From: Jannaschia aquimarina
GTDB lineage: Bacteria; Pseudomonadota; Alphaproteobacteria; Rhodobacterales; Rhodobacteraceae
NCBI RefSeq assembly: GCF_000877395.1
Contig: NZ_JYFE01000055.1
Coordinates: forward strand, 1 to 63,155
Direction: 5' to 3'
Length of the DNA stretch: 63,155 nt
The translations under genes and the position numbers were made by a program. Positions 1 through 63,155 of this stretch are shown here, one piece after another (the stretch's first letter is position 1; every line of letters starts with the position of its first letter). The notes below the pieces were generated by a model. That model was not told where the DNA came from. It worked only from the letters and a program-made list of their open reading frames with translations, and ran no database searches.

Positions 1-12
1 GCCCGGGGCGGG

Positions 13-29
13 CGGGGCTCGATGCCCCG
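13..29. terminator. GC hairpin downstream of the PLP decarboxylase gene
   Basis: CGGGGC and GCCCCG (13-18 and 24-29) form a 6-bp stem around a TCGAT loop, 16 bases beyond the stop of the minus-strand gene at 46. There is no T-run, so it is a weak candidate for an intrinsic terminator and may only protect the mRNA end. The window starts here, so nothing further upstream can be judged. Confidence 0.35.
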
Positions 30-45
30 GCCGCCCCGCACCCCC

Positions 46-1419
46 TCAGCGCAGCCGTTCCACCGCCTGCGCCACTTCCATCACGTCCGCCTCGGTGCAA
101 TCCCACGACCCCACGCTGACCCGGATGACGAAGCGGCCCCGGTGGCGCGTCTGGGTCAGGTAGACCCGGCCTTCGGCATTGATTGCGGTCAGCAGGGCTT
201 CGGTGGCGGCATCGCTCTCCAGCGCGAAGGAAAACAGGGCGAGGCGCGGCTCGGAGGTAATCTCGACACCTTCCATGGCGCGCAACCGCCCGGCCAGCGC
301 CTCGGCCCAGGCGACGTGGTCCCGGATACGCCCGCGAATGCCGTCCAGCCCGTAGGCCCGCAGCACGAACCACAGTTTCAGCGCCCGGAACCGGCGCCCC
401 AGGGGCACCGTCCATTCGTTGAAATTTGTGACGTCCTCGCCCTCGAGGGTGCGCAGGTAATCGGGGCGCAGCCCCAGCGTGTTCACCTGCGCCACCGGAT
501 CGCGCAGGAACTGAACGCAGCAATCGAACTGCGCGCCCATCCACTTGTGGGGGTTGAAGACGATGCTGTCGCAGCGTTCCGCCCCGGCCCAGAGCGGCCG
601 AAACTCCTCGCAGACCATCGCCGATCCCGCCCAGGCGGCGTCCACATGGGTCGGCAGGCCCGCGCAGGCGGGCAGGCAGGCGGCGATGTCGTCGAAGGCG
701 CCGACCCCCGTTCCGCCCGCGCAGAACACCACGCCGCAGGGCAGGTGGCCGGCCTCGCGGTCGGCCGCGATGGCGGCGGCCAGCGCGTCCGGGTCCATCG
801 ACAGGTCGTCGCGAACCGGGACTTTCACCAGGTTGTCCTGTCCGATCCCCGCCAGGCGGACTGCCTTGTCCACGCTCGAATGGGTCTGCGCACTGGCATA
901 GACACGCAGGCGCGGCCCGCCCGACAGCCCCTCCGTCAGCCCGGCATAGTCCAGTGCGCGCTCCCGCATCGTCAGCACCGCGCAGAGCGTCGCCGTCGTC
1001 GCCGTGTCGTGGATCGTGCCGGTGACGTCGTCCGGCAGGCCCAGCGCGTCGCGCAGCCAGCCCACCATCGCCTGTTCCAGCTCGGTCGCGGCGGGCGAGG
1101 TCTGCCACAGCATCCCTTGCGCCGCGATCCCGTTGGCGAGTTGCTCCGCCAGCATCGAGGCGGGCGAGGCGTTGGCCGGGAAATAGGCGAAGAAGCGCGG
1201 ATGCTGCCAATGGGTCGTGGCGCCGGGGATCAGCCGCTCGAAATCGGCAAAGATCTCCTCGACGGGCTCGGCGGCCTCGGGCGCCACACCTGGCAGTTGC
1301 GCTAGCAGGTCGCCCGGCGCCACCTGCGCGCGCACGGGGCGGTCGCGCAGGCCCGCATGATAATCGCGCACCCAGTCGGCGGCGCGCTTCGCCCAGAGGT
1401 TCAGATCGTCGTGGTCCAT
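46..1419 (-). CDS. PLP-dependent decarboxylase, aromatic-L-amino-acid decarboxylase (group II) family
   Basis: The 457-residue protein matches group II PLP decarboxylases (aromatic amino acid, tyrosine or glutamate type), which release CO2 from an amino acid to give an amine. Visible family features are the N-terminal proline-containing segment typical of DDC-type enzymes, a histidine-rich cofactor-stacking region near 'YASAQTHSSVDKA', a 'HVDAAWAGS' aspartate that contacts the pyridine nitrogen, and 'FNPHKWMG', which carries the Schiff-base lysine. The ATG at 1419 (MDHDDLNLW) is chosen because the upstream in-frame extension is low-complexity arginine-rich sequence. It follows a PEP-mutase-family gene on the same strand after 85 bases. 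The substrate cannot be assigned from sequence alone. Confidence 0.88.
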   Translation of the reverse strand: MDHDDLNLWAKRAADWVRDYHAGLRDRPVRAQVAPGDLLAQLPGVAPEAAEPVEEIFADFERLIPGATTHWQHPRFFAYFPANASPASMLAEQLANGIAAQGMLWQTSPAATELEQAMVGWLRDALGLPDDVTGTIHDTATTATLCAVLTMRERALDYAGLTEGLSGGPRLRVYASAQTHSSVDKAVRLAGIGQDNLVKVPVRDDLSMDPDALAAAIAADREAGHLPCGVVFCAGGTGVGAFDDIAACLPACAGLPTHVDAAWAGSAMVCEEFRPLWAGAERCDSIVFNPHKWMGAQFDCCVQFLRDPVAQVNTLGLRPDYLRTLEGEDVTNFNEWTVPLGRRFRALKLWFVLRAYGLDGIRGRIRDHVAWAEALAGRLRAMEGVEITSEPRLALFSFALESDAATEALLTAINAEGRVYLTQTRHRGRFVIRVSVGSWDCTEADVMEVAQAVERLR

Positions 1420-1440
1420 GGCCCGCTTGCTGCACCGGCT

Positions 1441-1473
1441 GGACCGGAGGGGCCAGCCCCCATGCACCGGTCC
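1441..1473. other. Intergenic hairpin between PEP-mutase-family and decarboxylase genes
   Basis: GGACCGG (1441-1447) pairs with CCGGTCC (1467-1473), and GGGG/CCCC (1449-1452/1457-1460) form an inner stem around CCAG. It lies in the 85-base gap between two minus-strand genes. It could reduce read-through or stabilise the upstream mRNA; no T-run follows. Confidence 0.3.
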
Positions 1474-1504
1474 CCTGCATTTTCGGCCGGGTGAGGGATG
1501 CGGG

Positions 1505-2290
1505 TCAGGGCGTCCCCTTCGCCAGCAGCGCGTCGATCTCCGCCCCCGACGCACCCTTCGCGGTAAAGTCGCCCGCCAGCATCGCGCCCCCGGCCTCCAG
1601 GATCGCGCGATGCGTCACCCGCGACAGCGCCGAGCCCAGCGAGACCCGCGCCACGCCGATCTCGGCGAAGTCTGCCAGCGACAGCTGCGCCAAGGGGCCC
1701 ACGGCCAACGCGTTCACCCGGCCGCCCACCTCCCGCACCAGACGGGCCAGATCGTCCGCCGACCCCGGAACCGGCGCATAGAGCACATCCGCCCCCGCCT
1801 CGCGCATGGCCTGGAGCCGGGCGATCGCCTCGTCCAGATCGTAGGCGCCGTGCATGACCCCGTCGGCGCGCGCGCACAGCACGAAGCCCTCCGGCCGTAC
1901 CGCCACCGCCGCCTCGATCCGCGCGACCGAGGCCACGCGGCCATAAGGCGCGCCAGTCCCGTCGACATCCTCGATGCTGCACCCGGCCAGGCCCGCGCGC
2001 GCCGCCGCGGCGACCGTTTCGGCGGCATCCGCGGGCTCCGGCCCGTAGCCGTCCTCCAGATCGGCCAAGACCGGCACGTTCACCGCGCGTGCCAGTTCCG
2101 CGCCATGGGCGACCGCCTCGTCGCGGCCGACCTTGCCGCCGTCGCCGACCCCGCGCGTGAAGGCGAACCCCGCCGAGGTCGTGGCGATCGCCTGCGCTCC
2201 CATCGCGGTCAGCATCCGCGCGCTGCCGATATCCCAGGCATTGGCCAGCACGAAGGGCGCGCCGGGGCGGTGCATCTCGAGGAAGGTCAT
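1505..2290 (-). CDS. Isocitrate lyase/PEP mutase superfamily protein
   Basis: This 261-residue protein is of the isocitrate lyase/phosphoenolpyruvate mutase superfamily, a TIM-barrel group that makes or breaks C-C or P-C bonds in 2-oxo acids. Signs are the N-terminal 'FVLANAWDIGSARML', 'ATTSAGFAFTRG', the metal-site 'LADLEDGYG' and 'GCSIEDVDG'. The length fits the short oxaloacetate-hydrolase/carboxyphosphonoenolpyruvate-mutase-like branch rather than true isocitrate lyase, which is much longer. The loop that carries the catalytic Cys in lyases (KKCGH type) is not evident, so the reaction is open. The start at 2290 has an AAGGAGA site just upstream. It is divergent from cysS. Confidence 0.85.
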   Translation of the reverse strand: MTFLEMHRPGAPFVLANAWDIGSARMLTAMGAQAIATTSAGFAFTRGVGDGGKVGRDEAVAHGAELARAVNVPVLADLEDGYGPEPADAAETVAAAARAGLAGCSIEDVDGTGAPYGRVASVARIEAAVAVRPEGFVLCARADGVMHGAYDLDEAIARLQAMREAGADVLYAPVPGSADDLARLVREVGGRVNALAVGPLAQLSLADFAEIGVARVSLGSALSRVTHRAILEAGGAMLAGDFTAKGASGAEIDALLAKGTP

Positions 2291-2407
2291 GGGCGTCTCC
2301 TTGGTCTTGCCGAACGGGTCTGCCGGACACCACCATGCGGGCCGCCCTTGCGCCAACCCGAAACCTGCGCCTTGCCCGGCCGCGTCCGCGCGTGCTAGGC
2401 CGCGCCC

Positions 2408-2449
2408 ATGGGCAAGACCTGCATCATCTGCATCCGTCCCGCCCGCTGA
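2408..2449 (+). CDS. Candidate Cys-containing leader peptide upstream of cysS
   Basis: A 13-codon frame, MGKTCIICIRPAR then TGA, lies 65 bases upstream of the cysS start and carries two TGC cysteine codons (2420 and 2429) in a very short peptide. The gene downstream charges tRNA-Cys, so a Cys leader is what a translation-coupled attenuator would need. A strong hairpin follows 10 bases after the stop. The upstream ribosome site is poor (only AGG about ten bases before the ATG). This is inference: short frames with two Cys codons can arise by chance. Confidence 0.35.
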   Translation: MGKTCIICIRPAR

Positions 2450-2458
2450 GCGTAACTC

Positions 2459-2496
2459 GGCGGGCCCTCGGGGCACGCCTGCACGCCCCTCCCGCC
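2459..2496 (+). promoter_or_regulatory. Two-tier hairpin in the cysS 5' leader
   Basis: GGCGGG (2459-2464) pairs with CCCGCC (2491-2496), enclosing GGGGC/GCCCC (2470-2474/2485-2489) with a ten-base loop. It begins 10 bases after the candidate Cys leader peptide and ends 7 bases before the AGGAG ribosome site (2504-2508) of cysS. The position suits attenuation or control of ribosome access. No T-run follows, so a classical intrinsic terminator is unlikely. Confidence 0.4.
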
Positions 2497-2514
2497 ACAT
2501 GACAGGAGACGCCG

Positions 2515-3885
2515 GTGACGATCCGCCTGCGCAACTCGCTGACCCGCCGGGTCGAGCCGTTCACCCCGCTCGATCCCGATCACGTGCGTGTCTATCTCTG
2601 CGGGCCGACCGTCTATGACCGGGCGCATCTGGGAAATGCGCGCAATGTCATCCTCTTCGACGTTCTCACGCGCCTCCTGCGCCACGATCACCCGCGCGTG
2701 ACCTATGTCCGCAACGTCACCGACGTCGACGACAAGATCAACGCCCGCGCCGCCGAGACGGGGCGCCCGATCCGCGAGATCACCGACGAGACGCTGCGCT
2801 GGTACCACGAGGACATGGAAGCGCTAGGCAACCTGCCCCCCGACCATGAGCCGCGCGCGACCGAGTGGATCGACCGCATGATCGAGATGACGGCCGCCCT
2901 GATCGCCAAGGGCCACGCCTACGAGGCGCAGGGCCACGTCCTCTTCGCGGTGGCGACCGATCCCGATTACGGCAGCCTGTCCAACCGTTCGACCGACGAC
3001 ATGTTCGCCGGCGCCCGCGTCGAGGTGGCGCCCTACAAGCGCGACCCGATGGATTTCGTTCTCTGGAAGCCGTCCACCGAAGCAGAGCCTGGCTGGGACA
3101 GCCCGTGGGGCAGGGGACGGCCCGGCTGGCACATCGAATGCTCCGCCATGGCGCGGGAGCTTCTGGGAGAGCGGTTCGACATCCATGGCGGCGGCGTCGA
3201 CCTGATGTTCCCGCACCATGAGAACGAGATCGCCCAATCCCGCTGCGCCCATGGCTCGGTCATGGCACAGGTCTGGCTGCATAACGAGATGCTGCTGGTC
3301 GAGGGGCGGAAGATGTCCAAATCGCTGGGCAACTTCTTCACCGTCCGCGACCTGCTCGACCAGGGCGTCCCGGGCGAGGTCATCCGCTACGTCTTCCTGT
3401 CCACGCATTACTCCAAGCCGATGGACTGGACCGAAGCCAAGGCGAAAGAGGCAGAGACCCTCCTCCACCGGCATCTGGCACGGGTCGCTTCGGCCGATCT
3501 GTCGGCTGCGCGCGATCTTTCTGCGTCGCCCTCCCTTCTCGGCGCCTTGCGCGACGACCTGAATACACATGCAGCCCTGTCGGCGCTGCATGACGCCACG
3601 CCCGATCAATTGGCCCGCGACCTCGTCTTTCTCGGCCTCTATGACTGGGACTCGTTGAAGAACCGTTTAGGCGCGGCCTCCGATGCCGCGGCCGGGCTCG
3701 ATGCCTGGGCCGACCGCCTGACCGAAGCGCGCGTCGCCGCGATCGAGACCAAGGATTTCGCCGCCGTCGACAGCATCAAGGCACAGCTCACGGCGGCCGG
3801 TGTCGAGATCCGAATGACAAGGACCGATATTCAGCTCTCGCCGGGCCCCGACTTCGACGCCACCAAGCTGGAGGGTGCCGAATGA
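2515..3885 (+). CDS. cysS: Cysteinyl-tRNA synthetase
   Basis: This cytoplasmic class I aminoacyl-tRNA synthetase attaches cysteine to tRNA-Cys. At 456 residues it is of normal bacterial length. The N-terminal '[17 protein letters not shown]' contains the HIGH-equivalent (HLGN), '[17 protein letters not shown]' holds the zinc-site histidines, and '[11 protein letters not shown]' is the KMSKS loop that binds ATP. The start is a GTG at 2515 with an AGGAG site six bases upstream. It heads a plus-strand run with cimA, a methyltransferase and a squalene/phytoene-synthase-family gene, although a 259-base gap with repeats separates it from cimA. A possible Cys leader and hairpin precede it. Confidence 0.97.
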
Positions 3886-3906
3886 CGTCTCCCTTCTCTG
3901 CTTTCC

Positions 3907-3946
3907 AAATATCCCGGGGAGCGCGAGGGGCTGGCCCCTCGCTCCC
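3907..3946. repeat. AAATATCCCGGGG-plus-stem dispersed repeat, copy 1
   Basis: AAATATCCCGGGG (3907-3919) is followed by an inverted repeat (GAGCGcgAGGGGC ... GCCCCTCGCTC). The same 13-mer followed by a GC stem recurs at 7329. Both copies sit just downstream of a gene (here 22 bases after cysS), which suggests an mRNA 3'-end or terminator role. From general knowledge, AAATATCCCGGGG motifs are frequent between genes in Rhodobacteraceae genomes. Confidence 0.6.
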
Positions 3947-4065
3947 GCCAGTGCCGTTCTTCCAGACGCGGGGGCACGCGGGGGCACCCAGGCGTCCAGA
4001 GATCGCTCCGGTGGACCGATCCGCCTGCAAGCGGGCGAAACTCCGGGCAGCAGGACGGTGCCCTC

Positions 4066-4107
4066 TGTGCAGACGGGGGGTGCACAGGGGGTGCACAGGG
4101 GGTGTAC
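4066..4107 (+). repeat. TGTGCAGAC plus tandem GGGGGTGCAC element upstream of cimA
   Basis: TGTGCAGAC (4066-4074) is followed by three G5-6 tracts, each joined to GTGCAC or its variant GTGTAC, with a period of about 11 bases. It ends 37 bases before the cimA ATG. Nearly the same element occurs at 63058-63100 in reverse orientation, 28 bases upstream of sseB, so both copies point the same way relative to the gene they precede. Three G-tracts plus GTGCAC palindromes could form a structure in DNA or in the 5' leader. Confidence 0.6.
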
Positions 4108-4144
4108 TGGACTTTCGGCAACACGTGCGTGGCGGACGGGCAAC

Positions 4145-5752
4145 ATGACCGACCGCATCCACCTCTTCGACACGACCCTGCGGGACGGTCAGCAGACTCA
4201 GGGGGTCCAGTTCTCGGCCGCCGAAAAGCGGGAGATCGCGACCCTCCTCGATACGCTCGGGATCGACCATATCGAAGGCGGCTGGCCCGGCGCGAACCCC
4301 ACGGACTCGGAATTCTTCGACGCCCCGTCCAAGACCCGCGCCACCCTCGTCGCCTTCGGGATGACCAAACGCACGGGCCGGTCCGCGGCCAATGACGACA
4401 CGCTCGCCGCGGTCCTGAACGCGGGCACTCCATCGGTCTGCCTCGTCGGCAAGACCCACGTGAAGCACGTCGCGCAAGCCCTTGGGATCACAAACGAAGA
4501 GAACCTCGACAACATCCGCGAAAGCATCGCGCATCTTGTCGCCCAGGGCCGCGAGGCGATCTTCGATGCGGAGCATTTCTTCGACGGTCATGCCCTCGAT
4601 CCGGCCTATGCGCGCGCCTGCGTCGAGACCGCGCTCGAGGCCGGGGCCCGCTGGGTCGCGCTCTGCGACACCAATGGCGGCACCATGCCGGCGCAGATCG
4701 GAGAGGTCGTCGGCGACTTGATCGCAAAGGGAATTCCCGGCGACCGCCTCGGCATCCATACCCATGACGATACGGGTCAGGCCGTCGCCGGATCGCTCGC
4801 CGCGATCGACGCGGGCGCACGGCAGGTGCAGGGTACGCTCAACGGCCTCGGAGAGCGGTGCGGCAACGCCAACCTGACGACGCTCATCCCGACGCTTCTG
4901 CTCAAGGAACCCTATCGCAGCCAGTATGTTACCGGCGTTCCTTCACATGCCCTGCCAGAGCTTCTGCGCATATCCCGCCGCCTTGACGACATTCTCAACC
5001 GCGTCCCGCGCCGCGAAAGCCCCTATGTCGGCGCCAGCGCCTTCGCCCACAAGGCGGGCCTGCATGCCAGCGCGGTTGCCAAGGATCCCGCTCTCTACGA
5101 ACATGTGTCCCCATCGGCCGTCGGGAATGCGCGCATCGTGCCGATGTCGAACCAGGCGGGGCTGTCCAATCTGCGGGAACGTCTTGCCGCCGCGGGCCTC
5201 TCCGGAAGCGATGCGCAATTGCAACGCATCCTCTCGGAGGTGAAATCGAGGGAAGACCGCGGCTACACCTACGACGGCGCCCAGGCGAGTTTCGAGCTTC
5301 TTGCGCGTAAGATGCTGGGAAAGCTGCCAGATTTCTTTGAGGTAAAAAGATACCGCGTTACCGTCGAGCGCCGCAAGAACCGCCGCGACGAGATGATCTC
5401 GCTCTCCGAGGCGGTGGTGGTCGTGAAGGTCGATGGGGAGAAGCGCATGAGCGTCTCCGACAGCATGGAATCGGGTGCCGATGCGGGGCCGGTCAATGCG
5501 CTGTCGAAGGCGCTGAGCAAGGATCTCGGCCGCTTCCAACAGCAGATTTCCGACATGCAACTCAAGGACTTCCGCGTTCGCATCATGCAGGGCGGGACCG
5601 AGGCCGTGACCCGCGTCATCATCGACCACGAAGATGCGTCGGGCCGTCGTTGGTCCACTGTCGGCGTCAGTGCGAACATCGTCGATGCCAGCTTCGAGGC
5701 CCTGCTCGACGCGATCCGCTGGAAGCTTTGCGCAGAGGGGGGCGCACGATGA
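4145..5752 (+). CDS. cimA: (R)-citramalate synthase
   Basis: This 535-residue enzyme condenses acetyl-CoA with pyruvate to give citramalate, feeding 2-oxobutanoate and isoleucine synthesis without threonine. It belongs to the isopropylmalate/homocitrate synthase family: 'LFDTTLRDGQQTQGVQF' carries the catalytic Arg-Asp, 'CDTNGGTMP' and 'IHTHDDTGQAVA' the metal histidines, and 'NGLGERCGNANL' the conserved acyltransferase signature. The C-terminal third is the LeuA-type regulatory dimer domain. The ATG at 4145 is chosen because the family N-terminus (MTDRIHLFDTTLRDG) begins there and the upstream extension crosses the GTGCAC repeat. The stop overlaps the next start (ATGA). Confidence 0.93.
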   Translation: MTDRIHLFDTTLRDGQQTQGVQFSAAEKREIATLLDTLGIDHIEGGWPGANPTDSEFFDAPSKTRATLVAFGMTKRTGRSAANDDTLAAVLNAGTPSVCLVGKTHVKHVAQALGITNEENLDNIRESIAHLVAQGREAIFDAEHFFDGHALDPAYARACVETALEAGARWVALCDTNGGTMPAQIGEVVGDLIAKGIPGDRLGIHTHDDTGQAVAGSLAAIDAGARQVQGTLNGLGERCGNANLTTLIPTLLLKEPYRSQYVTGVPSHALPELLRISRRLDDILNRVPRRESPYVGASAFAHKAGLHASAVAKDPALYEHVSPSAVGNARIVPMSNQAGLSNLRERLAAAGLSGSDAQLQRILSEVKSREDRGYTYDGAQASFELLARKMLGKLPDFFEVKRYRVTVERRKNRRDEMISLSEAVVVVKVDGEKRMSVSDSMESGADAGPVNALSKALSKDLGRFQQQISDMQLKDFRVRIMQGGTEAVTRVIIDHEDASGRRWSTVGVSANIVDASFEALLDAIRWKLCAEGGAR

Positions 5753-6477
5753 ATTGGGATGCCTTTTTTGCCGTCCATTCCGGCCTTTACCGCGAAGGTC
5801 CGGGTACGGCGCGTGACGTCGAATGGGCCTGCGCGCAGGCCTGTGTCGCCCCGGATGCCGCGATCTGCGATGCCGCCTGTGGTCCGGGGGCGGACATCTC
5901 CGCCCTGCGCGCCGCCGCGCCGCAGGGCCACGTCACCGCCTTCGATAAGCATCTGGGGTTCGTCGCCGAGGCCGCGATCCGCCACAGGCGGGACGATGCC
6001 GTGACGGTGACCCAAGGCGTCCTGCTTGGCCCCGACGACCTGCCGGACCCGGTCGATCTGGGGCCATTCGACCTGATCTGGTGCGCCGGGGCGATCTACA
6101 TCACCGGCGTCGAGCCCGCGCTGAAACGCTGGCGCGGGGCCCTGAAACCCGGGGGCGCGGTCGCCTTCTCGGCGCCGGTCAACTTGGCAGAACCGACCTC
6201 CGAGATGCACGCCTTCTGGGAGCAGGAGGTCGATACCGAAGACAGCCTCGACGCCGCGATCCACGCTGCGGGCTTCGGCACGGTGGCCTCCAGCCGCGTG
6301 CCCTCCGAAGGGTGGGAGGCCTATTACGCCGGCGTCGAGGCGCGCTGCGATGATCTGAGCCGCTGCGAGGCGCCCGCGATCCGTCAGGCCGTCGCCGAGA
6401 ACCGGCGCGAGGCAGAGAAATGGCGCGCGCTTCGCGACAAGTTGGGCTATGCGCTGCGGGTCGTGCGCCCTAGCTGA
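5749..6477 (+). CDS. Class I SAM-dependent methyltransferase
   Basis: The protein has 242 residues. A Rossmann-like SAM-binding motif I is seen as 'AICDAACGPGADISALR', an acidic motif after it is 'VTAFDKHLGFV', and 'DLIWCAGAIYI' fits motif IV. The C-terminal part ('LKPGGAVAFSAPVN', then a helical segment) is typical of small-molecule methyltransferases. Its ATG overlaps the cimA stop (ATGA), so it is translationally coupled to citramalate synthase. The substrate is unknown; nothing in the protein ties it to isoleucine synthesis. Confidence 0.85.
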   Translation: MNWDAFFAVHSGLYREGPGTARDVEWACAQACVAPDAAICDAACGPGADISALRAAAPQGHVTAFDKHLGFVAEAAIRHRRDDAVTVTQGVLLGPDDLPDPVDLGPFDLIWCAGAIYITGVEPALKRWRGALKPGGAVAFSAPVNLAEPTSEMHAFWEQEVDTEDSLDAAIHAAGFGTVASSRVPSEGWEAYYAGVEARCDDLSRCEAPAIRQAVAENRREAEKWRALRDKLGYALRVVRPS

Positions 6478-6482
6478 CCGGA

Positions 6483-7256
6483 ATGGACATCGACGCCGAC
6501 ATCGCCGCCTGCGCGGATCTCGTCGCGCGGGGCGACCCGCCGCGCTTCCGCGCGACCATGGCGGCCCCCGTCGCGCTGCGCCCGATGCTCTTTCCGCTCT
6601 ACGCTTTCAATCTGGAGGTCGCCCGCGCGCCCTGGGTCACGCAGGAGCCGATGATCGCGCTCATGCGCCTGCAATGGTGGCGCGACGCTCTGGAAGAGAT
6701 CGCGTCCGGGGCCGTGGTTCGACGCCACGAAGTGGTCACGCCCCTTGCCGCGGCGCTCGACGCGCAGGCCGCCCGCGCGCTCGACGATCTGGTGGCCGCA
6801 CGCGAGGCGGATGTGCAAGCCGAGGCGCCGGCGGATCTCGACACGCTCGGCCGGTATGTCGACCGGACCGCCGGCACGCTGCTCTGGACGGCAGCCCGTC
6901 TGGCCGGGGCGCCGGACGAGGCGACGGCCCGCGACGCGGGCCTGGCGCAGGGGATAGCGGGCTATCTGGAGGCCGTTCCGGCTCTGGTCGCGAAGGGGCG
7001 CCACCCTCTGCCGCATGGGGACCCCGCGGATCATGCCGAGCGGCTTGCCGCGCAGGCTCTGGAGGCGCTAGCCCGCTTCCGCGCGGCCCGGGTTCCGGCC
7101 GCCGCGCGCCCGGTTTTTCTGGTCCTTCCCGAGGCCGAGAGCATCCTCCGCCGGATCGCCGCCGAGCCGGGCCGGGTCCTCGACCCGCCACCGCCGGAGC
7201 CGGGGTTGAAGACCCGGCTCGCGCTCGGCCTTCGCGCGGCCCTTGGCAAACCCTGA
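6483..7256 (+). CDS. Squalene/phytoene synthase family protein, NDUFAF6-like
   Basis: The 257-residue all-helical protein resembles the squalene/phytoene synthase fold, and most closely the short NDUFAF6-like branch linked to respiratory complex I assembly in mitochondria. The segment 'ALMRLQWWRDALEEI' followed by 'RRHEVVTPLA' is typical of that branch. I do not see two complete DxxxD diphosphate-binding motifs, so prenyl transfer is doubtful. It starts 5 bases after the methyltransferase stop. A hairpin repeat follows it and probably ends the transcript. Confidence 0.8.
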   Translation: MDIDADIAACADLVARGDPPRFRATMAAPVALRPMLFPLYAFNLEVARAPWVTQEPMIALMRLQWWRDALEEIASGAVVRRHEVVTPLAAALDAQAARALDDLVAAREADVQAEAPADLDTLGRYVDRTAGTLLWTAARLAGAPDEATARDAGLAQGIAGYLEAVPALVAKGRHPLPHGDPADHAERLAAQALEALARFRAARVPAAARPVFLVLPEAESILRRIAAEPGRVLDPPPPEPGLKTRLALGLRAALGKP

Positions 7257-7328
7257 AGCCGGCTTTGCGAGGGACGGATACAAGGAAAGCACGCGGATCG
7301 AGGCGCACTATTTGCCTCATCCTGCCCG

Positions 7329-7363
7329 AAATATCCCGGGGGGTCTGGGGGCAGAGCCCCCAG
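7329..7363. terminator. AAATATCCCGGGG-plus-stem dispersed repeat, copy 2
   Basis: AAATATCCCGGGG (7329-7341) is followed by CTGGGGGC-AGA-GCCCCCAG (7345-7363), a perfect 8-bp stem with a 3-base loop. It lies between two convergent genes (ends at 7256 and 7385), as a bidirectional terminator would. There is no T-run. It shares its first 13 bases with the copy at 3907. Confidence 0.6.
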
Positions 7364-7384
7364 CGCTCTCCGCCTGCTCCCGTC

Positions 7385-7873
7385 CTACGCCCGCTCGGCT
7401 CGCAGGTAACTGCGCATGCCGTAGATCAACGGCGTCCCGTCCTCCGAGACGCGGACGGCCCGGACGGCGCCTATGATGACATGATGCGTGCCCACCAGAT
7501 CCGCCGATTGAACCTCGCAATCGAAGCCCGCCAGCCCGTGCAGGACAGGCGCGCCGGTCTCGAGCACCTCCCAGGGCAGGTCGGCGAACCGGTCCGCCGC
7601 GTCGGTGCGGCCGGCGAAGGTGTCCGCCACGTCCTGCTGGTGCGCTTCCAGCACGTTTATCGCGAAACATCCGTTGGCCAGGATCGGATCGGCCGCCGTG
7701 GCGCCCCGATTGATGCAGACGAGCATGGTCGGTGCATCGCCATCGGCGCTGACGCTTGTCATGGCCGAGACGGTCAGGCCCGCGCGCCCGGCGGGGCCAT
7801 CGGTGGTCACCACGCTGACACTGGCCGCGCAGCGGCTCATGGCGTGGACGAAGCGGTCGCGCATGTCGTTCAT
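7385..7873 (-). CDS. Flavin reductase family protein (HpaC-like)
   Basis: This 162-residue protein is a short-chain flavin reductase of the type that supplies reduced FMN or FAD to two-component monooxygenases. The FMN-binding region is seen in 'GLTVSAMTSVSADGDAPTMLVCI', 'FAINVLEAHQQDVADTFAG' is the usual central signature, and 'GTHHVIIGAVRAV' ends the barrel. The start at 7873 (MNDMRDRF) is chosen; a second ATG at 7864 has slightly better spacing from the AGG site. It is divergent from agmatinase, with only 80 bases between the starts. No oxygenase partner is nearby. Confidence 0.85.
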   Translation of the reverse strand: MNDMRDRFVHAMSRCAASVSVVTTDGPAGRAGLTVSAMTSVSADGDAPTMLVCINRGATAADPILANGCFAINVLEAHQQDVADTFAGRTDAADRFADLPWEVLETGAPVLHGLAGFDCEVQSADLVGTHHVIIGAVRAVRVSEDGTPLIYGMRSYLRAERA

Positions 7874-7953
7874 CGCCTGCCACGTAACGCCTGCAACGCC
7901 GGTGTCGACCCCTTCCCGCAGGCGCGCTAACGAGAGTGGCAGGAGGACCGCCA

Positions 7954-8916
7954 ATGGCATTGCTTCAGGACGCTCGGGATCAGGTCGATCGTGCCTTTAC
8001 CGGCGGGTCCAAGGGCCTCGACATGGAGAACGCCTTCGGCGGCGCGCTATCGGCGTTCCGGCGACGGTATACGCGGGATCTGACAGACTACGACCTCGCC
8101 ATCACCGGCGTGCCCTTCGATCAGGCGGTCACCCACCGGCCCGGCAGCCGCTTCGGTCCGCGTGCCGTCCGCGAGGCGTCGACGCTGCAGGTCTTCGACC
8201 CGCCCTGGGGCTGGGACGGCTTCTCTCCGCTCGAGGAGCTGGCGATCGCCGATTACGGGGATGCTGGTTTCGACTACGCGCAGGTCTCGGAGTTTCCCGG
8301 CGCCTTGCGTGATCACATCCGGGGGATCCTCGCGCAGGGGGCGGGGTGCCTGTCGATCGGGGGCGACCATTATGTCAGCTTCCCGATCCTTCAGGCCCAT
8401 GCCGAGAAATACGGACCTCTGGCGCTGATCCAGTTCGACGCCCATTCCGATACCTGGCCCGACGACGACATGGACCGGATCGACCACGGCACGATGTTCT
8501 ACAAGGCCGTGAAATCAGGCATCGTCGACCCGGAGCGGAGCATCCAGGTCGGCATCCGCACGGTGAATGCCGACCCGTTGGGCGTCGAGACGATCACCGC
8601 CCGCGACGTGCGGGAACTGGGCACCGCAGAGGTCGCGGCGCGCATCAGGGCGCGGGTGGGGCAGCACCCGGCCTACCTGACCTTCGATATCGACGGGCTG
8701 GACCCCGCCTTCGCGCCCGGCACGGGCACCCCGGTCTGGGGTGGACTGACCAGCGGGCAGGCGGCGGACATCCTGCGCGACATCGCCGGGATCAACCTGG
8801 TCGGCGGCGACGTCGTAGAGGTGGCTCCGCAATACGATCCGTCCGGGGGGACCGCCGTCGCGGCGGCCCATGTCCTGATGGAGCTGATCTGCCTCTGGGG
8901 CTGGACCCGCCGGTGA
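7954..8916 (+). CDS. speB: Agmatinase (ureohydrolase family)
   Basis: This 320-residue ureohydrolase is predicted to split agmatine into putrescine and urea using two manganese ions. Metal ligands are visible as 'GGDHYVS' (His), 'FDAHSDTW' (Asp-His-Asp) and 'FDIDGLDPAFAPGTG' (Asp-x-Asp). The length fits agmatinase; other guanidino acids cannot be excluded as substrates because the family is promiscuous. The ATG at 7954 follows an AGGAGG site. Its TGA overlaps the GTG of the following hydrolase (GTGA). Confidence 0.87.
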   Translation: MALLQDARDQVDRAFTGGSKGLDMENAFGGALSAFRRRYTRDLTDYDLAITGVPFDQAVTHRPGSRFGPRAVREASTLQVFDPPWGWDGFSPLEELAIADYGDAGFDYAQVSEFPGALRDHIRGILAQGAGCLSIGGDHYVSFPILQAHAEKYGPLALIQFDAHSDTWPDDDMDRIDHGTMFYKAVKSGIVDPERSIQVGIRTVNADPLGVETITARDVRELGTAEVAARIRARVGQHPAYLTFDIDGLDPAFAPGTGTPVWGGLTSGQAADILRDIAGINLVGGDVVEVAPQYDPSGGTAVAAAHVLMELICLWGWTRR

Positions 8917-9986
8917 GGAGGGTCCTGATCTTCATGGCCGCCTGCCTGGCGGGGCTCTGGGCCGGGTTCCGGATCTCCCAGGGCCCGGCCGGAACGCCTC
9001 CGGCGGCCACCGAGTCGCAACAGGCGGCAGCACAGGCCTATCTCGCGCAGAACCTCGCTCCGATGCCCGACGGCTGGGACCGGGACCTGTTTCTGGCCGC
9101 CCCCGGCGTCACGCTGGAGGTCGGAACGGCGCCCGCTGCAGGTCCCGCCAAGGGGACGCTGGTCTTCGTTCCCGGCTATACAGCGCCGCTGGACATGTAC
9201 GGGGCGGAGTTCTCGCGCCTGCGGGCGGCGGGCTGGAACGTGGCCGCCTTCAGCTATCGCGGGCAGGGACGCTCGGTTCGCCGTGGACCGGACCCGCAGA
9301 TGGGATGGATGGGAGACATGGCCCATCTGGCCGCGGATCTGGCGGCCTATGTGCGGACACTGGATGGGCCGGTCGGCGTCATGGCCGTCTCGAAGGGGGG
9401 CCATATCGCGCTGAGGATGGCGATCGACGCAGGCCCCGATGTCCTGGGCTACGCCCTCGTCGCTCCCATGGTGGCGATCCGGACCGAACCGTTTTCACCC
9501 GGCCTGGCGCAGGGGCTGGCAATGGCGCTTCCGGTGATCGGCCTGGCCGACACCTACGCGCCGGCGCAGGGGCCGTGGGACGGGGCGGATGTCTTCGACG
9601 ACCCCGCCGCTCTGGCGGAAGGCGGGACCTGCGCCCGCGATCCGGCCCGCGCCCATCTCCGCGAGGCGCTCTTCACACTCGAGCCGGGGTTGCGCGTGGG
9701 CGGGCCGTCGGCACGCTGGATCGCCGAGGTTTTCGAGGCCCAGGACGTTCTGCGCGATCGGGCCGGGGATATCGCCACGCCGGTCTGGATGGCGCTCGCC
9801 TCGGATGACGGCAGCGTCGTCACCGAAGCGTCGGAGGCGCTCTGCCGCGCGATGGGGGATTGCGTCTCGGTCGAGGTGCCCGACAGCCTGCATTGCATGA
9901 TCGAAGACCGGCCAGAGATCCGCGACGCCGTGTTCGACGGGGCACTTGCGTTCTTTGAGGCCCGTCTGGCGGCGGACCGTCCCTAG
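8913..9986 (+). CDS. Alpha/beta hydrolase with an N-terminal membrane anchor
   Basis: The 357-residue alpha/beta hydrolase resembles the serine aminopeptidase S33/monoglyceride lipase group. A short basic N-terminus (VRRVLIF) and a hydrophobic stretch form a probable signal anchor or signal peptide, so it may act outside the cytoplasm. The nucleophile elbow is 'MAVSKGGH', with Ala in place of the first Gly of GxSxG; 'LASDDGS' and 'DSLHCM' fit the acid and histidine. The GTG at 8913 overlaps the agmatinase stop; an ATG at 8934 is possible but would lose the basic anchor. Its TAG shares the same CTAG with the stop of the convergent regulator gene. The substrate is unknown. Confidence 0.8.
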   Translation: MRRVLIFMAACLAGLWAGFRISQGPAGTPPAATESQQAAAQAYLAQNLAPMPDGWDRDLFLAAPGVTLEVGTAPAAGPAKGTLVFVPGYTAPLDMYGAEFSRLRAAGWNVAAFSYRGQGRSVRRGPDPQMGWMGDMAHLAADLAAYVRTLDGPVGVMAVSKGGHIALRMAIDAGPDVLGYALVAPMVAIRTEPFSPGLAQGLAMALPVIGLADTYAPAQGPWDGADVFDDPAALAEGGTCARDPARAHLREALFTLEPGLRVGGPSARWIAEVFEAQDVLRDRAGDIATPVWMALASDDGSVVTEASEALCRAMGDCVSVEVPDSLHCMIEDRPEIRDAVFDGALAFFEARLAADRP

Positions 9987-10621
9987 CGCGACAACCCGGT
10001 CCCCTGGAGCACGCCGTGTTCCATCGCGTAGCGCGTCAGGCCGGCGGTAGAGCTGATGCCCAGCTTGCGCTTGAGGTTCTTGCGATGGGTCTCGACCGTC
10101 CGGACGGAGATATCGAGCGCGGCCGCCACCTCCTTGTTGGAACGGCCCTGGGCCAGATGCAGCAGGATCGTCTGCTCGCGCGAGGTCAGCGGCTCGGTCC
10201 CATCGGCCGGCTCCAGCGCGCTTTCGGCGCCGGGGCAGAGGTAGCGCTCCCCGGACAGGACGACGTCGATGGCACGCCGGATCTCTTGGCTGTCCTGATC
10301 CTTGAGGCAGTATCCGGCCGCGCCGTGGCGCAGGGCGGTGGCGACATATTCGCGGGTATCGTGCATCGACAGGATCAGAACCCGGATCTCCGGATGGCGG
10401 TCGCGCAGGATCTCGGTCGCCGACAGGCCGTCGACGCCCGGCATGTTGAGATCCAAGAGCGCCACGTCCGGGTGCAATTCGCCCGCGGCGGCGACGGCGG
10501 CGGCACCGTCCCCCACCGCGCCGACCACATCCAGATCGTCGTAGGTTTCCAAGAGGGCGCGGATGCCCTCGGCGACCATCGGGTGGTCGTCGGCGATCAG
10601 GATGCGGATCGGTCTGTCCAT
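9983..10621 (-). CDS. NarL/FixJ-type response regulator
   Basis: This 212-residue protein has a receiver domain (acidic pair Asp11-Asp12 in 'ILIADDHPMV', phosphoacceptor Asp57 in 'VALLDLNMPG', Lys in 'CLKDQDS') followed by a LuxR-type helix-turn-helix ('LTSREQTILLHLAQGRSNKEVA', 'RTVETHRKNL'). The start at 10621 has AAGGA upstream. A GTG at 10675 overlaps the kinase stop but would add an unlikely 18-residue tail. It lies 50 bases after the sensor kinase gene and almost certainly pairs with it. The divergent TRAP operon at 12297 is its likely target. Confidence 0.93.
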   Translation of the reverse strand: MDRPIRILIADDHPMVAEGIRALLETYDDLDVVGAVGDGAAAVAAAGELHPDVALLDLNMPGVDGLSATEILRDRHPEIRVLILSMHDTREYVATALRHGAAGYCLKDQDSQEIRRAIDVVLSGERYLCPGAESALEPADGTEPLTSREQTILLHLAQGRSNKEVAAALDISVRTVETHRKNLKRKLGISSTAGLTRYAMEHGVLQGTGLSR

Positions 10622-10671
10622 GGCGCGCGTCCTTAGCGGGGCGCACAGGCCCGGCGCAAGCGCCGCGTCGC

Positions 10672-12072
10672 TCACTCCGCGGCGTGGCGCGGGGTCTCGG
10701 CCTCGGGCGCCAGCAGGTGCGACAGAGGCACGGTCGCCTCGATCACGGTGCCACGTCCGTCGGGGCCGGACTTCAGTTCCAGTGTCCCGTCGAGCTGCTC
10801 GATGCGCTCGGCGATGTTGCGCAGGCCCAGCCCGCCCCGCGCGCGGCTGCCCAGCCCGATCCCGTCATCGGCGATGCGCAGGGTTGCGCCCTTGCGATGG
10901 CCGAAGACGCGCATCTCGACGCGGGTGGCATTCGCGTGGCGCTCGATATTGGTCAGCGCCTCCTGCGCGATGCGGTAGAGCGTCGTCTTCGCCTCGATAT
11001 CGAGCCGGTTGCGGAAGACGACGGTCTGGAAGGCGACGGGCAACCCGGTGCGCGCCTCGAACGCATCGCACAGCGCCTTGAGCGCCGGGCCCAGGCCGAG
11101 ATCGTCCAGGACGCCCGGCCGCAGGTCATGGCTGATGCGGCGGACCTCGCCGATCGCCCCCTGAAGGCCGTCCACCGCTCCGTCAAGCGCATCTCCGGCG
11201 CGGGGGTCGCCCTTGCCTGCCAGCCGCCGGGCCAGTTCCAGCTTGAACCGGATGCCCACGAGGATCTGGCTGATCCCGTCATGGAGTTCCCGGGCCACCC
11301 GGCCGCGCTCCTCCTCTTGGGTGTCGAGCACGCGTTGGGTCAGTTCCTTCAGCTTCACATCCGCCAGCCGGCGTTCTCGTACCGTGATCAGGAAGCCCGA
11401 CAGGAACACGCCCAGCAGGGCCAGCCCCGTCACTGCCCCGATGGTGAGGAACGTGGCGCGCACCCGTTCGCGCAACTCGCTGCGTGCCGTCACCGTTCGC
11501 GCCAGAACGTCGTCCAGAAAGACGCCGGTGCCGATCACCCAGCGCCAGTCCTGAAGGCCCATCACATAGGAGAGCATCGCCGCTTCCTCGCCGGTCGACG
11601 GCTTGGGCCAGACGAAGGTGTGATAGCCCGACCCCTCGCGCGAGAGTTCGATCAGCCGGTCGGTGACGGGCGTGCCGGTCGCATCCTCGAGGCCGGACCA
11701 GTTGCGGCCGATGAGCCAGGTCTGCCGGGGGGCGACCAGATTGCCGCCATCGTAGTCGAAGACGAAGAAATACCCCTCCTTGCCGTAGGTCATCGCCGAA
11801 AGAATCTGCGTGACGCGCAGCTTGGCCTCCTCGTCGTCGGGGGCGGCGTTGCCGTAGATCGTCACGACCGCGTTGCGGGCCAGTTGGACGTAGTTGCGCA
11901 ACTCCTCCCGCTTGGCGGCGACGAGCGTCTGTTCCAGCGCCGCGATTTCCTGGCTGGCGACACGTTCCGACTGCCACGCCACCAGAAGCGCGATCGCAGC
12001 CGCCGCCAGGATCAGCGGCGTCGCGGCGAGCAGCAGCAGCTTCGTGCCGTAAGAGGGGCGGGCGAGGGCCAT
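10672..12072 (-). CDS. Membrane sensor histidine kinase with periplasmic Cache domain
   Basis: The 466-residue protein has a first membrane helix (about 10-33), a periplasmic single Cache domain (about 35-195, with the typical 'GYFFVFDYDGGNLVAP' and 'WRWVIGTGVFLDDV'), a second helix (about 208-230), a HisKA_3 dimerisation domain with His264 in 'VARELHDGISQ', and a HATPase domain with 'NIERHANATRVEM' and 'GLGLRNIAERI'. Single-Cache kinases of this form usually sense small carboxylates. It precedes its regulator and is divergent from a TRAP carboxylate transporter, which fits control of uptake by the ligand. Confidence 0.93.
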   Translation of the reverse strand: MALARPSYGTKLLLLAATPLILAAAAIALLVAWQSERVASQEIAALEQTLVAAKREELRNYVQLARNAVVTIYGNAAPDDEEAKLRVTQILSAMTYGKEGYFFVFDYDGGNLVAPRQTWLIGRNWSGLEDATGTPVTDRLIELSREGSGYHTFVWPKPSTGEEAAMLSYVMGLQDWRWVIGTGVFLDDVLARTVTARSELRERVRATFLTIGAVTGLALLGVFLSGFLITVRERRLADVKLKELTQRVLDTQEEERGRVARELHDGISQILVGIRFKLELARRLAGKGDPRAGDALDGAVDGLQGAIGEVRRISHDLRPGVLDDLGLGPALKALCDAFEARTGLPVAFQTVVFRNRLDIEAKTTLYRIAQEALTNIERHANATRVEMRVFGHRKGATLRIADDGIGLGSRARGGLGLRNIAERIEQLDGTLELKSGPDGRGTVIEATVPLSHLLAPEAETPRHAAE

Positions 12073-12193
12073 GACGCGCGATCGAACATCAATCCGGCCG
12101 GATTTTCCAGCGGAACCGGCCTGACGGGTGCATCACTGGCCTGTGGGACCGCCCAGGTGCTGGCGGTCGCGGGGTCTGCGTAGTTTACGGTAT

Positions 12194-12221
12194 TTGACTC
12201 GCCGTCACCGGTCGCTAGGGT
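12194..12221 (+). promoter_or_regulatory. Candidate sigma-70 promoter of the TRAP operon
   Basis: TTGACT (12194-12199), a 16-base spacer and TAGGGT (12216-12221) resemble a housekeeping promoter, about 75 bases upstream of the dctP ATG. The divergent gap (12073-12296) must also hold the sensor kinase promoter and any regulator sites; I do not see a clear operator palindrome. Confidence 0.35.
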
Positions 12222-12296
12222 CCGCGCACGCCTGAACAAAGGTTGCGCTTCGACCGGGAGGGTTGGGGCGCCGTAACAAGAAACGGGGAGGATGCA

Positions 12297-13379
12297 ATGG
12301 ACCGTCGTTCATTCCTTAAGAATTCCACCATCGGTGCCGGTGCTGCCGGCGCGACCGCGCTTGCCGCACCCGCCTACGCGCAGGGCAACCGGACCCTCAC
12401 GCTGGTCACCACCTGGGGCCGTGGCCTCGCCGGTGTCCACGATTCCGCGCAGCGCGTTGCCGACACGATCACCGCCATGACCGACGGCACGCTGACCGTC
12501 GATCTCAAGGCCGCCGGCGAACTGGTCGGCGCCTTCGAGGTGTTCGACGCGGTGACCTCCGGTCAGGCCGACATGTATCACGGCGCCGACTACTACTTCG
12601 TCGGTCAGCATCCGGGCTACGCGTTCTTTACGTCCGTGCCCTTCGGCATGACCGCCCAGGAGCTGTCGAACTGGTACTACCATGCCGGCGGCATGGAGCT
12701 GCATGACGAACTCGGCCAGATCTTCGGGCTGAAGTCGTTCCTCGCGGGCAACACGGGCGCCCAGGCGGGCGGCTGGTTCCGCAACGAGGTGACCGGCCCC
12801 GAGGACTTCCAGGGCCTCAAGTTCCGCATGCCCGGCCTCGGCGGCCAGGCGCTCGGCAAGATGGGCGCTTCCGTCCAGAACCTGCCTGGCGCGGAAGTGT
12901 ACCAGGCGCTGGCCTCCGGCGCGATCGACGGAACCGAGTGGATCGGCCCCTGGGCCGACGAGAAGGCCGGCTTCCAGGAGATCACCAAGACCTACTACAC
13001 CGCCGGCTTCCACGAGCCGGGCGCGGGTCTGTCGCTGGCCACGAACCGGGACGTCTTCGACAGCCTGACCCCGGCCCAGCAGAAGATCATCGAGATCGCT
13101 TCGGCCGAATGCCACCAGTGGAACCTCGCGCAGTTCCTCATGAACAACGGCGCGGCGCTGGATCGCCTGCAATCCGCCGGCGTGACGGTCCGCGAATTCC
13201 CCGAAAGCGTCTGGGACGCCATGGGGACCGCGTCCACCGAGACGCTGGACGAGAACATGGGCGACGAGATCTTCGCCCGCATCCGCGAGAGCTACAACGA
13301 CTCGATGCGGAAGTCCTCGAACTGGATCCAGCGCTCCGAGTCGGCCTACCGCGCGCAGCGCGACCGGGTGATGGGCTAA
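12297..13379 (+). CDS. dctP: TRAP transporter substrate-binding protein (DctP family, TakP-like)
   Basis: This 360-residue periplasmic solute receptor starts with 'MDRRSFLKNS' and an Ala-rich segment ending AYA-QG, a twin-arginine (Tat) signal. The DctP fold is clear. The segments 'AFEVFDAVTSGQADM', 'GWFRNEVTGPEDFQGLKFRMPG' (with the ligand arginine) and 'AIDGTEWIGPWADEKAGF' are like TakP, the 2-oxo monocarboxylate receptor of Rhodobacter, and the 'mannitol/chloroaromatic' group. The start has a GGGGAGGA site. Strong hairpins separate it from dctQ. Ligand: probably a carboxylate, perhaps a 2-oxo acid; this is inference. Confidence 0.9.
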   Translation: MDRRSFLKNSTIGAGAAGATALAAPAYAQGNRTLTLVTTWGRGLAGVHDSAQRVADTITAMTDGTLTVDLKAAGELVGAFEVFDAVTSGQADMYHGADYYFVGQHPGYAFFTSVPFGMTAQELSNWYYHAGGMELHDELGQIFGLKSFLAGNTGAQAGGWFRNEVTGPEDFQGLKFRMPGLGGQALGKMGASVQNLPGAEVYQALASGAIDGTEWIGPWADEKAGFQEITKTYYTAGFHEPGAGLSLATNRDVFDSLTPAQQKIIEIASAECHQWNLAQFLMNNGAALDRLQSAGVTVREFPESVWDAMGTASTETLDENMGDEIFARIRESYNDSMRKSSNWIQRSESAYRAQRDRVMG

Positions 13380-13427
13380 GGATCCACTCCGGGGCCTCGG
13401 TCCCGGACGACAGGATCGACATAGCGA

Positions 13428-13454
13428 GGGGATGGCCCGGACCGGGCCGTCCCC
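13428..13454 (+). other. Long GC hairpin between dctP and dctQ
   Basis: Two 13-base arms (13428-13440 and 13442-13454) are complementary except for one T-G wobble. The site lies 48 bases after the dctP stop. Such stems after a binding-protein gene usually stabilise its mRNA or partly stop transcription so that more receptor than permease is made. No T-run follows. Confidence 0.6.
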
Positions 13455-13479
13455 GTCCGTGCAAAGACCGGCGCGTCCC

Positions 13480-13519
13480 CTGCGGGGCGGGCCCAACCGA
13501 CGGGGCCGAGGCCCCGCAG
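13480..13519 (+). other. Second hairpin in the dctP-dctQ gap
   Basis: CTGCGGGGC (13480-13488) and GCCCCGCAG (13511-13519) form a perfect 9-bp stem. It ends 16 bases before the dctQ ATG, close enough to affect the ribosome site (TTGGGGGGACGTC). Together with the stem at 13428 it makes this 156-base gap highly structured. Confidence 0.5.
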
Positions 13520-13535
13520 ACGTTGGGGGGACGTC

Positions 13536-14477
13536 ATGCTCGACGCAATCGTGGCCTTCTTCACCGGGCTGGCGCTGGCCGTCGCCCATCTGTTCCAGGC
13601 GATCTTCAATCCGGGCAGCTGGCTGGCCTGGATCGGGGGCCTGAACCCCGAGGGCGCGGATCCCGATCAGGTCATCGAGATCAAGCAGTCGCTGATGCGC
13701 CTCATCTATTACGGCGCCTCGACGGAGCTGTTCTTCGTCTGTCTCCTCGTATTTCTGATCATCACCGTCGCGGGCTATTTCAGCCGCCGCTTCCTCTGGG
13801 GCCTCGTGCGCGGGCTTGAGGCCGGGCTCAACTTCGTGGGCCGCGTCGCCGCCTGGGCGGGTCTGCTAATGGTGCTGCAGCAGACCATGATCGTCTTTCT
13901 GCAGCGGATCTTCCGGGTGTCCGAGATCAGCCTCGGGCCGTTCGGATCCACCTTCAGCTTCGATCTGAGCTGGTGGTCGGAAGAACTGAAGCTCTACAAC
14001 GCGATGATCGTCTGCCTCTGCGTGGCGTGGACCTTCATTCAGGGCGGCCACGTCCGTGTCGACCTGGTCTATTCCGCCGTTTCGCATCGCACCAAGCGGG
14101 CCATCGACATGTTCGGCTCACTGGTCTTCATGGTGCCGGCGCTGGTCCTGATCTGGCTCTATTCCTGGTTCTTCTTCTGGCGCTCGATGATCACGCCGGC
14201 CACTTCGGCCAGCGATCCGCTCGACCGGATGCTGCTCAAGGCGCGCGCAGTCCGCTGGAATATCGAGACCATCGGCTTCAGCCCGAACGGGTTCAACGCC
14301 TACTTCCTGTTCAAGGTCCTGATCCTGCTCTTCGTGCTCACGGCGCTGTTGCAGGCCTGCGCATTCTTCTGGCGCAGCTGGCTGGAATACCGCGAAGGCG
14401 AGATGAGTGCGGGCCGCTATCTGGATCGCGACATCCTGGGCGATGAGACGGCCGAGAAGGCCGCGCAAATTCACTGA
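13536..14477 (+). CDS. dctQ: TRAP transporter small permease (DctQ), long form
   Basis: The 313-residue membrane protein is the small subunit of a TRAP transporter. At least five hydrophobic helices are visible, and 'WWSEELKLYNAMIVCLCVAWTF' contains the conserved acidic/aromatic region of DctQ, followed by 'IQGGHVRVDLVY'. It is longer than common DctQ proteins (about 160-200 residues) because of an extra N-terminal region with one or two helices and an extended C-terminus. It is followed after 33 bases by the large permease. It probably acts in the inner membrane with the TakP-like receptor. Confidence 0.87.
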   Translation: MLDAIVAFFTGLALAVAHLFQAIFNPGSWLAWIGGLNPEGADPDQVIEIKQSLMRLIYYGASTELFFVCLLVFLIITVAGYFSRRFLWGLVRGLEAGLNFVGRVAAWAGLLMVLQQTMIVFLQRIFRVSEISLGPFGSTFSFDLSWWSEELKLYNAMIVCLCVAWTFIQGGHVRVDLVYSAVSHRTKRAIDMFGSLVFMVPALVLIWLYSWFFFWRSMITPATSASDPLDRMLLKARAVRWNIETIGFSPNGFNAYFLFKVLILLFVLTALLQACAFFWRSWLEYREGEMSAGRYLDRDILGDETAEKAAQIH

Positions 14478-14510
14478 ACCGGGTCAAAGAAGCCCAGGGG
14501 GGACGGATAC

Positions 14511-16868
14511 ATGCTTTTCGGACTGGACGGGGTCGAAGTCGGCCTGATCATCGTCTTCCTCTGCCTCTTCGGCGCGATCATGTCGGGCTTCCCGGTGGCG
14601 TTCTCGATCGCGGGCGCGGGTGTTGTCAGCTTCGGGATCATCGCCGCGCTGGATAGCGCCGGGATCCTGATCCACCAGGCCATCGACACGTCATCGGCGG
14701 AATACGCCGCATTGCTGGCCGAGGGCGTCGCGAGGGACGCGATCTCGACCTTCCGATACCCCGAGCTTCCGCGCATCGAGGAACCGCTGTTCCCTGGCGG
14801 CTGGGAGCAGGCACTGGACCGCAATATCGGCTTCATCGTCAACCGCATGAACGAACGCGTGATCGCCGGCGCGTCGATCGAGACGCTGCTGGCGGTGGCG
14901 ATGTTCGTCATGATGGGCATCACGCTGGAGAGGTCCCGCATCGCGGACGACCTGTTGAATACGATGGCGCGGGTCTTCGGCCCGCTGCCGGGCGGTCTGG
15001 CCGTGTCCATCGTGATCGTTGGTGCCTTCCTCGCGGCCTCGACCGGGATCGTGGGCGCGACGGTTGTCACGATGGGTCTGCTGGCCCTGCCGACGATGCT
15101 GCGCAACAACTATTCGCCCGAACTGGCGACCGGCGTCATCGCGGCATCCGGGACGTTGGGCCAGATCATCCCGCCCTCCATCGTGATCGTGCTGCTGGGG
15201 ACGCTGGCGGGCGACATCTATTCCACCGCGCAGGAGCAGCGCGCCGCCAGCGTCGGATGCTCCGACGCGCTGACCTATCTGGGCGAACCGGCGGTGGTCT
15301 CGGTCGGCACCCTGTTCCAGGCGGCCCTGCTGCCGGGCATCCTGCTGGCCTTCTTCTACGGCGCCTATGCCTTCGGTTTCGCCCTGCTGAACCCGTCCAA
15401 GGCGCCGCCGGTCCAGCTTGACGGCGGGCGGGGCAGTGCCACGACGCGCGCCGACGCACTGACCTGGTTCCTGGGCATCCCGATCGCAATCATCCTCGGC
15501 GCCATCCTGCTCGGCCAGTTCGGCATCATCGGCGCGCAGGGGATCAATGTCGGGTCCTTCTCGCAGGCCGGCGAGACGGCGAGCCTTCGGACCAACGTGT
15601 CCGCCGCGTGTCAGGCCGCCATGATCGAATTGCACGGCCAGGCCGCGTGGGATGCGGCCGTCGCGCAGCAGGCGGCCATCGACGCGTCGGGCGGCGTGCA
15701 ACTCGCCCGGGAGCTCACGCCGGAAGAGATCGCCGAGCTTCGGGCCGCCGCCGTCGTCGGAGCCGCGCCTATCGGGATCGGCGTCGCGATCCTGTTTCTG
15801 GGTCTGGGCCTCGTGCTGTCCGTCGCGCGCGGGGTGAACCCGCTGGCCGATCCGCGGCCGCTCCTGATCGGCGCCGCGGGCATCCTGCTGGCGCTGGTGA
15901 TCGACATCGCGCTGATCGGGCCGCTCACCTCGTCGGGGACCACATTCGTCCTGATGGCGATCCCGCTGGCGATCACGCTCTTCGGCGTCTGGCCGGCCTT
16001 CAAGCGTCTCGCCGACAACGAGCTGCTGCGGGTCGTCTTCCCGCCGCTGGTCCTGATCGTCGCCGTGCTCGGTTCGATCCTCGGCGGGATCACGAACCCC
16101 ACGCCCGCAGCCGCGCTCGGGGCGTCGGGCGCGATCATGCTGGCCGCGTACCGCAAGCTGAAGGACGAGAACCGCACCGGCGCCACGATCCTGCTCGCTT
16201 CGCTGGCGCTGATCGTGATGCTTCTGTTCGGGATCAACTTCGACCTGCGCACCGGGCTCGGGACCACCACGGCCGCCGACTGGATCGCGCTGATCATCGC
16301 GCAGATCGCCTATCACGGCGCGTTCCTGGGGCTGCTTTACGCGTGCTACGTGCTGTTACGGACCGGCGTCCTGGGACCCGTCGTCCGCGAGACGGCCAAG
16401 GTGACGTCGATGGTCTTCACCATCCTGATCGGCTCGCAGCTTCTGAACCTCGTGCTGATCTCCTTCGGGGGCGAGCATTACATCCAGCAGTTCCTGCGTA
16501 GCTTCGACAACGAGATCGTGGTCTTCCTGATCGTGATGCTGGTCCTGTTCGTCCTGGGCTTCGTGCTCGACTTCCTGGAGATCATCTACATCGTCATCCC
16601 CATCGTCGGCCCCGTCATCTATGGCGGCACGCTGGATCCGAAATGGGTGACGATCATGGTTGCGGTGAACCTGCAGACGTCTTTCCTGACGCCGCCATTC
16701 GGGTTCGCGCTCTTCTACCTCAGGGGGGTCGCGCCGAAATCGGTGACGACGGGGCACATCTATCGCGGTGTCATCCCGTTCGTGCTGATCCAGGTGCTGG
16801 GACTGCTGACGCTCTACTTCTTCCCGCAGATCGTGACGATCGTCCCGGACCTCTTGCCCAACAACTGA
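14511..16868 (+). CDS. dctM: TRAP transporter large permease (DctM), giant form
   Basis: The 785-residue inner-membrane protein is the large TRAP subunit that moves substrate using a sodium gradient. The first part carries DctM signatures ('GFPVAFSIAGAGVV', 'GATVVTMGLLALPTMLRNNYSPELATGVIAASGTLGQIIPPS', quoted as separate landmarks). The last part carries 'FLEIIYIVIPIVGPVIYGG' and 'NLQTSFLTPPFGFALFYLRG'. Between them (about 300-560) lies a large insertion with several extra helices and a polar, Ala-rich stretch, so the protein is about 350 residues longer than usual (about 430). Long forms accompany TakP-like receptors in some roseobacters; the role of the insert is not known to me. Confidence 0.88.
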   Translation: MLFGLDGVEVGLIIVFLCLFGAIMSGFPVAFSIAGAGVVSFGIIAALDSAGILIHQAIDTSSAEYAALLAEGVARDAISTFRYPELPRIEEPLFPGGWEQALDRNIGFIVNRMNERVIAGASIETLLAVAMFVMMGITLERSRIADDLLNTMARVFGPLPGGLAVSIVIVGAFLAASTGIVGATVVTMGLLALPTMLRNNYSPELATGVIAASGTLGQIIPPSIVIVLLGTLAGDIYSTAQEQRAASVGCSDALTYLGEPAVVSVGTLFQAALLPGILLAFFYGAYAFGFALLNPSKAPPVQLDGGRGSATTRADALTWFLGIPIAIILGAILLGQFGIIGAQGINVGSFSQAGETASLRTNVSAACQAAMIELHGQAAWDAAVAQQAAIDASGGVQLARELTPEEIAELRAAAVVGAAPIGIGVAILFLGLGLVLSVARGVNPLADPRPLLIGAAGILLALVIDIALIGPLTSSGTTFVLMAIPLAITLFGVWPAFKRLADNELLRVVFPPLVLIVAVLGSILGGITNPTPAAALGASGAIMLAAYRKLKDENRTGATILLASLALIVMLLFGINFDLRTGLGTTTAADWIALIIAQIAYHGAFLGLLYACYVLLRTGVLGPVVRETAKVTSMVFTILIGSQLLNLVLISFGGEHYIQQFLRSFDNEIVVFLIVMLVLFVLGFVLDFLEIIYIVIPIVGPVIYGGTLDPKWVTIMVAVNLQTSFLTPPFGFALFYLRGVAPKSVTTGHIYRGVIPFVLIQVLGLLTLYFFPQIVTIVPDLLPNN

Positions 16869-16923
16869 CCCTTTTCATTGGGTTGTTCCGCCTGCTAGTC
16901 CCTTCGGGGGCAATGCCGCCGGG

Positions 16924-18054
16924 ATGGGGTGCATGAGGGATCAGGACGCGAGCAATCTTTATCTGGAGGCGGGCAAGCACATGCTGGCCGACCTCCCGCT
17001 GTCGATGGTGCTCACCGACCCGAACCGTCCGGACAATCCGATCGTCTACGTCAACAGGGCGTTCGAACAGACGACCGGCTACGCGGCAAGCCATGCGGTG
17101 GGGCGGAACTGCCGGTTCCTTCAGGCAGACGATCGCGACCAAGACGCAGTGCGCAAACTACGGGAGGCCGTCGCGGCGCAGAAGCCGACGACCGTCATCC
17201 TGCGCAACTACCGCTCCGATGGAGAGCAGTTCCTGAACCGCCTCATGATCGCCCCGGTCACCGACGAGGAGGGCCAACTCTTCGCCTTCGTCGGGATCCA
17301 GGTCGTCATCACAGAGAGCGGCGCGGACAGTGGGTCGCCCGAGGCCAGCGACTTCACCGACACGCTTCGCGAGATGCAGCATCGGGTGAAGAACCATCTC
17401 CAGATGGTGGCCTCGATGATCCGACTGCAATCGACGTCCGATGCACCGCCGGAGGCGGCCTTCAAGCTTCTGTCCCGCCGGGTCGAAAGCCTCGCCGCGC
17501 TCTACGACGAGTTTGCACGCCCGCCCACCGGGAGCCGCGGCGGGGCCTACGACGTGGTCTCGGCCGGGGCCTATGTCGGCCGCGTGGCGAGCACCGTCGC
17601 GGCGCTCGACGGGCGCTCCGGCATTCGCCTGACCGTGGACACCGATCCCGTCCACATGGATTCGAGCCGGGCGGCCAGTCTCGGGCTGCTCGTCTCCGAA
17701 GTTCTGTCGAATGCGATGCAGCACGGCTTCGACGACCGGGCCGAGGGTCTGGTCGAAGTTCGCCTCAAGCAGGCCGGCGGAGACCGCGTGCGACTGACCG
17801 TCACCGATGACGGATGCGGCCTCGGAGACAGCGATTGGCCCAATTCGGGGGGTATGGGCGCGCGGATCGTGCGCGGTCTCGCCGGACAGCTCGGCGGCGA
17901 CCTGAACGTGGCGACCGGGGCGGGCGGGACCACGGTGACGCTCGATATCGTCAACGAGACGCGGACCTCGCTGGACACGGATGGCGACCGGATGATCACC
18001 GGTGACGGGCAGTCCGACCCGCAGCGGGCGCTCGACGACGAGAGCGACAGGTGA
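16924..18054 (+). CDS. LOV-domain (blue-light) histidine kinase, HWE/HisKA_2 type
   Basis: This soluble 376-residue sensor has an N-terminal LOV domain with the photoactive 'GRNCRFLQ' motif (Cys63 forms the flavin adduct), 'NYRSDGEQFLNRL' and 'FAFVGIQVVIT'. A HisKA_2 dimerisation segment follows, with His153 in 'MQHRVKNHLQMVASMI', then a HATPase domain ('VLSNAMQHGF', 'DDGCGLGD', 'GMGARIVRGLAGQLGG'). No membrane helix is visible. No response regulator is adjacent, so it is an orphan that probably feeds a general stress (PhyR-type) or other pathway; that is inference. The ATG at 16924 is used; an ATG at 16933 is equally possible. Confidence 0.93.
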   Translation: MGCMRDQDASNLYLEAGKHMLADLPLSMVLTDPNRPDNPIVYVNRAFEQTTGYAASHAVGRNCRFLQADDRDQDAVRKLREAVAAQKPTTVILRNYRSDGEQFLNRLMIAPVTDEEGQLFAFVGIQVVITESGADSGSPEASDFTDTLREMQHRVKNHLQMVASMIRLQSTSDAPPEAAFKLLSRRVESLAALYDEFARPPTGSRGGAYDVVSAGAYVGRVASTVAALDGRSGIRLTVDTDPVHMDSSRAASLGLLVSEVLSNAMQHGFDDRAEGLVEVRLKQAGGDRVRLTVTDDGCGLGDSDWPNSGGMGARIVRGLAGQLGGDLNVATGAGGTTVTLDIVNETRTSLDTDGDRMITGDGQSDPQRALDDESDR

Positions 18055-18110
18055 CATGGGCCAGACGGAAACCGGTTTGCGCTCGACCGGTCTAGACAGG
18101 CTGACGTCTC

Positions 18111-21100
18111 TCAGAGCGTATCGCCCCGGGCCGCGCGGCTCAGGATCGCGTCCACTTCGTCCGGGTCCAATCCGTAATCCCGGATCGCGACCTCGGCACT
18201 GACATAGCCGAGCGCGACGTCCCGTGCGACGGCACCGGGCGCGCGATCGCGAGGGTGGCCCGTCCCGCCGCCGCCGGGGAATGCCATCACGACGCGCGCA
18301 CCCTGTGGCACCGATTGGCGCCCCTTGCCGCGCAGGGGTGTGCCGTCATCCAGCGCGATCCGGGTCGCGCCGCCGGCATGCCCGCCGTGGCGGCCCCGTG
18401 CCGGATGCTCCACCCGATCCAGCATCGCCTGAAAATACGCGACGTGACCCGGCGCGGCGCTGACCTCCATGTCCTGGCCCAACCCCCCGCGATAAGCCCC
18501 CGCGCCTCCGGAATCGGGGCGCAGTTCCTTGCGGTGGATCAGGACCGGGCCGGATTGCTCGATCGCCTCGACCGGCATGGTCATCACGCCGGAGGGGAAG
18601 GCCGTGGCGTTCAGCCCGTCGAGCCCCGGCCGCGCGCCGGCCCCGCCGGAATTGAAGCTCAGCACTTCGGCCCGACGGCCTTCGGACCCCTTGGGCCGGA
18701 CGGACAGCATGAAGTTGCACAGGCATCCAGCGCCCTCGGCCGGGACGGTGTAGGGCAGCAATTGATCCAGCGCGCCGTAGACGGCATCGGGCACCATGTG
18801 TCCGATCACGTGGCGCAGGGCGACCGGCGCGGGATGCGGTGCATTGACGATGCTGCCTTCCGGCGCGCTGAGCGTGAACGGGGCCAGCGAGCCGGCATTG
18901 TTGGGAATGTCCGGCGCGATGGCGCATTTGAGCGCGTAGCAGGCATAGGCCTTCGTATAGACCAGCGGGACGTTGATCCCCTTGGGATCGGTGCCGGACG
19001 TCCCCGTCCAGTCGGTGTGAACGCTGTCGGGTGCGATCGTGACGCGAACGGACAGGTCGACCGGCGCGGAGTAGCCGTCGATCCGCATGGTCGACGCGGC
19101 CTCTCCGGGGGGCAGGGCGCGGATCCGCTCCAGCGTGGCCTCGCGCGAAGCGGTCAGGATGTGCTCGGCCAGATCGCTCAGATCCGGAAGGGCGAATTCG
19201 TCCATCATCTCCGCCAGCCGCGCCTGGCCGATCGCGTTGCAGGTGGCGAGCGCGTGGATATCGCCGATCAGTTGATCCGGTTGGCGCGTGTTCGAGCGGA
19301 TCAGCGCCAGCAGGGTCGGATCGGGGCTGTCCCCACGGGTCCAGCGCATGATCGGGAGGTGCAGCCCTTCCTCGTAGACGCTGTCCGCATCGGCGCCGAA
19401 ACCCCGACCGCCGATATCCGTCACGTGCGCGGTGCAGGCGAAGAAGCCGACACGGGCCCCGTCGCGGAAAACCGGGGTGACCACGGTGATATCGTGCAGA
19501 TGCCCCGTCCCCTCCCACGGATCGTTGGTCAGGTAGACGTCGCCCGGCGCCATGTCGGGGATGCGGCGGATGAAGTGGGCGACCGCGTCGGCCATCGCAT
19601 TGACATGCCCCGGCGTGCCCGTGACCGCCTGAGCCAGCATCCGGCCATCGCCATCGTAGACCCCCGCCGACAGGTCCCCCGCCTCACGAACGGAAGGGGA
19701 AAAGGCCGTCCTGATCAGGGCCTGCGCCTGTTCCTCGACCACCGAGATCAGGCGCGTCCACATCACCTGCATCTGAACGGCGCCCACCCGCGTCGCGGCC
19801 CGTGCGCCGGTGGCATGAACATCCAGCGTGCCGTCGCCCAGCATCCGGACAGCGCGGGATGCAGGAACGATGACGGTGGTTTCGTCCTCGGTGATGAGCG
19901 CGGGGCCGGGCAGGGCGGCGCCGGCCGGCATCCCGGCGCGGGCCGCCTCGACTGCGTCCATCCGCGTGGCCCGCGCGGCATCGTAGAGACGGCGGGGACG
20001 GGTCGCGGGGGCTGGGGCGTTTGCGACGGGGGCCACCCGCTCGACCTCCGGGGCCGGGGTCGCGGCGGTGACGGACCAGACTGTGATTTCGATCTCCGGC
20101 CCTTCGACGACGCGGCCGAACAATGTGCGGTAGGTCCGCTCGAACGCATTTGCATAGGTATGCAAATCCGGCGAGGCGGCCTCGTCCGCCGACAGGTCCA
20201 CCGGGATTTCCCAGCCTTGGCCGGCATACCGCATATAGGCCCTGTGGCGCAGCGTGACCTCCGCCTCGGCATCGCAGGACCGGACGAAATCGGCGGCTTC
20301 GGTGCCGAGTTCCCCGAACAGTCCCGCGACCCGCGCCGGGTCCATCTCCGACAGGCGCGTGAAGACGGACCTGTTGGCCTCGAACGAGAATGGCGCGCGC
20401 AGGAAGCCGATGGCGCTGCCGACCCCGGCCCCCGCCGGGACCAGACAGCGCTCGATCCCCAGCTTCTCGCACAGACGTGCCGCATGCAGAGGTGCGGCGC
20501 CCCCGAAGGCGATCATGGTGTAGTCCGACAGGCCTTCCCCATTCTCGACCGCATGGACGCGGGCGGCATTGGCCATCGCCTCGTCCACTGCCTCGGCCAC
20601 TCCGAAGGCCGCATCCGTCGCATCCAGCCCGAGGGGGCCCCCGACATGCTCGGCCAGCGCCGCTTCGGCCCGGTCGGGGTCGAGCGGGATCGAACCGCCG
20701 GCGAAGTTCGCCGGATCCAGCTTGCCGAGCACCAGATCCGCATCCGTGACCGCCGGCCGGGTCCCCCCGCGGCCATAGCAGGCGGGGCCGGGTTCGGATC
20801 CCGCGCTTTCGGGGCCTACGGCGATCCGACCCATCGCGTCCACCAATGCCAGCGACCCGCCACCCGCGCCGATCTCGACCATGTCGATGACCGGAATGCT
20901 GATCGGCATGCCGGACCCCTTCTTGAACCGGTAGCTGCGCGCCACCTCGAAGACGCGCGCCGTCTTGGGCTTGCGGTCGCGGATCAGGCAGATCTTGGCG
21001 GTGGTTCCGCCCATGTCGAACGACAGGACCTTGTCGAGCCCGTGCCGCGCCGCCAGATCGGCGGCAAAGACGGCGCCTCCGGCGGGCCCGCTCTCGACGA

Positions 21101-21869
21101 GACGGACGGGGAAGGCCGCGGCGCTTTCCAGCGACATCACCCCACCCCCGGAATGCATCAGGAAAACGGGGCAGGCGGCGCCCTCGGATGCGAGCCGGTC
21201 GCGCAGCCGGTCCAGATAGGACTTCATCAAGGGCTGGATGTAGGCGTTCGCGACGGTCGTGTTGAACCGTTCGTATTCGCGCATCTGCGGGCTGACCTCG
21301 GAGGAGAGCGAGACCAGCACGCCGGGCATCCGCGCCGCCAGCACGTCGCGGATCGCGCGTTCGTGGGCGTCGTTTGCATACGAATGCAAGAGTCCCACCG
21401 CCACGCTTTCGTATTCCGCCGCCGCGAGCCTGTCGGCCAGCGCCTCGACCTCGGCCAGATCGAGCGGCGTCAGCACGGCGCCCGCCGCATCCATCCGCTC
21501 TGTCACGACGTGGCGGCGGTTCCGCGGCAGCAGCGGCTGGGGCAGCGTCAGGTTCAGGTCATATTGCTCGAACCGGCTTTCGGTGCGCATCTCGATCACG
21601 TCGCGGAAGCCGCGCGTCGTGACGAGCGCCGTCTTCGCCCCCCGCCGTTCGATCAGCGCATTGGTCGCGAGCGTCGTGCCGTGAATGATCTGGTCCAGCG
21701 CGGCGGGCTCGATCCCGGCGCGGTCGCAGACTCGGCGCATCCCTTCAACGATGGCATCCTCTGGGGCGGCATAGGTCGTCAGGACCTTGATCGAGTGCCG
21801 CGCGTCGTCCAGCTCCAGCACGACATCCGTGAAGGTGCCCCCGATATCGACGCCCAGTCTCGCGCGCAT
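18111..21869 (-). CDS. Fused hydantoinase A/B protein (ATP-dependent 5-oxoprolinase type)
   Basis: The 1252-residue protein joins a hydantoinase A/oxoprolinase half (about 1-700; N-terminal 'LGVDIGGTFTDVVLEL' ATP-binding signature, 'IHGTTLATNALIER', 'VLSFDMGGTTAKI') to a hydantoinase B half (about 705-1252; 'EAGDLSAGVYDGDGRMLAQ', 'TNDPWEGTGHLHDITV', 'HVTDIGGRGFG'). Single-chain fusions of this order are typical of 5-oxoprolinase (5-oxoproline + ATP + water to glutamate), but hydantoinase and acetone-carboxylase relatives look similar. The ATG at 21869 (MRARLGVDIGG) is chosen. It is last in a minus-strand run after the BKACE gene (25-base gap). A separate pxpBCA 5-oxoprolinase is encoded at 59.8-62.3 kb. 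Confidence 0.88.
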   Translation of the reverse strand: MRARLGVDIGGTFTDVVLELDDARHSIKVLTTYAAPEDAIVEGMRRVCDRAGIEPAALDQIIHGTTLATNALIERRGAKTALVTTRGFRDVIEMRTESRFEQYDLNLTLPQPLLPRNRRHVVTERMDAAGAVLTPLDLAEVEALADRLAAAEYESVAVGLLHSYANDAHERAIRDVLAARMPGVLVSLSSEVSPQMREYERFNTTVANAYIQPLMKSYLDRLRDRLASEGAACPVFLMHSGGGVMSLESAAAFPVRLVESGPAGGAVFAADLAARHGLDKVLSFDMGGTTAKICLIRDRKPKTARVFEVARSYRFKKGSGMPISIPVIDMVEIGAGGGSLALVDAMGRIAVGPESAGSEPGPACYGRGGTRPAVTDADLVLGKLDPANFAGGSIPLDPDRAEAALAEHVGGPLGLDATDAAFGVAEAVDEAMANAARVHAVENGEGLSDYTMIAFGGAAPLHAARLCEKLGIERCLVPAGAGVGSAIGFLRAPFSFEANRSVFTRLSEMDPARVAGLFGELGTEAADFVRSCDAEAEVTLRHRAYMRYAGQGWEIPVDLSADEAASPDLHTYANAFERTYRTLFGRVVEGPEIEITVWSVTAATPAPEVERVAPVANAPAPATRPRRLYDAARATRMDAVEAARAGMPAGAALPGPALITEDETTVIVPASRAVRMLGDGTLDVHATGARAATRVGAVQMQVMWTRLISVVEEQAQALIRTAFSPSVREAGDLSAGVYDGDGRMLAQAVTGTPGHVNAMADAVAHFIRRIPDMAPGDVYLTNDPWEGTGHLHDITVVTPVFRDGARVGFFACTAHVTDIGGRGFGADADSVYEEGLHLPIMRWTRGDSPDPTLLALIRSNTRQPDQLIGDIHALATCNAIGQARLAEMMDEFALPDLSDLAEHILTASREATLERIRALPPGEAASTMRIDGYSAPVDLSVRVTIAPDSVHTDWTGTSGTDPKGINVPLVYTKAYACYALKCAIAPDIPNNAGSLAPFTLSAPEGSIVNAPHPAPVALRHVIGHMVPDAVYGALDQLLPYTVPAEGAGCLCNFMLSVRPKGSEGRRAEVLSFNSGGAGARPGLDGLNATAFPSGVMTMPVEAIEQSGPVLIHRKELRPDSGGAGAYRGGLGQDMEVSAAPGHVAYFQAMLDRVEHPARGRHGGHAGGATRIALDDGTPLRGKGRQSVPQGARVVMAFPGGGGTGHPRDRAPGAVARDVALGYVSAEVAIRDYGLDPDEVDAILSRAARGDTL

Positions 21870-21894
21870 GCCCGTCCTCCGTTTGCGGCGGACG

Positions 21895-22734
21895 CTAGGC
21901 GGGGGCGGCGGGAAGGTCCAGAATGGCGCGCGCCTGGGCAGGCGTGGCGACGGGGCGGCCATGGCGCGCGCAGATCTCGGCCGCCCGTTCGACGAGGGCG
22001 GCATTCGACGGGGCGAGTGCGTTCCGGTCCAGCCTCACATTGTCCTCGAGCCCCGTGCGGGCATGGCCTCCGGCGGCGATGGCCCATTCGTTCAGCTCGA
22101 TCTGATGCCGCCCGATGCCGGCGGCACACCAAGGCGCATCAGGACCGAAGAGACGGCGCACCGTGGCCACGTAGAAATCGAAGACGTCCCGGTCGGCGGG
22201 CATGGCGTTCTTCACGCCCATCACGAACTGGATGTAAGGCGTGCCCTCCAGCTCTCCGCGATCCGCCATGGCGCGGGCCTGCAGGATGTGGCTCAGATCG
22301 AAAGCCTCGATCTCGGGCTTGACGCCGTGGGTGCGCATCTCGGCCGCGAGCCATTGCACCAGATCGGGCGGGTTCTCGTAGACGCGGGTCGGGAAATTGT
22401 TCGAGCCCACCGTCAACGACGCCATGTCCGGGCGCAGGGGCAGCATCCCCCCGCGCTCGCGTCCCGCACCGGAACGCCCGCCGGTCGAAAACTGCACGAT
22501 CATGCCGGGGCAGTGCTTGCGCACCCCTTCCATCAGTCGGGCGAAGCGGTCCGGATCGCTGGTCGGGGTGCCGTCTTCCTTTCGGACATGGGCGTGGAGG
22601 ATGGAGGCCCCTGCCTCGAAGGCGGCCTGCGTGCTCTCGACCTGCTCGTCGATGGTGATGGGCACGGCAGGATTGTCGGATTTCTGCGGCAGCGAGCCGG
22701 TGATGGCGACGCAGATGATGCAGGGCACGGTCAC
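21895..22734 (-). CDS. Beta-keto acid cleavage enzyme (BKACE, DUF849 family)
   Basis: This 279-residue TIM-barrel metalloenzyme belongs to the family that transfers acetyl-CoA onto a beta-keto acid to yield acetoacetate and a new CoA thioester. Visible features are 'CIICVAITGSLP', the zinc-site HxH in 'ASILHAHVRKEDGTPT', 'VQFSTGGRSG' and 'AGIGRHQIELNEWAI'. The GTG start at 22734 overlaps the pcaG stop (GTGA), so it is translationally coupled to protocatechuate dioxygenase. The DUF849 family includes members acting on beta-ketoadipate; given the context, that is a plausible substrate. Confidence 0.87.
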   Translation of the reverse strand: MTVPCIICVAITGSLPQKSDNPAVPITIDEQVESTQAAFEAGASILHAHVRKEDGTPTSDPDRFARLMEGVRKHCPGMIVQFSTGGRSGAGRERGGMLPLRPDMASLTVGSNNFPTRVYENPPDLVQWLAAEMRTHGVKPEIEAFDLSHILQARAMADRGELEGTPYIQFVMGVKNAMPADRDVFDFYVATVRRLFGPDAPWCAAGIGRHQIELNEWAIAAGGHARTGLEDNVRLDRNALAPSNAALVERAAEICARHGRPVATPAQARAILDLPAAPA

Positions 22735-23285
22735 GGGTCGAAGAAGACGGTCTCTCCGTCTCCCTGCAAACGGATGGTCAGGCGGTAGGCCTCGTCCGTG
22801 CGGCGCGCGATCAGGCTGTCCCGGCGCACGGGCTGTTCGATCAGGTTCAGCACGGGGTCCGACGAATTGTCCTCGTCCTCGAAGTAGAGCCGGGTATGCA
22901 GCCCCTGATTGATGCCCCGCGCGACGATCCAGAGCGCGACATGCGGCGCCTGATCGCCCACCGCGCCCGGCTTGATCGTGTCGAAGACCCACTCCCCGCT
23001 CTCGGGATCGCAGGCGGCGCGGCCCCAGCCGCGAAACCCGTCCGCTGCATCGGGCGGGTAACGGCCCTGCGCATCGGCGTGCCATGCCTCGACCAGCGCG
23101 TCGCGCAGGGGTGTGCCGGTGCCGTCGAGGATCGTGCCGGCGATGCGGATGCGGGTGCCCGGCACGCCTTCCGCCGCGATCGCGGTGCCCAGATCCAGCA
23201 GGCCGGTCCGCGCCGCGCCGGGCGTCAGTCCGATATGGACGAACGGCCCCGCCGTTTGCGAAGGGGTTTCGGGCAGCTCGGTCAT
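22731..23285 (-). CDS. pcaG: Protocatechuate 3,4-dioxygenase alpha subunit
   Basis: The 184-residue protein pairs with PcaH to open the ring of protocatechuate to 3-carboxy-cis,cis-muconate. It has the intradiol dioxygenase beta-sandwich landmarks 'SQTAGPFVHIGL', 'LVEAWHADAQGRY', 'GRAACDPESGEW' and 'HVALWIVARGINQGLHTRLYF', and as expected for the alpha chain lacks a full iron-ligand set. The start at 23285 overlaps the pcaH stop (ATGA) and the stop overlaps the BKACE start (GTGA). Confidence 0.94.
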   Translation of the reverse strand: MTELPETPSQTAGPFVHIGLTPGAARTGLLDLGTAIAAEGVPGTRIRIAGTILDGTGTPLRDALVEAWHADAQGRYPPDAADGFRGWGRAACDPESGEWVFDTIKPGAVGDQAPHVALWIVARGINQGLHTRLYFEDEDNSSDPVLNLIEQPVRRDSLIARRTDEAYRLTIRLQGDGETVFFDP

Positions 23286-23977
23286 GTCTCGAACCAGGTG
23301 GCACGGCGACCGCGCAGGACGATGTCGAAGCGATAGGCGATCATGTCGAAGGGCCGCGTCTGGCCCATATCCAGGTTTGCGACCAGCGCATCCACTGCGA
23401 CCGGGTCGCCGATGGACTGGGCGATGGGGCAGCGGGCGATCAGGGGGTCGCCCTCGAAGTAGCACTGCGTGACGAGGCGCTGGAGGAACGCGGTTCCGAA
23501 GACGCTGAAATGGATATGCGCGGGCCGCCAATCGTTGCGGGTGTTGCGCCACGGATAGGCACCGGGCTTCACGGTGCGGAACGCATAGGTCCCGTCCTCG
23601 CCGGTCAGGCAGCGCCCGCAGCCGCCGAAATCCGGGTCCAGCGCGCCCACATATCCGTCGCGGACATGGCGGTAGCGCCCCGATGCGTTGGCCTGCCAGA
23701 CCTCGACCAGCGTGTGCGGCACGGGGCGCCCATTTCCGTCCAGCACCCGGCCGTGGATCAGGATCCGCTCTCCGATCGGGGCGGCCTCGCCATAGTTCGA
23801 CAGAAGGTCCGCATCCATCTGTCCCAGGTCGTCGGGCCGGAAGACCGGACCGGTCCTCTCGGTCGGGCCCGGGTCGAGCGACAGAAGGGGCAGGCGCGGC
23901 GACCGCGTCACGGACGTCTTGTAGGCAGGCGCCAGCGCCGGGGGATGGCGTGCGGGATCGCGGGGGCGAAAGGTCAT
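23282..23977 (-). CDS. pcaH: Protocatechuate 3,4-dioxygenase beta subunit
   Basis: This is the 231-residue iron-binding chain of protocatechuate 3,4-dioxygenase. The Fe(III) ligands are recognisable: a tyrosine in 'ASGRYRHVRDG', a tyrosine in 'PGAYPWRN' and the histidine pair in 'RPAHIHFSVFG'. The N-terminal extension, with 'YKTSVTRSPRLPLL', is typical of PcaH. Its ATG overlaps the pcaC stop. It lies third in pobA-pcaC-pcaH-pcaG-BKACE. Confidence 0.95.
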   Translation of the reverse strand: MTFRPRDPARHPPALAPAYKTSVTRSPRLPLLSLDPGPTERTGPVFRPDDLGQMDADLLSNYGEAAPIGERILIHGRVLDGNGRPVPHTLVEVWQANASGRYRHVRDGYVGALDPDFGGCGRCLTGEDGTYAFRTVKPGAYPWRNTRNDWRPAHIHFSVFGTAFLQRLVTQCYFEGDPLIARCPIAQSIGDPVAVDALVANLDMGQTRPFDMIAYRFDIVLRGRRATWFET

Positions 23978-24324
23978 GCGTCCATCTCGGCATAGACCTC
24001 TTTTGCGATGGCGATGGCGCGGTTCGCGCGCGGCACGCCGGCATAGACCGCCGCATGGAGGAACGCCTGCATCACATCCTCTCGACTGGCACCTGTGCGG
24101 GCCGTGGCCCGGACATGCATGGCGATCTCGTCGAAATTGCCCGTCGCCGCCAGCACCGCCAGGGTCAGCATGGAGCGTTCACGGGCCGGGATCGTCTCGT
24201 CCGCCCAGAGCGTGCCCCAGGCCCCTTCGGTGATCATGCGCTGAAAGGGCGCGTCGAAGGCGTGGGTCGTGGCGGTGGCCCGGTCCACATGCGCATCGCC
24301 CAGCACTGCGCGGCGGGTTTTCAT
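23974..24324 (-). CDS. pcaC: 4-carboxymuconolactone decarboxylase
   Basis: The 116-residue protein removes CO2 from 4-carboxymuconolactone to give beta-ketoadipate enol-lactone. The CMD-family signature is clear: 'RERSMLTLAVLAATGNFDEI', 'HVRATARTGASREDVMQAFLH' and 'AVYAGVPRANRAI'. The start at 24324 (MKTRRAVLG) is the usual N-terminus. It lies 20 bases after pobA and overlaps pcaH by 4 bases. The muconate cycloisomerase (pcaB) and lactone hydrolase (pcaD) genes are not in this window. Confidence 0.93.
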   Translation of the reverse strand: MKTRRAVLGDAHVDRATATTHAFDAPFQRMITEGAWGTLWADETIPARERSMLTLAVLAATGNFDEIAMHVRATARTGASREDVMQAFLHAAVYAGVPRANRAIAIAKEVYAEMDA

Positions 24325-24344
24325 GCCTTGATCGTAACGGTCCG

Positions 24345-25511
24345 TCACAGCGGCAATCCCACATAGTTTTCGGCCATGGCACGCTGCGCCGCCTCGCTTT
24401 CCCGCAACAAGGCGACTTCGGCACGCTGCATGTTCCGCTCGAAATCCGAGTGATGCGGAAAGAGGTGCATGAGCGAGGTGAACCACCACGAAAAGCGCTC
24501 GTTCTTCCACACGCGGGCGAGGGCGCGCTCGGAATAGGCGTCGAGCGGGCCGTCGTCGCCGCGATAATGCGCCGTTACCCCCTCGGCCAGGTAATGCACG
24601 TCGCCCGCGGCAGTGTTCAGACCCTTCGCCCCGGTCGGCGGCACGATATGGGCCGCATCTCCGCACAGGAACAGACGGCCCCAGCGCATCGGCTCGCAAA
24701 CATAGGACCTCAGCGGCGCGATGGATTTCTCGATCGACGGCCCCGTCACCAGCGCGTCGGCCTGCGCGGGAGGCAACCGGCGGCGCAACTCGGCCCAGAA
24801 GGCATCGTCCGACCATGCGTCAGGCGACTCGGAGGCGTCGCATTGAACGTAATAGCGGCTCAGCCCTTCGTTCCGCATCGAGCAGAGCGCGAAGCCGTGG
24901 GGGCCGCTGGCATAGATCAGTTCCTCCTCGACAGGCGGCGTTTCGGAGAGGATGCCGAGCCAGCCGAAGGGATATACCTTCTCGTAGTCGCGGCGCACAT
25001 CGTCGGGGATCGTCGGTCGGCTGACCCCGTGGAAGCCGTCGCAGCCGGCGACGAAATCGCAGGCGATCTCCTGCGGCGCGTCGTCATGGGTGAACGTCAC
25101 GCGGGGCGCATCGGTGTCGGCGTCATGGATCGTGACCTCGTCCACCTCGAAGAAGCTGGGCGCGTCGGTCGCCTCGCGCGCGTCGTAGAGATCCTGCGTC
25201 ACCTCAGTCTGGCCATAGACCGTGACGGCATGCCCGGTCAGCCCTGCGAGGTCGATGCGGAACATCTCCTCTCCCCAGGAGACGTTGACGCCTTGATGTC
25301 GGAACCCTTCGGCTGCCAGCCGCGCGCCGACGCCTGCCTCGTGCAGCAGGTCGCAAGTGCCGCGTTCCAGCAGACCCGCACGGATGCGGGACAGCACGTG
25401 GGCCTTGCTCCGCTTTTCCAGCAGGATCGTGTCGATCCCCTGCCGGTGCAGCAATTGCCCCAGCAGCAGGCCCGCCGGACCGCCCCCGATGATCGCGACC
25501 TGTGTGCGCAT
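24345..25511 (-). CDS. pobA: 4-hydroxybenzoate 3-monooxygenase
   Basis: This 388-residue FAD monooxygenase hydroxylates 4-hydroxybenzoate to protocatechuate with NADPH and O2. It has 'VAIIGGGPAGLLLGQLLH' (FAD ADP-binding), 'SRIRAGLLERGT' and 'YGQTEVTQDLYDAR' (substrate region), 'FVAGCDGFHGVSR' (DG motif) and 'LFLCGDAAHIVPPTGAKGLN' (GD motif). Length and order match PobA closely. The start is the ATG at 25511. It leads the aromatic operon and is divergent from the selD fusion. No pobR or pcaQ regulator gene is adjacent. Confidence 0.95.
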   Translation of the reverse strand: MRTQVAIIGGGPAGLLLGQLLHRQGIDTILLEKRSKAHVLSRIRAGLLERGTCDLLHEAGVGARLAAEGFRHQGVNVSWGEEMFRIDLAGLTGHAVTVYGQTEVTQDLYDAREATDAPSFFEVDEVTIHDADTDAPRVTFTHDDAPQEIACDFVAGCDGFHGVSRPTIPDDVRRDYEKVYPFGWLGILSETPPVEEELIYASGPHGFALCSMRNEGLSRYYVQCDASESPDAWSDDAFWAELRRRLPPAQADALVTGPSIEKSIAPLRSYVCEPMRWGRLFLCGDAAHIVPPTGAKGLNTAAGDVHYLAEGVTAHYRGDDGPLDAYSERALARVWKNERFSWWFTSLMHLFPHHSDFERNMQRAEVALLRESEAAQRAMAENYVGLPL

Positions 25512-25619
25512 GGGTCCTCCCGGGCCGAACAATGAGGCAGAGGGAGCGGCGACGCAATCGTGAGCGGTATGTCCGGTGCCGAAAGGGTAATCAGAGTTCG
25601 AATCGAGACCGGAGCCGCC

Positions 25620-27770
25620 ATGCAGACCCTTCCCCTGACCCGTGACCTGTTGCTGATCGGTGGGGGGCATGCCCACGCGCTGGTCTTGCGCGCGTGGGGG
25701 ATGCGCCAGATGGCGGGGGTGCGGGTGACGGTGGTCAATCCGGGTCCGACGGCGCCCTATACGGGGATGCTGCCGGGTCATGTCGCCGGGCATTACACAC
25801 GCGACGAGCTGGATATCGACCTGATCCGGCTCGGACGCTTTGCCGGGGCGCGGGTCATCGACGGCGCGGTCGACGCGTTGGAAGAGGGGCGCGCCCACGT
25901 CGCGGGGCGCGGCTGGATCGCATTCGACGTGGCCTCCATCGACATCGGTATCCACGCCGAAATGCCGGAGATCCCGGGCTTCGCCGAGCATGCCGTGGGC
26001 GCCAAGCCTCTGGACCGGTTCGCGCGCGCCTGGCGCGCCTTCCGCGACCGTGCGACGAACGGGAAAGCCCCGCCCGATATCGTCGTGATCGGTGGCGGTG
26101 TCGGCGGGGTCGAGCTGTCGATGGCGATGGCCCATGCCCTTCGCGACCGCGGCCCCCGCGTCTCGGTGCTCGAGTCGGACGAGGCGCTGTCGGGCCTCGG
26201 CCCGCGCGCCCAGGCCGATCTGCGCGCGGCGATGAACGGCCTGGGCGTCACTGTCGAACAGGGCGCTCGCGTCGCCCGGATCCACGCCGATTCCGTGGAC
26301 CTCGAAGACGGACGCCGGATCCCGGCTGCCTTCGTTACCGGCGCGGCGGGCGCCCGGCCGCATCGCTGGGTCGCCGGGACCGACCTGCCGCTGGAAGAGG
26401 GCTTCATCCGCGTGACGGCCCGGCTCCAGGTCGAGGGACGGCCCAACCTCTTCGCAGCAGGCGATTGCGCCCACCTGACCCATGCGCCGCGGCCCAAGGC
26501 CGGCGTCTATGCCGTGCGTGCGGCGCCGGTGCTGCACGACAACCTGCGCGCCGCGCTGTCGGACGGCGTGATGAAACGCTTCGAGCCGCAGCGCACCTAC
26601 CTCAAGCTCATCTCGCTGGGTGACAAGGCGGCCCTCGGCCAGAAGGGGGGTATCAGCGTCTCCGGCCGATGGCTCTGGCAGTGGAAGGATCGGATCGATC
26701 GCCGGTTCATGGACAAGCTGACCGATCTGCCCGTGATGCAGGCGGCATCCCCACCCGCCGAGGCGCCGAAAGATGCTCTGGCGGCGCCGATGCTCTGCGC
26801 GGGATGCGGATCGAAGGTCGGGGGCGGCCCGCTGGGCGATGCGCTGGCGGCGCTGCCGGCACAGACGCGCGACGACATCCTGTCACGGCCGGGCGATGAC
26901 GCGGCCGTGCTGTCGATCGGCGGCCGGCGTCAGGTCCTGACGACCGACCATCTGCGCGCTTTCACCGAAGACCCGTGGCTCATGGCCCGCATCGCCGCCG
27001 TGCATGCGCTGGGGGACATCTGGGCGATGGGCGCGGCGCCGCAGGCGGCCTTGGCCAGCCTCGTCCTTCCGCGCATGTCCGAGCCGCTGCAGGCCCGCAC
27101 CCTGGCCGAGATCATGGGCGCCGCATCGGAGGTGTTTCGGGACGCCGGAGCCGAGATCGTCGGCGGCCACACCACGATGGGGGCCGAGGCGACCTATGGC
27201 TTCACCGTCACCGGCCTCGCCGAGAAACCCATCGGCCACGATGGCGCCCGGCCGGACGACGCACTGATCCTGACGCGCGCGATCGGGTCCGGCACGCTTC
27301 TGGCGGCCGAGATGCAGGGGCGCGCGAAGGGGCGCGATGTCGTCGCCCTGTTCGAGCGGATGGCGACGCCGCAGGGCGACGCCGCCGCAATCCTGTCTGA
27401 GGCTCATGCGATGACCGACGTGACGGGCTTCGGTCTGGGGGGGCATCTCTGGTCCATCGCGCGAGCGAGTGGGGTGGCGGTCGAGCTCGATCCCGGTTCC
27501 GTGCCGCTCTATCCCGGCGCGGAGGAGCTGGCGGCGGACGGCATCCGGTCGTCGCTTTACGCCTCGAACGTGGCGGCTGCGCCGATCGAGGGGCTGGGCG
27601 ACGATCCCCGCGCAGCGCTTATTCACGATCCGCAGACCTGCGGCGGATTGCTGGCCGCCATCCCGGCGGGGCAGGCGGAAGACCTGGTGGAGCGCTTGCG
27701 GGGGCAGGGGCACGATGCCGCGCGGATCGGAACGGTGACCAAAGGCGCGCCGGGCGTGAGAGCGGGCTAG
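25620..27770 (+). CDS. selD: NADH-dehydrogenase-like flavoprotein fused to selenide, water dikinase (SelD)
   Basis: The 716-residue fusion has an N-terminal pyridine-nucleotide-disulphide/NDH-2-like FAD domain (about 1-370; 'DLLLIGGGHAHALVLRAWG', 'DIVVIGGGVGGVELSMAMA', 'NLFAAGDCAHL') and a C-terminal SelD domain (about 395-716) that makes selenophosphate from selenide and ATP. The SelD active site reads 'CAGCGSK': the catalytic Cys and Lys are kept, while E. coli Cys19 is Ser. 'DDAAVL', 'HALGDIWAMGA', 'VGGHTTMG' and 'TDVTGFGLGGHL' follow as in SelD. The ATG at 25620 has a GGAG site; a GTG at 25560 is in frame but unlikely. It converges on mnmH, the likely user of the selenophosphate. Confidence 0.93.
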   Translation: MQTLPLTRDLLLIGGGHAHALVLRAWGMRQMAGVRVTVVNPGPTAPYTGMLPGHVAGHYTRDELDIDLIRLGRFAGARVIDGAVDALEEGRAHVAGRGWIAFDVASIDIGIHAEMPEIPGFAEHAVGAKPLDRFARAWRAFRDRATNGKAPPDIVVIGGGVGGVELSMAMAHALRDRGPRVSVLESDEALSGLGPRAQADLRAAMNGLGVTVEQGARVARIHADSVDLEDGRRIPAAFVTGAAGARPHRWVAGTDLPLEEGFIRVTARLQVEGRPNLFAAGDCAHLTHAPRPKAGVYAVRAAPVLHDNLRAALSDGVMKRFEPQRTYLKLISLGDKAALGQKGGISVSGRWLWQWKDRIDRRFMDKLTDLPVMQAASPPAEAPKDALAAPMLCAGCGSKVGGGPLGDALAALPAQTRDDILSRPGDDAAVLSIGGRRQVLTTDHLRAFTEDPWLMARIAAVHALGDIWAMGAAPQAALASLVLPRMSEPLQARTLAEIMGAASEVFRDAGAEIVGGHTTMGAEATYGFTVTGLAEKPIGHDGARPDDALILTRAIGSGTLLAAEMQGRAKGRDVVALFERMATPQGDAAAILSEAHAMTDVTGFGLGGHLWSIARASGVAVELDPGSVPLYPGAEELAADGIRSSLYASNVAAAPIEGLGDDPRAALIHDPQTCGGLLAAIPAGQAEDLVERLRGQGHDAARIGTVTKGAPGVRAG

Positions 27771-27787
27771 CGGATCCCGGATCCGGG

Positions 27788-27813
27788 CCGCCGGGCGGGG
27801 TCCGCCCCGGCGG
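27788..27813. terminator. Bidirectional GC hairpin between selD and mnmH
   Basis: The 55-base gap between the convergent selD and mnmH ends contains GGGCGG-GGT-CCGCCC (27793-27807), extended by CC/GG pairs with a bulge. It is placed where both transcripts should end. No T-run is seen on either strand. Confidence 0.45.
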
Positions 27814-27825
27814 GGGCCGGGTCGC

Positions 27826-28875
27826 CTAGCCGGTCATCTTCAGGATGTCTCCGGCGGCACGATCCAGAGCCGCATCAGAGAGGTCGTCCAGATCGAGGCG
27901 CCCCAACGCCGTCCTCTCGCCGCGCAGGCCGCCGCGATAGCGGGGATCGTAATGATGCTCGATCAGCTGTTCGGCGAGCATGGCGTAATCCCCGCTCTTC
28001 GCGAGGTCGTGCCACGCCGAAATGCGGTCGCGCGGGTTGTAGGGCCGCAGGCTGTCGATGCGGCGGGCCAGGAGGTCGGCATCCTGGATGAGGTCGGGAT
28101 AGGCCTCGATCAGATGCCGCGCGCGCAGTGCGACGGGCGCAGAGAGTGTGATCACACCCGCGCCGCCCATTGCCGTCCAGAGCGAGGGCGGCAGGCGGAT
28201 CGCGCCGATAGCGTTGCTTTCGGCTTCGAGAAAGACCGGCCGCGACGGGTCCAGCGCGGCCAGCGCAGCGGCAAGACGGGACTCGAACATCTTCTGGGAC
28301 GGCTGTCCCCCCGGCAGCCCTCCGAAATTCGATCCGCGATGTCGGGCCAAGCCTTCCAGATCGACCGTCTGTGCCCTACCTGCTGCCAACCGATGCAGAA
28401 GACGGGTCTTGGCCGTCCCGGTTCCGCCGTCGATCAGCACGAAGCGATGGGGCAGGGCGTCCTTGTAGAGCCGCCGGCTGATCGCCCGGCGATAGCTGCG
28501 ATAGCCCCCCTCCAGGACCCGGACCCGCCACCCCACCTGTTCGAGGATCGTCGCGAACGAGCCCGAGCGCTGCCCTCCGCGCCAGCAATAGACCAGCGGG
28601 CGCCACCCTCCGTCACGGTCCGCGAGGGGGCCTTCGAGATGGGCCGCCGCGTTCCGCGAGACCAGCGCCGCGCCGACCTTGCGTGCAAGGAACCGGTCCT
28701 GCCGGACATAGATCGTGCCGACCCGCGCCCGCTCCTCGTCCGAGAGGACGGGGAGGTTCACTGCGCCGGGCACGTGGTCCTCTGCGAATTCCGAGGGCGC
28801 ACGGACGTCGATCACCTGATCGAACGGCCAGTCCGCGCCGGGATCGAAGGGCAGGTCGGTAAGCTGAAACCGCAT
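27826..28875 (-). CDS. mnmH: tRNA 2-selenouridine synthase
   Basis: This 349-residue protein (SelU/YbbB) replaces sulphur of 2-thiouridine at the tRNA wobble position with selenium, via a geranylated intermediate. The N-terminal rhodanese domain carries Cys97 in 'LVYCWRGGQRSGS', the same number as in E. coli. The C-terminal P-loop domain carries 'GGTGTAKT' (150-157). The start at 28875 (MRFQLTDLP) is chosen over an upstream ATG at 28920, which would overlap the palindrome. It faces selD, so the window encodes a complete selenophosphate-to-tRNA module, but no selA or selB. Confidence 0.94.
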   Translation of the reverse strand: MRFQLTDLPFDPGADWPFDQVIDVRAPSEFAEDHVPGAVNLPVLSDEERARVGTIYVRQDRFLARKVGAALVSRNAAAHLEGPLADRDGGWRPLVYCWRGGQRSGSFATILEQVGWRVRVLEGGYRSYRRAISRRLYKDALPHRFVLIDGGTGTAKTRLLHRLAAGRAQTVDLEGLARHRGSNFGGLPGGQPSQKMFESRLAAALAALDPSRPVFLEAESNAIGAIRLPPSLWTAMGGAGVITLSAPVALRARHLIEAYPDLIQDADLLARRIDSLRPYNPRDRISAWHDLAKSGDYAMLAEQLIEHHYDPRYRGGLRGERTALGRLDLDDLSDAALDRAAGDILKMTG

Positions 28876-28914
28876 CCGAGAGAGGTGCCCCCGCAACGCG
28901 CCGGGGTCAACGTG

Positions 28915-28930
28915 TTGCATACGTATGCAA
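28915..28930. promoter_or_regulatory. Perfect 16-bp palindrome TTGCATACGTATGCAA
   Basis: This perfect inverted repeat lies in the divergent gap between mnmH (start 28875) and cydA (start 29053), 40 bases from mnmH and 122 from cydA. The form (TGCATAC-GTATGCA) is what a homodimeric repressor of the GntR or LacI kind would bind. Which gene it controls is unknown. It is AT-rich compared with its surroundings, unlike an ordinary chance palindrome here. Confidence 0.5.
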
Positions 28931-29052
28931 GCCTTGCCGCGCAGGTGCTTCAGGCTGCCGCAGGGTGCGATATGTCGCGCCTTGCGACCGTTGTCCGGCC
29001 GAGGAACGCGCCCAAATAGTCGACCAAAGTCGTAAAGAAAGAGCAGATCCCG

Positions 29053-30507
29053 ATGTTCGAGAACTTCGACGCCGTGCTGCTGGCGCGCATTCAGTTCGCC
29101 TTCACGGTCTCATTCCACTTCATCTTCCCGGCCTTCACCATTGGTCTGGCGAGCTATCTCGCGGTGCTGAACGGGCTGTATTACTGGACGAAGGACCACA
29201 AATACCTCGATCTCTTCCGCTACTGGGTAAAGATCTTCGCCCTGGCCTTCGCCATGGGCGTCGTGTCGGGCATCGTGATGTCCTACCAGTTCGGCACCAA
29301 CTGGTCGGTCTTCAGCGACAAGGCCGGGCCCGTCATCGGTGGACCCATGGCCTATGAGGTGCTTAGCGCCTTCTTCCTCGAGGCGGGCTTCCTCGGGATC
29401 ATGCTTTTCGGACGGGAGCGGGTGGGCCCTGTCCTGCATATGACCGCCTGTATCGCGGTGGCCGTCGGCACGTTCATGTCGGCCTTCTGGATCCTTTCGG
29501 TGAACAGCTGGATGCACACGCCTGCCGGGTTCGAGATCGACGCCGCCACGGGGCAGTTCCTGCCGACCGATTTCTGGCAGGTGATCTTCAACCCGTCCTT
29601 CCCGTATCGCCTGACGCACACCCTGGCGGCGACCTATCTGACGACCGCGTTCATCGTGGGCGGCGTTGCGGCCTATCACCTGCTGCGCCGGCGCCGCCGG
29701 GGCGAGCAGCCCAGCGAGGCCACCAAGACCATGTTCTCTATGGCGATGTGGATGGCCGTCATCGTGGCGCCGATCCAGATCATTCTCGGGCATGAGCATG
29801 GTCTCAACACGCTGGAATACCAGCCGCAGAAGGTCATGGCGATGGAGGGGCACTACAACAGCTACCCCGACGGGGCGCCGCTCTACCTGTTTGGGATCCC
29901 GAACGACGAAGAGCAGCGTCTCGACTATGCCATCGGCATCCCGAAGGTCGCGTCCTGGGTTCTGAAGGGCGACCTGAACGCGCCGACGGCGGGGCTGGAC
30001 ACGATCCCCGACGAGTCGCAGCCGCCGGTTATGCTGGTCTTCTGGTCGTTCCGCATTATGGTGGGCATCGGTCTGCTGATGCTGGCGGTCGGCGCTTGGT
30101 CGCTGGTCGCGCGGATGCGGGGACGGCTGAACGACGATGTCTGGCTGCACCGCTTCGCCTTGGCGATGGGGCCGTCCGGTCTGGTCGCGGTGCTGGCCGG
30201 GTGGATCACGACCGAGGTGGGACGCCAGCCCTACACGATCTATGGCTACCTCACGACGGCCGATTCCGTCGCGCCGCTGGAGGCGCCCGCGGTGGCGGCA
30301 AGTCTGGTCGCATTCATCGTGATCTACTTCGCCGTCTTCGGTGCGGGCACGTTCTACATCCTGCGGATGATGTCCAAGCCTCCGGTCTTCGGCGAGAAGC
30401 CGATCAAGGAGACCATCGACGGGCCGATCCGGACGGCGGGCACCACGCCCGCCTCCGAAGAGATGGTCCGCCGCAACAAGGGGCCGGCCGCCGTGCCGGG
30501 GGAGTGA
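29053..30507 (+). CDS. cydA: Cytochrome bd-type ubiquinol oxidase subunit I (CIO type)
   Basis: The 484-residue integral membrane protein binds the haems of a bd-type quinol oxidase that reduces O2 to water. It starts 'ARIQFAFTVSFHFIFPAFTIG' with the conserved haem His region; 'GWITTEVGRQPYTIYGYL' is the family hallmark near the C-terminus. The short length and short quinol loop fit the cyanide-insensitive oxidase (CioA) branch rather than the long E. coli form. It is followed by cydB after 4 bases. The upstream gap (177 bases) holds a 16-bp palindrome; I see no clear FNR box. Confidence 0.95.
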   Translation: MFENFDAVLLARIQFAFTVSFHFIFPAFTIGLASYLAVLNGLYYWTKDHKYLDLFRYWVKIFALAFAMGVVSGIVMSYQFGTNWSVFSDKAGPVIGGPMAYEVLSAFFLEAGFLGIMLFGRERVGPVLHMTACIAVAVGTFMSAFWILSVNSWMHTPAGFEIDAATGQFLPTDFWQVIFNPSFPYRLTHTLAATYLTTAFIVGGVAAYHLLRRRRRGEQPSEATKTMFSMAMWMAVIVAPIQIILGHEHGLNTLEYQPQKVMAMEGHYNSYPDGAPLYLFGIPNDEEQRLDYAIGIPKVASWVLKGDLNAPTAGLDTIPDESQPPVMLVFWSFRIMVGIGLLMLAVGAWSLVARMRGRLNDDVWLHRFALAMGPSGLVAVLAGWITTEVGRQPYTIYGYLTTADSVAPLEAPAVAASLVAFIVIYFAVFGAGTFYILRMMSKPPVFGEKPIKETIDGPIRTAGTTPASEEMVRRNKGPAAVPGE

Positions 30508-30511
30508 CCGG

Positions 30512-31546
30512 ATGCCTATCGCTGACGGAGTCTCCTTCGACCTGACCCTGATCTGGGGCGGCATCATCGCCTTCGCCGTGCTGATCTACGTGATCCTAGA
30601 CGGCTTCGATCTGGGTCTCGGGATGCTGTTCGCGGTCGAGCGCGACAAGCGCAACCGCGACGTCATGATGAACTCTGTCGCCCCGGTCTGGGACGGCAAC
30701 GAGACCTGGCTCGTGCTGGGGGGAGGGGGGCTGTTCGCCGCCTTCCCGCTGGCCTACGCGCTGATCCTGCCCGCGCTCTACGTGCCGATCATCTTCATGG
30801 TCCTCGCGCTCATCTTCCGGGGCGTGGCCTTCGAGTTCCGCTGGCGCACCAAACGGTGGGAGCGCGTCTGGGACATGGCCTTCATCGGCGGATCCGCCGT
30901 CGCGGCGCTGACACAGGGGATCACGCTGGGCGCCTTGTTGCAGGGGATCACCGTGGATGAGGCGGCGCGGCAGTATGCCGGGGGCTGGTGGGACTGGCTG
31001 ACGCCCTTCTCGCTGACGGTCGGATTGGCCGTGATGGTGGGTTACATGCTGCTTGGCGCGACGTGGCTCGTCATGAAGACCGACGGCGACCTGCAGCAGC
31101 GGATGCGCAAGCGGGCCTGGCCGCTGGGCGCTGCGACGCTGGTCTTCATCGGCATCGTCAGCCTTTGGACGCCGTTCCTTCAGGAGGGGTACTACAACCG
31201 GTGGTTCGCGACGTCGCTGGGCTTGTGGCTCGCGGTGGGCGTGGCGGCGGCGGTGGGTCTGTGCGCGGTGCTCATGTTCCGGTCGCTAACGATCCATCAC
31301 CACGAATACCGGCCCTTCGTGCTGGCGCTGGTCATCTTCGTGCTTTGCTTCGTGGGCCTGGGCTTCTGCATGTTCCCCTACATCGTGCCCACCGAAATCA
31401 CCTTGTGGGAGGCGGCCGCTCCGCGGAACAGCCAGATCTTCATGCTGATCGGGGCTGCCATCAACATCCCGATGATCCTTGCCTATACCGGGTTCGCCTA
31501 TTGGGTGTTCCGCGGGAAGGTCGATCCCGAGGAGGGATATCACTGA
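30512..31546 (+). CDS. cydB: Cytochrome bd-type ubiquinol oxidase subunit II
   Basis: This is the 344-residue second subunit of the bd oxidase, with about eight or nine membrane helices. 'YVILDGFDLGLGML', 'VWDGNETWLVLGGGGLFAAFP' and 'LIFRGVAFEFRWR' are CydB signatures. It starts 4 bases after cydA and its stop overlaps the start of the DUF2474 gene (TGATG), so the three are one translational unit. Confidence 0.95.
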   Translation: MPIADGVSFDLTLIWGGIIAFAVLIYVILDGFDLGLGMLFAVERDKRNRDVMMNSVAPVWDGNETWLVLGGGGLFAAFPLAYALILPALYVPIIFMVLALIFRGVAFEFRWRTKRWERVWDMAFIGGSAVAALTQGITLGALLQGITVDEAARQYAGGWWDWLTPFSLTVGLAVMVGYMLLGATWLVMKTDGDLQQRMRKRAWPLGAATLVFIGIVSLWTPFLQEGYYNRWFATSLGLWLAVGVAAAVGLCAVLMFRSLTIHHHEYRPFVLALVIFVLCFVGLGFCMFPYIVPTEITLWEAAAPRNSQIFMLIGAAINIPMILAYTGFAYWVFRGKVDPEEGYH

Positions 31547-31686
31547 TGACCCGACACTCTCGCGATGAGGCGGGCCACGATGCGGGGCCGTGGTGGAAAC
31601 GTTTTGGCTGGTTCGTCGCCTTATGGCTGGCGTCCGTCGCCGTGGTCCTCGCCGTTGCCTACGGCATCCGGTTCTGGATCACCTGA
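31546..31686 (+). CDS. DUF2474-type small membrane subunit of bd oxidase (CydX-like)
   Basis: The 46-residue protein has a charged N-terminus, 'GPWWKRFGWFVALW' and a single membrane helix, the layout of DUF2474 proteins found after cioB/cydB and thought to play the role of CydX. Its ATG overlaps the cydB stop by one base. The last 66 bases overlap, antisense, the 3' end of the TrkA-C gene on the minus strand. It is too short for many gene finders. Confidence 0.82.
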   Translation: MTRHSRDEAGHDAGPWWKRFGWFVALWLASVAVVLAVAYGIRFWIT

Positions 31687-32361
31687 CGGCGCGGGCGGTC
31701 GGGCGACCTCCAGCAGCTTTTCGGTTTGACCGTAGAGGATGGCGACGTCCCCTTCGGCCAGTTGGGCCCGCGCGCCCGGCGCGCCTTCGAAGCTGCCGTC
31801 GGCCCGCTCGATCCCGAGGACGAGGATGCCTCTCTCGTGCAGGCCAAGTTGGCTCAGCGTTCCGGCGAGCAGCGGACTCGTGGGACCGATCTCGGCTTCG
31901 CTGACCCGCCAATCCTCGCGAAGATGCAGCAGGCCCGCATAATCCCTCAACTCCAGCGTGGCGGAGTTGCGCAGCAATCGCTGGATCAGGGGGCGCGACA
32001 CGCGGTCCAGCCGGTCGGACCGGGCAAGGGCGATTAGGACTGCCAGACCGGCGAAGAGGACCAGCAGCTTTTCCCAGGTCGGGTAGCTCTCTCCGACGAA
32101 GGACAGCATCAGCGTCGAAATCACGGTGACGACGCCCGCGCTGCCCAACCGGATCAGCCAGGCGACGATGCGCCGCCGCGCCGGGCCGTTGACGACGTTC
32201 TCGCTCTCACCGGTGGTGAAGCCCGCGCCCGAGAAGGCCGAGAGCGCCTGGAACCGGGCGACGTCATCGCTGATGCCGGTCATCGTCAGGGCGATGGCGC
32301 CCACGCGGACGATGACGAAGGACAGGGTGAGGACGGACAGGACGGAGAGGATCGCGATCAT
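31621..32361 (-). CDS. Membrane protein with C-terminal TrkA-C (RCK_C) domain
   Basis: The 246-residue protein has an N-terminal hydrophobic helix, a re-entrant-looking segment 'ALSAFSGAGFTTGESE', two further helices (about 65-85 and 95-110), then a cytoplasmic TrkA-C domain (about 135-215; 'GILVLGIERADGSFEGAPG', 'LAEGDVAILYGQTEKL'). The pore-like segment resembles the P-loop region of Trk/Ktr potassium transporters, but the protein is far too small for a complete one. It may be a regulatory membrane subunit. Its 3' end overlaps the DUF2474 gene by 66 bases on the opposite strand. Confidence 0.75.
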   Translation of the reverse strand: MIAILSVLSVLTLSFVIVRVGAIALTMTGISDDVARFQALSAFSGAGFTTGESENVVNGPARRRIVAWLIRLGSAGVVTVISTLMLSFVGESYPTWEKLLVLFAGLAVLIALARSDRLDRVSRPLIQRLLRNSATLELRDYAGLLHLREDWRVSEAEIGPTSPLLAGTLSQLGLHERGILVLGIERADGSFEGAPGARAQLAEGDVAILYGQTEKLLEVARPPAPSGDPEPDAVGNGEDHGDGRQP

Positions 32362-32448
32362 GCGACCGGGTGTAGCGCGACGGGCGCAAGAGGTGAAATG
32401 ATATGACGCAAATCCGCGGGGCCAAGGCCATGATCCGCTTCGGTTTCT

Positions 32449-33399
32449 TCAGCGTCCGCTCAACGCGCGGGTCTGGAGGATCAGGGGGTCGAGCATCTCC
32501 GGCGCCTTCGCGAAGAGCTGTGCTTCCTCGCGGGCCTGTTCGGCGATCTCGTCCAGCCGCGCTTCGGCGGCGGGCAACGCTTCGGTGAAGGCCGCCGCCG
32601 TGAGGTCCAGATCCTCGTCGCTGGGGTCTGCCCGGCAGAACGCAACGGAGATGTCCGGATCGGTGATGGCGATCGACGCGGGCAGCGTCAGGATGCCGTC
32701 GCGCAGATCCTCCTTGCCTCCCCCGCCCAGGGCGGGCAGGCCGCGCACATCGGCCACGTCGTCGCATCCGTGATAGAGCCGGCCCAACAGGCCGCCGAAG
32801 GTCCGCAGACGGCCGCTGCGGTCACCGAGGCAGGCGCAGATCTCGAACATCGACCCGGTATCTTCGCCCGCGATCCGCCACCAATCCTCGTAGCCCAGCG
32901 GTTGGCGTCTCAGCCGCCATTGCATGCACTCGGCCACGCCGAGCCGCTTGAGCAGTTCGGAAAAGAGCGTAATCGCCTGAAGGTCGTCGCCAAGTTGCAG
33001 ATAGCCTTCGGCCACGATGTAGCCCGACGTCATCAGCGCCGAAAGCTCGCCGAAGCGCGTGTGCATCGTCGCCCGGCCGCGGCGTTCGGGGGACCGGTCC
33101 ACGATGTCGTCGATCACCAGCGAGACGTTGTGGAAGAACTCGATCACCAGAGCCGACGTCATGATCTGCGGCGGGATCGGCCCGGGGCCGTGCGTCGCGC
33201 GATGGCAGGCGAAGATGGTGAGCGGGCGGAAATACTTGGACCCGCCGAGAAACTGCCACTCCAGCGCGTCGCGCATCTCGTCGTCGCAGGTCGCGACCCA
33301 GTCGGCGATCCGCTCGCGCAGTTCGGTCATCTCGTCCGAGAAGCCCAGCGTGTCGATGACGGACGCGCTGGTGGCGTCGATGCTGGCCGCGGAATTCAA
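32449..33399 (-). CDS. Polyprenyl synthetase family protein with altered catalytic positions
   Basis: This 316-residue all-helical protein is of the trans-isoprenyl diphosphate synthase family. The first aspartate-rich motif (Asp97-Asp98-x-x-Asp101, 'LVIDDIVDRSPERRGRATMH') and 'GGSKYFRPL' are intact. The second is Asp213-Asp214-x-x-Asp217 ('CDDVADV'). The usual Lys of the KT motif is Asp180 ('GEDTGSMF'), and the Lys of the EGK-TLP motif is Ile ('DGILTLP'). Activity may therefore be altered. The start is a TTG at 33399 that overlaps the previous stop (TTGA); an ATG at 33330 is an alternative. It is last of three minus-strand genes. Confidence 0.82.
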   Translation of the reverse strand: MNSAASIDATSASVIDTLGFSDEMTELRERIADWVATCDDEMRDALEWQFLGGSKYFRPLTIFACHRATHGPGPIPPQIMTSALVIEFFHNVSLVIDDIVDRSPERRGRATMHTRFGELSALMTSGYIVAEGYLQLGDDLQAITLFSELLKRLGVAECMQWRLRRQPLGYEDWWRIAGEDTGSMFEICACLGDRSGRLRTFGGLLGRLYHGCDDVADVRGLPALGGGGKEDLRDGILTLPASIAITDPDISVAFCRADPSDEDLDLTAAAFTEALPAAEARLDEIAEQAREEAQLFAKAPEMLDPLILQTRALSGR

Positions 33400-33917
33400 G
33401 GCTTCGGGGTCCAGCGGCGCTTGTGGGGCTGGTCGGGGTCGGACGGGGCCGCACCCGACGCGACGGCTTCCCCGAGCTTTTCGAGGTCCTGATCCAGACG
33501 ACGCGCCTCCTGCAGGGCGGTCTCGCCGACTTCGCGCAGAAAGCTGCGGACGGCTTCGGCGTTTGCGCGATCATCGCCAGGTGCCGTCCCTTGCGGGGTC
33601 GTCACGTTCGGCACCATTTCTGAAAGAGCCGCCTGATGGCGCGCGAAGACTTCCGTCAGGCGCTGCCCGTAGCGAAGGGAACTGCCCGAGGCGATGGCCG
33701 CCGCTTCGACCAGCGCCGCAGCCGGGCCGATGGCGGGCCGATCGCCTGTCCTGTCGGCGCCGCTCTGACCAGCCACCTGCTGCATCATTCTCGCATAGGC
33801 CTCGAGCATGCCCGCAAAGGCGTCCGCCAGCCCGGCCGGCCCTTCTGTGCCGCCACGATCCTGCTGTCCCCCGCCGTCCCGCGCGAACTGGAACGGGTCC
33901 GGTCCCGTGCTCGTCAT
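33396..33917 (-). CDS. Helical, phasin-like protein of unknown function
   Basis: I do not recognise a named family. The 173-residue protein has a Gly/Pro-rich N-terminus (about 1-28), then amphipathic helices ('LADAFAGMLEAYARMMQQVAG', 'SSLRYGQRLTEVFARHQAALSEM', and a third near 'RSFLREVGETALQEARRLDQDLEKL'), and a basic tail (HKRRWTPKP). The helix pattern resembles phasins or PHA-synthase-associated proteins, which coat granules. It lies 21 bases after the 103-residue gene and its stop overlaps the polyprenyl-synthetase start, so it is tightly linked to isoprenoid chemistry. Confidence 0.7.
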   Translation of the reverse strand: MTSTGPDPFQFARDGGGQQDRGGTEGPAGLADAFAGMLEAYARMMQQVAGQSGADRTGDRPAIGPAAALVEAAAIASGSSLRYGQRLTEVFARHQAALSEMVPNVTTPQGTAPGDDRANAEAVRSFLREVGETALQEARRLDQDLEKLGEAVASGAAPSDPDQPHKRRWTPKP

Positions 33918-33938
33918 CCTGTCCCCCCTCTGGCGGCT

Positions 33939-34250
33939 TCAGCCACCGTCCCGGTCGCGTGGATCGGGATCAAACCGCTCCAGATACGCCATGGTCCAGA
34001 GCGACGTCGCCCCGCGCAGGCCGTGCAGGTAGCTGCGCTGCGCCTCCAATGCCACGCGCATCGCCAGCTCGGCGGCGAGGCCCTTTTCGGCTTCGGGGGC
34101 CCGGATCACACCCGCTGCGGCCTTGGCGATATCCGCCGCTTCGCCCGCCGCCGCACGCAACGCGCGCTCTCCCGTCTCGGCGGTCGCGCCGATGGCGGCC
34201 ACGTAGCCGCGCAGGGCCACGGTTGCCATTCGGCTGTATTCCGACGTCAT
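33939..34250 (-). CDS. Small helical, phasin-like protein of unknown function
   Basis: The 103-residue protein is almost entirely helical and Ala-rich ('ALRGYVAAIGATAETGERALRAAAGEAADIAK' region described in parts), ending 'RSYLHGLRGATSLWTMAYLERFDPDPRDRDGG'-like with an acidic tail; no membrane helix is clear. It looks like a phasin or granule surface protein, but I cannot assign a family. It heads the minus-strand unit that ends with the polyprenyl synthetase and is divergent, by 61 bases, from the flavoprotein gene at 34312. Confidence 0.68.
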   Translation of the reverse strand: MTSEYSRMATVALRGYVAAIGATAETGERALRAAAGEAADIAKAAAGVIRAPEAEKGLAAELAMRVALEAQRSYLHGLRGATSLWTMAYLERFDPDPRDRDGG

Positions 34251-34311
34251 GGACAGGCCCCCGATGATCCGTGTTTAGCTGGCACCCTGACCTGCGGATG
34301 GGGGCTTGGCA

Positions 34312-36222
34312 ATGATCATCGAGGGCGAAGAGCGGTATCCGGACGCGGCCTCCACGCGGCCGCATGTCATCGTTGTCGGCGCCGGTGTCGCCGGCCTGAC
34401 GACCGCGCATCGCCTGCTGGAGCGGGGGCATGATATCACCCTGCTCGAAGCGGACTCGTTTCTGGGCGGCAAGCTGGGCGCGCATCAGGACTGGGACGAA
34501 CGCGATCATCCATCGGCCGGGATCGACCCGCTGCCGCCGATCACGGACGAGGCGGGGCCGTACGGGCGCCGGAAATGCGCCGTCTGCACCGACCCCTGTT
34601 GCGAGCGCAAGCGCGCCACCGACTGGCACGAGCATTGCTACCACATGTACCTCAACTGGTATCACAACTTCTGGGCGCTTATGCGGGACATCGGCGCGAT
34701 GGACCGCTTCGTGCCCATCACCGAGATCTATCACCAGCCTCCGGATCCCGATGCCGACATCCTCAGCGTCGTGAACCCCGGCTCGCCATGGACGGCGCTT
34801 CACAACGCGTTCGCGGGCGTGGACCCACCCGCCGACATGTTCCTGCAGAACCAGTCGATGCTGGACCTTCTGGCGAAGCCGGACAGCGAACGGCAGCGTC
34901 TCGACAAGATGAGCGTCGAAGCCGTGCTGCTGGAGCATGGCTACACCACCAAGGCATCCCGCGCGGCGAGCCACCGGGTGCTGGCGAAAGCCTTCGCTGC
35001 GCCGACCGCGATGGCTTCGGCGCGGACGTTCCAGTCGTTCAACAAGTACAGCGCCCGGCTTCCTGCGCCGACGATGTGGCTTCTGGACGGGGTCACCGCC
35101 GAAGCCATATTCACCCCTTGGCTCTGCAAGCTGGCGGAGCTTTCGGGGTCGTTTCGCATCGACGATGATGTCTTGGCGACCCGCCCCGTCTTCAGGGACG
35201 CGATCGAGCATTTCGCAGCCCTTGAGCGCGATGAGGAGGAGCGCAGGCGGATGCCGTCCCTGACGGTGATGCCGCTCCGCGCCTTGACGGGGATCGAGAT
35301 CGACCCGGATACCGGCGAGTTCCTCTTGCGCGTCGAACGTCAGGACCATTCGCGCGGCACCCGGAACCGCTTTGCCAGCAACGAGATCGACCCGGGGGGA
35401 GATGTCTGGCGCTTCGACGGTCAGGTCGTCCTGACGGTTCCGCCCCGTCAGCTCGCCGGGCTTGTCTTCACCCGTGCCGAAAGCGGCAAGGCCGACCCCG
35501 ATATCTGCCTCGTGGGGTCGGATCCGGCGCTCGCGAATGTCGCCCGGCTCGGCAGCGCGCCGATCTTCACGCTGGACATCTTCCTGCGCGAACCGCTGGA
35601 GCGGCCGTTGCCCCGCGGCATCATCAATCTGCTGGGGTCGAAATACGAGATGACCCTCTACGACAATACGGAGATGTGGAGGACGGAGGACGCGCCGGAT
35701 CCGAAGCCCCACATGATCAGCGTCTGCGCATCGGACGTGAAGACGCTGATGCCGTTCGTCGACAAGCCCGGCGGCGTGCAGGTGGTCATCGACAGGATGC
35801 TGGCCGAGATGCGGCGATACGTACGCTTCGATCCCGAAACCGATCTGCTGCATTGCCGGACCCATTTGCAGACGAATGCAGGCGAAGAGCTGTTCATCAA
35901 CGCGGTCGACACGTGGGAGTATCGTCCGCGTACGACGACCGAAATCCCGAACATGACACTCGCCGGAGATTTCGTGCAGACGGCCATCGACGTCGTCACC
36001 ATCGAGGCCGCCGCGATGAGCGGCGTGATGGCGGCCGAGGCGGTGCGCCGCAAGACGGGCCTCGGGCGGCCTGTCCCTGTCGTCGTTCCGGACACCATTC
36101 CGCGCGCCCAGATGTGGGCCGCCGCCATGGCATCGCGCCCCTTCGCCTACCTCGCCAAGGCCGCCTCGGAGGCGGATCACGGGATCCGCGGATCCTTCGT
36201 GACGGAGTATCCGGGCGGCTGA
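34312..36222 (+). CDS. Desaturase-like FAD oxidoreductase with a cysteine cluster
   Basis: The 636-residue flavoprotein has an N-terminal dinucleotide fold ('HVIVVGAGVAGLTTAHRLLE', Glu in 'TLLEADSFLGGK') and a C-terminal 'MTLAGDFVQTAIDVVTIEAAAMSG', as in carotene desaturases and hydroxysqualene dehydroxylase (HpnE). Unusually, a cluster follows the FAD motif: Cys89, Cys92, Cys96, Cys97 and Cys109 ('KCAVCTDPCCERK', then 'HEHCYH'), which could hold zinc or iron-sulphur. The ATG at 34312 is used; a TTG six bases earlier is in frame. Its 3' end overlaps the convergent ADC-like gene by 46 bases. The isoprenoid context suggests a terpenoid substrate; this is inference. Confidence 0.8.
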   Translation: MIIEGEERYPDAASTRPHVIVVGAGVAGLTTAHRLLERGHDITLLEADSFLGGKLGAHQDWDERDHPSAGIDPLPPITDEAGPYGRRKCAVCTDPCCERKRATDWHEHCYHMYLNWYHNFWALMRDIGAMDRFVPITEIYHQPPDPDADILSVVNPGSPWTALHNAFAGVDPPADMFLQNQSMLDLLAKPDSERQRLDKMSVEAVLLEHGYTTKASRAASHRVLAKAFAAPTAMASARTFQSFNKYSARLPAPTMWLLDGVTAEAIFTPWLCKLAELSGSFRIDDDVLATRPVFRDAIEHFAALERDEEERRRMPSLTVMPLRALTGIEIDPDTGEFLLRVERQDHSRGTRNRFASNEIDPGGDVWRFDGQVVLTVPPRQLAGLVFTRAESGKADPDICLVGSDPALANVARLGSAPIFTLDIFLREPLERPLPRGIINLLGSKYEMTLYDNTEMWRTEDAPDPKPHMISVCASDVKTLMPFVDKPGGVQVVIDRMLAEMRRYVRFDPETDLLHCRTHLQTNAGEELFINAVDTWEYRPRTTTEIPNMTLAGDFVQTAIDVVTIEAAAMSGVMAAEAVRRKTGLGRPVPVVVPDTIPRAQMWAAAMASRPFAYLAKAASEADHGIRGSFVTEYPGG

Positions 36223-37517
36223 CCCGCAACCGTAACCGGCTCGGCCAACGTGCAGGTCATGCGCTCGGTCCAGCCGTTCGCCGCGGGTTTCCGGCGGTGC
36301 AGATCCAGGCTCCGCAACGTGTCGCAAAGGCACGCCATGCCGCCTGCGCAAAGACAGCCGGCCGCAATGCCCGCCGCGCGGTCCGCCGGCAGGGAAAGGG
36401 TCACATCGCCTCCGTACTGCATCCCCTCGCCGGCCCCGCTCCGGGTCAGCAGGGCACGGCAGGCCTCGGTCGGCCCTGCAGGGGGGCCATGCGGCTGCGT
36501 CGTCGAGTAGACCAGCGCCGGGACCCGATCACTGCGCCCGGTCCCGAACCGCGGAAAGCCGAGTTGCAGCTTGTCTCGGCGCGACACGGCCAGTGCCTGG
36601 GCCGCCCCCAGCCCGAAGCCGACCCGGTCCGCCCCGTAGGCCACATCGAGGCGCGAGCCGGGCGGCAGGGTCCGGTTGTCGTGCAGGTCCTTGCGAATGC
36701 CCCAGATCTGGCGCGCCGTGGCCAGCGAGTAGGGATCGGTCACGATCAGACGAAGGAAGATCTGGCCCGGATCGGGGAAGCGCGTCCCGCGCGGCGAGAC
36801 GGTCAATGTGAGCCCGATCTCCTGCGTGACGCCGAAATCGGAGGCGCGGTAATCCGAGGCGACCAGAGAGACCATCACGCCGCCCCGGCCGACGTCGACA
36901 GGCGCAAGGGTGTCGATCGCCTCCTCCGCCAGGTGGCCGCTGTTGCAGGCTTCGGACATCAGGCGGTCCGCGTCCGCTCTGGACACGAACCACGAGGCCC
37001 AGGCCTGCGACGCATCACGGACGCGGGCGGGCAGCAGAAAGGGTGCGCGTGGGCCGGTATCCGGCACCGACAAGTCAGCCCCGGCGGACTCGAAGCCCGC
37101 GTCCCGCGCAAGCGCGCGGCGCTGACTCTCTGCAAGCGAGGGGTCGACCACCACTGCGGTGACGCTCGGCGCGGGGTCGGTGCCGGAGAGCGCCCGTTCG
37201 ACCATGTCATGCGTGGGTGAGGTCACGGTGTCGAACTCGTCCACGGCGACCCCGATCGCAGAGGGCGGGACAGCCAGCATTTCGGTCGCCAGACGCGCAT
37301 AGTCCCGCGCGACCGACCGGGCCATCTGCGCGGTGCCCTCGTGCCCGAGCGTCCCCAGCACCAGGCCATCGGCAATCCGCGCCGCCGTCCCGCCGGCGAG
37401 GTCCAGCGGGCGGGATATCATCTGTTCGCCAAGCCGCATCCAGGCGCGATAAAGACGGTAGGTGTCGTCGGAGGTGACACGCTTCCGCTCCAGTTCCGAG
37501 GGATCGTGTTCGATCAT
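36177..37517 (-). CDS. Two-part protein: helical N-terminus and acetoacetate-decarboxylase-like C-terminus
   Basis: The 446-residue protein has a helical first part (about 1-110; 'TYRLYRAWMRLGEQM', 'ARDYARLATEML'), again phasin-like, and a second part that resembles acetoacetate decarboxylase: 'VRDASQAWASWFV', 'MVSLVASDYRASDFGVTQEIGL' and 'DPYSLATARQIWGIRKDLHDN'. The ADC Schiff-base lysine aligns by eye with Lys276; the neighbouring Lys that lowers its pKa in ADC is Asp277 here. A Cys-rich stretch ('GCLCAGGMACLC') lies near the C-terminus. The start at 37517 has a GGGGAG site; an upstream in-frame extension is low quality. The function is unknown. Confidence 0.75.
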   Translation of the reverse strand: MIEHDPSELERKRVTSDDTYRLYRAWMRLGEQMISRPLDLAGGTAARIADGLVLGTLGHEGTAQMARSVARDYARLATEMLAVPPSAIGVAVDEFDTVTSPTHDMVERALSGTDPAPSVTAVVVDPSLAESQRRALARDAGFESAGADLSVPDTGPRAPFLLPARVRDASQAWASWFVSRADADRLMSEACNSGHLAEEAIDTLAPVDVGRGGVMVSLVASDYRASDFGVTQEIGLTLTVSPRGTRFPDPGQIFLRLIVTDPYSLATARQIWGIRKDLHDNRTLPPGSRLDVAYGADRVGFGLGAAQALAVSRRDKLQLGFPRFGTGRSDRVPALVYSTTQPHGPPAGPTEACRALLTRSGAGEGMQYGGDVTLSLPADRAAGIAAGCLCAGGMACLCDTLRSLDLHRRKPAANGWTERMTCTLAEPVTVAGQPPGYSVTKDPRIP

Positions 37518-37727
37518 CGGACATCTCCCCTGCGCCGACGGACGCTGCCTCCTGCCCTGGGTGATAGGCGTGTCACCCGGATCCGCCAAGAGCAGGCGGG
37601 AGGACCGTGCCGCAAACCAACTCTTCACGAATGTGCGCGGCGACACAGCCCCGCGCTGCGGCGGATGGCATCATATCTGCACCAAAGTATCCGGATCCGT
37701 TCGATCCAGTTAACGAGGAGTAGCGTC

Positions 37728-37889
37728 ATGTCCAACAATCTTGATCGTTTCGCCGTCAGCATCCGCACCGCCATCCGGGGGCTGGTCTGCACCGGGTTCG
37801 TCGCCTCTTGGGCGGTCAGTTTTCCCAGCCTTCAATTCCCTGAGAACTGGCCCCCGGAACCGCCGGTCACATCGCCGAAATCGCGCTAG
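37728..37889 (+). CDS. Small single-helix membrane protein, unknown
   Basis: A 53-residue frame starts at an ATG nine bases after a strong AGGAG site. It has a short polar N-terminus, one hydrophobic segment (about 18-35, 'LVCTGFVASWAVSF') and a Pro-rich tail (ENWPPEPPVTSPKSR). It is divergent from the ADC-like gene by 210 bases, in which I see no clear promoter. No family is recognised; the ribosome site and start are the main support. Confidence 0.5.
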   Translation: MSNNLDRFAVSIRTAIRGLVCTGFVASWAVSFPSLQFPENWPPEPPVTSPKSR

Positions 37890-37902
37890 CTGAGCGGCCC
37901 GC

Positions 37903-38490
37903 TCAGCCGGCGAAGACGGCGAGGGCGACCACCAGCAGCATGGAAGCCGCCATCGCGACGTTGATCCCGCGCTGGATGCCGGGCGGCAGGTCCAGACGGC
38001 GCAGCCCGATCCCGGCAAAGAGCCATGCGACGTGAAGGACCAGCCAGATCGCGTTGACGATCACCAGCTTCAACGCGATCTCGGCCGCGGGCGATCCGGG
38101 CAGGAAGGAAAACCCGGTAAAGAGCGTCGTGTTGACCACGTAAGCCTTGGGGTTCAGCGCCTGAAGTGCGAGGCCACCCCGGATCCCGGGAGCGCGGCTC
38201 GCCGGGATGATGGCGATCTTCCCCCCGGCGGTCGCGATGCGGAAAGCAAGATAGACGAGATAGGCCGTCGAGGCGGCGAACAGGACCGTTCGCAGGACGG
38301 GGCTTGCCAGCACGATGGCCGCGACGCCGCTGATTACCGCCAGCGCGACGGCATTCGTCCCCAGGAACAGCCCCGCCAAGTATCGCATCCCCGGTCTCGC
38401 GCCAAAAGCAGAACCGACGCCCGCCAGGCTCAGCACGCCGGGCCCCGGCGTGACGATCAGAAAGAAGACGGCGGCCGCGAAGGTCAGCAT
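37903..38490 (-). CDS. LysE/RhtB-family exporter
   Basis: The 195-residue inner-membrane protein has about six helices and the LysE start 'FLIVTPGPGVLSLAGVGSAFG' and 'ALQALNPKAYVVNTTLFTGF', the family signature. LysE/RhtB proteins export amino acids and related small molecules. It overlaps the preceding Gfo/Idh gene by 7 bases and is last in an 11-gene minus-strand operon, so it may export a pathway metabolite. The substrate is unknown. Confidence 0.87.
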   Translation of the reverse strand: MLTFAAAVFFLIVTPGPGVLSLAGVGSAFGARPGMRYLAGLFLGTNAVALAVISGVAAIVLASPVLRTVLFAASTAYLVYLAFRIATAGGKIAIIPASRAPGIRGGLALQALNPKAYVVNTTLFTGFSFLPGSPAAEIALKLVIVNAIWLVLHVAWLFAGIGLRRLDLPPGIQRGINVAMAASMLLVVALAVFAG

Positions 38491-39455
38491 TCGGCCATCT
38501 CCTGCGCGCGGATGGCGAGTTCGGTGACCTTGAATGGATGAGGGCCCAGCGGTCCGTCGAGGCCGCAGAGGAAGGCTGAAAAGAAGGGCAACGGATCTCC
38601 GGCGGCGTCGATCCGCTCCGGTGGGGCATCGTTGACGAGGATCACGTGGTCGGTCCCCGGCTGCCCCGCCGGATCGACATACTTGCGCAACTCGATCGTG
38701 CCCCGCGTGCCGGTCAAAAACAGGCGGCCATCGCCCCATGTCGGCAGGCCGTCGGGCGTGAACCAGTTCAGCAGGATCGTCCCGGTCGCCCGTCCCGCGC
38801 GCAGGGCAATGCGTCCCCGGTCCTGGAACGGCGGGCGTAGCAGGCAATCCGCTTCGGCCAGCACGATCTGGGCTTCGTCCGTCCCCGCGAAGTGCAGCAC
38901 CTGGTCAATCTGATGGCTGCCGATATCGGCCAGGATCCCGCCATTGCGCCCGCGGTCCCAGAACCAGTCCGGCCGGGTGGCGGCGTTCAGGCGATGCGGG
39001 GCCAGCAGCGTGACGTCGAGGACCTCCCCGATGGCCCCGTCGCGGACCAGCGCGTCCGCACGGGTGACGCCGGGCACCTCGAACCGTTCCGAGAAATCGA
39101 CCGCCCAGTGGCGATCCGCCCGCGTGCAGGCCGCGCGGATCTCGTCGAGTTGCGCCCGGCTCAATGCGCCGGGCTTGTCCGACAGGACGTGCTTGCCGGC
39201 CTCGAGCGCGGCGACCGCGATCCCCGGTCGATCGCACGGCACGGCAGCCGTCAGGATCAGCGCCACTTCCGGATCCGTCAGCAGGTCTGCAGCCGCGCGC
39301 CGCGGCGCATCCGGAAATCGGCGGACCCAGCCGTCCAGCGTCCCCGGTTCTCCGTCTGTGGCCCAGCCGACAAGCCGTCCTCCTGCCGACTGGATATGGG
39401 CTGCCATCGTGTAGCAATGGCGGTGGTCGATCCCGATGACGGCGAAGGGTATCAT
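38484..39455 (-). CDS. Gfo/Idh/MocA-family oxidoreductase (1 of 3)
   Basis: This 323-residue NAD(P)-dependent dehydrogenase has a Rossmann N-terminus ('FAVIGIDHRHCYTMAAHIQ', unusual for the family because GxGxxG is replaced by GIDHRH) and a C-terminal alpha/beta dimer domain. The catalytic motif is 'LSDKPGALS' (DKP instead of EKP), and 'DIGSHQIDQVLHF' carries the family His. Such enzymes oxidise sugars, polyols or sugar acids at a secondary alcohol. It overlaps its neighbours on both sides (ATGA, and 7 bases with lysE). Confidence 0.85.
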   Translation of the reverse strand: MIPFAVIGIDHRHCYTMAAHIQSAGGRLVGWATDGEPGTLDGWVRRFPDAPRRAAADLLTDPEVALILTAAVPCDRPGIAVAALEAGKHVLSDKPGALSRAQLDEIRAACTRADRHWAVDFSERFEVPGVTRADALVRDGAIGEVLDVTLLAPHRLNAATRPDWFWDRGRNGGILADIGSHQIDQVLHFAGTDEAQIVLAEADCLLRPPFQDRGRIALRAGRATGTILLNWFTPDGLPTWGDGRLFLTGTRGTIELRKYVDPAGQPGTDHVILVNDAPPERIDAAGDPLPFFSAFLCGLDGPLGPHPFKVTELAIRAQEMAEC

Positions 39456-40435
39456 CGTGCCGGTGCCACGGCCGCGCCGTCCCGTGCGCTTATCCGGATC
39501 GCGTCGATCAGCGCGTGGGCGGGCAGTGCGGCCGAGGCCGGGATCGCCGGGGCGCGTCCTTGGCGCAAAGCGGCGGCGAAGTCCTCGATCACGGCCTGGT
39601 GCCAGGCGTGAGAGAACGCCATCGGATCCGCACCGCCGCCTGTCCCACCGCCTTCTCCGAACGTCTCTTTCGTGCCGTCATGCAGCGACAGGGTCAGCAG
39701 GTCGCCTTCCAGCACGGCCGACCCCGCGGTTCCGTTGAGCACAAGCATCTCGGTCCCGCCGGGGAAATGCGTGACGGAGGCCGTCAGCGACCCGACCGCG
39801 CCCGAGGCGAAGCGCAGCGCCGCGGCCGCGAAATCCTCGGCCTCCATCCGGTGCAGGGCGGTCGTGGCCGTCATCGCGCGCACCTCTGCGACCGGGCCGG
39901 CCAGCCACAGCATCAGGTCGATCGCGTGGATGGCCTGCGTGATGAGGACACCGCCGCCATCGCGTGCATAGGTCCCCCGGCCCGGCGCGTCGTAATAGGA
40001 CTGGTCCCTCCACCAGGGGACGCGCAACTCGACACTGGCCAGCGTCCCGATCCGGGACAGCCAACCGCGCAACCGGGACGCGGCGGGCCGCATCCGCTGC
40101 TGCAGCGTCACGCCGAAGGGCAGGGCGCCCATCCGCTCCACCAGGGCAAGGGCGGCGGCGTGATCCCGTTCCAACGGCTTTTCGGCCAGCACGGGCCGCC
40201 CCATCGCGGCCAGCGCGTCTACGTAGTCTGCCCGCGCATCCGGCGGCGTCAGCAGAAGGACGAAATCGCAGGCGGCCATCTCGGCGATGCCGGTGGCCAC
40301 CTCTCCTCCATGCTCTGCCACGAAGGCCTGGGCGGATGTGCGGGCCAGGACCGGTCCGATTTCCAGCCCCGCCGCGTTCAGCGCCGCCGCGTGAGTCCCC
40401 GCCACCATCCCCGTCCCGATCAGGCCGACCTTCAC
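39452..40435 (-). CDS. Gfo/Idh/MocA-family oxidoreductase (2 of 3)
   Basis: The 327-residue protein begins 'VKVGLIGTGMVAGTHAAALN' (GxGxxxxxH), carries 'PVLAEKPLERD' (EKP catalytic region) and 'VLITQAIHAIDLMLWLAG' (family His-Asp). The GTG at 40435 overlaps the transporter stop (GTGA) and its own stop overlaps the next start (ATGA). It is a typical sugar or polyol dehydrogenase; the substrate is not evident. It is distinct in sequence from the other two copies in the operon. Confidence 0.88.
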   Translation of the reverse strand: MKVGLIGTGMVAGTHAAALNAAGLEIGPVLARTSAQAFVAEHGGEVATGIAEMAACDFVLLLTPPDARADYVDALAAMGRPVLAEKPLERDHAAALALVERMGALPFGVTLQQRMRPAASRLRGWLSRIGTLASVELRVPWWRDQSYYDAPGRGTYARDGGGVLITQAIHAIDLMLWLAGPVAEVRAMTATTALHRMEAEDFAAAALRFASGAVGSLTASVTHFPGGTEMLVLNGTAGSAVLEGDLLTLSLHDGTKETFGEGGGTGGGADPMAFSHAWHQAVIEDFAAALRQGRAPAIPASAALPAHALIDAIRISARDGAAVAPAR

Positions 40436-41322
40436 CGCTCCCTCCACCAGATGATCAGGCCCGACGCCGCGATGATCGCCGCGCCAGCCAGCGTTCCGGC
40501 ATCCGGCACGGTCCCGAAGACCAGCCAGCCTGTCAGCGCCATGTAGAGGAGGAAGGAGTAGCTGAACGGCATCAGCACCGAGGCCGGCGCATAACCGTGA
40601 GCCCGCCCGAACAGGTCGTGACCGAACCACGCGAAGGCTCCGATCGCGAAGAGCAGCGCCCAGTCGAGCGGGCCTTCAGGGCTGACCCACACCGCCGCTG
40701 CGAAGGGTGCCAGACAAAGCGCCCCGACGATCCCGGCATAAAGCTGCATCGTCCGCGGCGCGGCCACCCCCGCCAGCCGCCGCGTCAGGATCGAGAACAG
40801 CCCCAGCGCAAACGGGACCACGCAGGACAGAAGCATCGCCGGATGAAACGCTGCGCCCCACGGACGGACGACGACCAGCACACCGAGAAAGCCCAGCACG
40901 ATCGCGCCCCATCTCCACGGGCCGACCCGCTCTCCGAGCAAGGGCACCGACAGAAGGCACACGACGACGGGGGCCGCGAAGGTGATCGCGGCGACGACGG
41001 CCAGATCCAGATAGCGCAGAGCGAAGAAGTTGCAGATCGTCGCGCACATCAGCAGCCCGCCCCGCGCCAGCATCGCGAGGGCCAGGCTCCGCGGTGCGGT
41101 CCAGCCGGAATGGTCCCGCCCGAGCATCGGCCCCGTCGACAGGACCAGATGCACGCCGAAGCGCATGAAGGCCAGCTGCAGCGCCGGGATCCCCGCGAGG
41201 CTCAGCCATTTTACGGACGTGTCCACCAGGCTGAAGACCCCCCACGCCGCCAGCATCAGCGCGATGCCCGTCCCGGCATCGTCGACGCGTGCGCGCGCCA
41301 GATGGCTGACGGGGGCGGGCAC
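40432..41322 (-). CDS. EamA/DMT-family transporter
   Basis: This 296-residue membrane protein has about ten helices in two EamA repeats ('WGVFSLVDTSVKWLSLAGIPALQLAFMRFG' region; 'LFSILTRRLAGVAAPRTMQLYAG' region). DMT proteins export metabolites or amino acids, or occasionally import them. The GTG at 41322 is chosen 4 bases after the previous stop; it fits the operon spacing and the N-terminal sequence. Its stop overlaps the next start (GTGA). Confidence 0.85.
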   Translation of the reverse strand: MPAPVSHLARARVDDAGTGIALMLAAWGVFSLVDTSVKWLSLAGIPALQLAFMRFGVHLVLSTGPMLGRDHSGWTAPRSLALAMLARGGLLMCATICNFFALRYLDLAVVAAITFAAPVVVCLLSVPLLGERVGPWRWGAIVLGFLGVLVVVRPWGAAFHPAMLLSCVVPFALGLFSILTRRLAGVAAPRTMQLYAGIVGALCLAPFAAAVWVSPEGPLDWALLFAIGAFAWFGHDLFGRAHGYAPASVLMPFSYSFLLYMALTGWLVFGTVPDAGTLAGAAIIAASGLIIWWRER

Positions 41323-41326
41323 GTGG

Positions 41327-42208
41327 CTAGCCTCCGAAGCGGTCGGTGTAGAAATCGACCATCTGCGGGACCAGATCGTCGCCGCGCCCGGCCTCCACGG
41401 CCTTGCCCAAGGCATCGTCGGCGCACGCGGACATGATCGACGCCGCGCCCATCTCCTCGGCCATGCGCCGGTAATAGCCCACATCCTTGGCGGCGTTGCG
41501 GATCGAGAAGGCCAGCTTCTGCGCATCGCCGTCGACGGCGTAGGCCTTGACGAAATCCATCATGCCGGAATGCAAGGGGCCCGCGCTCATCACACCATGG
41601 AGATCGGCGCGCGCGATGCCCGCGCGGTCGGCCATGGCAAAGGCTTCGGCCATCGCATTCGCCGTCGTCATGGCGAAGAAGTTGTTGATCAGCTTGATCG
41701 TGTGCCCCGCGCCGCTTTCGCCCAAATGGAAGACGTTCTCGCCCAGATCGTCCAGCACCGGACGCACCTTGTCGAAGGCTTCTTTGTCGCCCGCGCCCAT
41801 GATGTTGAGCTGCCCTTCACGGCCATGGCTGGGCGTCCGGCCAAGGGGGGCGTCCAGATAGGCGGCGCCCGCCTCGGCGCATTCCCCCGCAAGCGTCCGG
41901 GTCGATGCCGGCAGCGAGGTTCCGAAGTCGATAACGACGCTTCCCGTGCGCAAGCCGGCGATCACTCCGTCGGCGCCGCGCATCCGTCCTTCCACCTGTT
42001 CGGAGGTGCCCATGCAGAGCATCACGATCTCGACGCTTTCGGCCAGTTCACGCGGAGTGGCGGCCTCGGTCGCGCCCCGTTGCAGCGCGGCCTCGACGCC
42101 GGTGCGGTCGCGGTTGCCCATGACGGTCATCTCATGACCCCTGTCGAGCAGCCGTTGGACCATGGCGCCTCCCATGAGGCCCAGTCCGATAAATCCGATG
42201 CGTGCCAT
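41327..42208 (-). CDS. 3-hydroxyisobutyrate-dehydrogenase-family protein (GarR/GlxR-like)
   Basis: The 293-residue beta-hydroxyacid dehydrogenase has 'RIGFIGLGLMGGAMVQRLLDRG' (NAD site), 'YLDAPLGRTPSHGREGQL' (substrate loop) and 'GAGHTIKLINNFFAM' with the catalytic Lys. Relatives reduce tartronate semialdehyde or oxidise 3-hydroxyacids. It starts 1 base after the shikimate-dehydrogenase-like gene. It likely handles a hydroxyacid intermediate of the sugar-acid pathway; a second paralogue lies at 50045. Confidence 0.88.
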   Translation of the reverse strand: MARIGFIGLGLMGGAMVQRLLDRGHEMTVMGNRDRTGVEAALQRGATEAATPRELAESVEIVMLCMGTSEQVEGRMRGADGVIAGLRTGSVVIDFGTSLPASTRTLAGECAEAGAAYLDAPLGRTPSHGREGQLNIMGAGDKEAFDKVRPVLDDLGENVFHLGESGAGHTIKLINNFFAMTTANAMAEAFAMADRAGIARADLHGVMSAGPLHSGMMDFVKAYAVDGDAQKLAFSIRNAAKDVGYYRRMAEEMGAASIMSACADDALGKAVEAGRGDDLVPQMVDFYTDRFGG

Positions 42209-42209
42209 G

Positions 42210-43052
42210 TCAGGCTCCTTCCGTCGTGTGAATGGGGGCGGGCCGCAGGCGGTCGAGCCGCGGCAACGTGTCGAGGGGATCGGGGACGATCCCGGTATAG
42301 GCGGCGAAGCTGTCCATCGCCATGAAGCGGAACAGGTCGAACCCCGTCAGGCAATCCAGGCCGGCACGCACGCAGGCCCGCAGGAACGGGGTGTCGGTCG
42401 GCGTGTAGACGGCGTCGAAAGCCCAGGATTGCGGCCCGATCAGATCGGTGTCGAAGGCGGAGCGGGCATCGTCCCCCATGCCCAGCGCCGTGCAATTGAC
42501 CAGCCCATCGGCCGTTCGGATCGCATGGGCGACGTCGCTTGCCGGGATCGCCGTGGCCCCTGTCCGCGCCGCGAGGTCCTGCGCGGCCTCCGCGTGGATG
42601 TCCCAGAGCGTCACCTCCGCGCCCAGCGAGATCAGCGCAGGAACCACGGCGCGTGCCACGCCACCGGCGCCAGCGACCGCGACACGACCCGGCGGACGGG
42701 CCATGACATTGGCCCAAGCCGCCAGAAAGCCCGAATGGTCCGTATTGTGGCCCGACGGCGGAGCGAAGATCAGCGTGTTCGCGGCGCCCAGTTCCCGCGC
42801 GCCGCCGACCATCGCCTCGCCCGCCCAGATGGCGGCGGCCGGCTTCCACGGATGGGTGACGGTCACGCCGGTCCAGCCGTCGAGGATCAGGGAGGCGACG
42901 CAATCGTCGAAATCGAAATCGGGGTCCCCGGCGGTGTCGATGGGCGTGAAGTCCAGCGTCAGATCGTGCGCGTCGCACATGATCCTGAGCGCAGCGGACA
43001 GGCGGGATGCGCCGATATGCGCGCCGATCAGGCCGATCCGAAGCGTCGTCAT
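42210..43052 (-). CDS. Shikimate/quinate-dehydrogenase-like protein
   Basis: The 280-residue protein has the AroE layout: N-terminal substrate domain, with catalytic Lys in 'GVTVTHPWKPAAAIW' and Asp in 'GHNTDHSGFL', then a Rossmann domain with 'VAVAGAGGVARAVVPAL'. The usual HSxSP serine pair that holds the shikimate carboxylate is 'GASRLS' here, so the substrate may differ. In this catabolic operon it is more likely to oxidise a quinate-, shikimate- or cyclitol-like compound than to serve aromatic synthesis. It lies between Gfo/Idh and HIBADH-like genes. Confidence 0.85.
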   Translation of the reverse strand: MTTLRIGLIGAHIGASRLSAALRIMCDAHDLTLDFTPIDTAGDPDFDFDDCVASLILDGWTGVTVTHPWKPAAAIWAGEAMVGGARELGAANTLIFAPPSGHNTDHSGFLAAWANVMARPPGRVAVAGAGGVARAVVPALISLGAEVTLWDIHAEAAQDLAARTGATAIPASDVAHAIRTADGLVNCTALGMGDDARSAFDTDLIGPQSWAFDAVYTPTDTPFLRACVRAGLDCLTGFDLFRFMAMDSFAAYTGIVPDPLDTLPRLDRLRPAPIHTTEGA

Positions 43053-43083
43053 CGCCGGTGCCCCATCGTTGCAGCGCGGCCTG

Positions 43084-44064
43084 TCATCTCGTGGCCGTCG
43101 CTTCGATCCGCAGGATCACGTCCAGATTCGCCCGCCCGTCGCTGCCCGAACAGAGCGGTTCGGCCCGCCCTGCGATCACCTCCGCGAAGTGGCTCAATTG
43201 CCGGGCCAGCGGCACCCCCTCCGGCGCCGCCTCCCGGCTTGTTCGGTGTGCTTCGTTCCAATGCGCGGCACCCGTCCACAGCGTCAGGGACGGAAAGGAA
43301 ATCGCGCCCTCCGTCCCGCCAAGATGCAGGTAGTCCTGCGCCGAGTGGGGGATGTGAGGGCTCTCTCCGGTCGCGGCTTCGAACCCCCAGGGGGTCGGCG
43401 TGGTGTCCGCGTAGGCGATGGTCGCAATCGCACCGCTGTCGAAGCGCAGCACCGCACCGCCCGATTCCGGCCGGGCCGTGCCCCGCACCGCGTTCGATCC
43501 CAGCCCCGCAACCTCGGTCACCTCGCCCAGAAGCCAGCGCAAAATGTCGACGTCGTGGATCAGGTTCTGCTTGATCGGCGCGCCGTCGAGGCCCTGCCGC
43601 CATTCGGGCAGGAAGTAATCGTCCGGCTTGCGCATCAGCCACATCAGGCTGGCCGCGACGGGTTGGCCGATGGCGCCTCCGGTGACCAATTCGCGCAGGC
43701 GGGCGACGGCGGGATGGTGGCGCCGGTGGTGGCCGACCAGCAGATGCGTGCCCGCTGTCGCATGGGCCGCGATCATCGCATCCGCCGCCGGCAGATCGTG
43801 GGCGACGGGCTTTTCGACAAGCGCGTGCAGGCCGCGTTCGGCGGCGGCAATCGCCAGTGCCGCATGGGTGTCCGTCGGTGTCGCGATCACGAGGCCGTCG
43901 GCGTCCGCGTCACAGGCATCCAGGTCCGGGAAGACGGGGGCCGGCATGTCCGGCGCCGGAGCCGGGTCGATCACGCCCGCCAATGTCAGCGCCGGATCCG
44001 CCATGATATGCGCCAGATGCCGGATTCCGATCAGCCCGGTTCCCGCCAGCAGGAGCCGGGTCAC
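43084..44064 (-). CDS. Gfo/Idh/MocA-family oxidoreductase (3 of 3)
   Basis: This 326-residue protein begins 'VTRLLLAGTGLIGIRHLAHI' and has 'HALVEKPVAHD' (EKP) and 'IKQNLIHDVDILRWLLGEV' (His-Asp). The GTG at 44064 overlaps the stop of the dehydratase gene (GTGA). It is followed after 31 bases, the largest gap among the enzyme genes of the operon, by the shikimate-dehydrogenase-like gene. Confidence 0.88.
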   Translation of the reverse strand: MTRLLLAGTGLIGIRHLAHIMADPALTLAGVIDPAPAPDMPAPVFPDLDACDADADGLVIATPTDTHAALAIAAAERGLHALVEKPVAHDLPAADAMIAAHATAGTHLLVGHHRRHHPAVARLRELVTGGAIGQPVAASLMWLMRKPDDYFLPEWRQGLDGAPIKQNLIHDVDILRWLLGEVTEVAGLGSNAVRGTARPESGGAVLRFDSGAIATIAYADTTPTPWGFEAATGESPHIPHSAQDYLHLGGTEGAISFPSLTLWTGAAHWNEAHRTSREAAPEGVPLARQLSHFAEVIAGRAEPLCSGSDGRANLDVILRIEATATR

Positions 44065-45563
44065 ATCACCGCCCCGATCTGCCAAGGCACGAACTCGTAG
44101 TCTCCAAGGCCTTGCGCCTCGGATCTGGTTTGCTCTCCGCTGGCGACGCGCAGGAAGGTGTCGTAGATTTCTCGGCCCTTCTCTTCGACGCTGGCCCCGC
44201 CGGTCAGGATCTCGCCCGCGCCGATATCCATGTCCTCGGGCATCCGGGCGAACAAGTCCGCGTTGGTGGCCACCTTGATGGTCGGCGCGGGCTTCGATCC
44301 GAAGGCACTGCCCCGCCCGGTGGTGAAGCAGACAAGGTTGCACCCCCCAGCGATCTGTCCCGTGACGCTGGCAGGATCGTAGCCGGGGCTGTCCATGAAG
44401 GTGAAACCCCGCGTCATGACGGGTTCCGCGTATTTGTAGACAGCAGTCAGGGGCGTCGTCCCGCCCTTGGCCGCGGCGCCGAGGGACTTTTCGAGGATCG
44501 TCGTCAGCCCGCCCGCCTTGTTGCCGGGCGACGGGTTGTTGTCCATCGAGCCAAGATTGCGCGCGGTGTAGTCCTTCCACCACTCCACCCGCTCGACCAG
44601 ACGGCGGCCCACGGCCTCTGAAACAGCGCGGCGGGTCAGGAGATGCTCGGCGCCGTAGATCTCTGGCGTTTCGGCCAGCACGCCGGTTCCGCCCTGTGCG
44701 ACCAGCAGATCAGTCGCATGGCCCAGGGCCGGGTTCGCCGTGATCCCTGACCACGCATCCGAGCCGCCGCATTGCAGCGCGACCGTCAGATCCGAGGCGG
44801 GGCAGGAGGTGCGCGCCGCCTCGTTCGCGGCCGGCAACATCTCGCGAATGCGCGCGATCCCGGCCTCGACCGTCCGCCGCAATCCGGCGACATTCTGGAT
44901 GTTCATCACCCGGAAGGTCGGCCCCTGCTTCAGCCCGTAGGCGTCTAGCAGCCAGTCGATCTGGTTCATCTCGCAGCCCAGTCCGACCATCAGGACCGCC
45001 GCGTGGTTGGGATGGCGCGCATAGCCCCACATCACGCGTTGCAGCGCCTCGAACCCCTCGCCGTCACCCGCCATGCCGCAGCCTGTCCCGTGGACATAGG
45101 CCACGACGCCATCGACGTTGGGATAGGCGGACAACTCTTCCGGCCCGAAGGCATCGGCGATGCGCCGCGCGGCAGTGGCCGAGCAATTGACCGATGTGAC
45201 GACCGCAACGTAGTTCCGCGTCCCGACCCGCCCGTCGGCGCGGCGAAACCCCTGGAACGTGTCGCCCGAGGCGGGGACGACGTCGCGCAGATCGGTGCCG
45301 AATTCGTAGGCGCCCGCCGTCGCCTCGAAAGCGAGATTGTGGGTATGCACATGCTCGCCGGGCGCGATGTCGGTTGAAGCGAGCCCGATCATCTGTGCGT
45401 ACTTCACGACCCGCTCGCCCGCCGCGATGGAACGGGTCGCGATCTTGTGGCCCGACGGGATCGGACCGGCCGTCGCCACGCCCTCGACCGCATGTCCGGG
45501 CGGCAGCGCACGGGTCGCCGTGACGACGTTATCCTCGGGCGAGAGGCGGACCCATTCCGTCAA
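44061..45563 (-). CDS. UxaA-family hydro-lyase (altronate/galactarate dehydratase type)
   Basis: The 500-residue protein carries an N-terminal SAF domain (about 1-90; 'VRLSPEDNVVTATRALPPG') and the UxaA C-terminal domain ('GRVGTRNYVAVVTSVNCSATAA', 'VAYVHGTGCGM', 'LMVGLGCEMNQ', 'TFMDSPGYDPASVTGQIAGG'). Members dehydrate altronate or galactarate, or cleave sulfolactate. The start is taken as a TTG at 45563 that overlaps the dctM stop; no in-frame ATG or GTG precedes the domain. It stands directly after a TRAP transporter, so it probably acts first on the imported sugar acid. Confidence 0.87.
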   Translation of the reverse strand: MTEWVRLSPEDNVVTATRALPPGHAVEGVATAGPIPSGHKIATRSIAAGERVVKYAQMIGLASTDIAPGEHVHTHNLAFEATAGAYEFGTDLRDVVPASGDTFQGFRRADGRVGTRNYVAVVTSVNCSATAARRIADAFGPEELSAYPNVDGVVAYVHGTGCGMAGDGEGFEALQRVMWGYARHPNHAAVLMVGLGCEMNQIDWLLDAYGLKQGPTFRVMNIQNVAGLRRTVEAGIARIREMLPAANEAARTSCPASDLTVALQCGGSDAWSGITANPALGHATDLLVAQGGTGVLAETPEIYGAEHLLTRRAVSEAVGRRLVERVEWWKDYTARNLGSMDNNPSPGNKAGGLTTILEKSLGAAAKGGTTPLTAVYKYAEPVMTRGFTFMDSPGYDPASVTGQIAGGCNLVCFTTGRGSAFGSKPAPTIKVATNADLFARMPEDMDIGAGEILTGGASVEEKGREIYDTFLRVASGEQTRSEAQGLGDYEFVPWQIGAVM

Positions 45564-47188
45564 TCCAGAAGCACCTCGATGATCGGCGGCCAGAGCAGCA
45601 GGACGCTGAGAGCGCAGATCTGAATGCCGATGAAGGGCAGGAAGCCGCGGAAGATGTCTGTCAGCGAGATATGCGGCGGCGCTACGGATTTCAGGTAGAA
45701 CGCCGCCGGGCCGAAGGGGGGCGAGAGGAAGCTGACCTGCATGTTCATGCAGAACAGAACCCCGAACCAGACCGACAGGTAGCGCGGGTCCAAGGTGCCG
45801 AAGACGCCGATCTCCTCGATGGGCAGACGCTGCACGATGGGTAGGAAGACCGGGATGATCAGCAGCACGATGCCGACCCAGTCCATGAAGGCGCCCATGA
45901 TCAGCAGGATCAGCATCATCACCAGCAGGATGCCCATCGTCGGCAGGTCGGACTGGACGATCAGGTTGGCGACATAGGTCGGCCCGCCCGCAATCGTGTA
46001 GGCCCCCGCCAGCGCAGCGGCACCGATGGTCACCCAGATAATCGTGCCGGTCGATTTCAGCGTCCGCATCAGGCTGTCCCAAACCAGGTCGAACGAGGCC
46101 TCGCCACGGAAGACAGACAGGAGGAAGACGGCGACCACGCCCATGGCGGCGGCCTCGGTGATCCCCGAGATGCCGCCATAGATCGAGCCCATGACGACGC
46201 CGATCACCACGATGGGAGCGACCAGCCCCTTGCCCATGCCCCACGCGCGCGCCGATCGGGTGCGACCGAAGGCGAAGAAGATCAGTCCGAGGAAGATCGC
46301 GAGCGCGATCCCCGTCTGCCAGACATGCTCCGGCTGGCCCAGGGCGATGGGGTCCACACCCTCGCGCACCTCGTTCTGGCCGGTGAGCGTAAAGAATGCG
46401 GCCCGCAGGAACAGCGCCGCCGTGAAGCCCGCGCCCAGGATCGACAGGAAGGCGAAGAACAGTTTGGTCTTCTCCGGCGTCGGCGGGTCGTTCGGATCGG
46501 CCGGAGGCAGGGGTGCCAGCGACGGATTGAGCTGCGTCCGGATCACGATGTAGGTGATGATAAAGCTGGCAAGCATGAAGCCAGGTACGAAGGCCGCCGT
46601 GAACAGCGCGACGATCGAGGTCTCGGTGATCAGCCCGTAGATGATCAGCACGATCGACGGCGGGATCATCGTTCCCAGCGATCCCGAGGCGCAGATCGTG
46701 CCGATGGCGAGGTTCTGGTCATAGCCGAGCCGCAGCATCTGGGGCAGGGCGATCAGGCCCAGCAGGACCACCTCGCCGCCGATGATGCCGGACATGGCGG
46801 CCATGATGACGGCCATGATCGAGGTGACGATGGCGATGCCGCCACGCGTCCGGCTGAGCCAGACATTCAGGCTGTCATACATGTCCTTGGCGATGCCGGA
46901 GCGCTCCAGCAGAGCAGCCATGAAGATGAAGAGCGGGATGGAGATCAGGACGTAACTGGTTAATGTCCCATAGACCTTTTGAGCCAGGATATTCAGTGGT
47001 CCCGAGCCGAAGCGCCCGGTCAGCATCCCTTCGCCGAACGTCCAGGGCGCCAGCAGAAGCTCCGGCTCGAAGCGCATCACCAGCACCAGCACCGCGAGGA
47101 TCGCCGAGGCGAACCCCAACGGCATTCCGATCGCGAGCAGAAGCATCAGCGCGATCAGCAGGACCAGAGAGATCGTTGCGATATCCAT
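45560..47188 (-). CDS. dctM: TRAP transporter large permease (DctM)
   Basis: This is the 542-residue large TRAP subunit. 'LLLAIGMPLGFASAILAVLVL', 'MSGIIGGEVVLLGLIALPQMLRLGYD', 'CASGSLGTMIPPSIVLIIYG' (landmarks) and 'NMQVSFLSPPFGPAAFYLKSV' are DctM signatures. It is about 110 residues longer than a minimal DctM, with an insert near 225-310. It is separated by 1 base from dctQ and overlaps the UxaA-family start by 4 bases. Confidence 0.92.
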   Translation of the reverse strand: MDIATISLVLLIALMLLLAIGMPLGFASAILAVLVLVMRFEPELLLAPWTFGEGMLTGRFGSGPLNILAQKVYGTLTSYVLISIPLFIFMAALLERSGIAKDMYDSLNVWLSRTRGGIAIVTSIMAVIMAAMSGIIGGEVVLLGLIALPQMLRLGYDQNLAIGTICASGSLGTMIPPSIVLIIYGLITETSIVALFTAAFVPGFMLASFIITYIVIRTQLNPSLAPLPPADPNDPPTPEKTKLFFAFLSILGAGFTAALFLRAAFFTLTGQNEVREGVDPIALGQPEHVWQTGIALAIFLGLIFFAFGRTRSARAWGMGKGLVAPIVVIGVVMGSIYGGISGITEAAAMGVVAVFLLSVFRGEASFDLVWDSLMRTLKSTGTIIWVTIGAAALAGAYTIAGGPTYVANLIVQSDLPTMGILLVMMLILLIMGAFMDWVGIVLLIIPVFLPIVQRLPIEEIGVFGTLDPRYLSVWFGVLFCMNMQVSFLSPPFGPAAFYLKSVAPPHISLTDIFRGFLPFIGIQICALSVLLLWPPIIEVLLD

Positions 47189-47189
47189 G

Positions 47190-48074
47190 TCAGTCGTCCG
47201 CCCGTGGATGGGTCTGCTGAACTCGTCCGCGGGTCACGTCTTCCTCGCCGACCCCTTCGCGGCTGACTTGCTCGCGGAGGCGGCGCAATTCTTCCTCGTC
47301 GATGTCGTCGGCGGCACTGTGGACAACCGGGGCGAGGTTCCAGTCGCGGATCAGGTTGAAGATCGCCTGCAACGCCACCAGCGCGACCACGACCAGGATC
47401 AGTGGTTTGACCGTCGCCGGGATCGGCGGGTCGAAGGCCGTGCCGAACGTTTCCCAGCGCAGGAACTTGTCCCGCGCCTCGTTGTAGCCGCCCCAGAACA
47501 GCATGAAGGCAAACAGCAGGATCAGCCCGGTCGAGATCACGTCGAAGGTCCGCTGCACCCAGCGCGGACAGACGTCGTAGAGAAGATAGATGCGGATATG
47601 GCTCCGCTGCTGCATCGCGTAGAGCCCGGCCAGCAGGAAGATGAACACCGCCAGCCATAGCGACATCTCGTTGGCCCAGAGCGTGGGGGCCGCGAACACG
47701 TAGCGCGCGATCACCTCGTAGAACATCACGCCCACTAGGATCGCGACGAGCATCATGGCGATCCGGCCGATGAATACGGCCAGCCGGTCCGGGAGACTGA
47801 AATCCTCCCATTCCATCGGAGAGCGGCGCGCCGTCGCGACGCCCAGCGCAAACAGGATCGGCGCGAGGATCAAGGCAATCCAGTCCCAGATGTCGGCCAT
47901 GCCATAGCGCCGGATCAGCGCGGCCTCGGTCGCCTCGGCGCCCGGCGCCGCGATCAGGTAGTTTGCGCCGTTCCAGACGACCCAGCCGAAGACAAGGATG
48001 AAGGCGATCGGCATGATCCACTCGATCGCCGTCGCGGTCTTTGCGGCCTGCGGCGTCTTGCTCGAATGTGACAT
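47190..48074 (-). CDS. dctQ: TRAP transporter small permease (DctQ), long form
   Basis: The 294-residue small permease has about six helices; 'LWANEMSLWLAVFIFLLAGLY' contains the conserved DctQ Glu/Trp region and 'QQRSHIRIYLLYDV' follows. It is a long form with an extra N-terminal part (helices at about 20-38 and 60-80) and a charged C-terminal tail. The start at 48074 (MSHSSKTPQ) is preceded by 110 bases rich in hairpins after the dctP gene. Confidence 0.88.
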   Translation of the reverse strand: MSHSSKTPQAAKTATAIEWIMPIAFILVFGWVVWNGANYLIAAPGAEATEAALIRRYGMADIWDWIALILAPILFALGVATARRSPMEWEDFSLPDRLAVFIGRIAMMLVAILVGVMFYEVIARYVFAAPTLWANEMSLWLAVFIFLLAGLYAMQQRSHIRIYLLYDVCPRWVQRTFDVISTGLILLFAFMLFWGGYNEARDKFLRWETFGTAFDPPIPATVKPLILVVVALVALQAIFNLIRDWNLAPVVHSAADDIDEEELRRLREQVSREGVGEEDVTRGRVQQTHPRADD

Positions 48075-48120
48075 AGGCTCCCCCCGGTGCACATGGTCGT
48101 CGCCCCGGCGCGGGACGGAC

Positions 48121-48144
48121 GGCCCCGGCACGAATGCCGGGGCC
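48121..48144 (-). other. Perfect 10-bp hairpin between dctP and dctQ
   Basis: GGCCCCGGCA (48121-48130) and TGCCGGGGCC (48135-48144) form a perfect stem around CGAA. It lies in the 110-base gap after the minus-strand dctP. It is equivalent in place to the stems at 13428 and 13480 in the other TRAP operon, supporting a role in raising receptor over permease levels. Confidence 0.6.
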
Positions 48145-48150
48145 AGATAC

Positions 48151-48165
48151 GGCCCGGATCGGGCC
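48151..48165 (-). other. Second small hairpin in the dctP-dctQ gap
   Basis: GGCCCG-GAT-CGGGCC (48151-48165) forms a 6-bp stem 19 bases after the dctP stop, in transcript order before the larger stem at 48121. Together they could block 3' exonucleases on the dctP message. Confidence 0.45.
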
Positions 48166-48184
48166 GCAGGTCAGCGGGCCGAGA

Positions 48185-49204
48185 TCACTCGCCGCCCGAG
48201 ACAAGGCCGAGCTGGCCCAGATACTCCAGATGCGCCTCGACCAGGGCCTCGGCCTCGGGCGTCGTCGCGAATTCAGGCCAGGTCGCCTGTGCCGCGTCAC
48301 GGAAGGTCTGCAGATCCTCGGCGGACCATTCGTGGATCGTCACGCCGTCCTCGCGAAGCTGAGCCGCAGCCTCGGCGTTCTTCTTCTCGAAGGTCAGCGC
48401 GGTGCGGAGGGCCAGGCTTTCCATCGCGGTCTCCATGATGGCGCGATGATGCTCCGGCATGCCGTCCCAGACCTCCTTGTTACAGGCGAGGTGGTCTGAC
48501 GGCATCGAGTGGAAGCCCGGATAGTTGGTGTGCTTGCCGATGTCGTAGAGCCCGAGGCCCACATTGTTCGCGATGCCCGACGCGTCGGCGCCGTCGATGA
48601 TGCCGGTCTCGAGCGCGGTGAAGATCTCGGTGAAATCCATCACGATGGGCGAGGCGCCCAGCTTCTCGAAGATCTTCGTCTCCATCCCGGGGGGCGAACG
48701 GAACTTCCAGTTCTGCAGGTCGTCGATCCCCGCCAGCGGCGCGGTCGAGACAAGGCTCTCCTGCCCGTAGACCCACCATCCGATCAACTGCATGCCGTAC
48801 TGGTTATAGAGCTCCTGCGCGGCATCGAGGCCGCCGCCGTAATAGAGCCAGCTCAGCTGCTGATAGGGGGTGTCATAGCCGCCCATGATGTCGCCGACGA
48901 ATTGGAAGGCCGGGTTCTTGCCGGTCTGGTATCCACCACCGGTCATGTCGCAATCCAGGATCCCGCTCGCGGCAGCGTCGAAGGTCTCGGTCGGGCCGAC
49001 GACCGAGGCCGAGAAGAACGGCTCGATCGTGATCTCGCCGTTCGACATGGCCGTGACCTTGTCGAAGAATTCCTGCGCCAGTTGTCCCGAAGGGGTCTCG
49101 GGCGCGTAGTGCGTCTGGATGCGCAGGGTCGTCTGCTGCGCGATGGCGGTTGTGCCCATCAGGGCGGCGCCGACGGCAACGGCCGCCAGTTTCTTGAACA
49201 TCAT
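48185..49204 (-). CDS. dctP: TRAP transporter substrate-binding protein (DctP)
   Basis: This 339-residue periplasmic receptor begins with a Sec signal (MMFKKLAAVAVGAAL...AIAQQ). DctP features include 'IQTHYAPETPSGQLAQEFFDKV', 'FDAAASGILDCDM', 'NWKFRSPPGMETKIFEKLGASP' (ligand Arg) and 'ALETGIIDGADA'. It is like the dctP at 12297 in overall class but clearly different in sequence. The first of two adjacent ATGs (49204) is used, 6 bases after GGAGG. It heads the 11-gene operon and is divergent from a GntR regulator, which probably controls it. Confidence 0.92.
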   Translation of the reverse strand: MMFKKLAAVAVGAALMGTTAIAQQTTLRIQTHYAPETPSGQLAQEFFDKVTAMSNGEITIEPFFSASVVGPTETFDAAASGILDCDMTGGGYQTGKNPAFQFVGDIMGGYDTPYQQLSWLYYGGGLDAAQELYNQYGMQLIGWWVYGQESLVSTAPLAGIDDLQNWKFRSPPGMETKIFEKLGASPIVMDFTEIFTALETGIIDGADASGIANNVGLGLYDIGKHTNYPGFHSMPSDHLACNKEVWDGMPEHHRAIMETAMESLALRTALTFEKKNAEAAAQLREDGVTIHEWSAEDLQTFRDAAQATWPEFATTPEAEALVEAHLEYLGQLGLVSGGE

Positions 49205-49367
49205 GCTGTTCCTCCCATTTCGCCGCGTCCGCCCCTTCCCGGGCGCCACGGTCTGACCGAAGCCTAGGCGGGGCCAATACCGGATGCCAAGCGAAAAATG
49301 AGATTTGGAATATTTCCGAGATGCGCTACAAATTTTGACATTCTCGGCGAATCCTCGGGGAGGGGAG
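49205..49367. promoter_or_regulatory. Divergent control region between dctP and the GntR gene
   Basis: These 163 bases contain the only clearly AT-rich stretch for some distance (49291-49340). It includes GGAA-TAT-TTCC (49307-49317), a short inverted repeat that could be an operator, and a TTGACA (49335-49340) with no good -10 at normal spacing. Both the TRAP operon and gntR must start here. The GntR protein is the natural candidate to bind. Confidence 0.4.
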
Positions 49368-50030
49368 ATGACCGAAGACCTGCGCGCAGCCGGGCGCCTC
49401 GATACGCCGGCGATCTATAATGACCTCGAACGCAAGCTCGTCACCGGCGTCTTCGCGGCGGGTACGAAGCTCAAGCCCGGAGAACTTCAGAGCGTCTATG
49501 GCTGCTCTGCGAACACTGTCCGCGATGTCTTGCTCCAGCTTTCGAAAGGCGGGCTGGTAGAGTTCGAAATGCAGCGAGGGTTTCGCGCCAGCCCATCCAC
49601 ATCCGCGCGCCGCCGGGATGTGGCTGACTTTCGAATCATGCTCGAACAGGAAGGCGCCGTTCGGTCGATGGAACGAGGTGGCATCGACTGGGAATCACGC
49701 CTTTCGGCCGCCCACTACCGGCTTAGTCACATCGAGTCGCAGATCGCACGGCAGGGCATGGCGGAGCATCTGATCGGCCTCTGGTCCGACGCGGAGCGGA
49801 ACTTCCACGAGACGCTCATCTCCGAATGCGGCTCGCCGCTCCTGATCGAGGCGTTCACGCGGACCTATCTTCAGTTCCGTCAGCAGATCAACGCGCAGCA
49901 GCCCGATCTCGGCGCGGGCGATGTCGGCTGGATCATCGAGGAACATCAGGCAATTCTCGCGGCGGCGGTCGGGGGCGTCGCCTCCGACCTGCGCGACGCG
50001 ATCCGTGCGCATCTGGATCGCCACCTCTGA
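49368..50030 (+). CDS. GntR-family transcriptional regulator (FCD type)
   Basis: The 220-residue protein has an N-terminal winged helix (about 12-75; 'KLVTGVFAAGTKLKPGELQSVYGCSANTVRDVLLQLSKGG', described as landmarks) and a C-terminal all-helical ligand domain of the FCD/FadR group ('DFRIMLEQEGAVRSM', 'ERNFHETLISECGSPLL', 'EEHQAILAAA'). The start at 49368 follows GGGGAGGGG. It is divergent from the TRAP operon and followed convergently by a dehydrogenase gene. It probably senses the sugar acid or an intermediate. Confidence 0.9.
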   Translation: MTEDLRAAGRLDTPAIYNDLERKLVTGVFAAGTKLKPGELQSVYGCSANTVRDVLLQLSKGGLVEFEMQRGFRASPSTSARRRDVADFRIMLEQEGAVRSMERGGIDWESRLSAAHYRLSHIESQIARQGMAEHLIGLWSDAERNFHETLISECGSPLLIEAFTRTYLQFRQQINAQQPDLGAGDVGWIIEEHQAILAAAVGGVASDLRDAIRAHLDRHL

Positions 50031-50044
50031 TGGCGGCGCGCGAC

Positions 50045-50908
50045 CTAGCCCTGCCGCGCCTCCAGTTCGAGGAAAAGGGCCGAATGATCCAGTTCGCCGC
50101 CCTCCATGGCGTCGCGCAGATGCTTGAAGCGGTCGTTGACGTCTTGGGTGGATGGCAGCGTGACGCCCAGCCGCGCGGCCTCTTCCAATGCGTTGTCGAG
50201 ATCCTTGATCTGAAACTTCACCAGACCGCCGGGCGCAAAGTCCCGCTCGGTCATGCGGGCGCCGTGCTGTTGCAGGATTGTGCTGTCGGCGAAGCCGCCC
50301 TTGAGCGCCTCGCGCACGGCGGCCGGATCGGCACCGCCCCTTTGGAGGAGCAGCATCGCCTCGGCCACGCAGGCGATGGTGTTCGCGACGATGGCCTGAT
50401 TGGCCAGCTTGGCCAACTGGCCCGACCCGACGGGCCCCACCCGCACGGGATTTCCCAGGGCGCGCAGGATCGGGGCGACGCGCTCGAAGTCGGCCTCCGA
50501 TCCGCCCACCATGATGGCCAGCGTGCCGGCTTCCGCGCCTCTGGTCCCGCCCGAGACGGGGGCGTCGATATAAGACACTTCGAGATTGGCAAACCGGTCG
50601 TGGGCGTCGCGTGCCTCGGACGGTTTGATCGACCCCATCTCGACCCAGATCGCGCCTCGGGCGAAGGCGTCGCTTGCCCCGCGCTGAACCTCGGCAGAGG
50701 CGGCGCCGTCCGACAGCATCGAGATCACGACCGGCTTGCCGCGCACCGCCTCCGACGGATCGGCAGCGACGGTCGCGCCGTCGCTCTCCAGCGCCCGCGC
50801 CTTGCCGGCCGAGCGATTCCAGACCGTCACGGAATGCCCCGCTTTCAGCAGGTTGCGGGCCATGGGCGCCCCCATCAATCCGGTTCCCAGAAGGGCGATT
50901 TCGGTCAT
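50045..50908 (-). CDS. 3-hydroxyisobutyrate-dehydrogenase-family oxidoreductase
   Basis: The 287-residue protein has 'EIALLGTGLMGAPMARNLLKAG' (NAD site), 'YIDAPVSGGTRGAEAGTLAIM' (landmark loop) and 'GSGQLAKLANQAIVAN' with the catalytic Lys. It is most like tartronate semialdehyde reductase/GlxR types. It is convergent with gntR (14 bases between stops) and divergent from the SDR gene (79 bases between starts). It may recycle a semialdehyde from the neighbouring pathway. The start at 50908 is the family N-terminus. Confidence 0.88.
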   Translation of the reverse strand: MTEIALLGTGLMGAPMARNLLKAGHSVTVWNRSAGKARALESDGATVAADPSEAVRGKPVVISMLSDGAASAEVQRGASDAFARGAIWVEMGSIKPSEARDAHDRFANLEVSYIDAPVSGGTRGAEAGTLAIMVGGSEADFERVAPILRALGNPVRVGPVGSGQLAKLANQAIVANTIACVAEAMLLLQRGGADPAAVREALKGGFADSTILQQHGARMTERDFAPGGLVKFQIKDLDNALEEAARLGVTLPSTQDVNDRFKHLRDAMEGGELDHSALFLELEARQG

Positions 50909-50987
50909 GTCGTGCTCTCCGATGTTTGCGCTCACAGTAAAAACGGCCTAGCGGTGCCGACAAGGGTGGAAGCGAGGGAGGATCGCA

Positions 50988-51728
50988 ATGCCGGGACGTC
51001 TTGAGGGCAAACGCGCCCTGATCACGGCGGCGGGACAGGGCATCGGCCGCGCGACTGCCGAGGCCTTCGTGGCAGAGGGGGCAGAGGTCTTCGCCACAGA
51101 TCTCGACCTCGCGTTGCTGGACGGTCTGGACTGCGAGACCTTCGCGCTCGACGCGCGCGACGATGCCAGCGTCCGCGCCGGAGTGGACCGGGCGCAGCCG
51201 GACGTCTTATTCAACTGCGCGGGCTTCGTGCATCACGGCAGCGTGCTGGACGCGACCGACGACGATTTCGCCTTCGGCTTCGATCTCAACGTCCATTCCA
51301 TGTTCCGCACCATCCGGGCTGCTCTGCCCGGAATGCTGGAACGCGGCGGCGGATCCATCGTCAACATGTCCTCGGCCTGCTCCTCGGTGATCGGGGCGCC
51401 GAACCGCTTCATCTACGGCGCCACGAAGGCCGCCGTGATCGGCCTGACCAAATCGGTGGCCGTCGACTTCATCAAACAGGGCATCCGCTGCAACTGCATC
51501 TGTCCGGGGACGGTCGAGAGCCCATCCTGGCACGACCGGGTCAAGGCGTTGGGCGAGGAAATGGGAAGTTACGACAAGGCGATGGAAGCCTTCGTCGCGC
51601 GGCAACCGATGGGCCGGGTCGCGACTGCCGCCGAGATCGCCGCGCTGGTCGTCTACCTGGGCAGCGACGAAAGCGCGTTCACCACCGGCCATCCGCACAT
51701 CATCGATGGCGGCTGGTCCGGCCAGTGA
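50988..51728 (+). CDS. SDR oxidoreductase, 2-keto-3-deoxy-L-fuconate-dehydrogenase-like
   Basis: The 246-residue short-chain dehydrogenase has 'RALITAAGQGIGRATAEAF' (NAD site), 'LFNCAGFVHHGSVLD', 'SSACSSVIGAPNRFIYGATKAA' (catalytic Ser, Tyr-x-x-x-Lys) and 'CPGTVESPS'. It is close in pattern to the human BDH2/bacterial 2-keto-3-deoxy-L-fuconate dehydrogenase group. With the IlvD/Edd dehydratase and FAH-family hydrolase downstream it fits the route sugar acid, 2-keto-3-deoxy acid, 2,4-diketo acid, pyruvate plus a hydroxyacid. Confidence 0.85.
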   Translation: MPGRLEGKRALITAAGQGIGRATAEAFVAEGAEVFATDLDLALLDGLDCETFALDARDDASVRAGVDRAQPDVLFNCAGFVHHGSVLDATDDDFAFGFDLNVHSMFRTIRAALPGMLERGGGSIVNMSSACSSVIGAPNRFIYGATKAAVIGLTKSVAVDFIKQGIRCNCICPGTVESPSWHDRVKALGEEMGSYDKAMEAFVARQPMGRVATAAEIAALVVYLGSDESAFTTGHPHIIDGGWSGQ

Positions 51729-51770
51729 GTCGCCTGAAGACAATCTTCGCAAGGGGTTAACACGAGCACC

Positions 51771-53543
51771 ATGACCGACCTCCGCTCCCGCAAGTGGTTC
51801 GACAACCCCGACAATCGGGAGATGACCGCCCTCTATCTGGAGCGGTACCTGAACTACGGCATCACCCGCGAGGAACTGCAGGGCAACAAGCCGATCATCG
51901 CCATCGCACAGACCGGCAGCGACCTCAGCCCGTGCAACCGGCACCATCTGGAACTGGAAAAACGGGTCCGCGACGGCATCATCGCCGCTGGCGGCGTCCC
52001 CATGCAGGTTCCCGTGCATCCCATTCAGGAGACAGGGAAAAGACCGACCGCGTCGCTGGACCGGAACCTTGCCTATCTCTCGCTCGTCGAGACGCTGAAC
52101 GGCTACCCGCTGGACGGCGTCGTGCTGATGATCGGCTGTGACAAGACCACGCCCGCGCTCTTGATGGCGGCGGCGACCGTGGACATTCCGGCCATCGCGC
52201 TTTCGGTCGGACCGATGTTGAACGGTTGGTTCAAGGGGCAGCGCACCGGGTCCGGCACCATCGTCTGGAAAGCCCGCGAGATGCATGCCGCCGGAGAGAT
52301 CGACAATGCGGGGTTCATGGAAATCGTCGCGAGCTCAACGCCTTCGGTGGGCTACTGCAACACGATGGGCACGGCGACCACGATGAATTCCCTGGCCGAG
52401 GCGCTTGGGATGCAGTTGCCCGGCTCAGCCGCGATCCCCGCGCCCTACCGCCAGCGGGGCCACATCAGCTACCAGACCGGCCAGCGCATCGTCGAGATGG
52501 TGCACGAGGATCTCAAGCCGTCGGACATCATGACCCGGGAGGCATTCGAGAACGCGATCGTCGTCAACTCCGCCATCGGCGGATCGACCAACGCGCCGAT
52601 CCACCTGAACGGCATCGCGAGGCATCTGGGCATCGAGGTCACGCCTGACGACTGGCAGAAGCTCGGCCATCACGTGCCGCTCCTCGTGAACCTCCAACCC
52701 GCAGGGGAGTATCTGGGCGAGGATTATTTCCATGCCGGGGGGGTGCCCGCCGTCGTGGGCGAGTTGATGGCAGCGGGATTGCTGCCGCATCCGGATGCCG
52801 CAACCGTCAACGGCGCAACGATGGGCGGAAATTGCGAAGGACGCCGGTCGGAGCTTCCGGACGTCATCAAGACCGTCGCCAAGCCGATGCTCGCCGATGC
52901 GGGTTTCCTGAACCTGAAGGGCAACCTGTTCGACAGCGCGATCATGAAGACGAGCGTGATTTCGGCAGAGTTCCGGGAGCGGTACCTTTCGGATCCCGGT
53001 GACCCAGAGGCCTTTGAAGGGCGGGCTATCGTCTTCGACGGGCCAGAGGATTACAACGCGAACATCGACGAAGAAGCCCTTGGTATAGATGAGAATTGTA
53101 TCCTCATCATGCGGGGCGCGGGGCCTATCGGATATCCCGGCGCGGCCGAAGTCGTGAACATGCGGCCGCCCGCCTACCTGATCCGCAAGGGCGTCCACAG
53201 CTTGCCCTGCATCGGCGACGGGCGACAATCAGGCACCTCCGGCAGTCCTTCGATCCTGAACGCCTCGCCCGAGGCGGCGGCGGGCGGGGGACTCGCGCTC
53301 GTGCAAACCGGCGACCGGGTTCGCATCGATCTGCGTAAGGGGACCGCCGATGCGCTGGTCGATCCCGAGGAATGGGAGGCGCGGCGCGAGAAGCTCGATG
53401 CCTCTGCCTACACGCCCGAAAGCCAGACCCCCTGGCAGGAGATCTTCCGCGAGCGGGTCGAGCCGCTCAGCCACGGCATGACGCTGCGCGGCGCAGATCG
53501 CTACCGTCAGACCGCGCGCAACCTGCCGCGCGACAACCACTGA
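51771..53543 (+). CDS. IlvD/Edd-family sugar-acid dehydratase
   Basis: This 590-residue iron-sulphur dehydratase acts on sugar acids such as L-arabonate, D-xylonate or L-fuconate, giving the 2-keto-3-deoxy acid. Cluster cysteines are in '[15 protein letters not shown]', '[16 protein letters not shown]' and '[21 protein letters not shown]' (landmarks). '[25 protein letters not shown]' ends the active site. The length and motifs exclude IlvD proper, and the arabonate/xylonate branch is likeliest. It is preceded by the SDR (42-base gap) and followed by the FAH-family hydrolase. Confidence 0.88.
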
Positions 53544-53571
53544 GAAATAATATACAACAGGGAGTTACCCC

Positions 53572-54420
53572 ATGAAGCTCGTTCGTTTCGGAGAGCCGGG
53601 CGCCGAGAAGCCCGGCATGATCGACCATAACGGGGACCTCCGCGATCTGAGCGAGCAGGTCGATGACATCTCGGGGGCGATCCTCTCGGATGCCTCTCTC
53701 GACGTGCTGCGGACGATGGACCAGATGAAACTGCCGCTGGTCGAGGGGAACCCGCGCTTGGGCCCCTGCGTGGGCGATGTCGGCAAGTTCATGTGCATCG
53801 GCCTGAACTTCTCCGACCATGCCGCCGAGACCGGCGCGGCCATTCCCGAGCATCCGATCCTGTTCATGAAGGCGACCTCGGCCATCAACGGACCGAACGA
53901 CGACGTCATCATGCCCCGCGGCTCGACCCAGACCGACTGGGAGGTCGAGCTGGGCGTGGTGATCGGCACCGCCTGCAAGTATGTCAGCGAGGAAGATGCG
54001 CTCGATTACGTGGCGGGGTACTGCATCTGCAACGACGTCTCCGAGCGGCACTTCCAGACAAAGCTGACGGGCCAATGGACCAAGGGCAAGTCCTGCGACA
54101 CCTTCGGCCCGACCGGTCCCTGGCTCGTCACCCGCGACGAGGTGGGCGACCCGCAGAACCTGTCCATGTGGCTGGATGTGAACGGCCAGCGGATGCAGAC
54201 CGGAAACACCTCGACGATGATCTTCACCGTCGCGCAGTGCATCAGCCATCTCAGCCAGATGTTCACCCTGCATCCGGGCGACGTGATCTCGACCGGCACG
54301 CCGCCCGGCGTCGGTATGGGGATGAAACCCGACCCGGTCTATCTGAAGGCCGGCGACGTGATGGAGCTTGGCATCGACAAGCTGGGCCAGCAGCGGCAGG
54401 AGGTGCGCGCCGATGGCTAA
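53572..54420 (+). CDS. Fumarylacetoacetate-hydrolase-family protein, 2,4-diketo-3-deoxy acid hydrolase-like
   Basis: The 282-residue protein has the FAH metal site: 'KFMCIGLNFSDHAAETG', 'EVELGVVIG' (Glu), 'VAGYCICNDVSERHFQ' (Asp) and 'ISTGTPPGVGMGMKP'. In L-fuconate-type pathways this family splits a 2,4-diketo-3-deoxy acid into pyruvate and a hydroxyacid such as lactate or glycolate. An AT-rich leader (AATAATATACAAC, 53547-53559) precedes the ribosome site and may contain a minor internal promoter. It overlaps the next gene by 8 bases. Confidence 0.87.
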   Translation: MKLVRFGEPGAEKPGMIDHNGDLRDLSEQVDDISGAILSDASLDVLRTMDQMKLPLVEGNPRLGPCVGDVGKFMCIGLNFSDHAAETGAAIPEHPILFMKATSAINGPNDDVIMPRGSTQTDWEVELGVVIGTACKYVSEEDALDYVAGYCICNDVSERHFQTKLTGQWTKGKSCDTFGPTGPWLVTRDEVGDPQNLSMWLDVNGQRMQTGNTSTMIFTVAQCISHLSQMFTLHPGDVISTGTPPGVGMGMKPDPVYLKAGDVMELGIDKLGQQRQEVRADG

Positions 54421-55375
54421 GATGCCTCTCCTCCAGATCGGCGGGATCACCGACGATATGGCCACCAAGCTGGAGACCGATTTCGCTCCGTTCCCGCTGC
54501 TCGAACAGGAGGACCGCGCGGCGTTTCTGGCCGATCGGGGCGCCGAGTTCGAGGCGATCCTGACCAACGGGCATTACGGCGTGCCCGACGACGTCGCCGC
54601 GGCGACACCGAACCTGAAAGTCGTGAGCAGCTACGGGGTCGGATACGACGCCATCGACGCGGACGCGTTTGCCGAGCGCGGAATCCTGATCTCCCATACG
54701 CCAGGCGTTCTGAACGATGAAGTTGCGGTGACGGCGATCTCGCTCTGGCTGGCCGTCTATCGCGCACTGGTTCCGGCCGACGCCCATGCCCGCTCCGGTG
54801 CGTGGGAGAAAGGGGAGTTTCCCCTGACCCGCAGTCCGATGGATCGGAAGGTCGGCATTCTGGGCCTCGGTCGGATCGGCGAGACCATCGCCGCGATGGT
54901 GAAGGCGTTCCGCGCGGAGGTGCACTATCACTCGCGCTCGAAAAAGGACGTGCCTTATACCTACCACGCGACGCCTGCCGCACTGGGCGAGGCGGTCGAT
55001 GTTCTGATCGTGATCACGCCCGGCGGGCCGGAGACGCAGCATATCGTCGACGCCGAGGTGCTGGCTGCGCTGGGGAAGGGGGGCTGCCTGATCAACGTGT
55101 CGCGCGGCTCGACCGTCGACGAAGCGGCGCTGATCGAGGCCTTGCAGAACGGCACGATCGCCGGCGCGGGTCTGGACGTGTTCGAGCATGAGCCAAAAAT
55201 CCCGCAAGCGCTCAAGGACATGCCTGAAAGGGTGGTTCTGCTCCCCCATGTCGGGTCCGCAACGATGGAGACCCGCGCGGCCATGGGAGACCTGACGGTG
55301 CGTAATCTCCTGCAATGGAAGAAGGACGGCACGGTCGAAACCCCGGTGCCCGAATGCCGCGTGTTGAATGGCTGA
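54413..55375 (+). CDS. D-2-hydroxyacid dehydrogenase (glyoxylate/hydroxypyruvate reductase-like)
   Basis: The 320-residue NAD(P)-dependent enzyme has '[21 protein letters not shown]', '[17 protein letters not shown]' (GxGxxG), '[14 protein letters not shown]' (catalytic Arg nearby), 'DVFEHEP' (Glu) and '[13 protein letters not shown]' (His). It probably reduces glyoxylate or hydroxypyruvate, or oxidises the hydroxyacid released by the FAH-family hydrolase. It overlaps the hydrolase gene by 8 bases and the enolase-superfamily gene by 8 bases, so the three are coupled. Confidence 0.9.
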
Positions 55376-56483
55376 TGTTGGGTTCGCGGCGGCGGCCACG
55401 GCGCCGCGGATCGTCTCTGTCGAGGCGGCCCTTCACGATATCCCCCTCGACGAAGTGCTGGTGGACGCCAAACATGGCGACCACACGCAATTCCAACTCA
55501 TCACCTGCACCATTCGCGACGAGGCGGGGGGCGAGGGGACGGGCTACAGCTATACTGGCGGCAAGGGCGGCTCCGCGATCCTGGCCATGCTGCGCGACGA
55601 TCTGGGCCCCTTTCTTGCGGGAGAGACCGCCGACGATCCGGTCCGGCTGCATGAGGCGATGTTCTGGCATGTTCATTACGTCGGCCGGGGCGGTGTGGCG
55701 GCCTTCGCCATCTCGGCTTGCGACATCGCGCTTTGGGATCTGATCCTGAAACGGCAAGGCCGGTCGCTGGTCGAAGCGGCAGGCGGCGCATCCGACCGGT
55801 GCGACGCCTATCGCGGTGGCATCGACCTGGGCTACGACCTGCCCAAGCTGCTGGACAGCGTCGACGGCTATCTGGCCGAGGGGTTCGAAGCCGTGAAGAT
55901 CAAGGTCGGGCGGGACGACGATCTTTCGCGCGCCGAGGCTGTCCGGACCCGGTTGGGCGACGACCGGGGCTTCATGGTCGATGCCAATTACGCTCTGCCG
56001 GTCGATCGCGCGATCCGCGATGCAAGCGCCTATCGGGAAATGGGCGTCATCTGGTTCGAGGAGCCGACGGATCCCGACGATCTGGACGGCTATGCGGCGA
56101 TCGCCGAGGCCACCGGCTGCCCGCTCGCCATGGGAGAGAACCTGCATATTCACGCGGAGTTCGTCGCCGCCGCCAAGCGGGCGCGCCTCAGCTATCTGCA
56201 ACCGGATGCGAGCAATTGCGGGGGCATCACCGGATGGTTGCGCGTGGCCGATCTGTGTCGCGCCCATGCCTTGCCGGTCTGTTCCCACGGGATGCAGGAA
56301 TTGCACGTGTCTCTCGTCGCAGGGCAATCGAACGGAGGGATGATCGAGGTGCATTCCTTTCCCATCGACCGCTACACGACACGTCCGTTCCGTCTGCAGG
56401 ACGGGCGCGCGGTCGCTCCGGACCTTCCCGGGATCGGCGTGACCTTCGATCGAGAGCGGCTGGCGCCGTTCCTTAGGGACTGA
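55368..56483 (+). CDS. Mandelate racemase/muconate-lactonizing-enzyme family dehydratase
   Basis: This 371-residue enolase-superfamily protein has catalytic Lys177/Lys179 in 'AVKIKVGR', metal ligands Asp205 ('VDANYAL'), Glu231 ('FEEPTD') and Glu257 ('MGENLH'), and His307 in 'CSHGMQE'. The K-x-K plus His arrangement fits sugar-acid dehydratases or racemases of the mandelate racemase subgroup. With the IlvD/Edd enzyme upstream this gives the cluster two unrelated sugar-acid dehydratases. Its stop is 2 bases from the stop of the convergent esterase gene. Confidence 0.9.
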
Positions 56484-56485
56484 AG

Positions 56486-57382
56486 CTACATCCGATCGAG
56501 AAAGGCTGCCGCCCGGTCCAACGACGCCCGCGCCTCGTCCCACCAAGGCGCCCAGAGCTGTCCCATATGCAGCAGGCCCGGCGTGATCTCGATGCCGACG
56601 TTGCGCGCTCCGCAGGCCTTTGCCCTTTCGTGAAGCAAAACCGCGTCGTCACGCAGGACTTCGGGCATGCCGACCTCGATCCAGGTCGGTGGCAACAAAG
56701 ACAGATCATCCATCAGCGGAGACACCTCCGGATCCACCGGATCGAAATCGTCTCCGAAGCACATGCGCGCAAGCCGCGCGTCGTCTTCGTCGTCGACCAT
56801 CGGGTCGAGATTCGACATGATCGCCCGCGCCTCGTTGCGCCCCGTCCGGTCCGTATTGGGTGAGAAAAGCAGCAGGGCGGGCGGCGGCGTTCCCCTGCGG
56901 GCGAAGGCAAGCCCGGTGACCAGCGCGAGATGACCGCCCGCACTGTCCCCCGCCAGAATCGGAATTTGCGGCCGGTTCGCTATTGCGTTCAGGGCCGCGT
57001 CCAGCTGCGCAGGCCATTCGTTTTCGGGCGCGAGCGGGTAGCGTGGCAGAAAGACGGAACGTCCCGATGCGAGCGCCAGATGGGCCGCCGGGCGCAGATG
57101 GGTTTCCGGTGCGCCGAAGACATAGCCCCCACCGTGAAACCAGACAATTTCCGGAGCGGCGGTTCCGCTACCCCGGACCAGCAGGCCGTCCTCCTGCTCC
57201 ATCACGTCGACCGGTGCGCCGGGTCCGACGGCGTCGGGCGTGTCCCCCAAAACGAGTTTCCTGAAGCCCGCGCGCATCTCTTCGGGCGTTTCTCCCAAGT
57301 CGATCGAGTTGATCCGTCGGATGATATCATCGCGGCCAACCGCGCCCGAAAACGGACCTCCGGTCCAGCCGCCGGCATCCAT
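56486..57382 (-). CDS. Alpha/beta hydrolase, HSL/carboxylesterase (NlhH-like) family
   Basis: The 298-residue esterase of the hormone-sensitive lipase group has the oxyanion 'WFHGGGYVFG' (HGGG at 83-86), nucleophile Ser147 in 'LAGDSAGGHLAL', an acid near 'VGMPEVLRDD' and His in 'GLLHMGQLW'. No signal peptide is seen, so it is cytoplasmic. Its ATG shares one base with the SDR stop (TGATG). The pair may process an ester or lactone, but the substrate is unknown. Confidence 0.88.
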   Translation of the reverse strand: MDAGGWTGGPFSGAVGRDDIIRRINSIDLGETPEEMRAGFRKLVLGDTPDAVGPGAPVDVMEQEDGLLVRGSGTAAPEIVWFHGGGYVFGAPETHLRPAAHLALASGRSVFLPRYPLAPENEWPAQLDAALNAIANRPQIPILAGDSAGGHLALVTGLAFARRGTPPPALLLFSPNTDRTGRNEARAIMSNLDPMVDDEDDARLARMCFGDDFDPVDPEVSPLMDDLSLLPPTWIEVGMPEVLRDDAVLLHERAKACGARNVGIEITPGLLHMGQLWAPWWDEARASLDRAAAFLDRM

Positions 57383-58182
57383 CAGATGTTGATTGCCTGC
57401 ACGGCGCCGCCATCGACGCGCCAGTTGGACCCGTTCACGAAACTCGCGCGTGCGCTGACCAAGGCGGCGATGACGAAGGCGACCTCCTCGGGCTGACCGC
57501 GCCGCTTCAGGACGAGATGAGGTCGTTCTTCCTCCAGAAACGTCTCGACCGCCTTTTCGAAGCTGACACCCATTTCGTCGGCGCGCTTTTCCATCATGCC
57601 GTCGGTCATGTCGGTTTCGATGAAGGCCGGCGCGACGCAATTCACCAACACGCCCTGCTGCGCGTAGACCTGGCTCATACCCTTGGCGAAGCTGAGCACG
57701 GCGGCCTTGGAGGCGTTGTAGACCACCTCGTCGGGATAGGGCTGCGCCACGTTCTCGGACGTCACGAAGACGACGCGACCCCAACCCCGCGCACGCATAC
57801 CGGGGATCAGCGCCTTGGACATGCGCACCGCGGTCATGAAGTCCGTGTTCCAGGCGTGATGCCAATCGTCTTCGGTGATGTCGTCCAGCGGGTCGCCCTT
57901 GGCGCCGGTGACGCCCGCCCCGTGGATCAGGATGTCGGCCTCCCACCCCTTGTCGGCGACGGCCTTCGCGATCTTGTCCGCGCCATCCTGTTCGGTCAGG
58001 TCGGCCACCACCGTGACGACACCGCCGCCCAGCTTTGCGGCGGCCTCGTTCAATTCGTCCTCGTCGATGTCGGAAAGGACGATGTTGCAGCCCTCGCCTT
58101 CGAGGATCTTCGCCGCTTCCAGCATCATATCGCCGGCCGCGCCGGTCAGGACGGCGGTCCGTCCCTCGATCTGTAGGTCCAT
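57382..58182 (-). CDS. SDR oxidoreductase with atypical glycine motif
   Basis: The 266-residue short-chain dehydrogenase has 'TAVLTGAAGDMMLEAAKIL', where the last glycine of TGxxxGxG is missing, 'ILIHGAGVTGAKG', 'VVYNASKAAVLSFAKG' (Tyr-x-x-x-Lys) and 'NGSNWRVDGGAVQ'. A 25-residue insert near 'MMEKRADEMGVSFEKA' is larger than usual. AAAGGA precedes the ATG at 58182. It follows the small membrane gene after 14 bases and is coupled to the esterase. Confidence 0.87.
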   Translation of the reverse strand: MDLQIEGRTAVLTGAAGDMMLEAAKILEGEGCNIVLSDIDEDELNEAAAKLGGGVVTVVADLTEQDGADKIAKAVADKGWEADILIHGAGVTGAKGDPLDDITEDDWHHAWNTDFMTAVRMSKALIPGMRARGWGRVVFVTSENVAQPYPDEVVYNASKAAVLSFAKGMSQVYAQQGVLVNCVAPAFIETDMTDGMMEKRADEMGVSFEKAVETFLEEERPHLVLKRRGQPEEVAFVIAALVSARASFVNGSNWRVDGGAVQAINI

Positions 58183-58196
58183 GGGGTGTCCTTTGC

Positions 58197-58445
58197 TCAG
58201 GCTTTCGGGTCGACGCGCGCGATCGCCTTCTTGGCGAACGGCACCACGACGAATGTAATGGTCGGCACGGTCAGGATGGTGGTGATGAAGGTCGTGACCC
58301 AGGTCGGCGCCGGAAGGCCTGCGGTCGCATAGGTCAGCAGCGTTACAGACGGATAGACGGACAGCCAGACCAATCCCATCAGCATGACCCGATGGCGTCT
58401 TCGGTCCGGGTCGTCGCAAGTCGTGATCTGATCAGCTCGTGCCAT
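58197..58445 (-). CDS. Small two-helix membrane protein, unknown
   Basis: The 82-residue protein has a polar, Arg-rich N-terminus, two hydrophobic helices (about 20-42 and 46-68) and a basic C-terminal end (FAKKAIARVDPKA). It has no recognised family. It is tightly spaced upstream of the SDR gene (14 bases) and 37 bases after the TVP38 gene, so it probably belongs to that operon. Confidence 0.65.
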   Translation of the reverse strand: MARADQITTCDDPDRRRHRVMLMGLVWLSVYPSVTLLTYATAGLPAPTWVTTFITTILTVPTITFVVVPFAKKAIARVDPKA

Positions 58446-58482
58446 TAACGGTCAAGCGGTCAGCGGCCGCAAAGGTTCCGCC

Positions 58483-59166
58483 TCAGCGCCCGATCTCGAA
58501 CCCAGCTTCGCGCAGCTTGCGTACGGCCTTGCCGCTCATCCAGATGATCAGCGACCCGAAGAGGATCAGCCCGATGATCGCATAGGCGATGGCGTCCTTG
58601 TCGGCGCCCGCCGCGGCCAGACCGCCGACGGTCCCGATCCAGACCATTGCCACCGTCCCCGGGGCAAGGCCCACGAGCGTCGCCCAGATATAGGGCCAGG
58701 CGCGCACACCGGTCAGGCCCAGAAGATAGTTCTGTAACGTGAAGGGAAGGATCGGCGTGAATCGCAGAAGCAGGATGAACAGGGCCGGGTTTTCCCGCAC
58801 GGCGCGGTCCGCGGCTTCCGCCTGCTTCCCCCCGATACGGCGCAGGACGGGCGCACGGAAATAGGTGTGTGTCAGCCACCAGGGTGGCAGCGCCCCCAGG
58901 ATCGAGCCCAGCATCGACAGCGGGAACCCCCACCATCCGAACACCAGTCCGCCCACGACGCTCATGGCGGCGGCCGGCAGCGGAAGCATGACGACGATCG
59001 TATAGATCGCCACGAAACTGACCCAACCGGTCGCACCCTGTCCGGCGATCCAGATCCGCATCGGCTCGACATAGCCGCGCCAAGGCAGCAGCCAGATGAC
59101 GATGCCCAGCCCAACGAAGAGCACAGGCCAGAGCCAGAGCTTCCAGGAAGGCAGGCGACGACGCAT
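58483..59166 (-). CDS. TVP38/TMEM64 (DedA-superfamily) membrane protein
   Basis: The 227-residue inner-membrane protein has about six helices and the VTT/SNARE-associated signature: 'LPAAAMSVVGGLVFGWWGF', 'LLLRFTPILPFTLQNYLLGLTGV' and 'GLAPGTVAMVWIGTVGG'. Such proteins have been linked to lipid flipping and membrane homeostasis. The ATG at 59166 (MRRRLPSWK) gives a basic N-terminus before the first helix. It may lead the membrane protein-SDR-esterase run. Confidence 0.87.
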   Translation of the reverse strand: MRRRLPSWKLWLWPVLFVGLGIVIWLLPWRGYVEPMRIWIAGQGATGWVSFVAIYTIVVMLPLPAAAMSVVGGLVFGWWGFPLSMLGSILGALPPWWLTHTYFRAPVLRRIGGKQAEAADRAVRENPALFILLLRFTPILPFTLQNYLLGLTGVRAWPYIWATLVGLAPGTVAMVWIGTVGGLAAAGADKDAIAYAIIGLILFGSLIIWMSGKAVRKLREAGFEIGR

Positions 59167-59246
59167 GGCGCCGGTTTGGGCATTGCCGGAGCGGGACGCA
59201 AGCCGCGCGGACCCCTTCGCCGCAGGTCGGGCCGTCGCGTGGCGGA

Positions 59247-59768
59247 TCAGCCGTTTGCGGCCGCGACACCTTCGCGCGCAGAGATCCAGGCCAGAAGTCT
59301 GTCCTGATCGGGGGGCAGCACGTCCGGGCGTTCCCCCATGAACTCTTCCAGCGCGGGCAGATTCAGTCCGTTCACGCCGACAAGCACATCCGCCCCGGCC
59401 TCGAGGGCCGCGGCGATGACCGGGCGAAATCCCCTGCCGGCCGCTTCCTGTTTGCCGAACTTGTTGACCAATAGTAGGTCGATCCCGTCCTCGACCCGCG
59501 CCGCCGCTTCGGCCACCGCACGCTCCAATCCGTCGGGGTCGAGGCGGCAGCCCCGCGCGTTCGGGCCCAGGCTCTGGCTGATGCGGATCACAGGACCGTC
59601 GGGAAGAACCACGGCGTCCATGTCGCATTTCGCGCAGCCGGGCCTGTCGGAATTGACCTGGACGATCCCAGCCAGCCGCAGGCCGCGGGCCATCGCGGTC
59701 TGCGCCACGTCATGCAGAAGCGGGTCCAGCGCGCCCCGCGCTTCGGTCATGGTGCAAGCCAGTCGCAT
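59247..59768 (-). CDS. DUF2478-domain protein
   Basis: This 173-residue protein of the DUF2478 family (P-loop-like fold, sometimes near molybdenum or nitrogen-fixation genes) has 'GLRLAGIVQVN', a 'CAKCDMDAVVLPDG' Cys-x-x-Cys pair, 'LDPDGLERAVAEAAARVEDGIDLLLVNKFGKQE' (landmark) and 'VLVGVNGLNLPALEEF'. The start at 59768 is chosen; an ATG at 59750 is possible. It is divergent from pxpBCA by 76 bases. The function is unknown. Confidence 0.78.
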   Translation of the reverse strand: MRLACTMTEARGALDPLLHDVAQTAMARGLRLAGIVQVNSDRPGCAKCDMDAVVLPDGPVIRISQSLGPNARGCRLDPDGLERAVAEAAARVEDGIDLLLVNKFGKQEAAGRGFRPVIAAALEAGADVLVGVNGLNLPALEEFMGERPDVLPPDQDRLLAWISAREGVAAANG

Positions 59769-59844
59769 GATCCGATCTGTGGCGGTCCTTTGGGCGGCTG
59801 TCCAGCACTTGACCTCGGGTCCGTCCGTGCCCACCCCTGTCGCC

Positions 59845-60549
59845 ATGGAATTTCCGCGCATCGAACCTTTGGGAGAGGCGGCCTGGCTCGTCCGCTTCGC
59901 GGACCGACTGGACCCGGCGGCGAACCATGCCGCCATCGCGTTCCGCGCAGCGCTCGAGGCCGATCCGCTGGACGACGTCGAAGAGACGGCATCGTCGCTG
60001 GCCTCGGTCCTCGTGCGCGTCGGCGGCAATGCGGCCAAGGTGGAACGCGCCTTGCGGATCCGGCTTGGCCAGACGGATTGGGATCAGGCGCCGATCGAGG
60101 GGCGCCGGCGCTGGTCGATCCCCTGTGCATTCGGCGGAGAGGCCGGCCCACAGCTCGGCGAGGCCGCCGAGATGGCGGGGCTGTCGCCGGATCAGGCCGT
60201 GGAAGAGATCGCCGCGACACCGGTCGACGTGCTCGCCCTCGGCTTCGCTCCGGGGATGCCCTATCTCGGCTTCCTGCCGGAGTATTGGGATCTGCCGCGC
60301 CAGACCGGCTTGACGCCGAAGGTGCCCAAGGGCGCACTCGTCGTCGCGGTCCGCCAGTTCGTTCTGTTTGATGTAGAGGCCCCGACCGGCTGGCGTCAGA
60401 TCGGACGAACCCGCTTTCCCTGCTTCGATCCTGCACGCGATCCCGCCGTGGCCCTGCGCCCTGGGGACGAGGTTCGCTTCGACCCAGTCGCAGATCTGGA
60501 CTGGATCGCCGGACACATGGGCGGCGCGGTTGTGGAGGCGGTCCCATGA
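59845..60549 (+). CDS. pxpB: 5-oxoprolinase subunit PxpB (KipI/allophanate hydrolase subunit 1 family)
   Basis: The 234-residue protein is one of three subunits of the prokaryotic ATP-dependent 5-oxoprolinase, which recycles 5-oxoproline to glutamate. Family marks are 'PLGEAAWLVRFADRLDP', 'DVLALGFAPGMPYLGFLP', 'VPKGALVVAVRQ' and 'GRTRFPCFDP'. It leads pxpB-pxpC-pxpA, and its stop overlaps pxpC by 4 bases (ATGA). Confidence 0.92.
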   Translation: MEFPRIEPLGEAAWLVRFADRLDPAANHAAIAFRAALEADPLDDVEETASSLASVLVRVGGNAAKVERALRIRLGQTDWDQAPIEGRRRWSIPCAFGGEAGPQLGEAAEMAGLSPDQAVEEIAATPVDVLALGFAPGMPYLGFLPEYWDLPRQTGLTPKVPKGALVVAVRQFVLFDVEAPTGWRQIGRTRFPCFDPARDPAVALRPGDEVRFDPVADLDWIAGHMGGAVVEAVP

Positions 60550-61523
60550 TTGTCCTGCGCTCTTGCGGTCCGCTCGTCACCCACCAGGGAGATGGGCATC
60601 CGGGCCATATGGGCGATGGTTTGTCCCGCGCGGGGTTCGCCGATGTCCGCGCCCGTCAGGAGGCGGCCGCCCTGCTGGGTGTCGCACCGGAAGAGGTCGG
60701 GGCGCTCGAGACGCCGGGCTCCCCTTTGGAAATCGCATGTGAGGAGGCGGTTACGCTCGCCTTCGTCGGCGCGCCTATGGAGGTCGCTGCCGAAGGGAGA
60801 CCCGTGCCTTGGCATGCCTCTCGTCGTGTCGGGGCGGGGGAGGTGTTGCGGTTCCGGCCATTGGGGCAGGGGGTCTACAGCTACATCGCCGCGATTGGGC
60901 TGACTGGCCCGGACGGCACGGATTCGGCACATCTGACGGCCGGTATCGGACGGGCCCTGGAATCGGGCGACCGTCTTTCGGTGGAAGACCGCGCGCAGCC
61001 GCCCGAGCGGCGCCTAACAGCTGCTCCGGACAGGTTCGGTGGTGGTGTCCTGCGCTGCGTGCCCACGCCGCAGACAAGCCTGTTTGGAGACGAGGTTGCC
61101 CGTTTCGAGGCGGTAAGCTTCACTCGCGACCGGCGCGGCAACCGGCAGGGGATCCGGCTGGACGGAGAGGGCGGCTTCGCAACGGAGAAGCAGTTGACGC
61201 TGCTTTCCGACTTCGTCCTGACGGGCGACGTGCAAATGACCGGCGACGGCGTGCCCTACATCCTTGGGCCGGAATGCCAGACGACAGGGGGATATCCCCG
61301 GATCGCCCACGTGATCGCGGCGGATCAGCCCCGCGCATTCCAGGCGCCACCGGGTGCACCGCTGTCGTTCCGCTTCGTTTCGCTCGAAGACGCGCGCGCC
61401 GCCCGGCCTCGGTCGCCCGGTGTCGAGCCGCTGGTGCGGGACCCGCGCGACATACCCGACCTCGGCCGCTATCAGCTCATCGACGGGATCACCGACGGGA
61501 GGGGCGATGAAGGTCGATCTTAA
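60546..61523 (+). CDS. pxpC: 5-oxoprolinase subunit PxpC (allophanate hydrolase subunit 2 family)
   Basis: The 325-residue cyclophilin-like-fold protein is the partner of PxpB. Features include 'GHPGHMGDGLSRAG', 'TAGIGRALESGDRLSV', 'SFTRDRRGNRQGIRLDG' and 'YILGPECQTTGGYPRIAHVI' (landmarks). It overlaps pxpB by 4 bases and pxpA by 17 bases, which ties the three subunits together. Confidence 0.92.
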   Translation: MIVLRSCGPLVTHQGDGHPGHMGDGLSRAGFADVRARQEAAALLGVAPEEVGALETPGSPLEIACEEAVTLAFVGAPMEVAAEGRPVPWHASRRVGAGEVLRFRPLGQGVYSYIAAIGLTGPDGTDSAHLTAGIGRALESGDRLSVEDRAQPPERRLTAAPDRFGGGVLRCVPTPQTSLFGDEVARFEAVSFTRDRRGNRQGIRLDGEGGFATEKQLTLLSDFVLTGDVQMTGDGVPYILGPECQTTGGYPRIAHVIAADQPRAFQAPPGAPLSFRFVSLEDARAARPRSPGVEPLVRDPRDIPDLGRYQLIDGITDGRGDEGRS

Positions 61524-62271
61524 TGCCGACATGGGCGAGAGCTTTGGCGACTGGAAAATGGGCGACGACGCGGCCCTGCTGGAGGTCGTCACGTCCGCCA
61601 ACGTCGCCTGCGGCGCCCATGCCGGCGACTGGGACGTGATGGCCGCGACGATGGAGCGCGCGGCGGAACGCGGCGTCGGGATCGGGGCGCATCCGGGCTT
61701 TCCGGATCTTCAGGGGTTCGGGCGCAGGCGGATGAACATGCCGCCGGAAAGTATTGGAAACCTTATCATCTGGCAGTTCGGCGCCGCGCGCGGGATGGCC
61801 GCGTCGCTGGGCGCAGAGGTGCGGCATTTCAAGTTGCATGGCGCGCTGGCGAATATGGCGTCCGAGGATGCCACCCTTGCCCGCGCGGCGTATGAGGCCG
61901 CTTTGCGCGTCGATCCTAATGTCATCCTTCTGGTCCTTGCCGGTACCGCTCAGGAGGCGGTCGCGCGGGAGCTGGGCGCGCGGTGGGCGGGCGAAATCTT
62001 TGCCGATCGCGGCTACAGGGACGACGCGACGCTGGTCCCGCGCGGAGAACTCGGCGCGATGGTCCACGACCCGGACGAAGCCGCGCAGCGTGTGGTCCGC
62101 TTCGTGCGAGCCGGGGCCATCTTTTCAAACGAAGGCAAGGAGATACCGGCTGCCTGCGACTCGATCTGCCTGCATGGCGACGGCCCGGAGGCGCTGGCCA
62201 TTGCCAAAGCGGTGCGTGGGGCGTTGGAGGCGGACGGCGTCGACTTGGCCCCGATGGCGGGCCACCGCTAG
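61507..62271 (+). CDS. pxpA: 5-oxoprolinase subunit PxpA (LamB/YcsF family)
   Basis: The 254-residue protein carries the catalytic activity of 5-oxoprolinase. 'KVDLNADMGESFGDW', 'VACGAHAGDWDVM', 'IGAHPGFPDLQGFGRR' and 'FKLHGALANM' are the LamB/YcsF signatures. The ATG at 61507 lies within the pxpC end. Its stop TAG shares the palindrome CTAG (62268-62271) with the stop of the convergent sseB gene. Confidence 0.93.
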   Translation: MKVDLNADMGESFGDWKMGDDAALLEVVTSANVACGAHAGDWDVMAATMERAAERGVGIGAHPGFPDLQGFGRRRMNMPPESIGNLIIWQFGAARGMAASLGAEVRHFKLHGALANMASEDATLARAAYEAALRVDPNVILLVLAGTAQEAVARELGARWAGEIFADRGYRDDATLVPRGELGAMVHDPDEAAQRVVRFVRAGAIFSNEGKEIPAACDSICLHGDGPEALAIAKAVRGALEADGVDLAPMAGHR

Positions 62272-63029
62272 CGCAGGCGTGGTGGGCCGTCTGCGGGCTT
62301 CCGCATGGGCGGCTCTGGCAGATCGATCCGAAGGCCATGGCGCGCCAGGGCGGCCGACAAGCTGTTGCTTCTACTCAGGAAAGTTACGTCCAGGCTGGCG
62401 GCGTCGAGGCCCGAGAAGGTCAGGGCCTCGTGGATGGCGCGGGCCAGATCAGGCTCGGCCCCGGGGATCGGATCGAGGAAGGCAAGGATATGCCCCTTCG
62501 TGCCGCCGTCGTAGGAGGCGCGGGCAAGATACGCGCCGTGTGCGAGGCCGGCCATAAGCGGCAGCTTGGCGTCAATGGCGGTCAGGAATGCGTCGGGCAG
62601 GGCGCCGGGCGGGCCGATCTCGGCGATGCGTTCGGCGGCCTCCACTGGCGCTTCGGACGTGGCTTCGGCGAGCCACGCGACGGCGTCGGGCAGGACGAGC
62701 TGGGCGGAGGGGTGCTCTTCCAGATTCAGGGCGATACCAAGGCCTTGCGTGGCGCAGAGGCGCGCGAGGCCGCGCCCGGAAAGGGTCGCCGTGGGTGCCG
62801 TCTCTCCAGCGAAATCGACGAGCCGCGCAGGCAGGTCGAAGGCCAGCACGAAGCGCGCCCCTTCGACTTCGACAATGGCCGGATCGGCTGTCTCGCCCTC
62901 GGTCTCGGCGGCGAGGAGAAGCGACAGCTCGGCCTCGGCCAGCCGCTCCCAGAAGGCGCGGCGGGCGTCTTCGGAGCCGCTTTCCTCGGCCCGCAAATGG
63001 GCCCGGTCAAGGGGGGTCGGATCGGTCAT
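62268..63029 (-). CDS. SseB-family protein
   Basis: This 253-residue protein has an N-terminal SseB domain ('AELSLLLAAETEGE', 'RFVLAFDLPARLVDF', 'LGIALNLEEHPSAQLVLP') and a C-terminal extension that is also SseB-like ('AYLARASYDGGTKGHILAFLDP'). The family's role is not firmly known (enhanced serine sensitivity in E. coli). The start at 63029 follows GGATGACC with a weak ribosome site. The GGGGGTGCAC element lies 28 bases upstream. Confidence 0.82.
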   Translation of the reverse strand: MTDPTPLDRAHLRAEESGSEDARRAFWERLAEAELSLLLAAETEGETADPAIVEVEGARFVLAFDLPARLVDFAGETAPTATLSGRGLARLCATQGLGIALNLEEHPSAQLVLPDAVAWLAEATSEAPVEAAERIAEIGPPGALPDAFLTAIDAKLPLMAGLAHGAYLARASYDGGTKGHILAFLDPIPGAEPDLARAIHEALTFSGLDAASLDVTFLSRSNSLSAALARHGLRIDLPEPPMRKPADGPPRLR

Positions 63030-63057
63030 CCGGGGGGTCTAGACCAGAGGAAACCGG

Positions 63058-63100
63058 TGTGCACCCCCTGTGCACCCCCCGTGCACCCCCTGTCTGCACA
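63058..63100 (-). repeat. TGTGCAGAC plus tandem GGGGGTGCAC element upstream of sseB
   Basis: Read on the minus strand, TGTGCAGAC (63100-63092) is followed by three G5-6 tracts each joined to GTGCAC. It ends 28 bases before the sseB ATG. It is nearly identical to the element at 4066-4107 upstream of cimA, and has the same orientation relative to its gene. The remaining bases to the window end (63101-63155) show no gene. Confidence 0.6.
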
Positions 63101-63155
63101 ATCGGCACCAGACCAGTTGCGCGCCGCCTTGGGCGGCCCGCCCGGGGGCGGAGAA

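What the first reader, a model, noticed from the sequence alone, without database searches (positions are those of the whole stretch)
32449..37889. Unexplained island: altered polyprenyl synthetase, phasin-like proteins, Cys-cluster desaturase and ADC-like protein
Six adjacent genes combine elements I do not know as a described system. They are a polyprenyl-synthetase homologue, two small helical proteins that look like granule-surface phasins, a carotene-desaturase/HpnE-like flavoprotein with an added Cys cluster, a protein joining a helical (again phasin-like) part to an acetoacetate-decarboxylase-like domain, and a 53-residue membrane peptide. Three are coupled on the minus strand, one is divergent from them by 61 bases, and the ADC-like gene overlaps it tail to tail. 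Three separate proteins with similar helical segments suggest assembly on a shared lipid or granule surface. Isoprenoid or ketone chemistry in such a compartment is inference.
Basis: partly seen in the sequence, partly recalled or inferred. Interest (0 to 1): 0.8.

Follow-up and report, generated by a model that had tools for sequence, protein, structure and literature searches.

The report
Rare conserved isoprenoid-processing gene set
Five neighbouring bacterial genes, with a sixth signalling gene elsewhere in the genome, form a rare and apparently undescribed set that is kept together in scattered proteobacteria and probably makes or modifies an isoprenoid lipid.

Summary
The island is real, except for the 53-residue ORF, which matched no related locus. 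Five genes recur together in Palleronia, Allosediminivita, Acidiphilium, Bradyrhizobium and MAGs: an altered prenyl synthase (IDS), P173, P103, an HpnE/phytoene-desaturase-like flavoprotein, and an ADC-fold protein. In 15 loci with the flavoprotein, IDS lies nearby in 13, ADC in 12 and P173 in 12. The set is rare: the flavoprotein is in 2 of 394 genomes of the family, own included. IDS keeps both Asp-rich motifs and the IPP-site Lys/Arg in 14 of 14 sequences, but two lysines aligned with those that bind allylic diphosphate are always replaced. Phasin homology was not established. The Cys cluster is in 8 of 16 flavoproteins, so it is not core. Best reading: a signal-controlled isoprenoid-lipid module in which the IDS-fold enzyme builds or primes a prenyl chain, the flavoprotein changes its oxidation state, and the ADC-fold protein acts on the oxidised product. 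Gene coupling is shown; the chemistry is inferred. My searches found no description in print.

The parts
32449..33399 (-). IDS: trans-prenyl-synthase-fold protein, 316 aa; both DDxxD motifs kept, two allylic-diphosphate lysines replaced
   Evidence: PF00348 E 2.1e-27; PDB profile search E 1.9e-26; motif counts in 14 sequences
33396..33917 (-). P173: helical protein, overlaps IDS by 4 nt, no known family
   Evidence: homologues near the flavoprotein in 12 of 15 loci; predicted helices 27-51, 65-104, 113-156
33939..34250 (-). P103: small, probably helical protein, no known family
   Evidence: BLAST match in 2 of 15 loci; an alignable ORF at the same place in 11 of 15
34306..36222 (+). Flavoprotein related to HpnE and phytoene/zeta-carotene desaturases, 638 aa (636 if it starts at the ATG at 34312), with a lineage-specific Cys cluster
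   Evidence: found in 15 loci
36177..37517 (-). ADC-fold protein, 446 aa, with a helical N-terminal part and a C-terminal CxC...CxC
   Evidence: weak PF06314; alignment with an ADC structure at WGxxK; homologues in 12 of 15 loci

Best explanation
The five window genes and a cyclase gene on another contig of the same genome form one functional unit, a signal-controlled isoprenoid-lipid module. Proposed steps: (1) the cyclase-AAA protein senses a signal and, by ATP-driven switching or a cyclic nucleotide, turns the module on. (2) The IDS-fold enzyme, translationally coupled to P173 as a possible helical partner subunit, joins IPP to a prenyl donor held through metals and arginine rather than the usual lysines, so that donor or reaction is probably not canonical. 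(3) The HpnE/desaturase-like flavoprotein desaturates or dehydroxylates the chain. (4) The ADC-fold protein acts on an oxidised (keto or enone) form through its lysine, by isomerisation or decarboxylation, or only binds it where the lysine is missing. P103 and the ADC N-terminus may hold the parts together. Shown: the gene set, its linkage, its co-occurrence when unlinked, and motif conservation. Inferred: every chemical step, complex formation and the signal.
For: Same five genes in the same order in Allosediminivita. In 15 loci: IDS 13, ADC 12, P173 12, cyclase 13. Members missing from a locus occur elsewhere in the genome: own cyclase, ADC and cyclase of two Acidiphilium. IDS belongs to PF00348 and its metal and IPP residues are kept in 14 of 14. 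The flavoprotein's nearest solved relative by sequence is phytoene desaturase, E 3.3e-21. A geranylgeranyl-reductase-like gene accompanies the set in 2 loci. An ADC-family enzyme, CLA-DC, isomerises a keto fatty acid (passage of PMC11719350). cNMP-binding regulators lie near the set in 3 loci. Distance matrices of the six families correlate, r 0.80-0.98.
Against: No substrate, product or interaction was tested. The replaced lysines could mean loss of prenyl-synthase activity. The ADC lysine is absent in 2 of 12. The cyclase's transition-state Asn position is Asn in only 2 of 11. IDS is missing from L019 and L023, whose contigs are short. No ADC was found in the genome of L021. The distance correlation is partly common descent; no housekeeping control was run.
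Confidence: 0.47

Rival explanations
1. Granule or lipid-body model of the first reader: P173, P103 and the ADC N-terminus are phasin-like surface proteins of a lipid or polyester granule on which the enzymes sit.
For: P173 is predicted as long helices. P103 and the ADC N-terminus score against phasins above 120 of 120 and 119 of 120 control profiles, but over only 18 and 37 columns.
Against: No phasin family in Pfam scans of 13 and 12 members; hhalign probabilities 0.2-0.5%; P173, the most phasin-like in look, scores no better than controls (57 of 120 reach it); the recognisable phasin of the genome is on another contig.
Confidence: 0.14
2. A stress or conflict system: the cyclase-AAA protein is a sensor whose triggering makes the enzymes alter the cell's own isoprenoid lipids or quinones, for protection or to stop growth.
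For: Large AAA sensor-like gene near the set in 13 of 15 loci; scattered, rare distribution; the cyclase domain resembles Pycsar cyclases in PADLOC, a generic match.
Against: No PADLOC hit for IDS, P173, P103 or ADC; no flavoprotein match in PLSDB plasmids; GC content is flat across the island; at least three enzymes is much for a simple effector.
Confidence: 0.14
3. The IDS homologue has lost catalysis and binds a prenyl diphosphate as a sensor or scaffold; the chemistry is done only by the flavoprotein and the ADC-fold protein, on a lipid that need not be an isoprenoid.
For: The residues aligned with two diphosphate lysines are Asp and Gly in 14 of 14; ADC relatives can act on fatty acids.
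Against: All six motif Asp, the Thr after the replaced Lys, and the IPP-site residues are kept in 14 of 14, and IDS is the most conserved member, 48-82% identity to the window, which is not what loss of function usually leaves.
Confidence: 0.18
4. Unrelated neighbours with separate, known roles.
For: Each enzyme fold is common, and P103 is recognisable by BLAST only in 2 of 15 loci.
Against: The set recurs in distant families, and members missing from a locus are found elsewhere in the same genome.
Confidence: 0.02

Closest known systems
HpnE hydroxysqualene dehydroxylase and phytoene/zeta-carotene desaturases (flavoprotein)
   Same: Flavin amine-oxidoreductase family; HpnE is the best NCBIfam match (E 2.2e-26) and phytoene desaturase the best solved relative by sequence.
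   Different: HpnE score far below its cut-off (93 against 283 bits); invariant HEH[CS]YHMYLNW stretch, and in 8 of 16 an added Cys pair. No squalene or phytoene synthase gene was seen among the genes of the set.
trans-prenyl diphosphate synthases (solanesyl, farnesyl, nonaprenyl)
   Same: Fold family, two DDxxD motifs, IPP-site Lys/Arg.
   Different: Lys of KT[AG] is Asp and Lys of LGK is Gly in 14 of 14; coupled to a helical protein of unknown family.
MoeN5, a trans-prenyl-synthase-like prenyltransferase of moenomycin biosynthesis
   Same: Precedent for this fold joining a prenyl diphosphate to a non-standard acceptor (passage of PMC7839719).
   Different: No sequence comparison with MoeN5 was made here; the partner genes recalled for moenomycin (glycosyltransferases) were not seen.
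CLA-DC, ADC-family enoyl isomerase of gut lactobacilli
   Same: ADC family, acts on a lipid together with flavoenzymes (passage of PMC11719350).
   Different: Substrate is a fatty acid; sequences were not compared here.
Heteromeric prenyl synthases with a non-catalytic small subunit
   Same: A synthase gene coupled to a smaller helical partner (concept from passages of PMC7839719).
   Different: P173 matches no such subunit in the solved-structure search.

Membership tests
trans-prenyl diphosphate synthase (PF00348) | fold family match | tested here: met
   E 2.1e-27, 96.4 bits against a cut-off of 27; PDB profile search
trans-prenyl diphosphate synthase (PF00348) | two Asp-rich metal motifs | tested here: met
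   DDxxD twice in 14 of 14
trans-prenyl diphosphate synthase (PF00348) | Lys equivalent to human Lys200 and Lys257, which hold the allylic diphosphate | tested here: not met
   Asp and Gly in 14 of 14; roles from passages of PMC7815940; position mapping and recall
trans-prenyl diphosphate synthase (PF00348) | chain-elongation activity | not testable with these tools
   needs an enzyme assay
HpnE hydroxysqualene dehydroxylase | score over the family cut-off | tested here: not met
   93.2 bits against 283.05
Acetoacetate decarboxylase (PF06314) | score over the Pfam cut-off (window protein) | tested here: not met
   14.1 bits against 29.8; 4 of 12 members match at E <= 1, best 2.9e-6
Acetoacetate decarboxylase (PF06314) | Schiff-base Lys (role recalled) | tested here: inconclusive
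   Lys in 10 of 12; Ala in L013, Ser in L020; alignment to the ADC structure 3bgt has E 0.05
Phasin (PF09361 and others) | family match of P173 or P103 | tested here: not met
   no phasin among Pfam hits of 13 and 12 members; hhalign 0.2-0.5%
Class III nucleotide cyclase (partner gene) | two metal Asp and transition-state Arg (roles recalled) | tested here: met
   11 of 11 aligned; PF00211 in 4 of 4 scanned
Class III nucleotide cyclase (partner gene) | transition-state Asn (role recalled) | tested here: not met
   Asn in 2 of 11, Ser in the window's genome
Family 2 encapsulin system | encapsulin shell gene in the genome | tested here: inconclusive
   PF19307 in 0 of 9 genomes, but no control genome rang either
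Family 2 encapsulin system | IDS over the cut-off of the encapsulin cargo polyprenyl transferase | tested here: not met
   72.2 bits against 450

The most novel reading that the evidence does not exclude
A categorically new multi-enzyme machine: a prenyl-synthase-fold enzyme rebuilt to use a donor other than an ordinary allylic diphosphate works in a complex with a desaturase-like flavoprotein and an ADC-fold lyase or isomerase. Two new helical protein families assemble it, and an AAA protein with a partly degenerate cyclase domain switches it, giving an isoprenoid-derived lipid or signal of unknown type.
Probability: 0.22. Interest if true: 0.85.

Novelty: new variant of a known kind. Interest (0 to 1): 0.6.

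Why it matters
It would add an undescribed isoprenoid pathway, with its own sensor, to proteobacteria that include named isolates (Palleronia, Acidiphilium, Bradyrhizobium), so a knock-out and lipid comparison could reveal the product. It also offers a natural prenyl-synthase family in which two allylic-diphosphate lysines are always replaced while the metal and IPP sites are kept, a ready test of what that fold can do.

Tried and rejected
Phasin homology: tested by Pfam and by profile comparison; not established. Against my reading, P103 and the ADC N-terminus scored against phasins above 120 and 119 of 120 controls, but over 18 and 37 columns and with hhalign probabilities of 0.5 and 0.3%. 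The reversed-and-rotated controls resemble each other, so they are not 60 independent trials.

P53: no match in the related loci fetched; not searched further. Mobile origin: no flavoprotein match in PLSDB at E 1e-20 and no GC anomaly; an empty site in related species was not looked for. Encapsulin: not settled, the search had no positive control. Defence systems: only generic cyclase and FAD-domain hits.

Rows left out before counts: the cyclase alignment holds 11 of 16 known by then; L013, L014 and L019 (my gene caller had the wrong frame) and the two Acidiphilium copies were left out. The ADC alignment holds 12; the L019 fragment and the two Acidiphilium copies, found later, were left out. 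score only the best 3-5 candidates of each genome (fewer where a genome gave fewer), and the scan used two short motifs, so relatives lacking them would be missed.

Literature, 10 searches: looked for the set (45 and 95: no paper; 47: two, judged off-topic from the listing); 46, 74 and 83 for related kinds; 73, 76, 77 and 82 for residues and precedents. Passages only were seen of PMC7839719, PMC11719350, PMC7159879, PMC7815940 and PMC8195603; the fourth and fifth calls of that kind gave hFPPS residues and nothing on the set, and PMC7159879 nothing on isoprenoids.
Full report
Observation. IDS and P173 overlap by 4 nt; P103 and the flavoprotein gene diverge; the flavoprotein and ADC genes overlap tail to tail by 46 nt. 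Family scans give PF00348 for IDS, an amine-oxidoreductase/HpnE-type flavoprotein, a weak ADC match, and nothing convincing for P173, P103 and P53. P53 matches none of the related loci, so I leave it out.

Distribution. The flavoprotein is rare: 1 of 60 relatives (the own genome; none of the 19 other genomes of the genus that were searched), 2 of 394 genomes of the family (own and G301), 1 of 385 of the class (own) and 1 of 398 of the phylum (own). IDS at E 1e-60 is in 1 of 385 of the class (own).

Gene set. In these 15 loci IDS is nearby in 13 (not L019 and L023, on contigs of 4.9 and 10.4 kb), ADC in 12 (a fragment in L019), and P173 in 12 (11 by tblastn, L021 by blastp clustering). An ORF of about 100-115 aa at the P103 position aligns with P103 in 11, but only 2 of them match it by BLAST. 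In Allosediminivita all five genes have the same order and orientation (identities IDS 77, P173 45, P103 45, flavoprotein 55, ADC 47%). The tail-to-tail overlap of flavoprotein and ADC genes recurs in 6 of the 11 other loci with a full ADC gene (L010, L013, L014, L020, L023, L024); in the other 5 the genes end 6-48 nt apart.

The sixth gene. A protein of about 1,050-1,170 aa with a class III cyclase domain and an AAA_16 ATPase is nearby in 13 of 15 loci. Of four scanned, all have these two domains, three a SAM domain and two TPR matches. The window lacks it, but the genome has one close homologue, 52% identical to that of Allosediminivita and 62% to that of Palleronia, at G000:C41:243431-246541. 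The two Acidiphilium loci lack both this gene and ADC, yet both genomes hold them about 16 kb apart on another contig. No ADC was found in the genome of L021. Distance matrices of the six families correlate with r 0.80-0.98, the unlinked cyclase included; this is partly shared ancestry, and no housekeeping control was run.

IDS. The profile matches solanesyl, farnesyl and nonaprenyl diphosphate synthases. In 14 of 14 sequences both DDxxD motifs, K55, R58, R106, R107 and T181 are kept. In all 14 the residue aligned with the Lys of KT[AG] is Asp, and that aligned with the Lys of LGK is Gly. In human FPPS, Arg112, Lys200 and Lys257 hold the allylic diphosphate, and Lys57, Arg60 and Arg113 hold IPP (passages of PMC7815940); the mapping between the numberings rests and recall. 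So the IPP and metal sites look intact and the allylic site looks rebuilt. IDS is also the most conserved member of the set (48-82% identity to the window).

Flavoprotein. The best solved relative by sequence is phytoene desaturase. Three His of the HEH[CS]YHMYLNW stretch are invariant in 16 of 16. The Cys pair C91/C94 is present in 8 of 16 (window, L010-L014, L020, L024) and absent in the four Bradyrhizobium, L019, L021, L022 and L023, so it is a lineage feature.

ADC-fold protein. Similarity to ADC is weak for the window protein (E 0.034); 4 of 12 members match, the best at 2.9e-6. The profile aligns WGxxK with WGFPKK of an ADC structure at E 0.05. The first Lys is present in 10 of 12 and the second in none; Arg224, Asp227, Glu233 and Trp416 are invariant; the four Cys of a C-terminal CxC...CxC are each kept in 10-11 of 12. 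A precedent for a lipid role is CLA-DC, an ADC-family enzyme that moves a double bond in a keto fatty acid (passage of PMC11719350).

Small helical proteins. P173 is predicted as long helices (27-51, 65-104, 113-156; mean pLDDT 71.0, pTM 0.51, residues 1-25 and 53-61 below 50). P173 matches no solved small subunit of a heteromeric synthase. Phasin homology was not established. P103 and the ADC N-terminus align over 82 columns with a score (17.0) above all 120 control scores (maximum 15.6), though hhalign's probability is 0.6-1.5%; both also score against phasins above nearly all controls, over 18 and 37 columns. A distant relation is possible, not shown. P173 resembles neither.

Cyclase. The metal-binding Asp and the Arg are kept in 11 of 11, but the transition-state Asn position is Asn in only 2 of 11 (roles recalled). 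Activity may be reduced, or the domain may be a sensor. cNMP-binding proteins lie near the set in 3 loci: L010 (two), L013, and L024, where one ends the run 21 nt beyond the cyclase gene (that of L024 by 49% identity to one of L010). Similar proteins were not found in the window, and I saw none among the ORFs of 170 aa or more listed within about 4-5 kb of the own cyclase. A geranylgeranyl-reductase-like flavoprotein gene lies directly downstream of IDS in L020 and beyond the cyclase in L013; its GGR domain match is just under Pfam's cut-off (25.0 against 27 bits).

Interpretation. Linkage, co-occurrence where linkage is lost, and conserved motifs point to one functional unit. IDS and the flavoprotein, and the optional reductase, belong to families whose known members act on isoprenoids; the ADC family has a lipid-acting member. 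I therefore favour a regulated isoprenoid-lipid module (0.47). Substrates, product, complex and trigger are inferred. No description of the set was found in the searches; that library lacks most subscription journals.

Noticed in passing
window 37728-37889: The 53-aa ORF of the finding lies between ADC and a LysE-type gene; it matched none of the related loci and may not be a gene.
   Followed up: partly
L060:7390-10551 (G000:C41): The window genome's cyclase homologue sits alone between a gene that reads like a penicillin acylase and one that reads like hemN (by eye), so the set is split in this genome.
   Followed up: partly
L013:2523-4040 and L020:1927-3420: Geranylgeranyl-reductase-like flavoprotein genes, 59% identical to each other, accompany the set in two MAGs, the same two whose ADC protein lacks the lysine.
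   Followed up: partly
L010:12968-13684, L010:13828-14511, L013:1690-2535, L024:4234-4947: Crp-type or other cNMP-binding proteins lie near the set in three loci, which could close a cyclic-nucleotide circuit with the cyclase.
   Followed up: partly
L022:12293-14560: In the Betaproteobacteria MAG the ADC homologue is 755 aa long, with a large N-terminal extension.
   Followed up: no
L036:5455-9996 (G793:C1): In Acidiphilium the stand-alone ADC gene follows a large gene that reads like a GGDEF-EAL (cyclic-di-GMP) protein (by eye).
   Followed up: no
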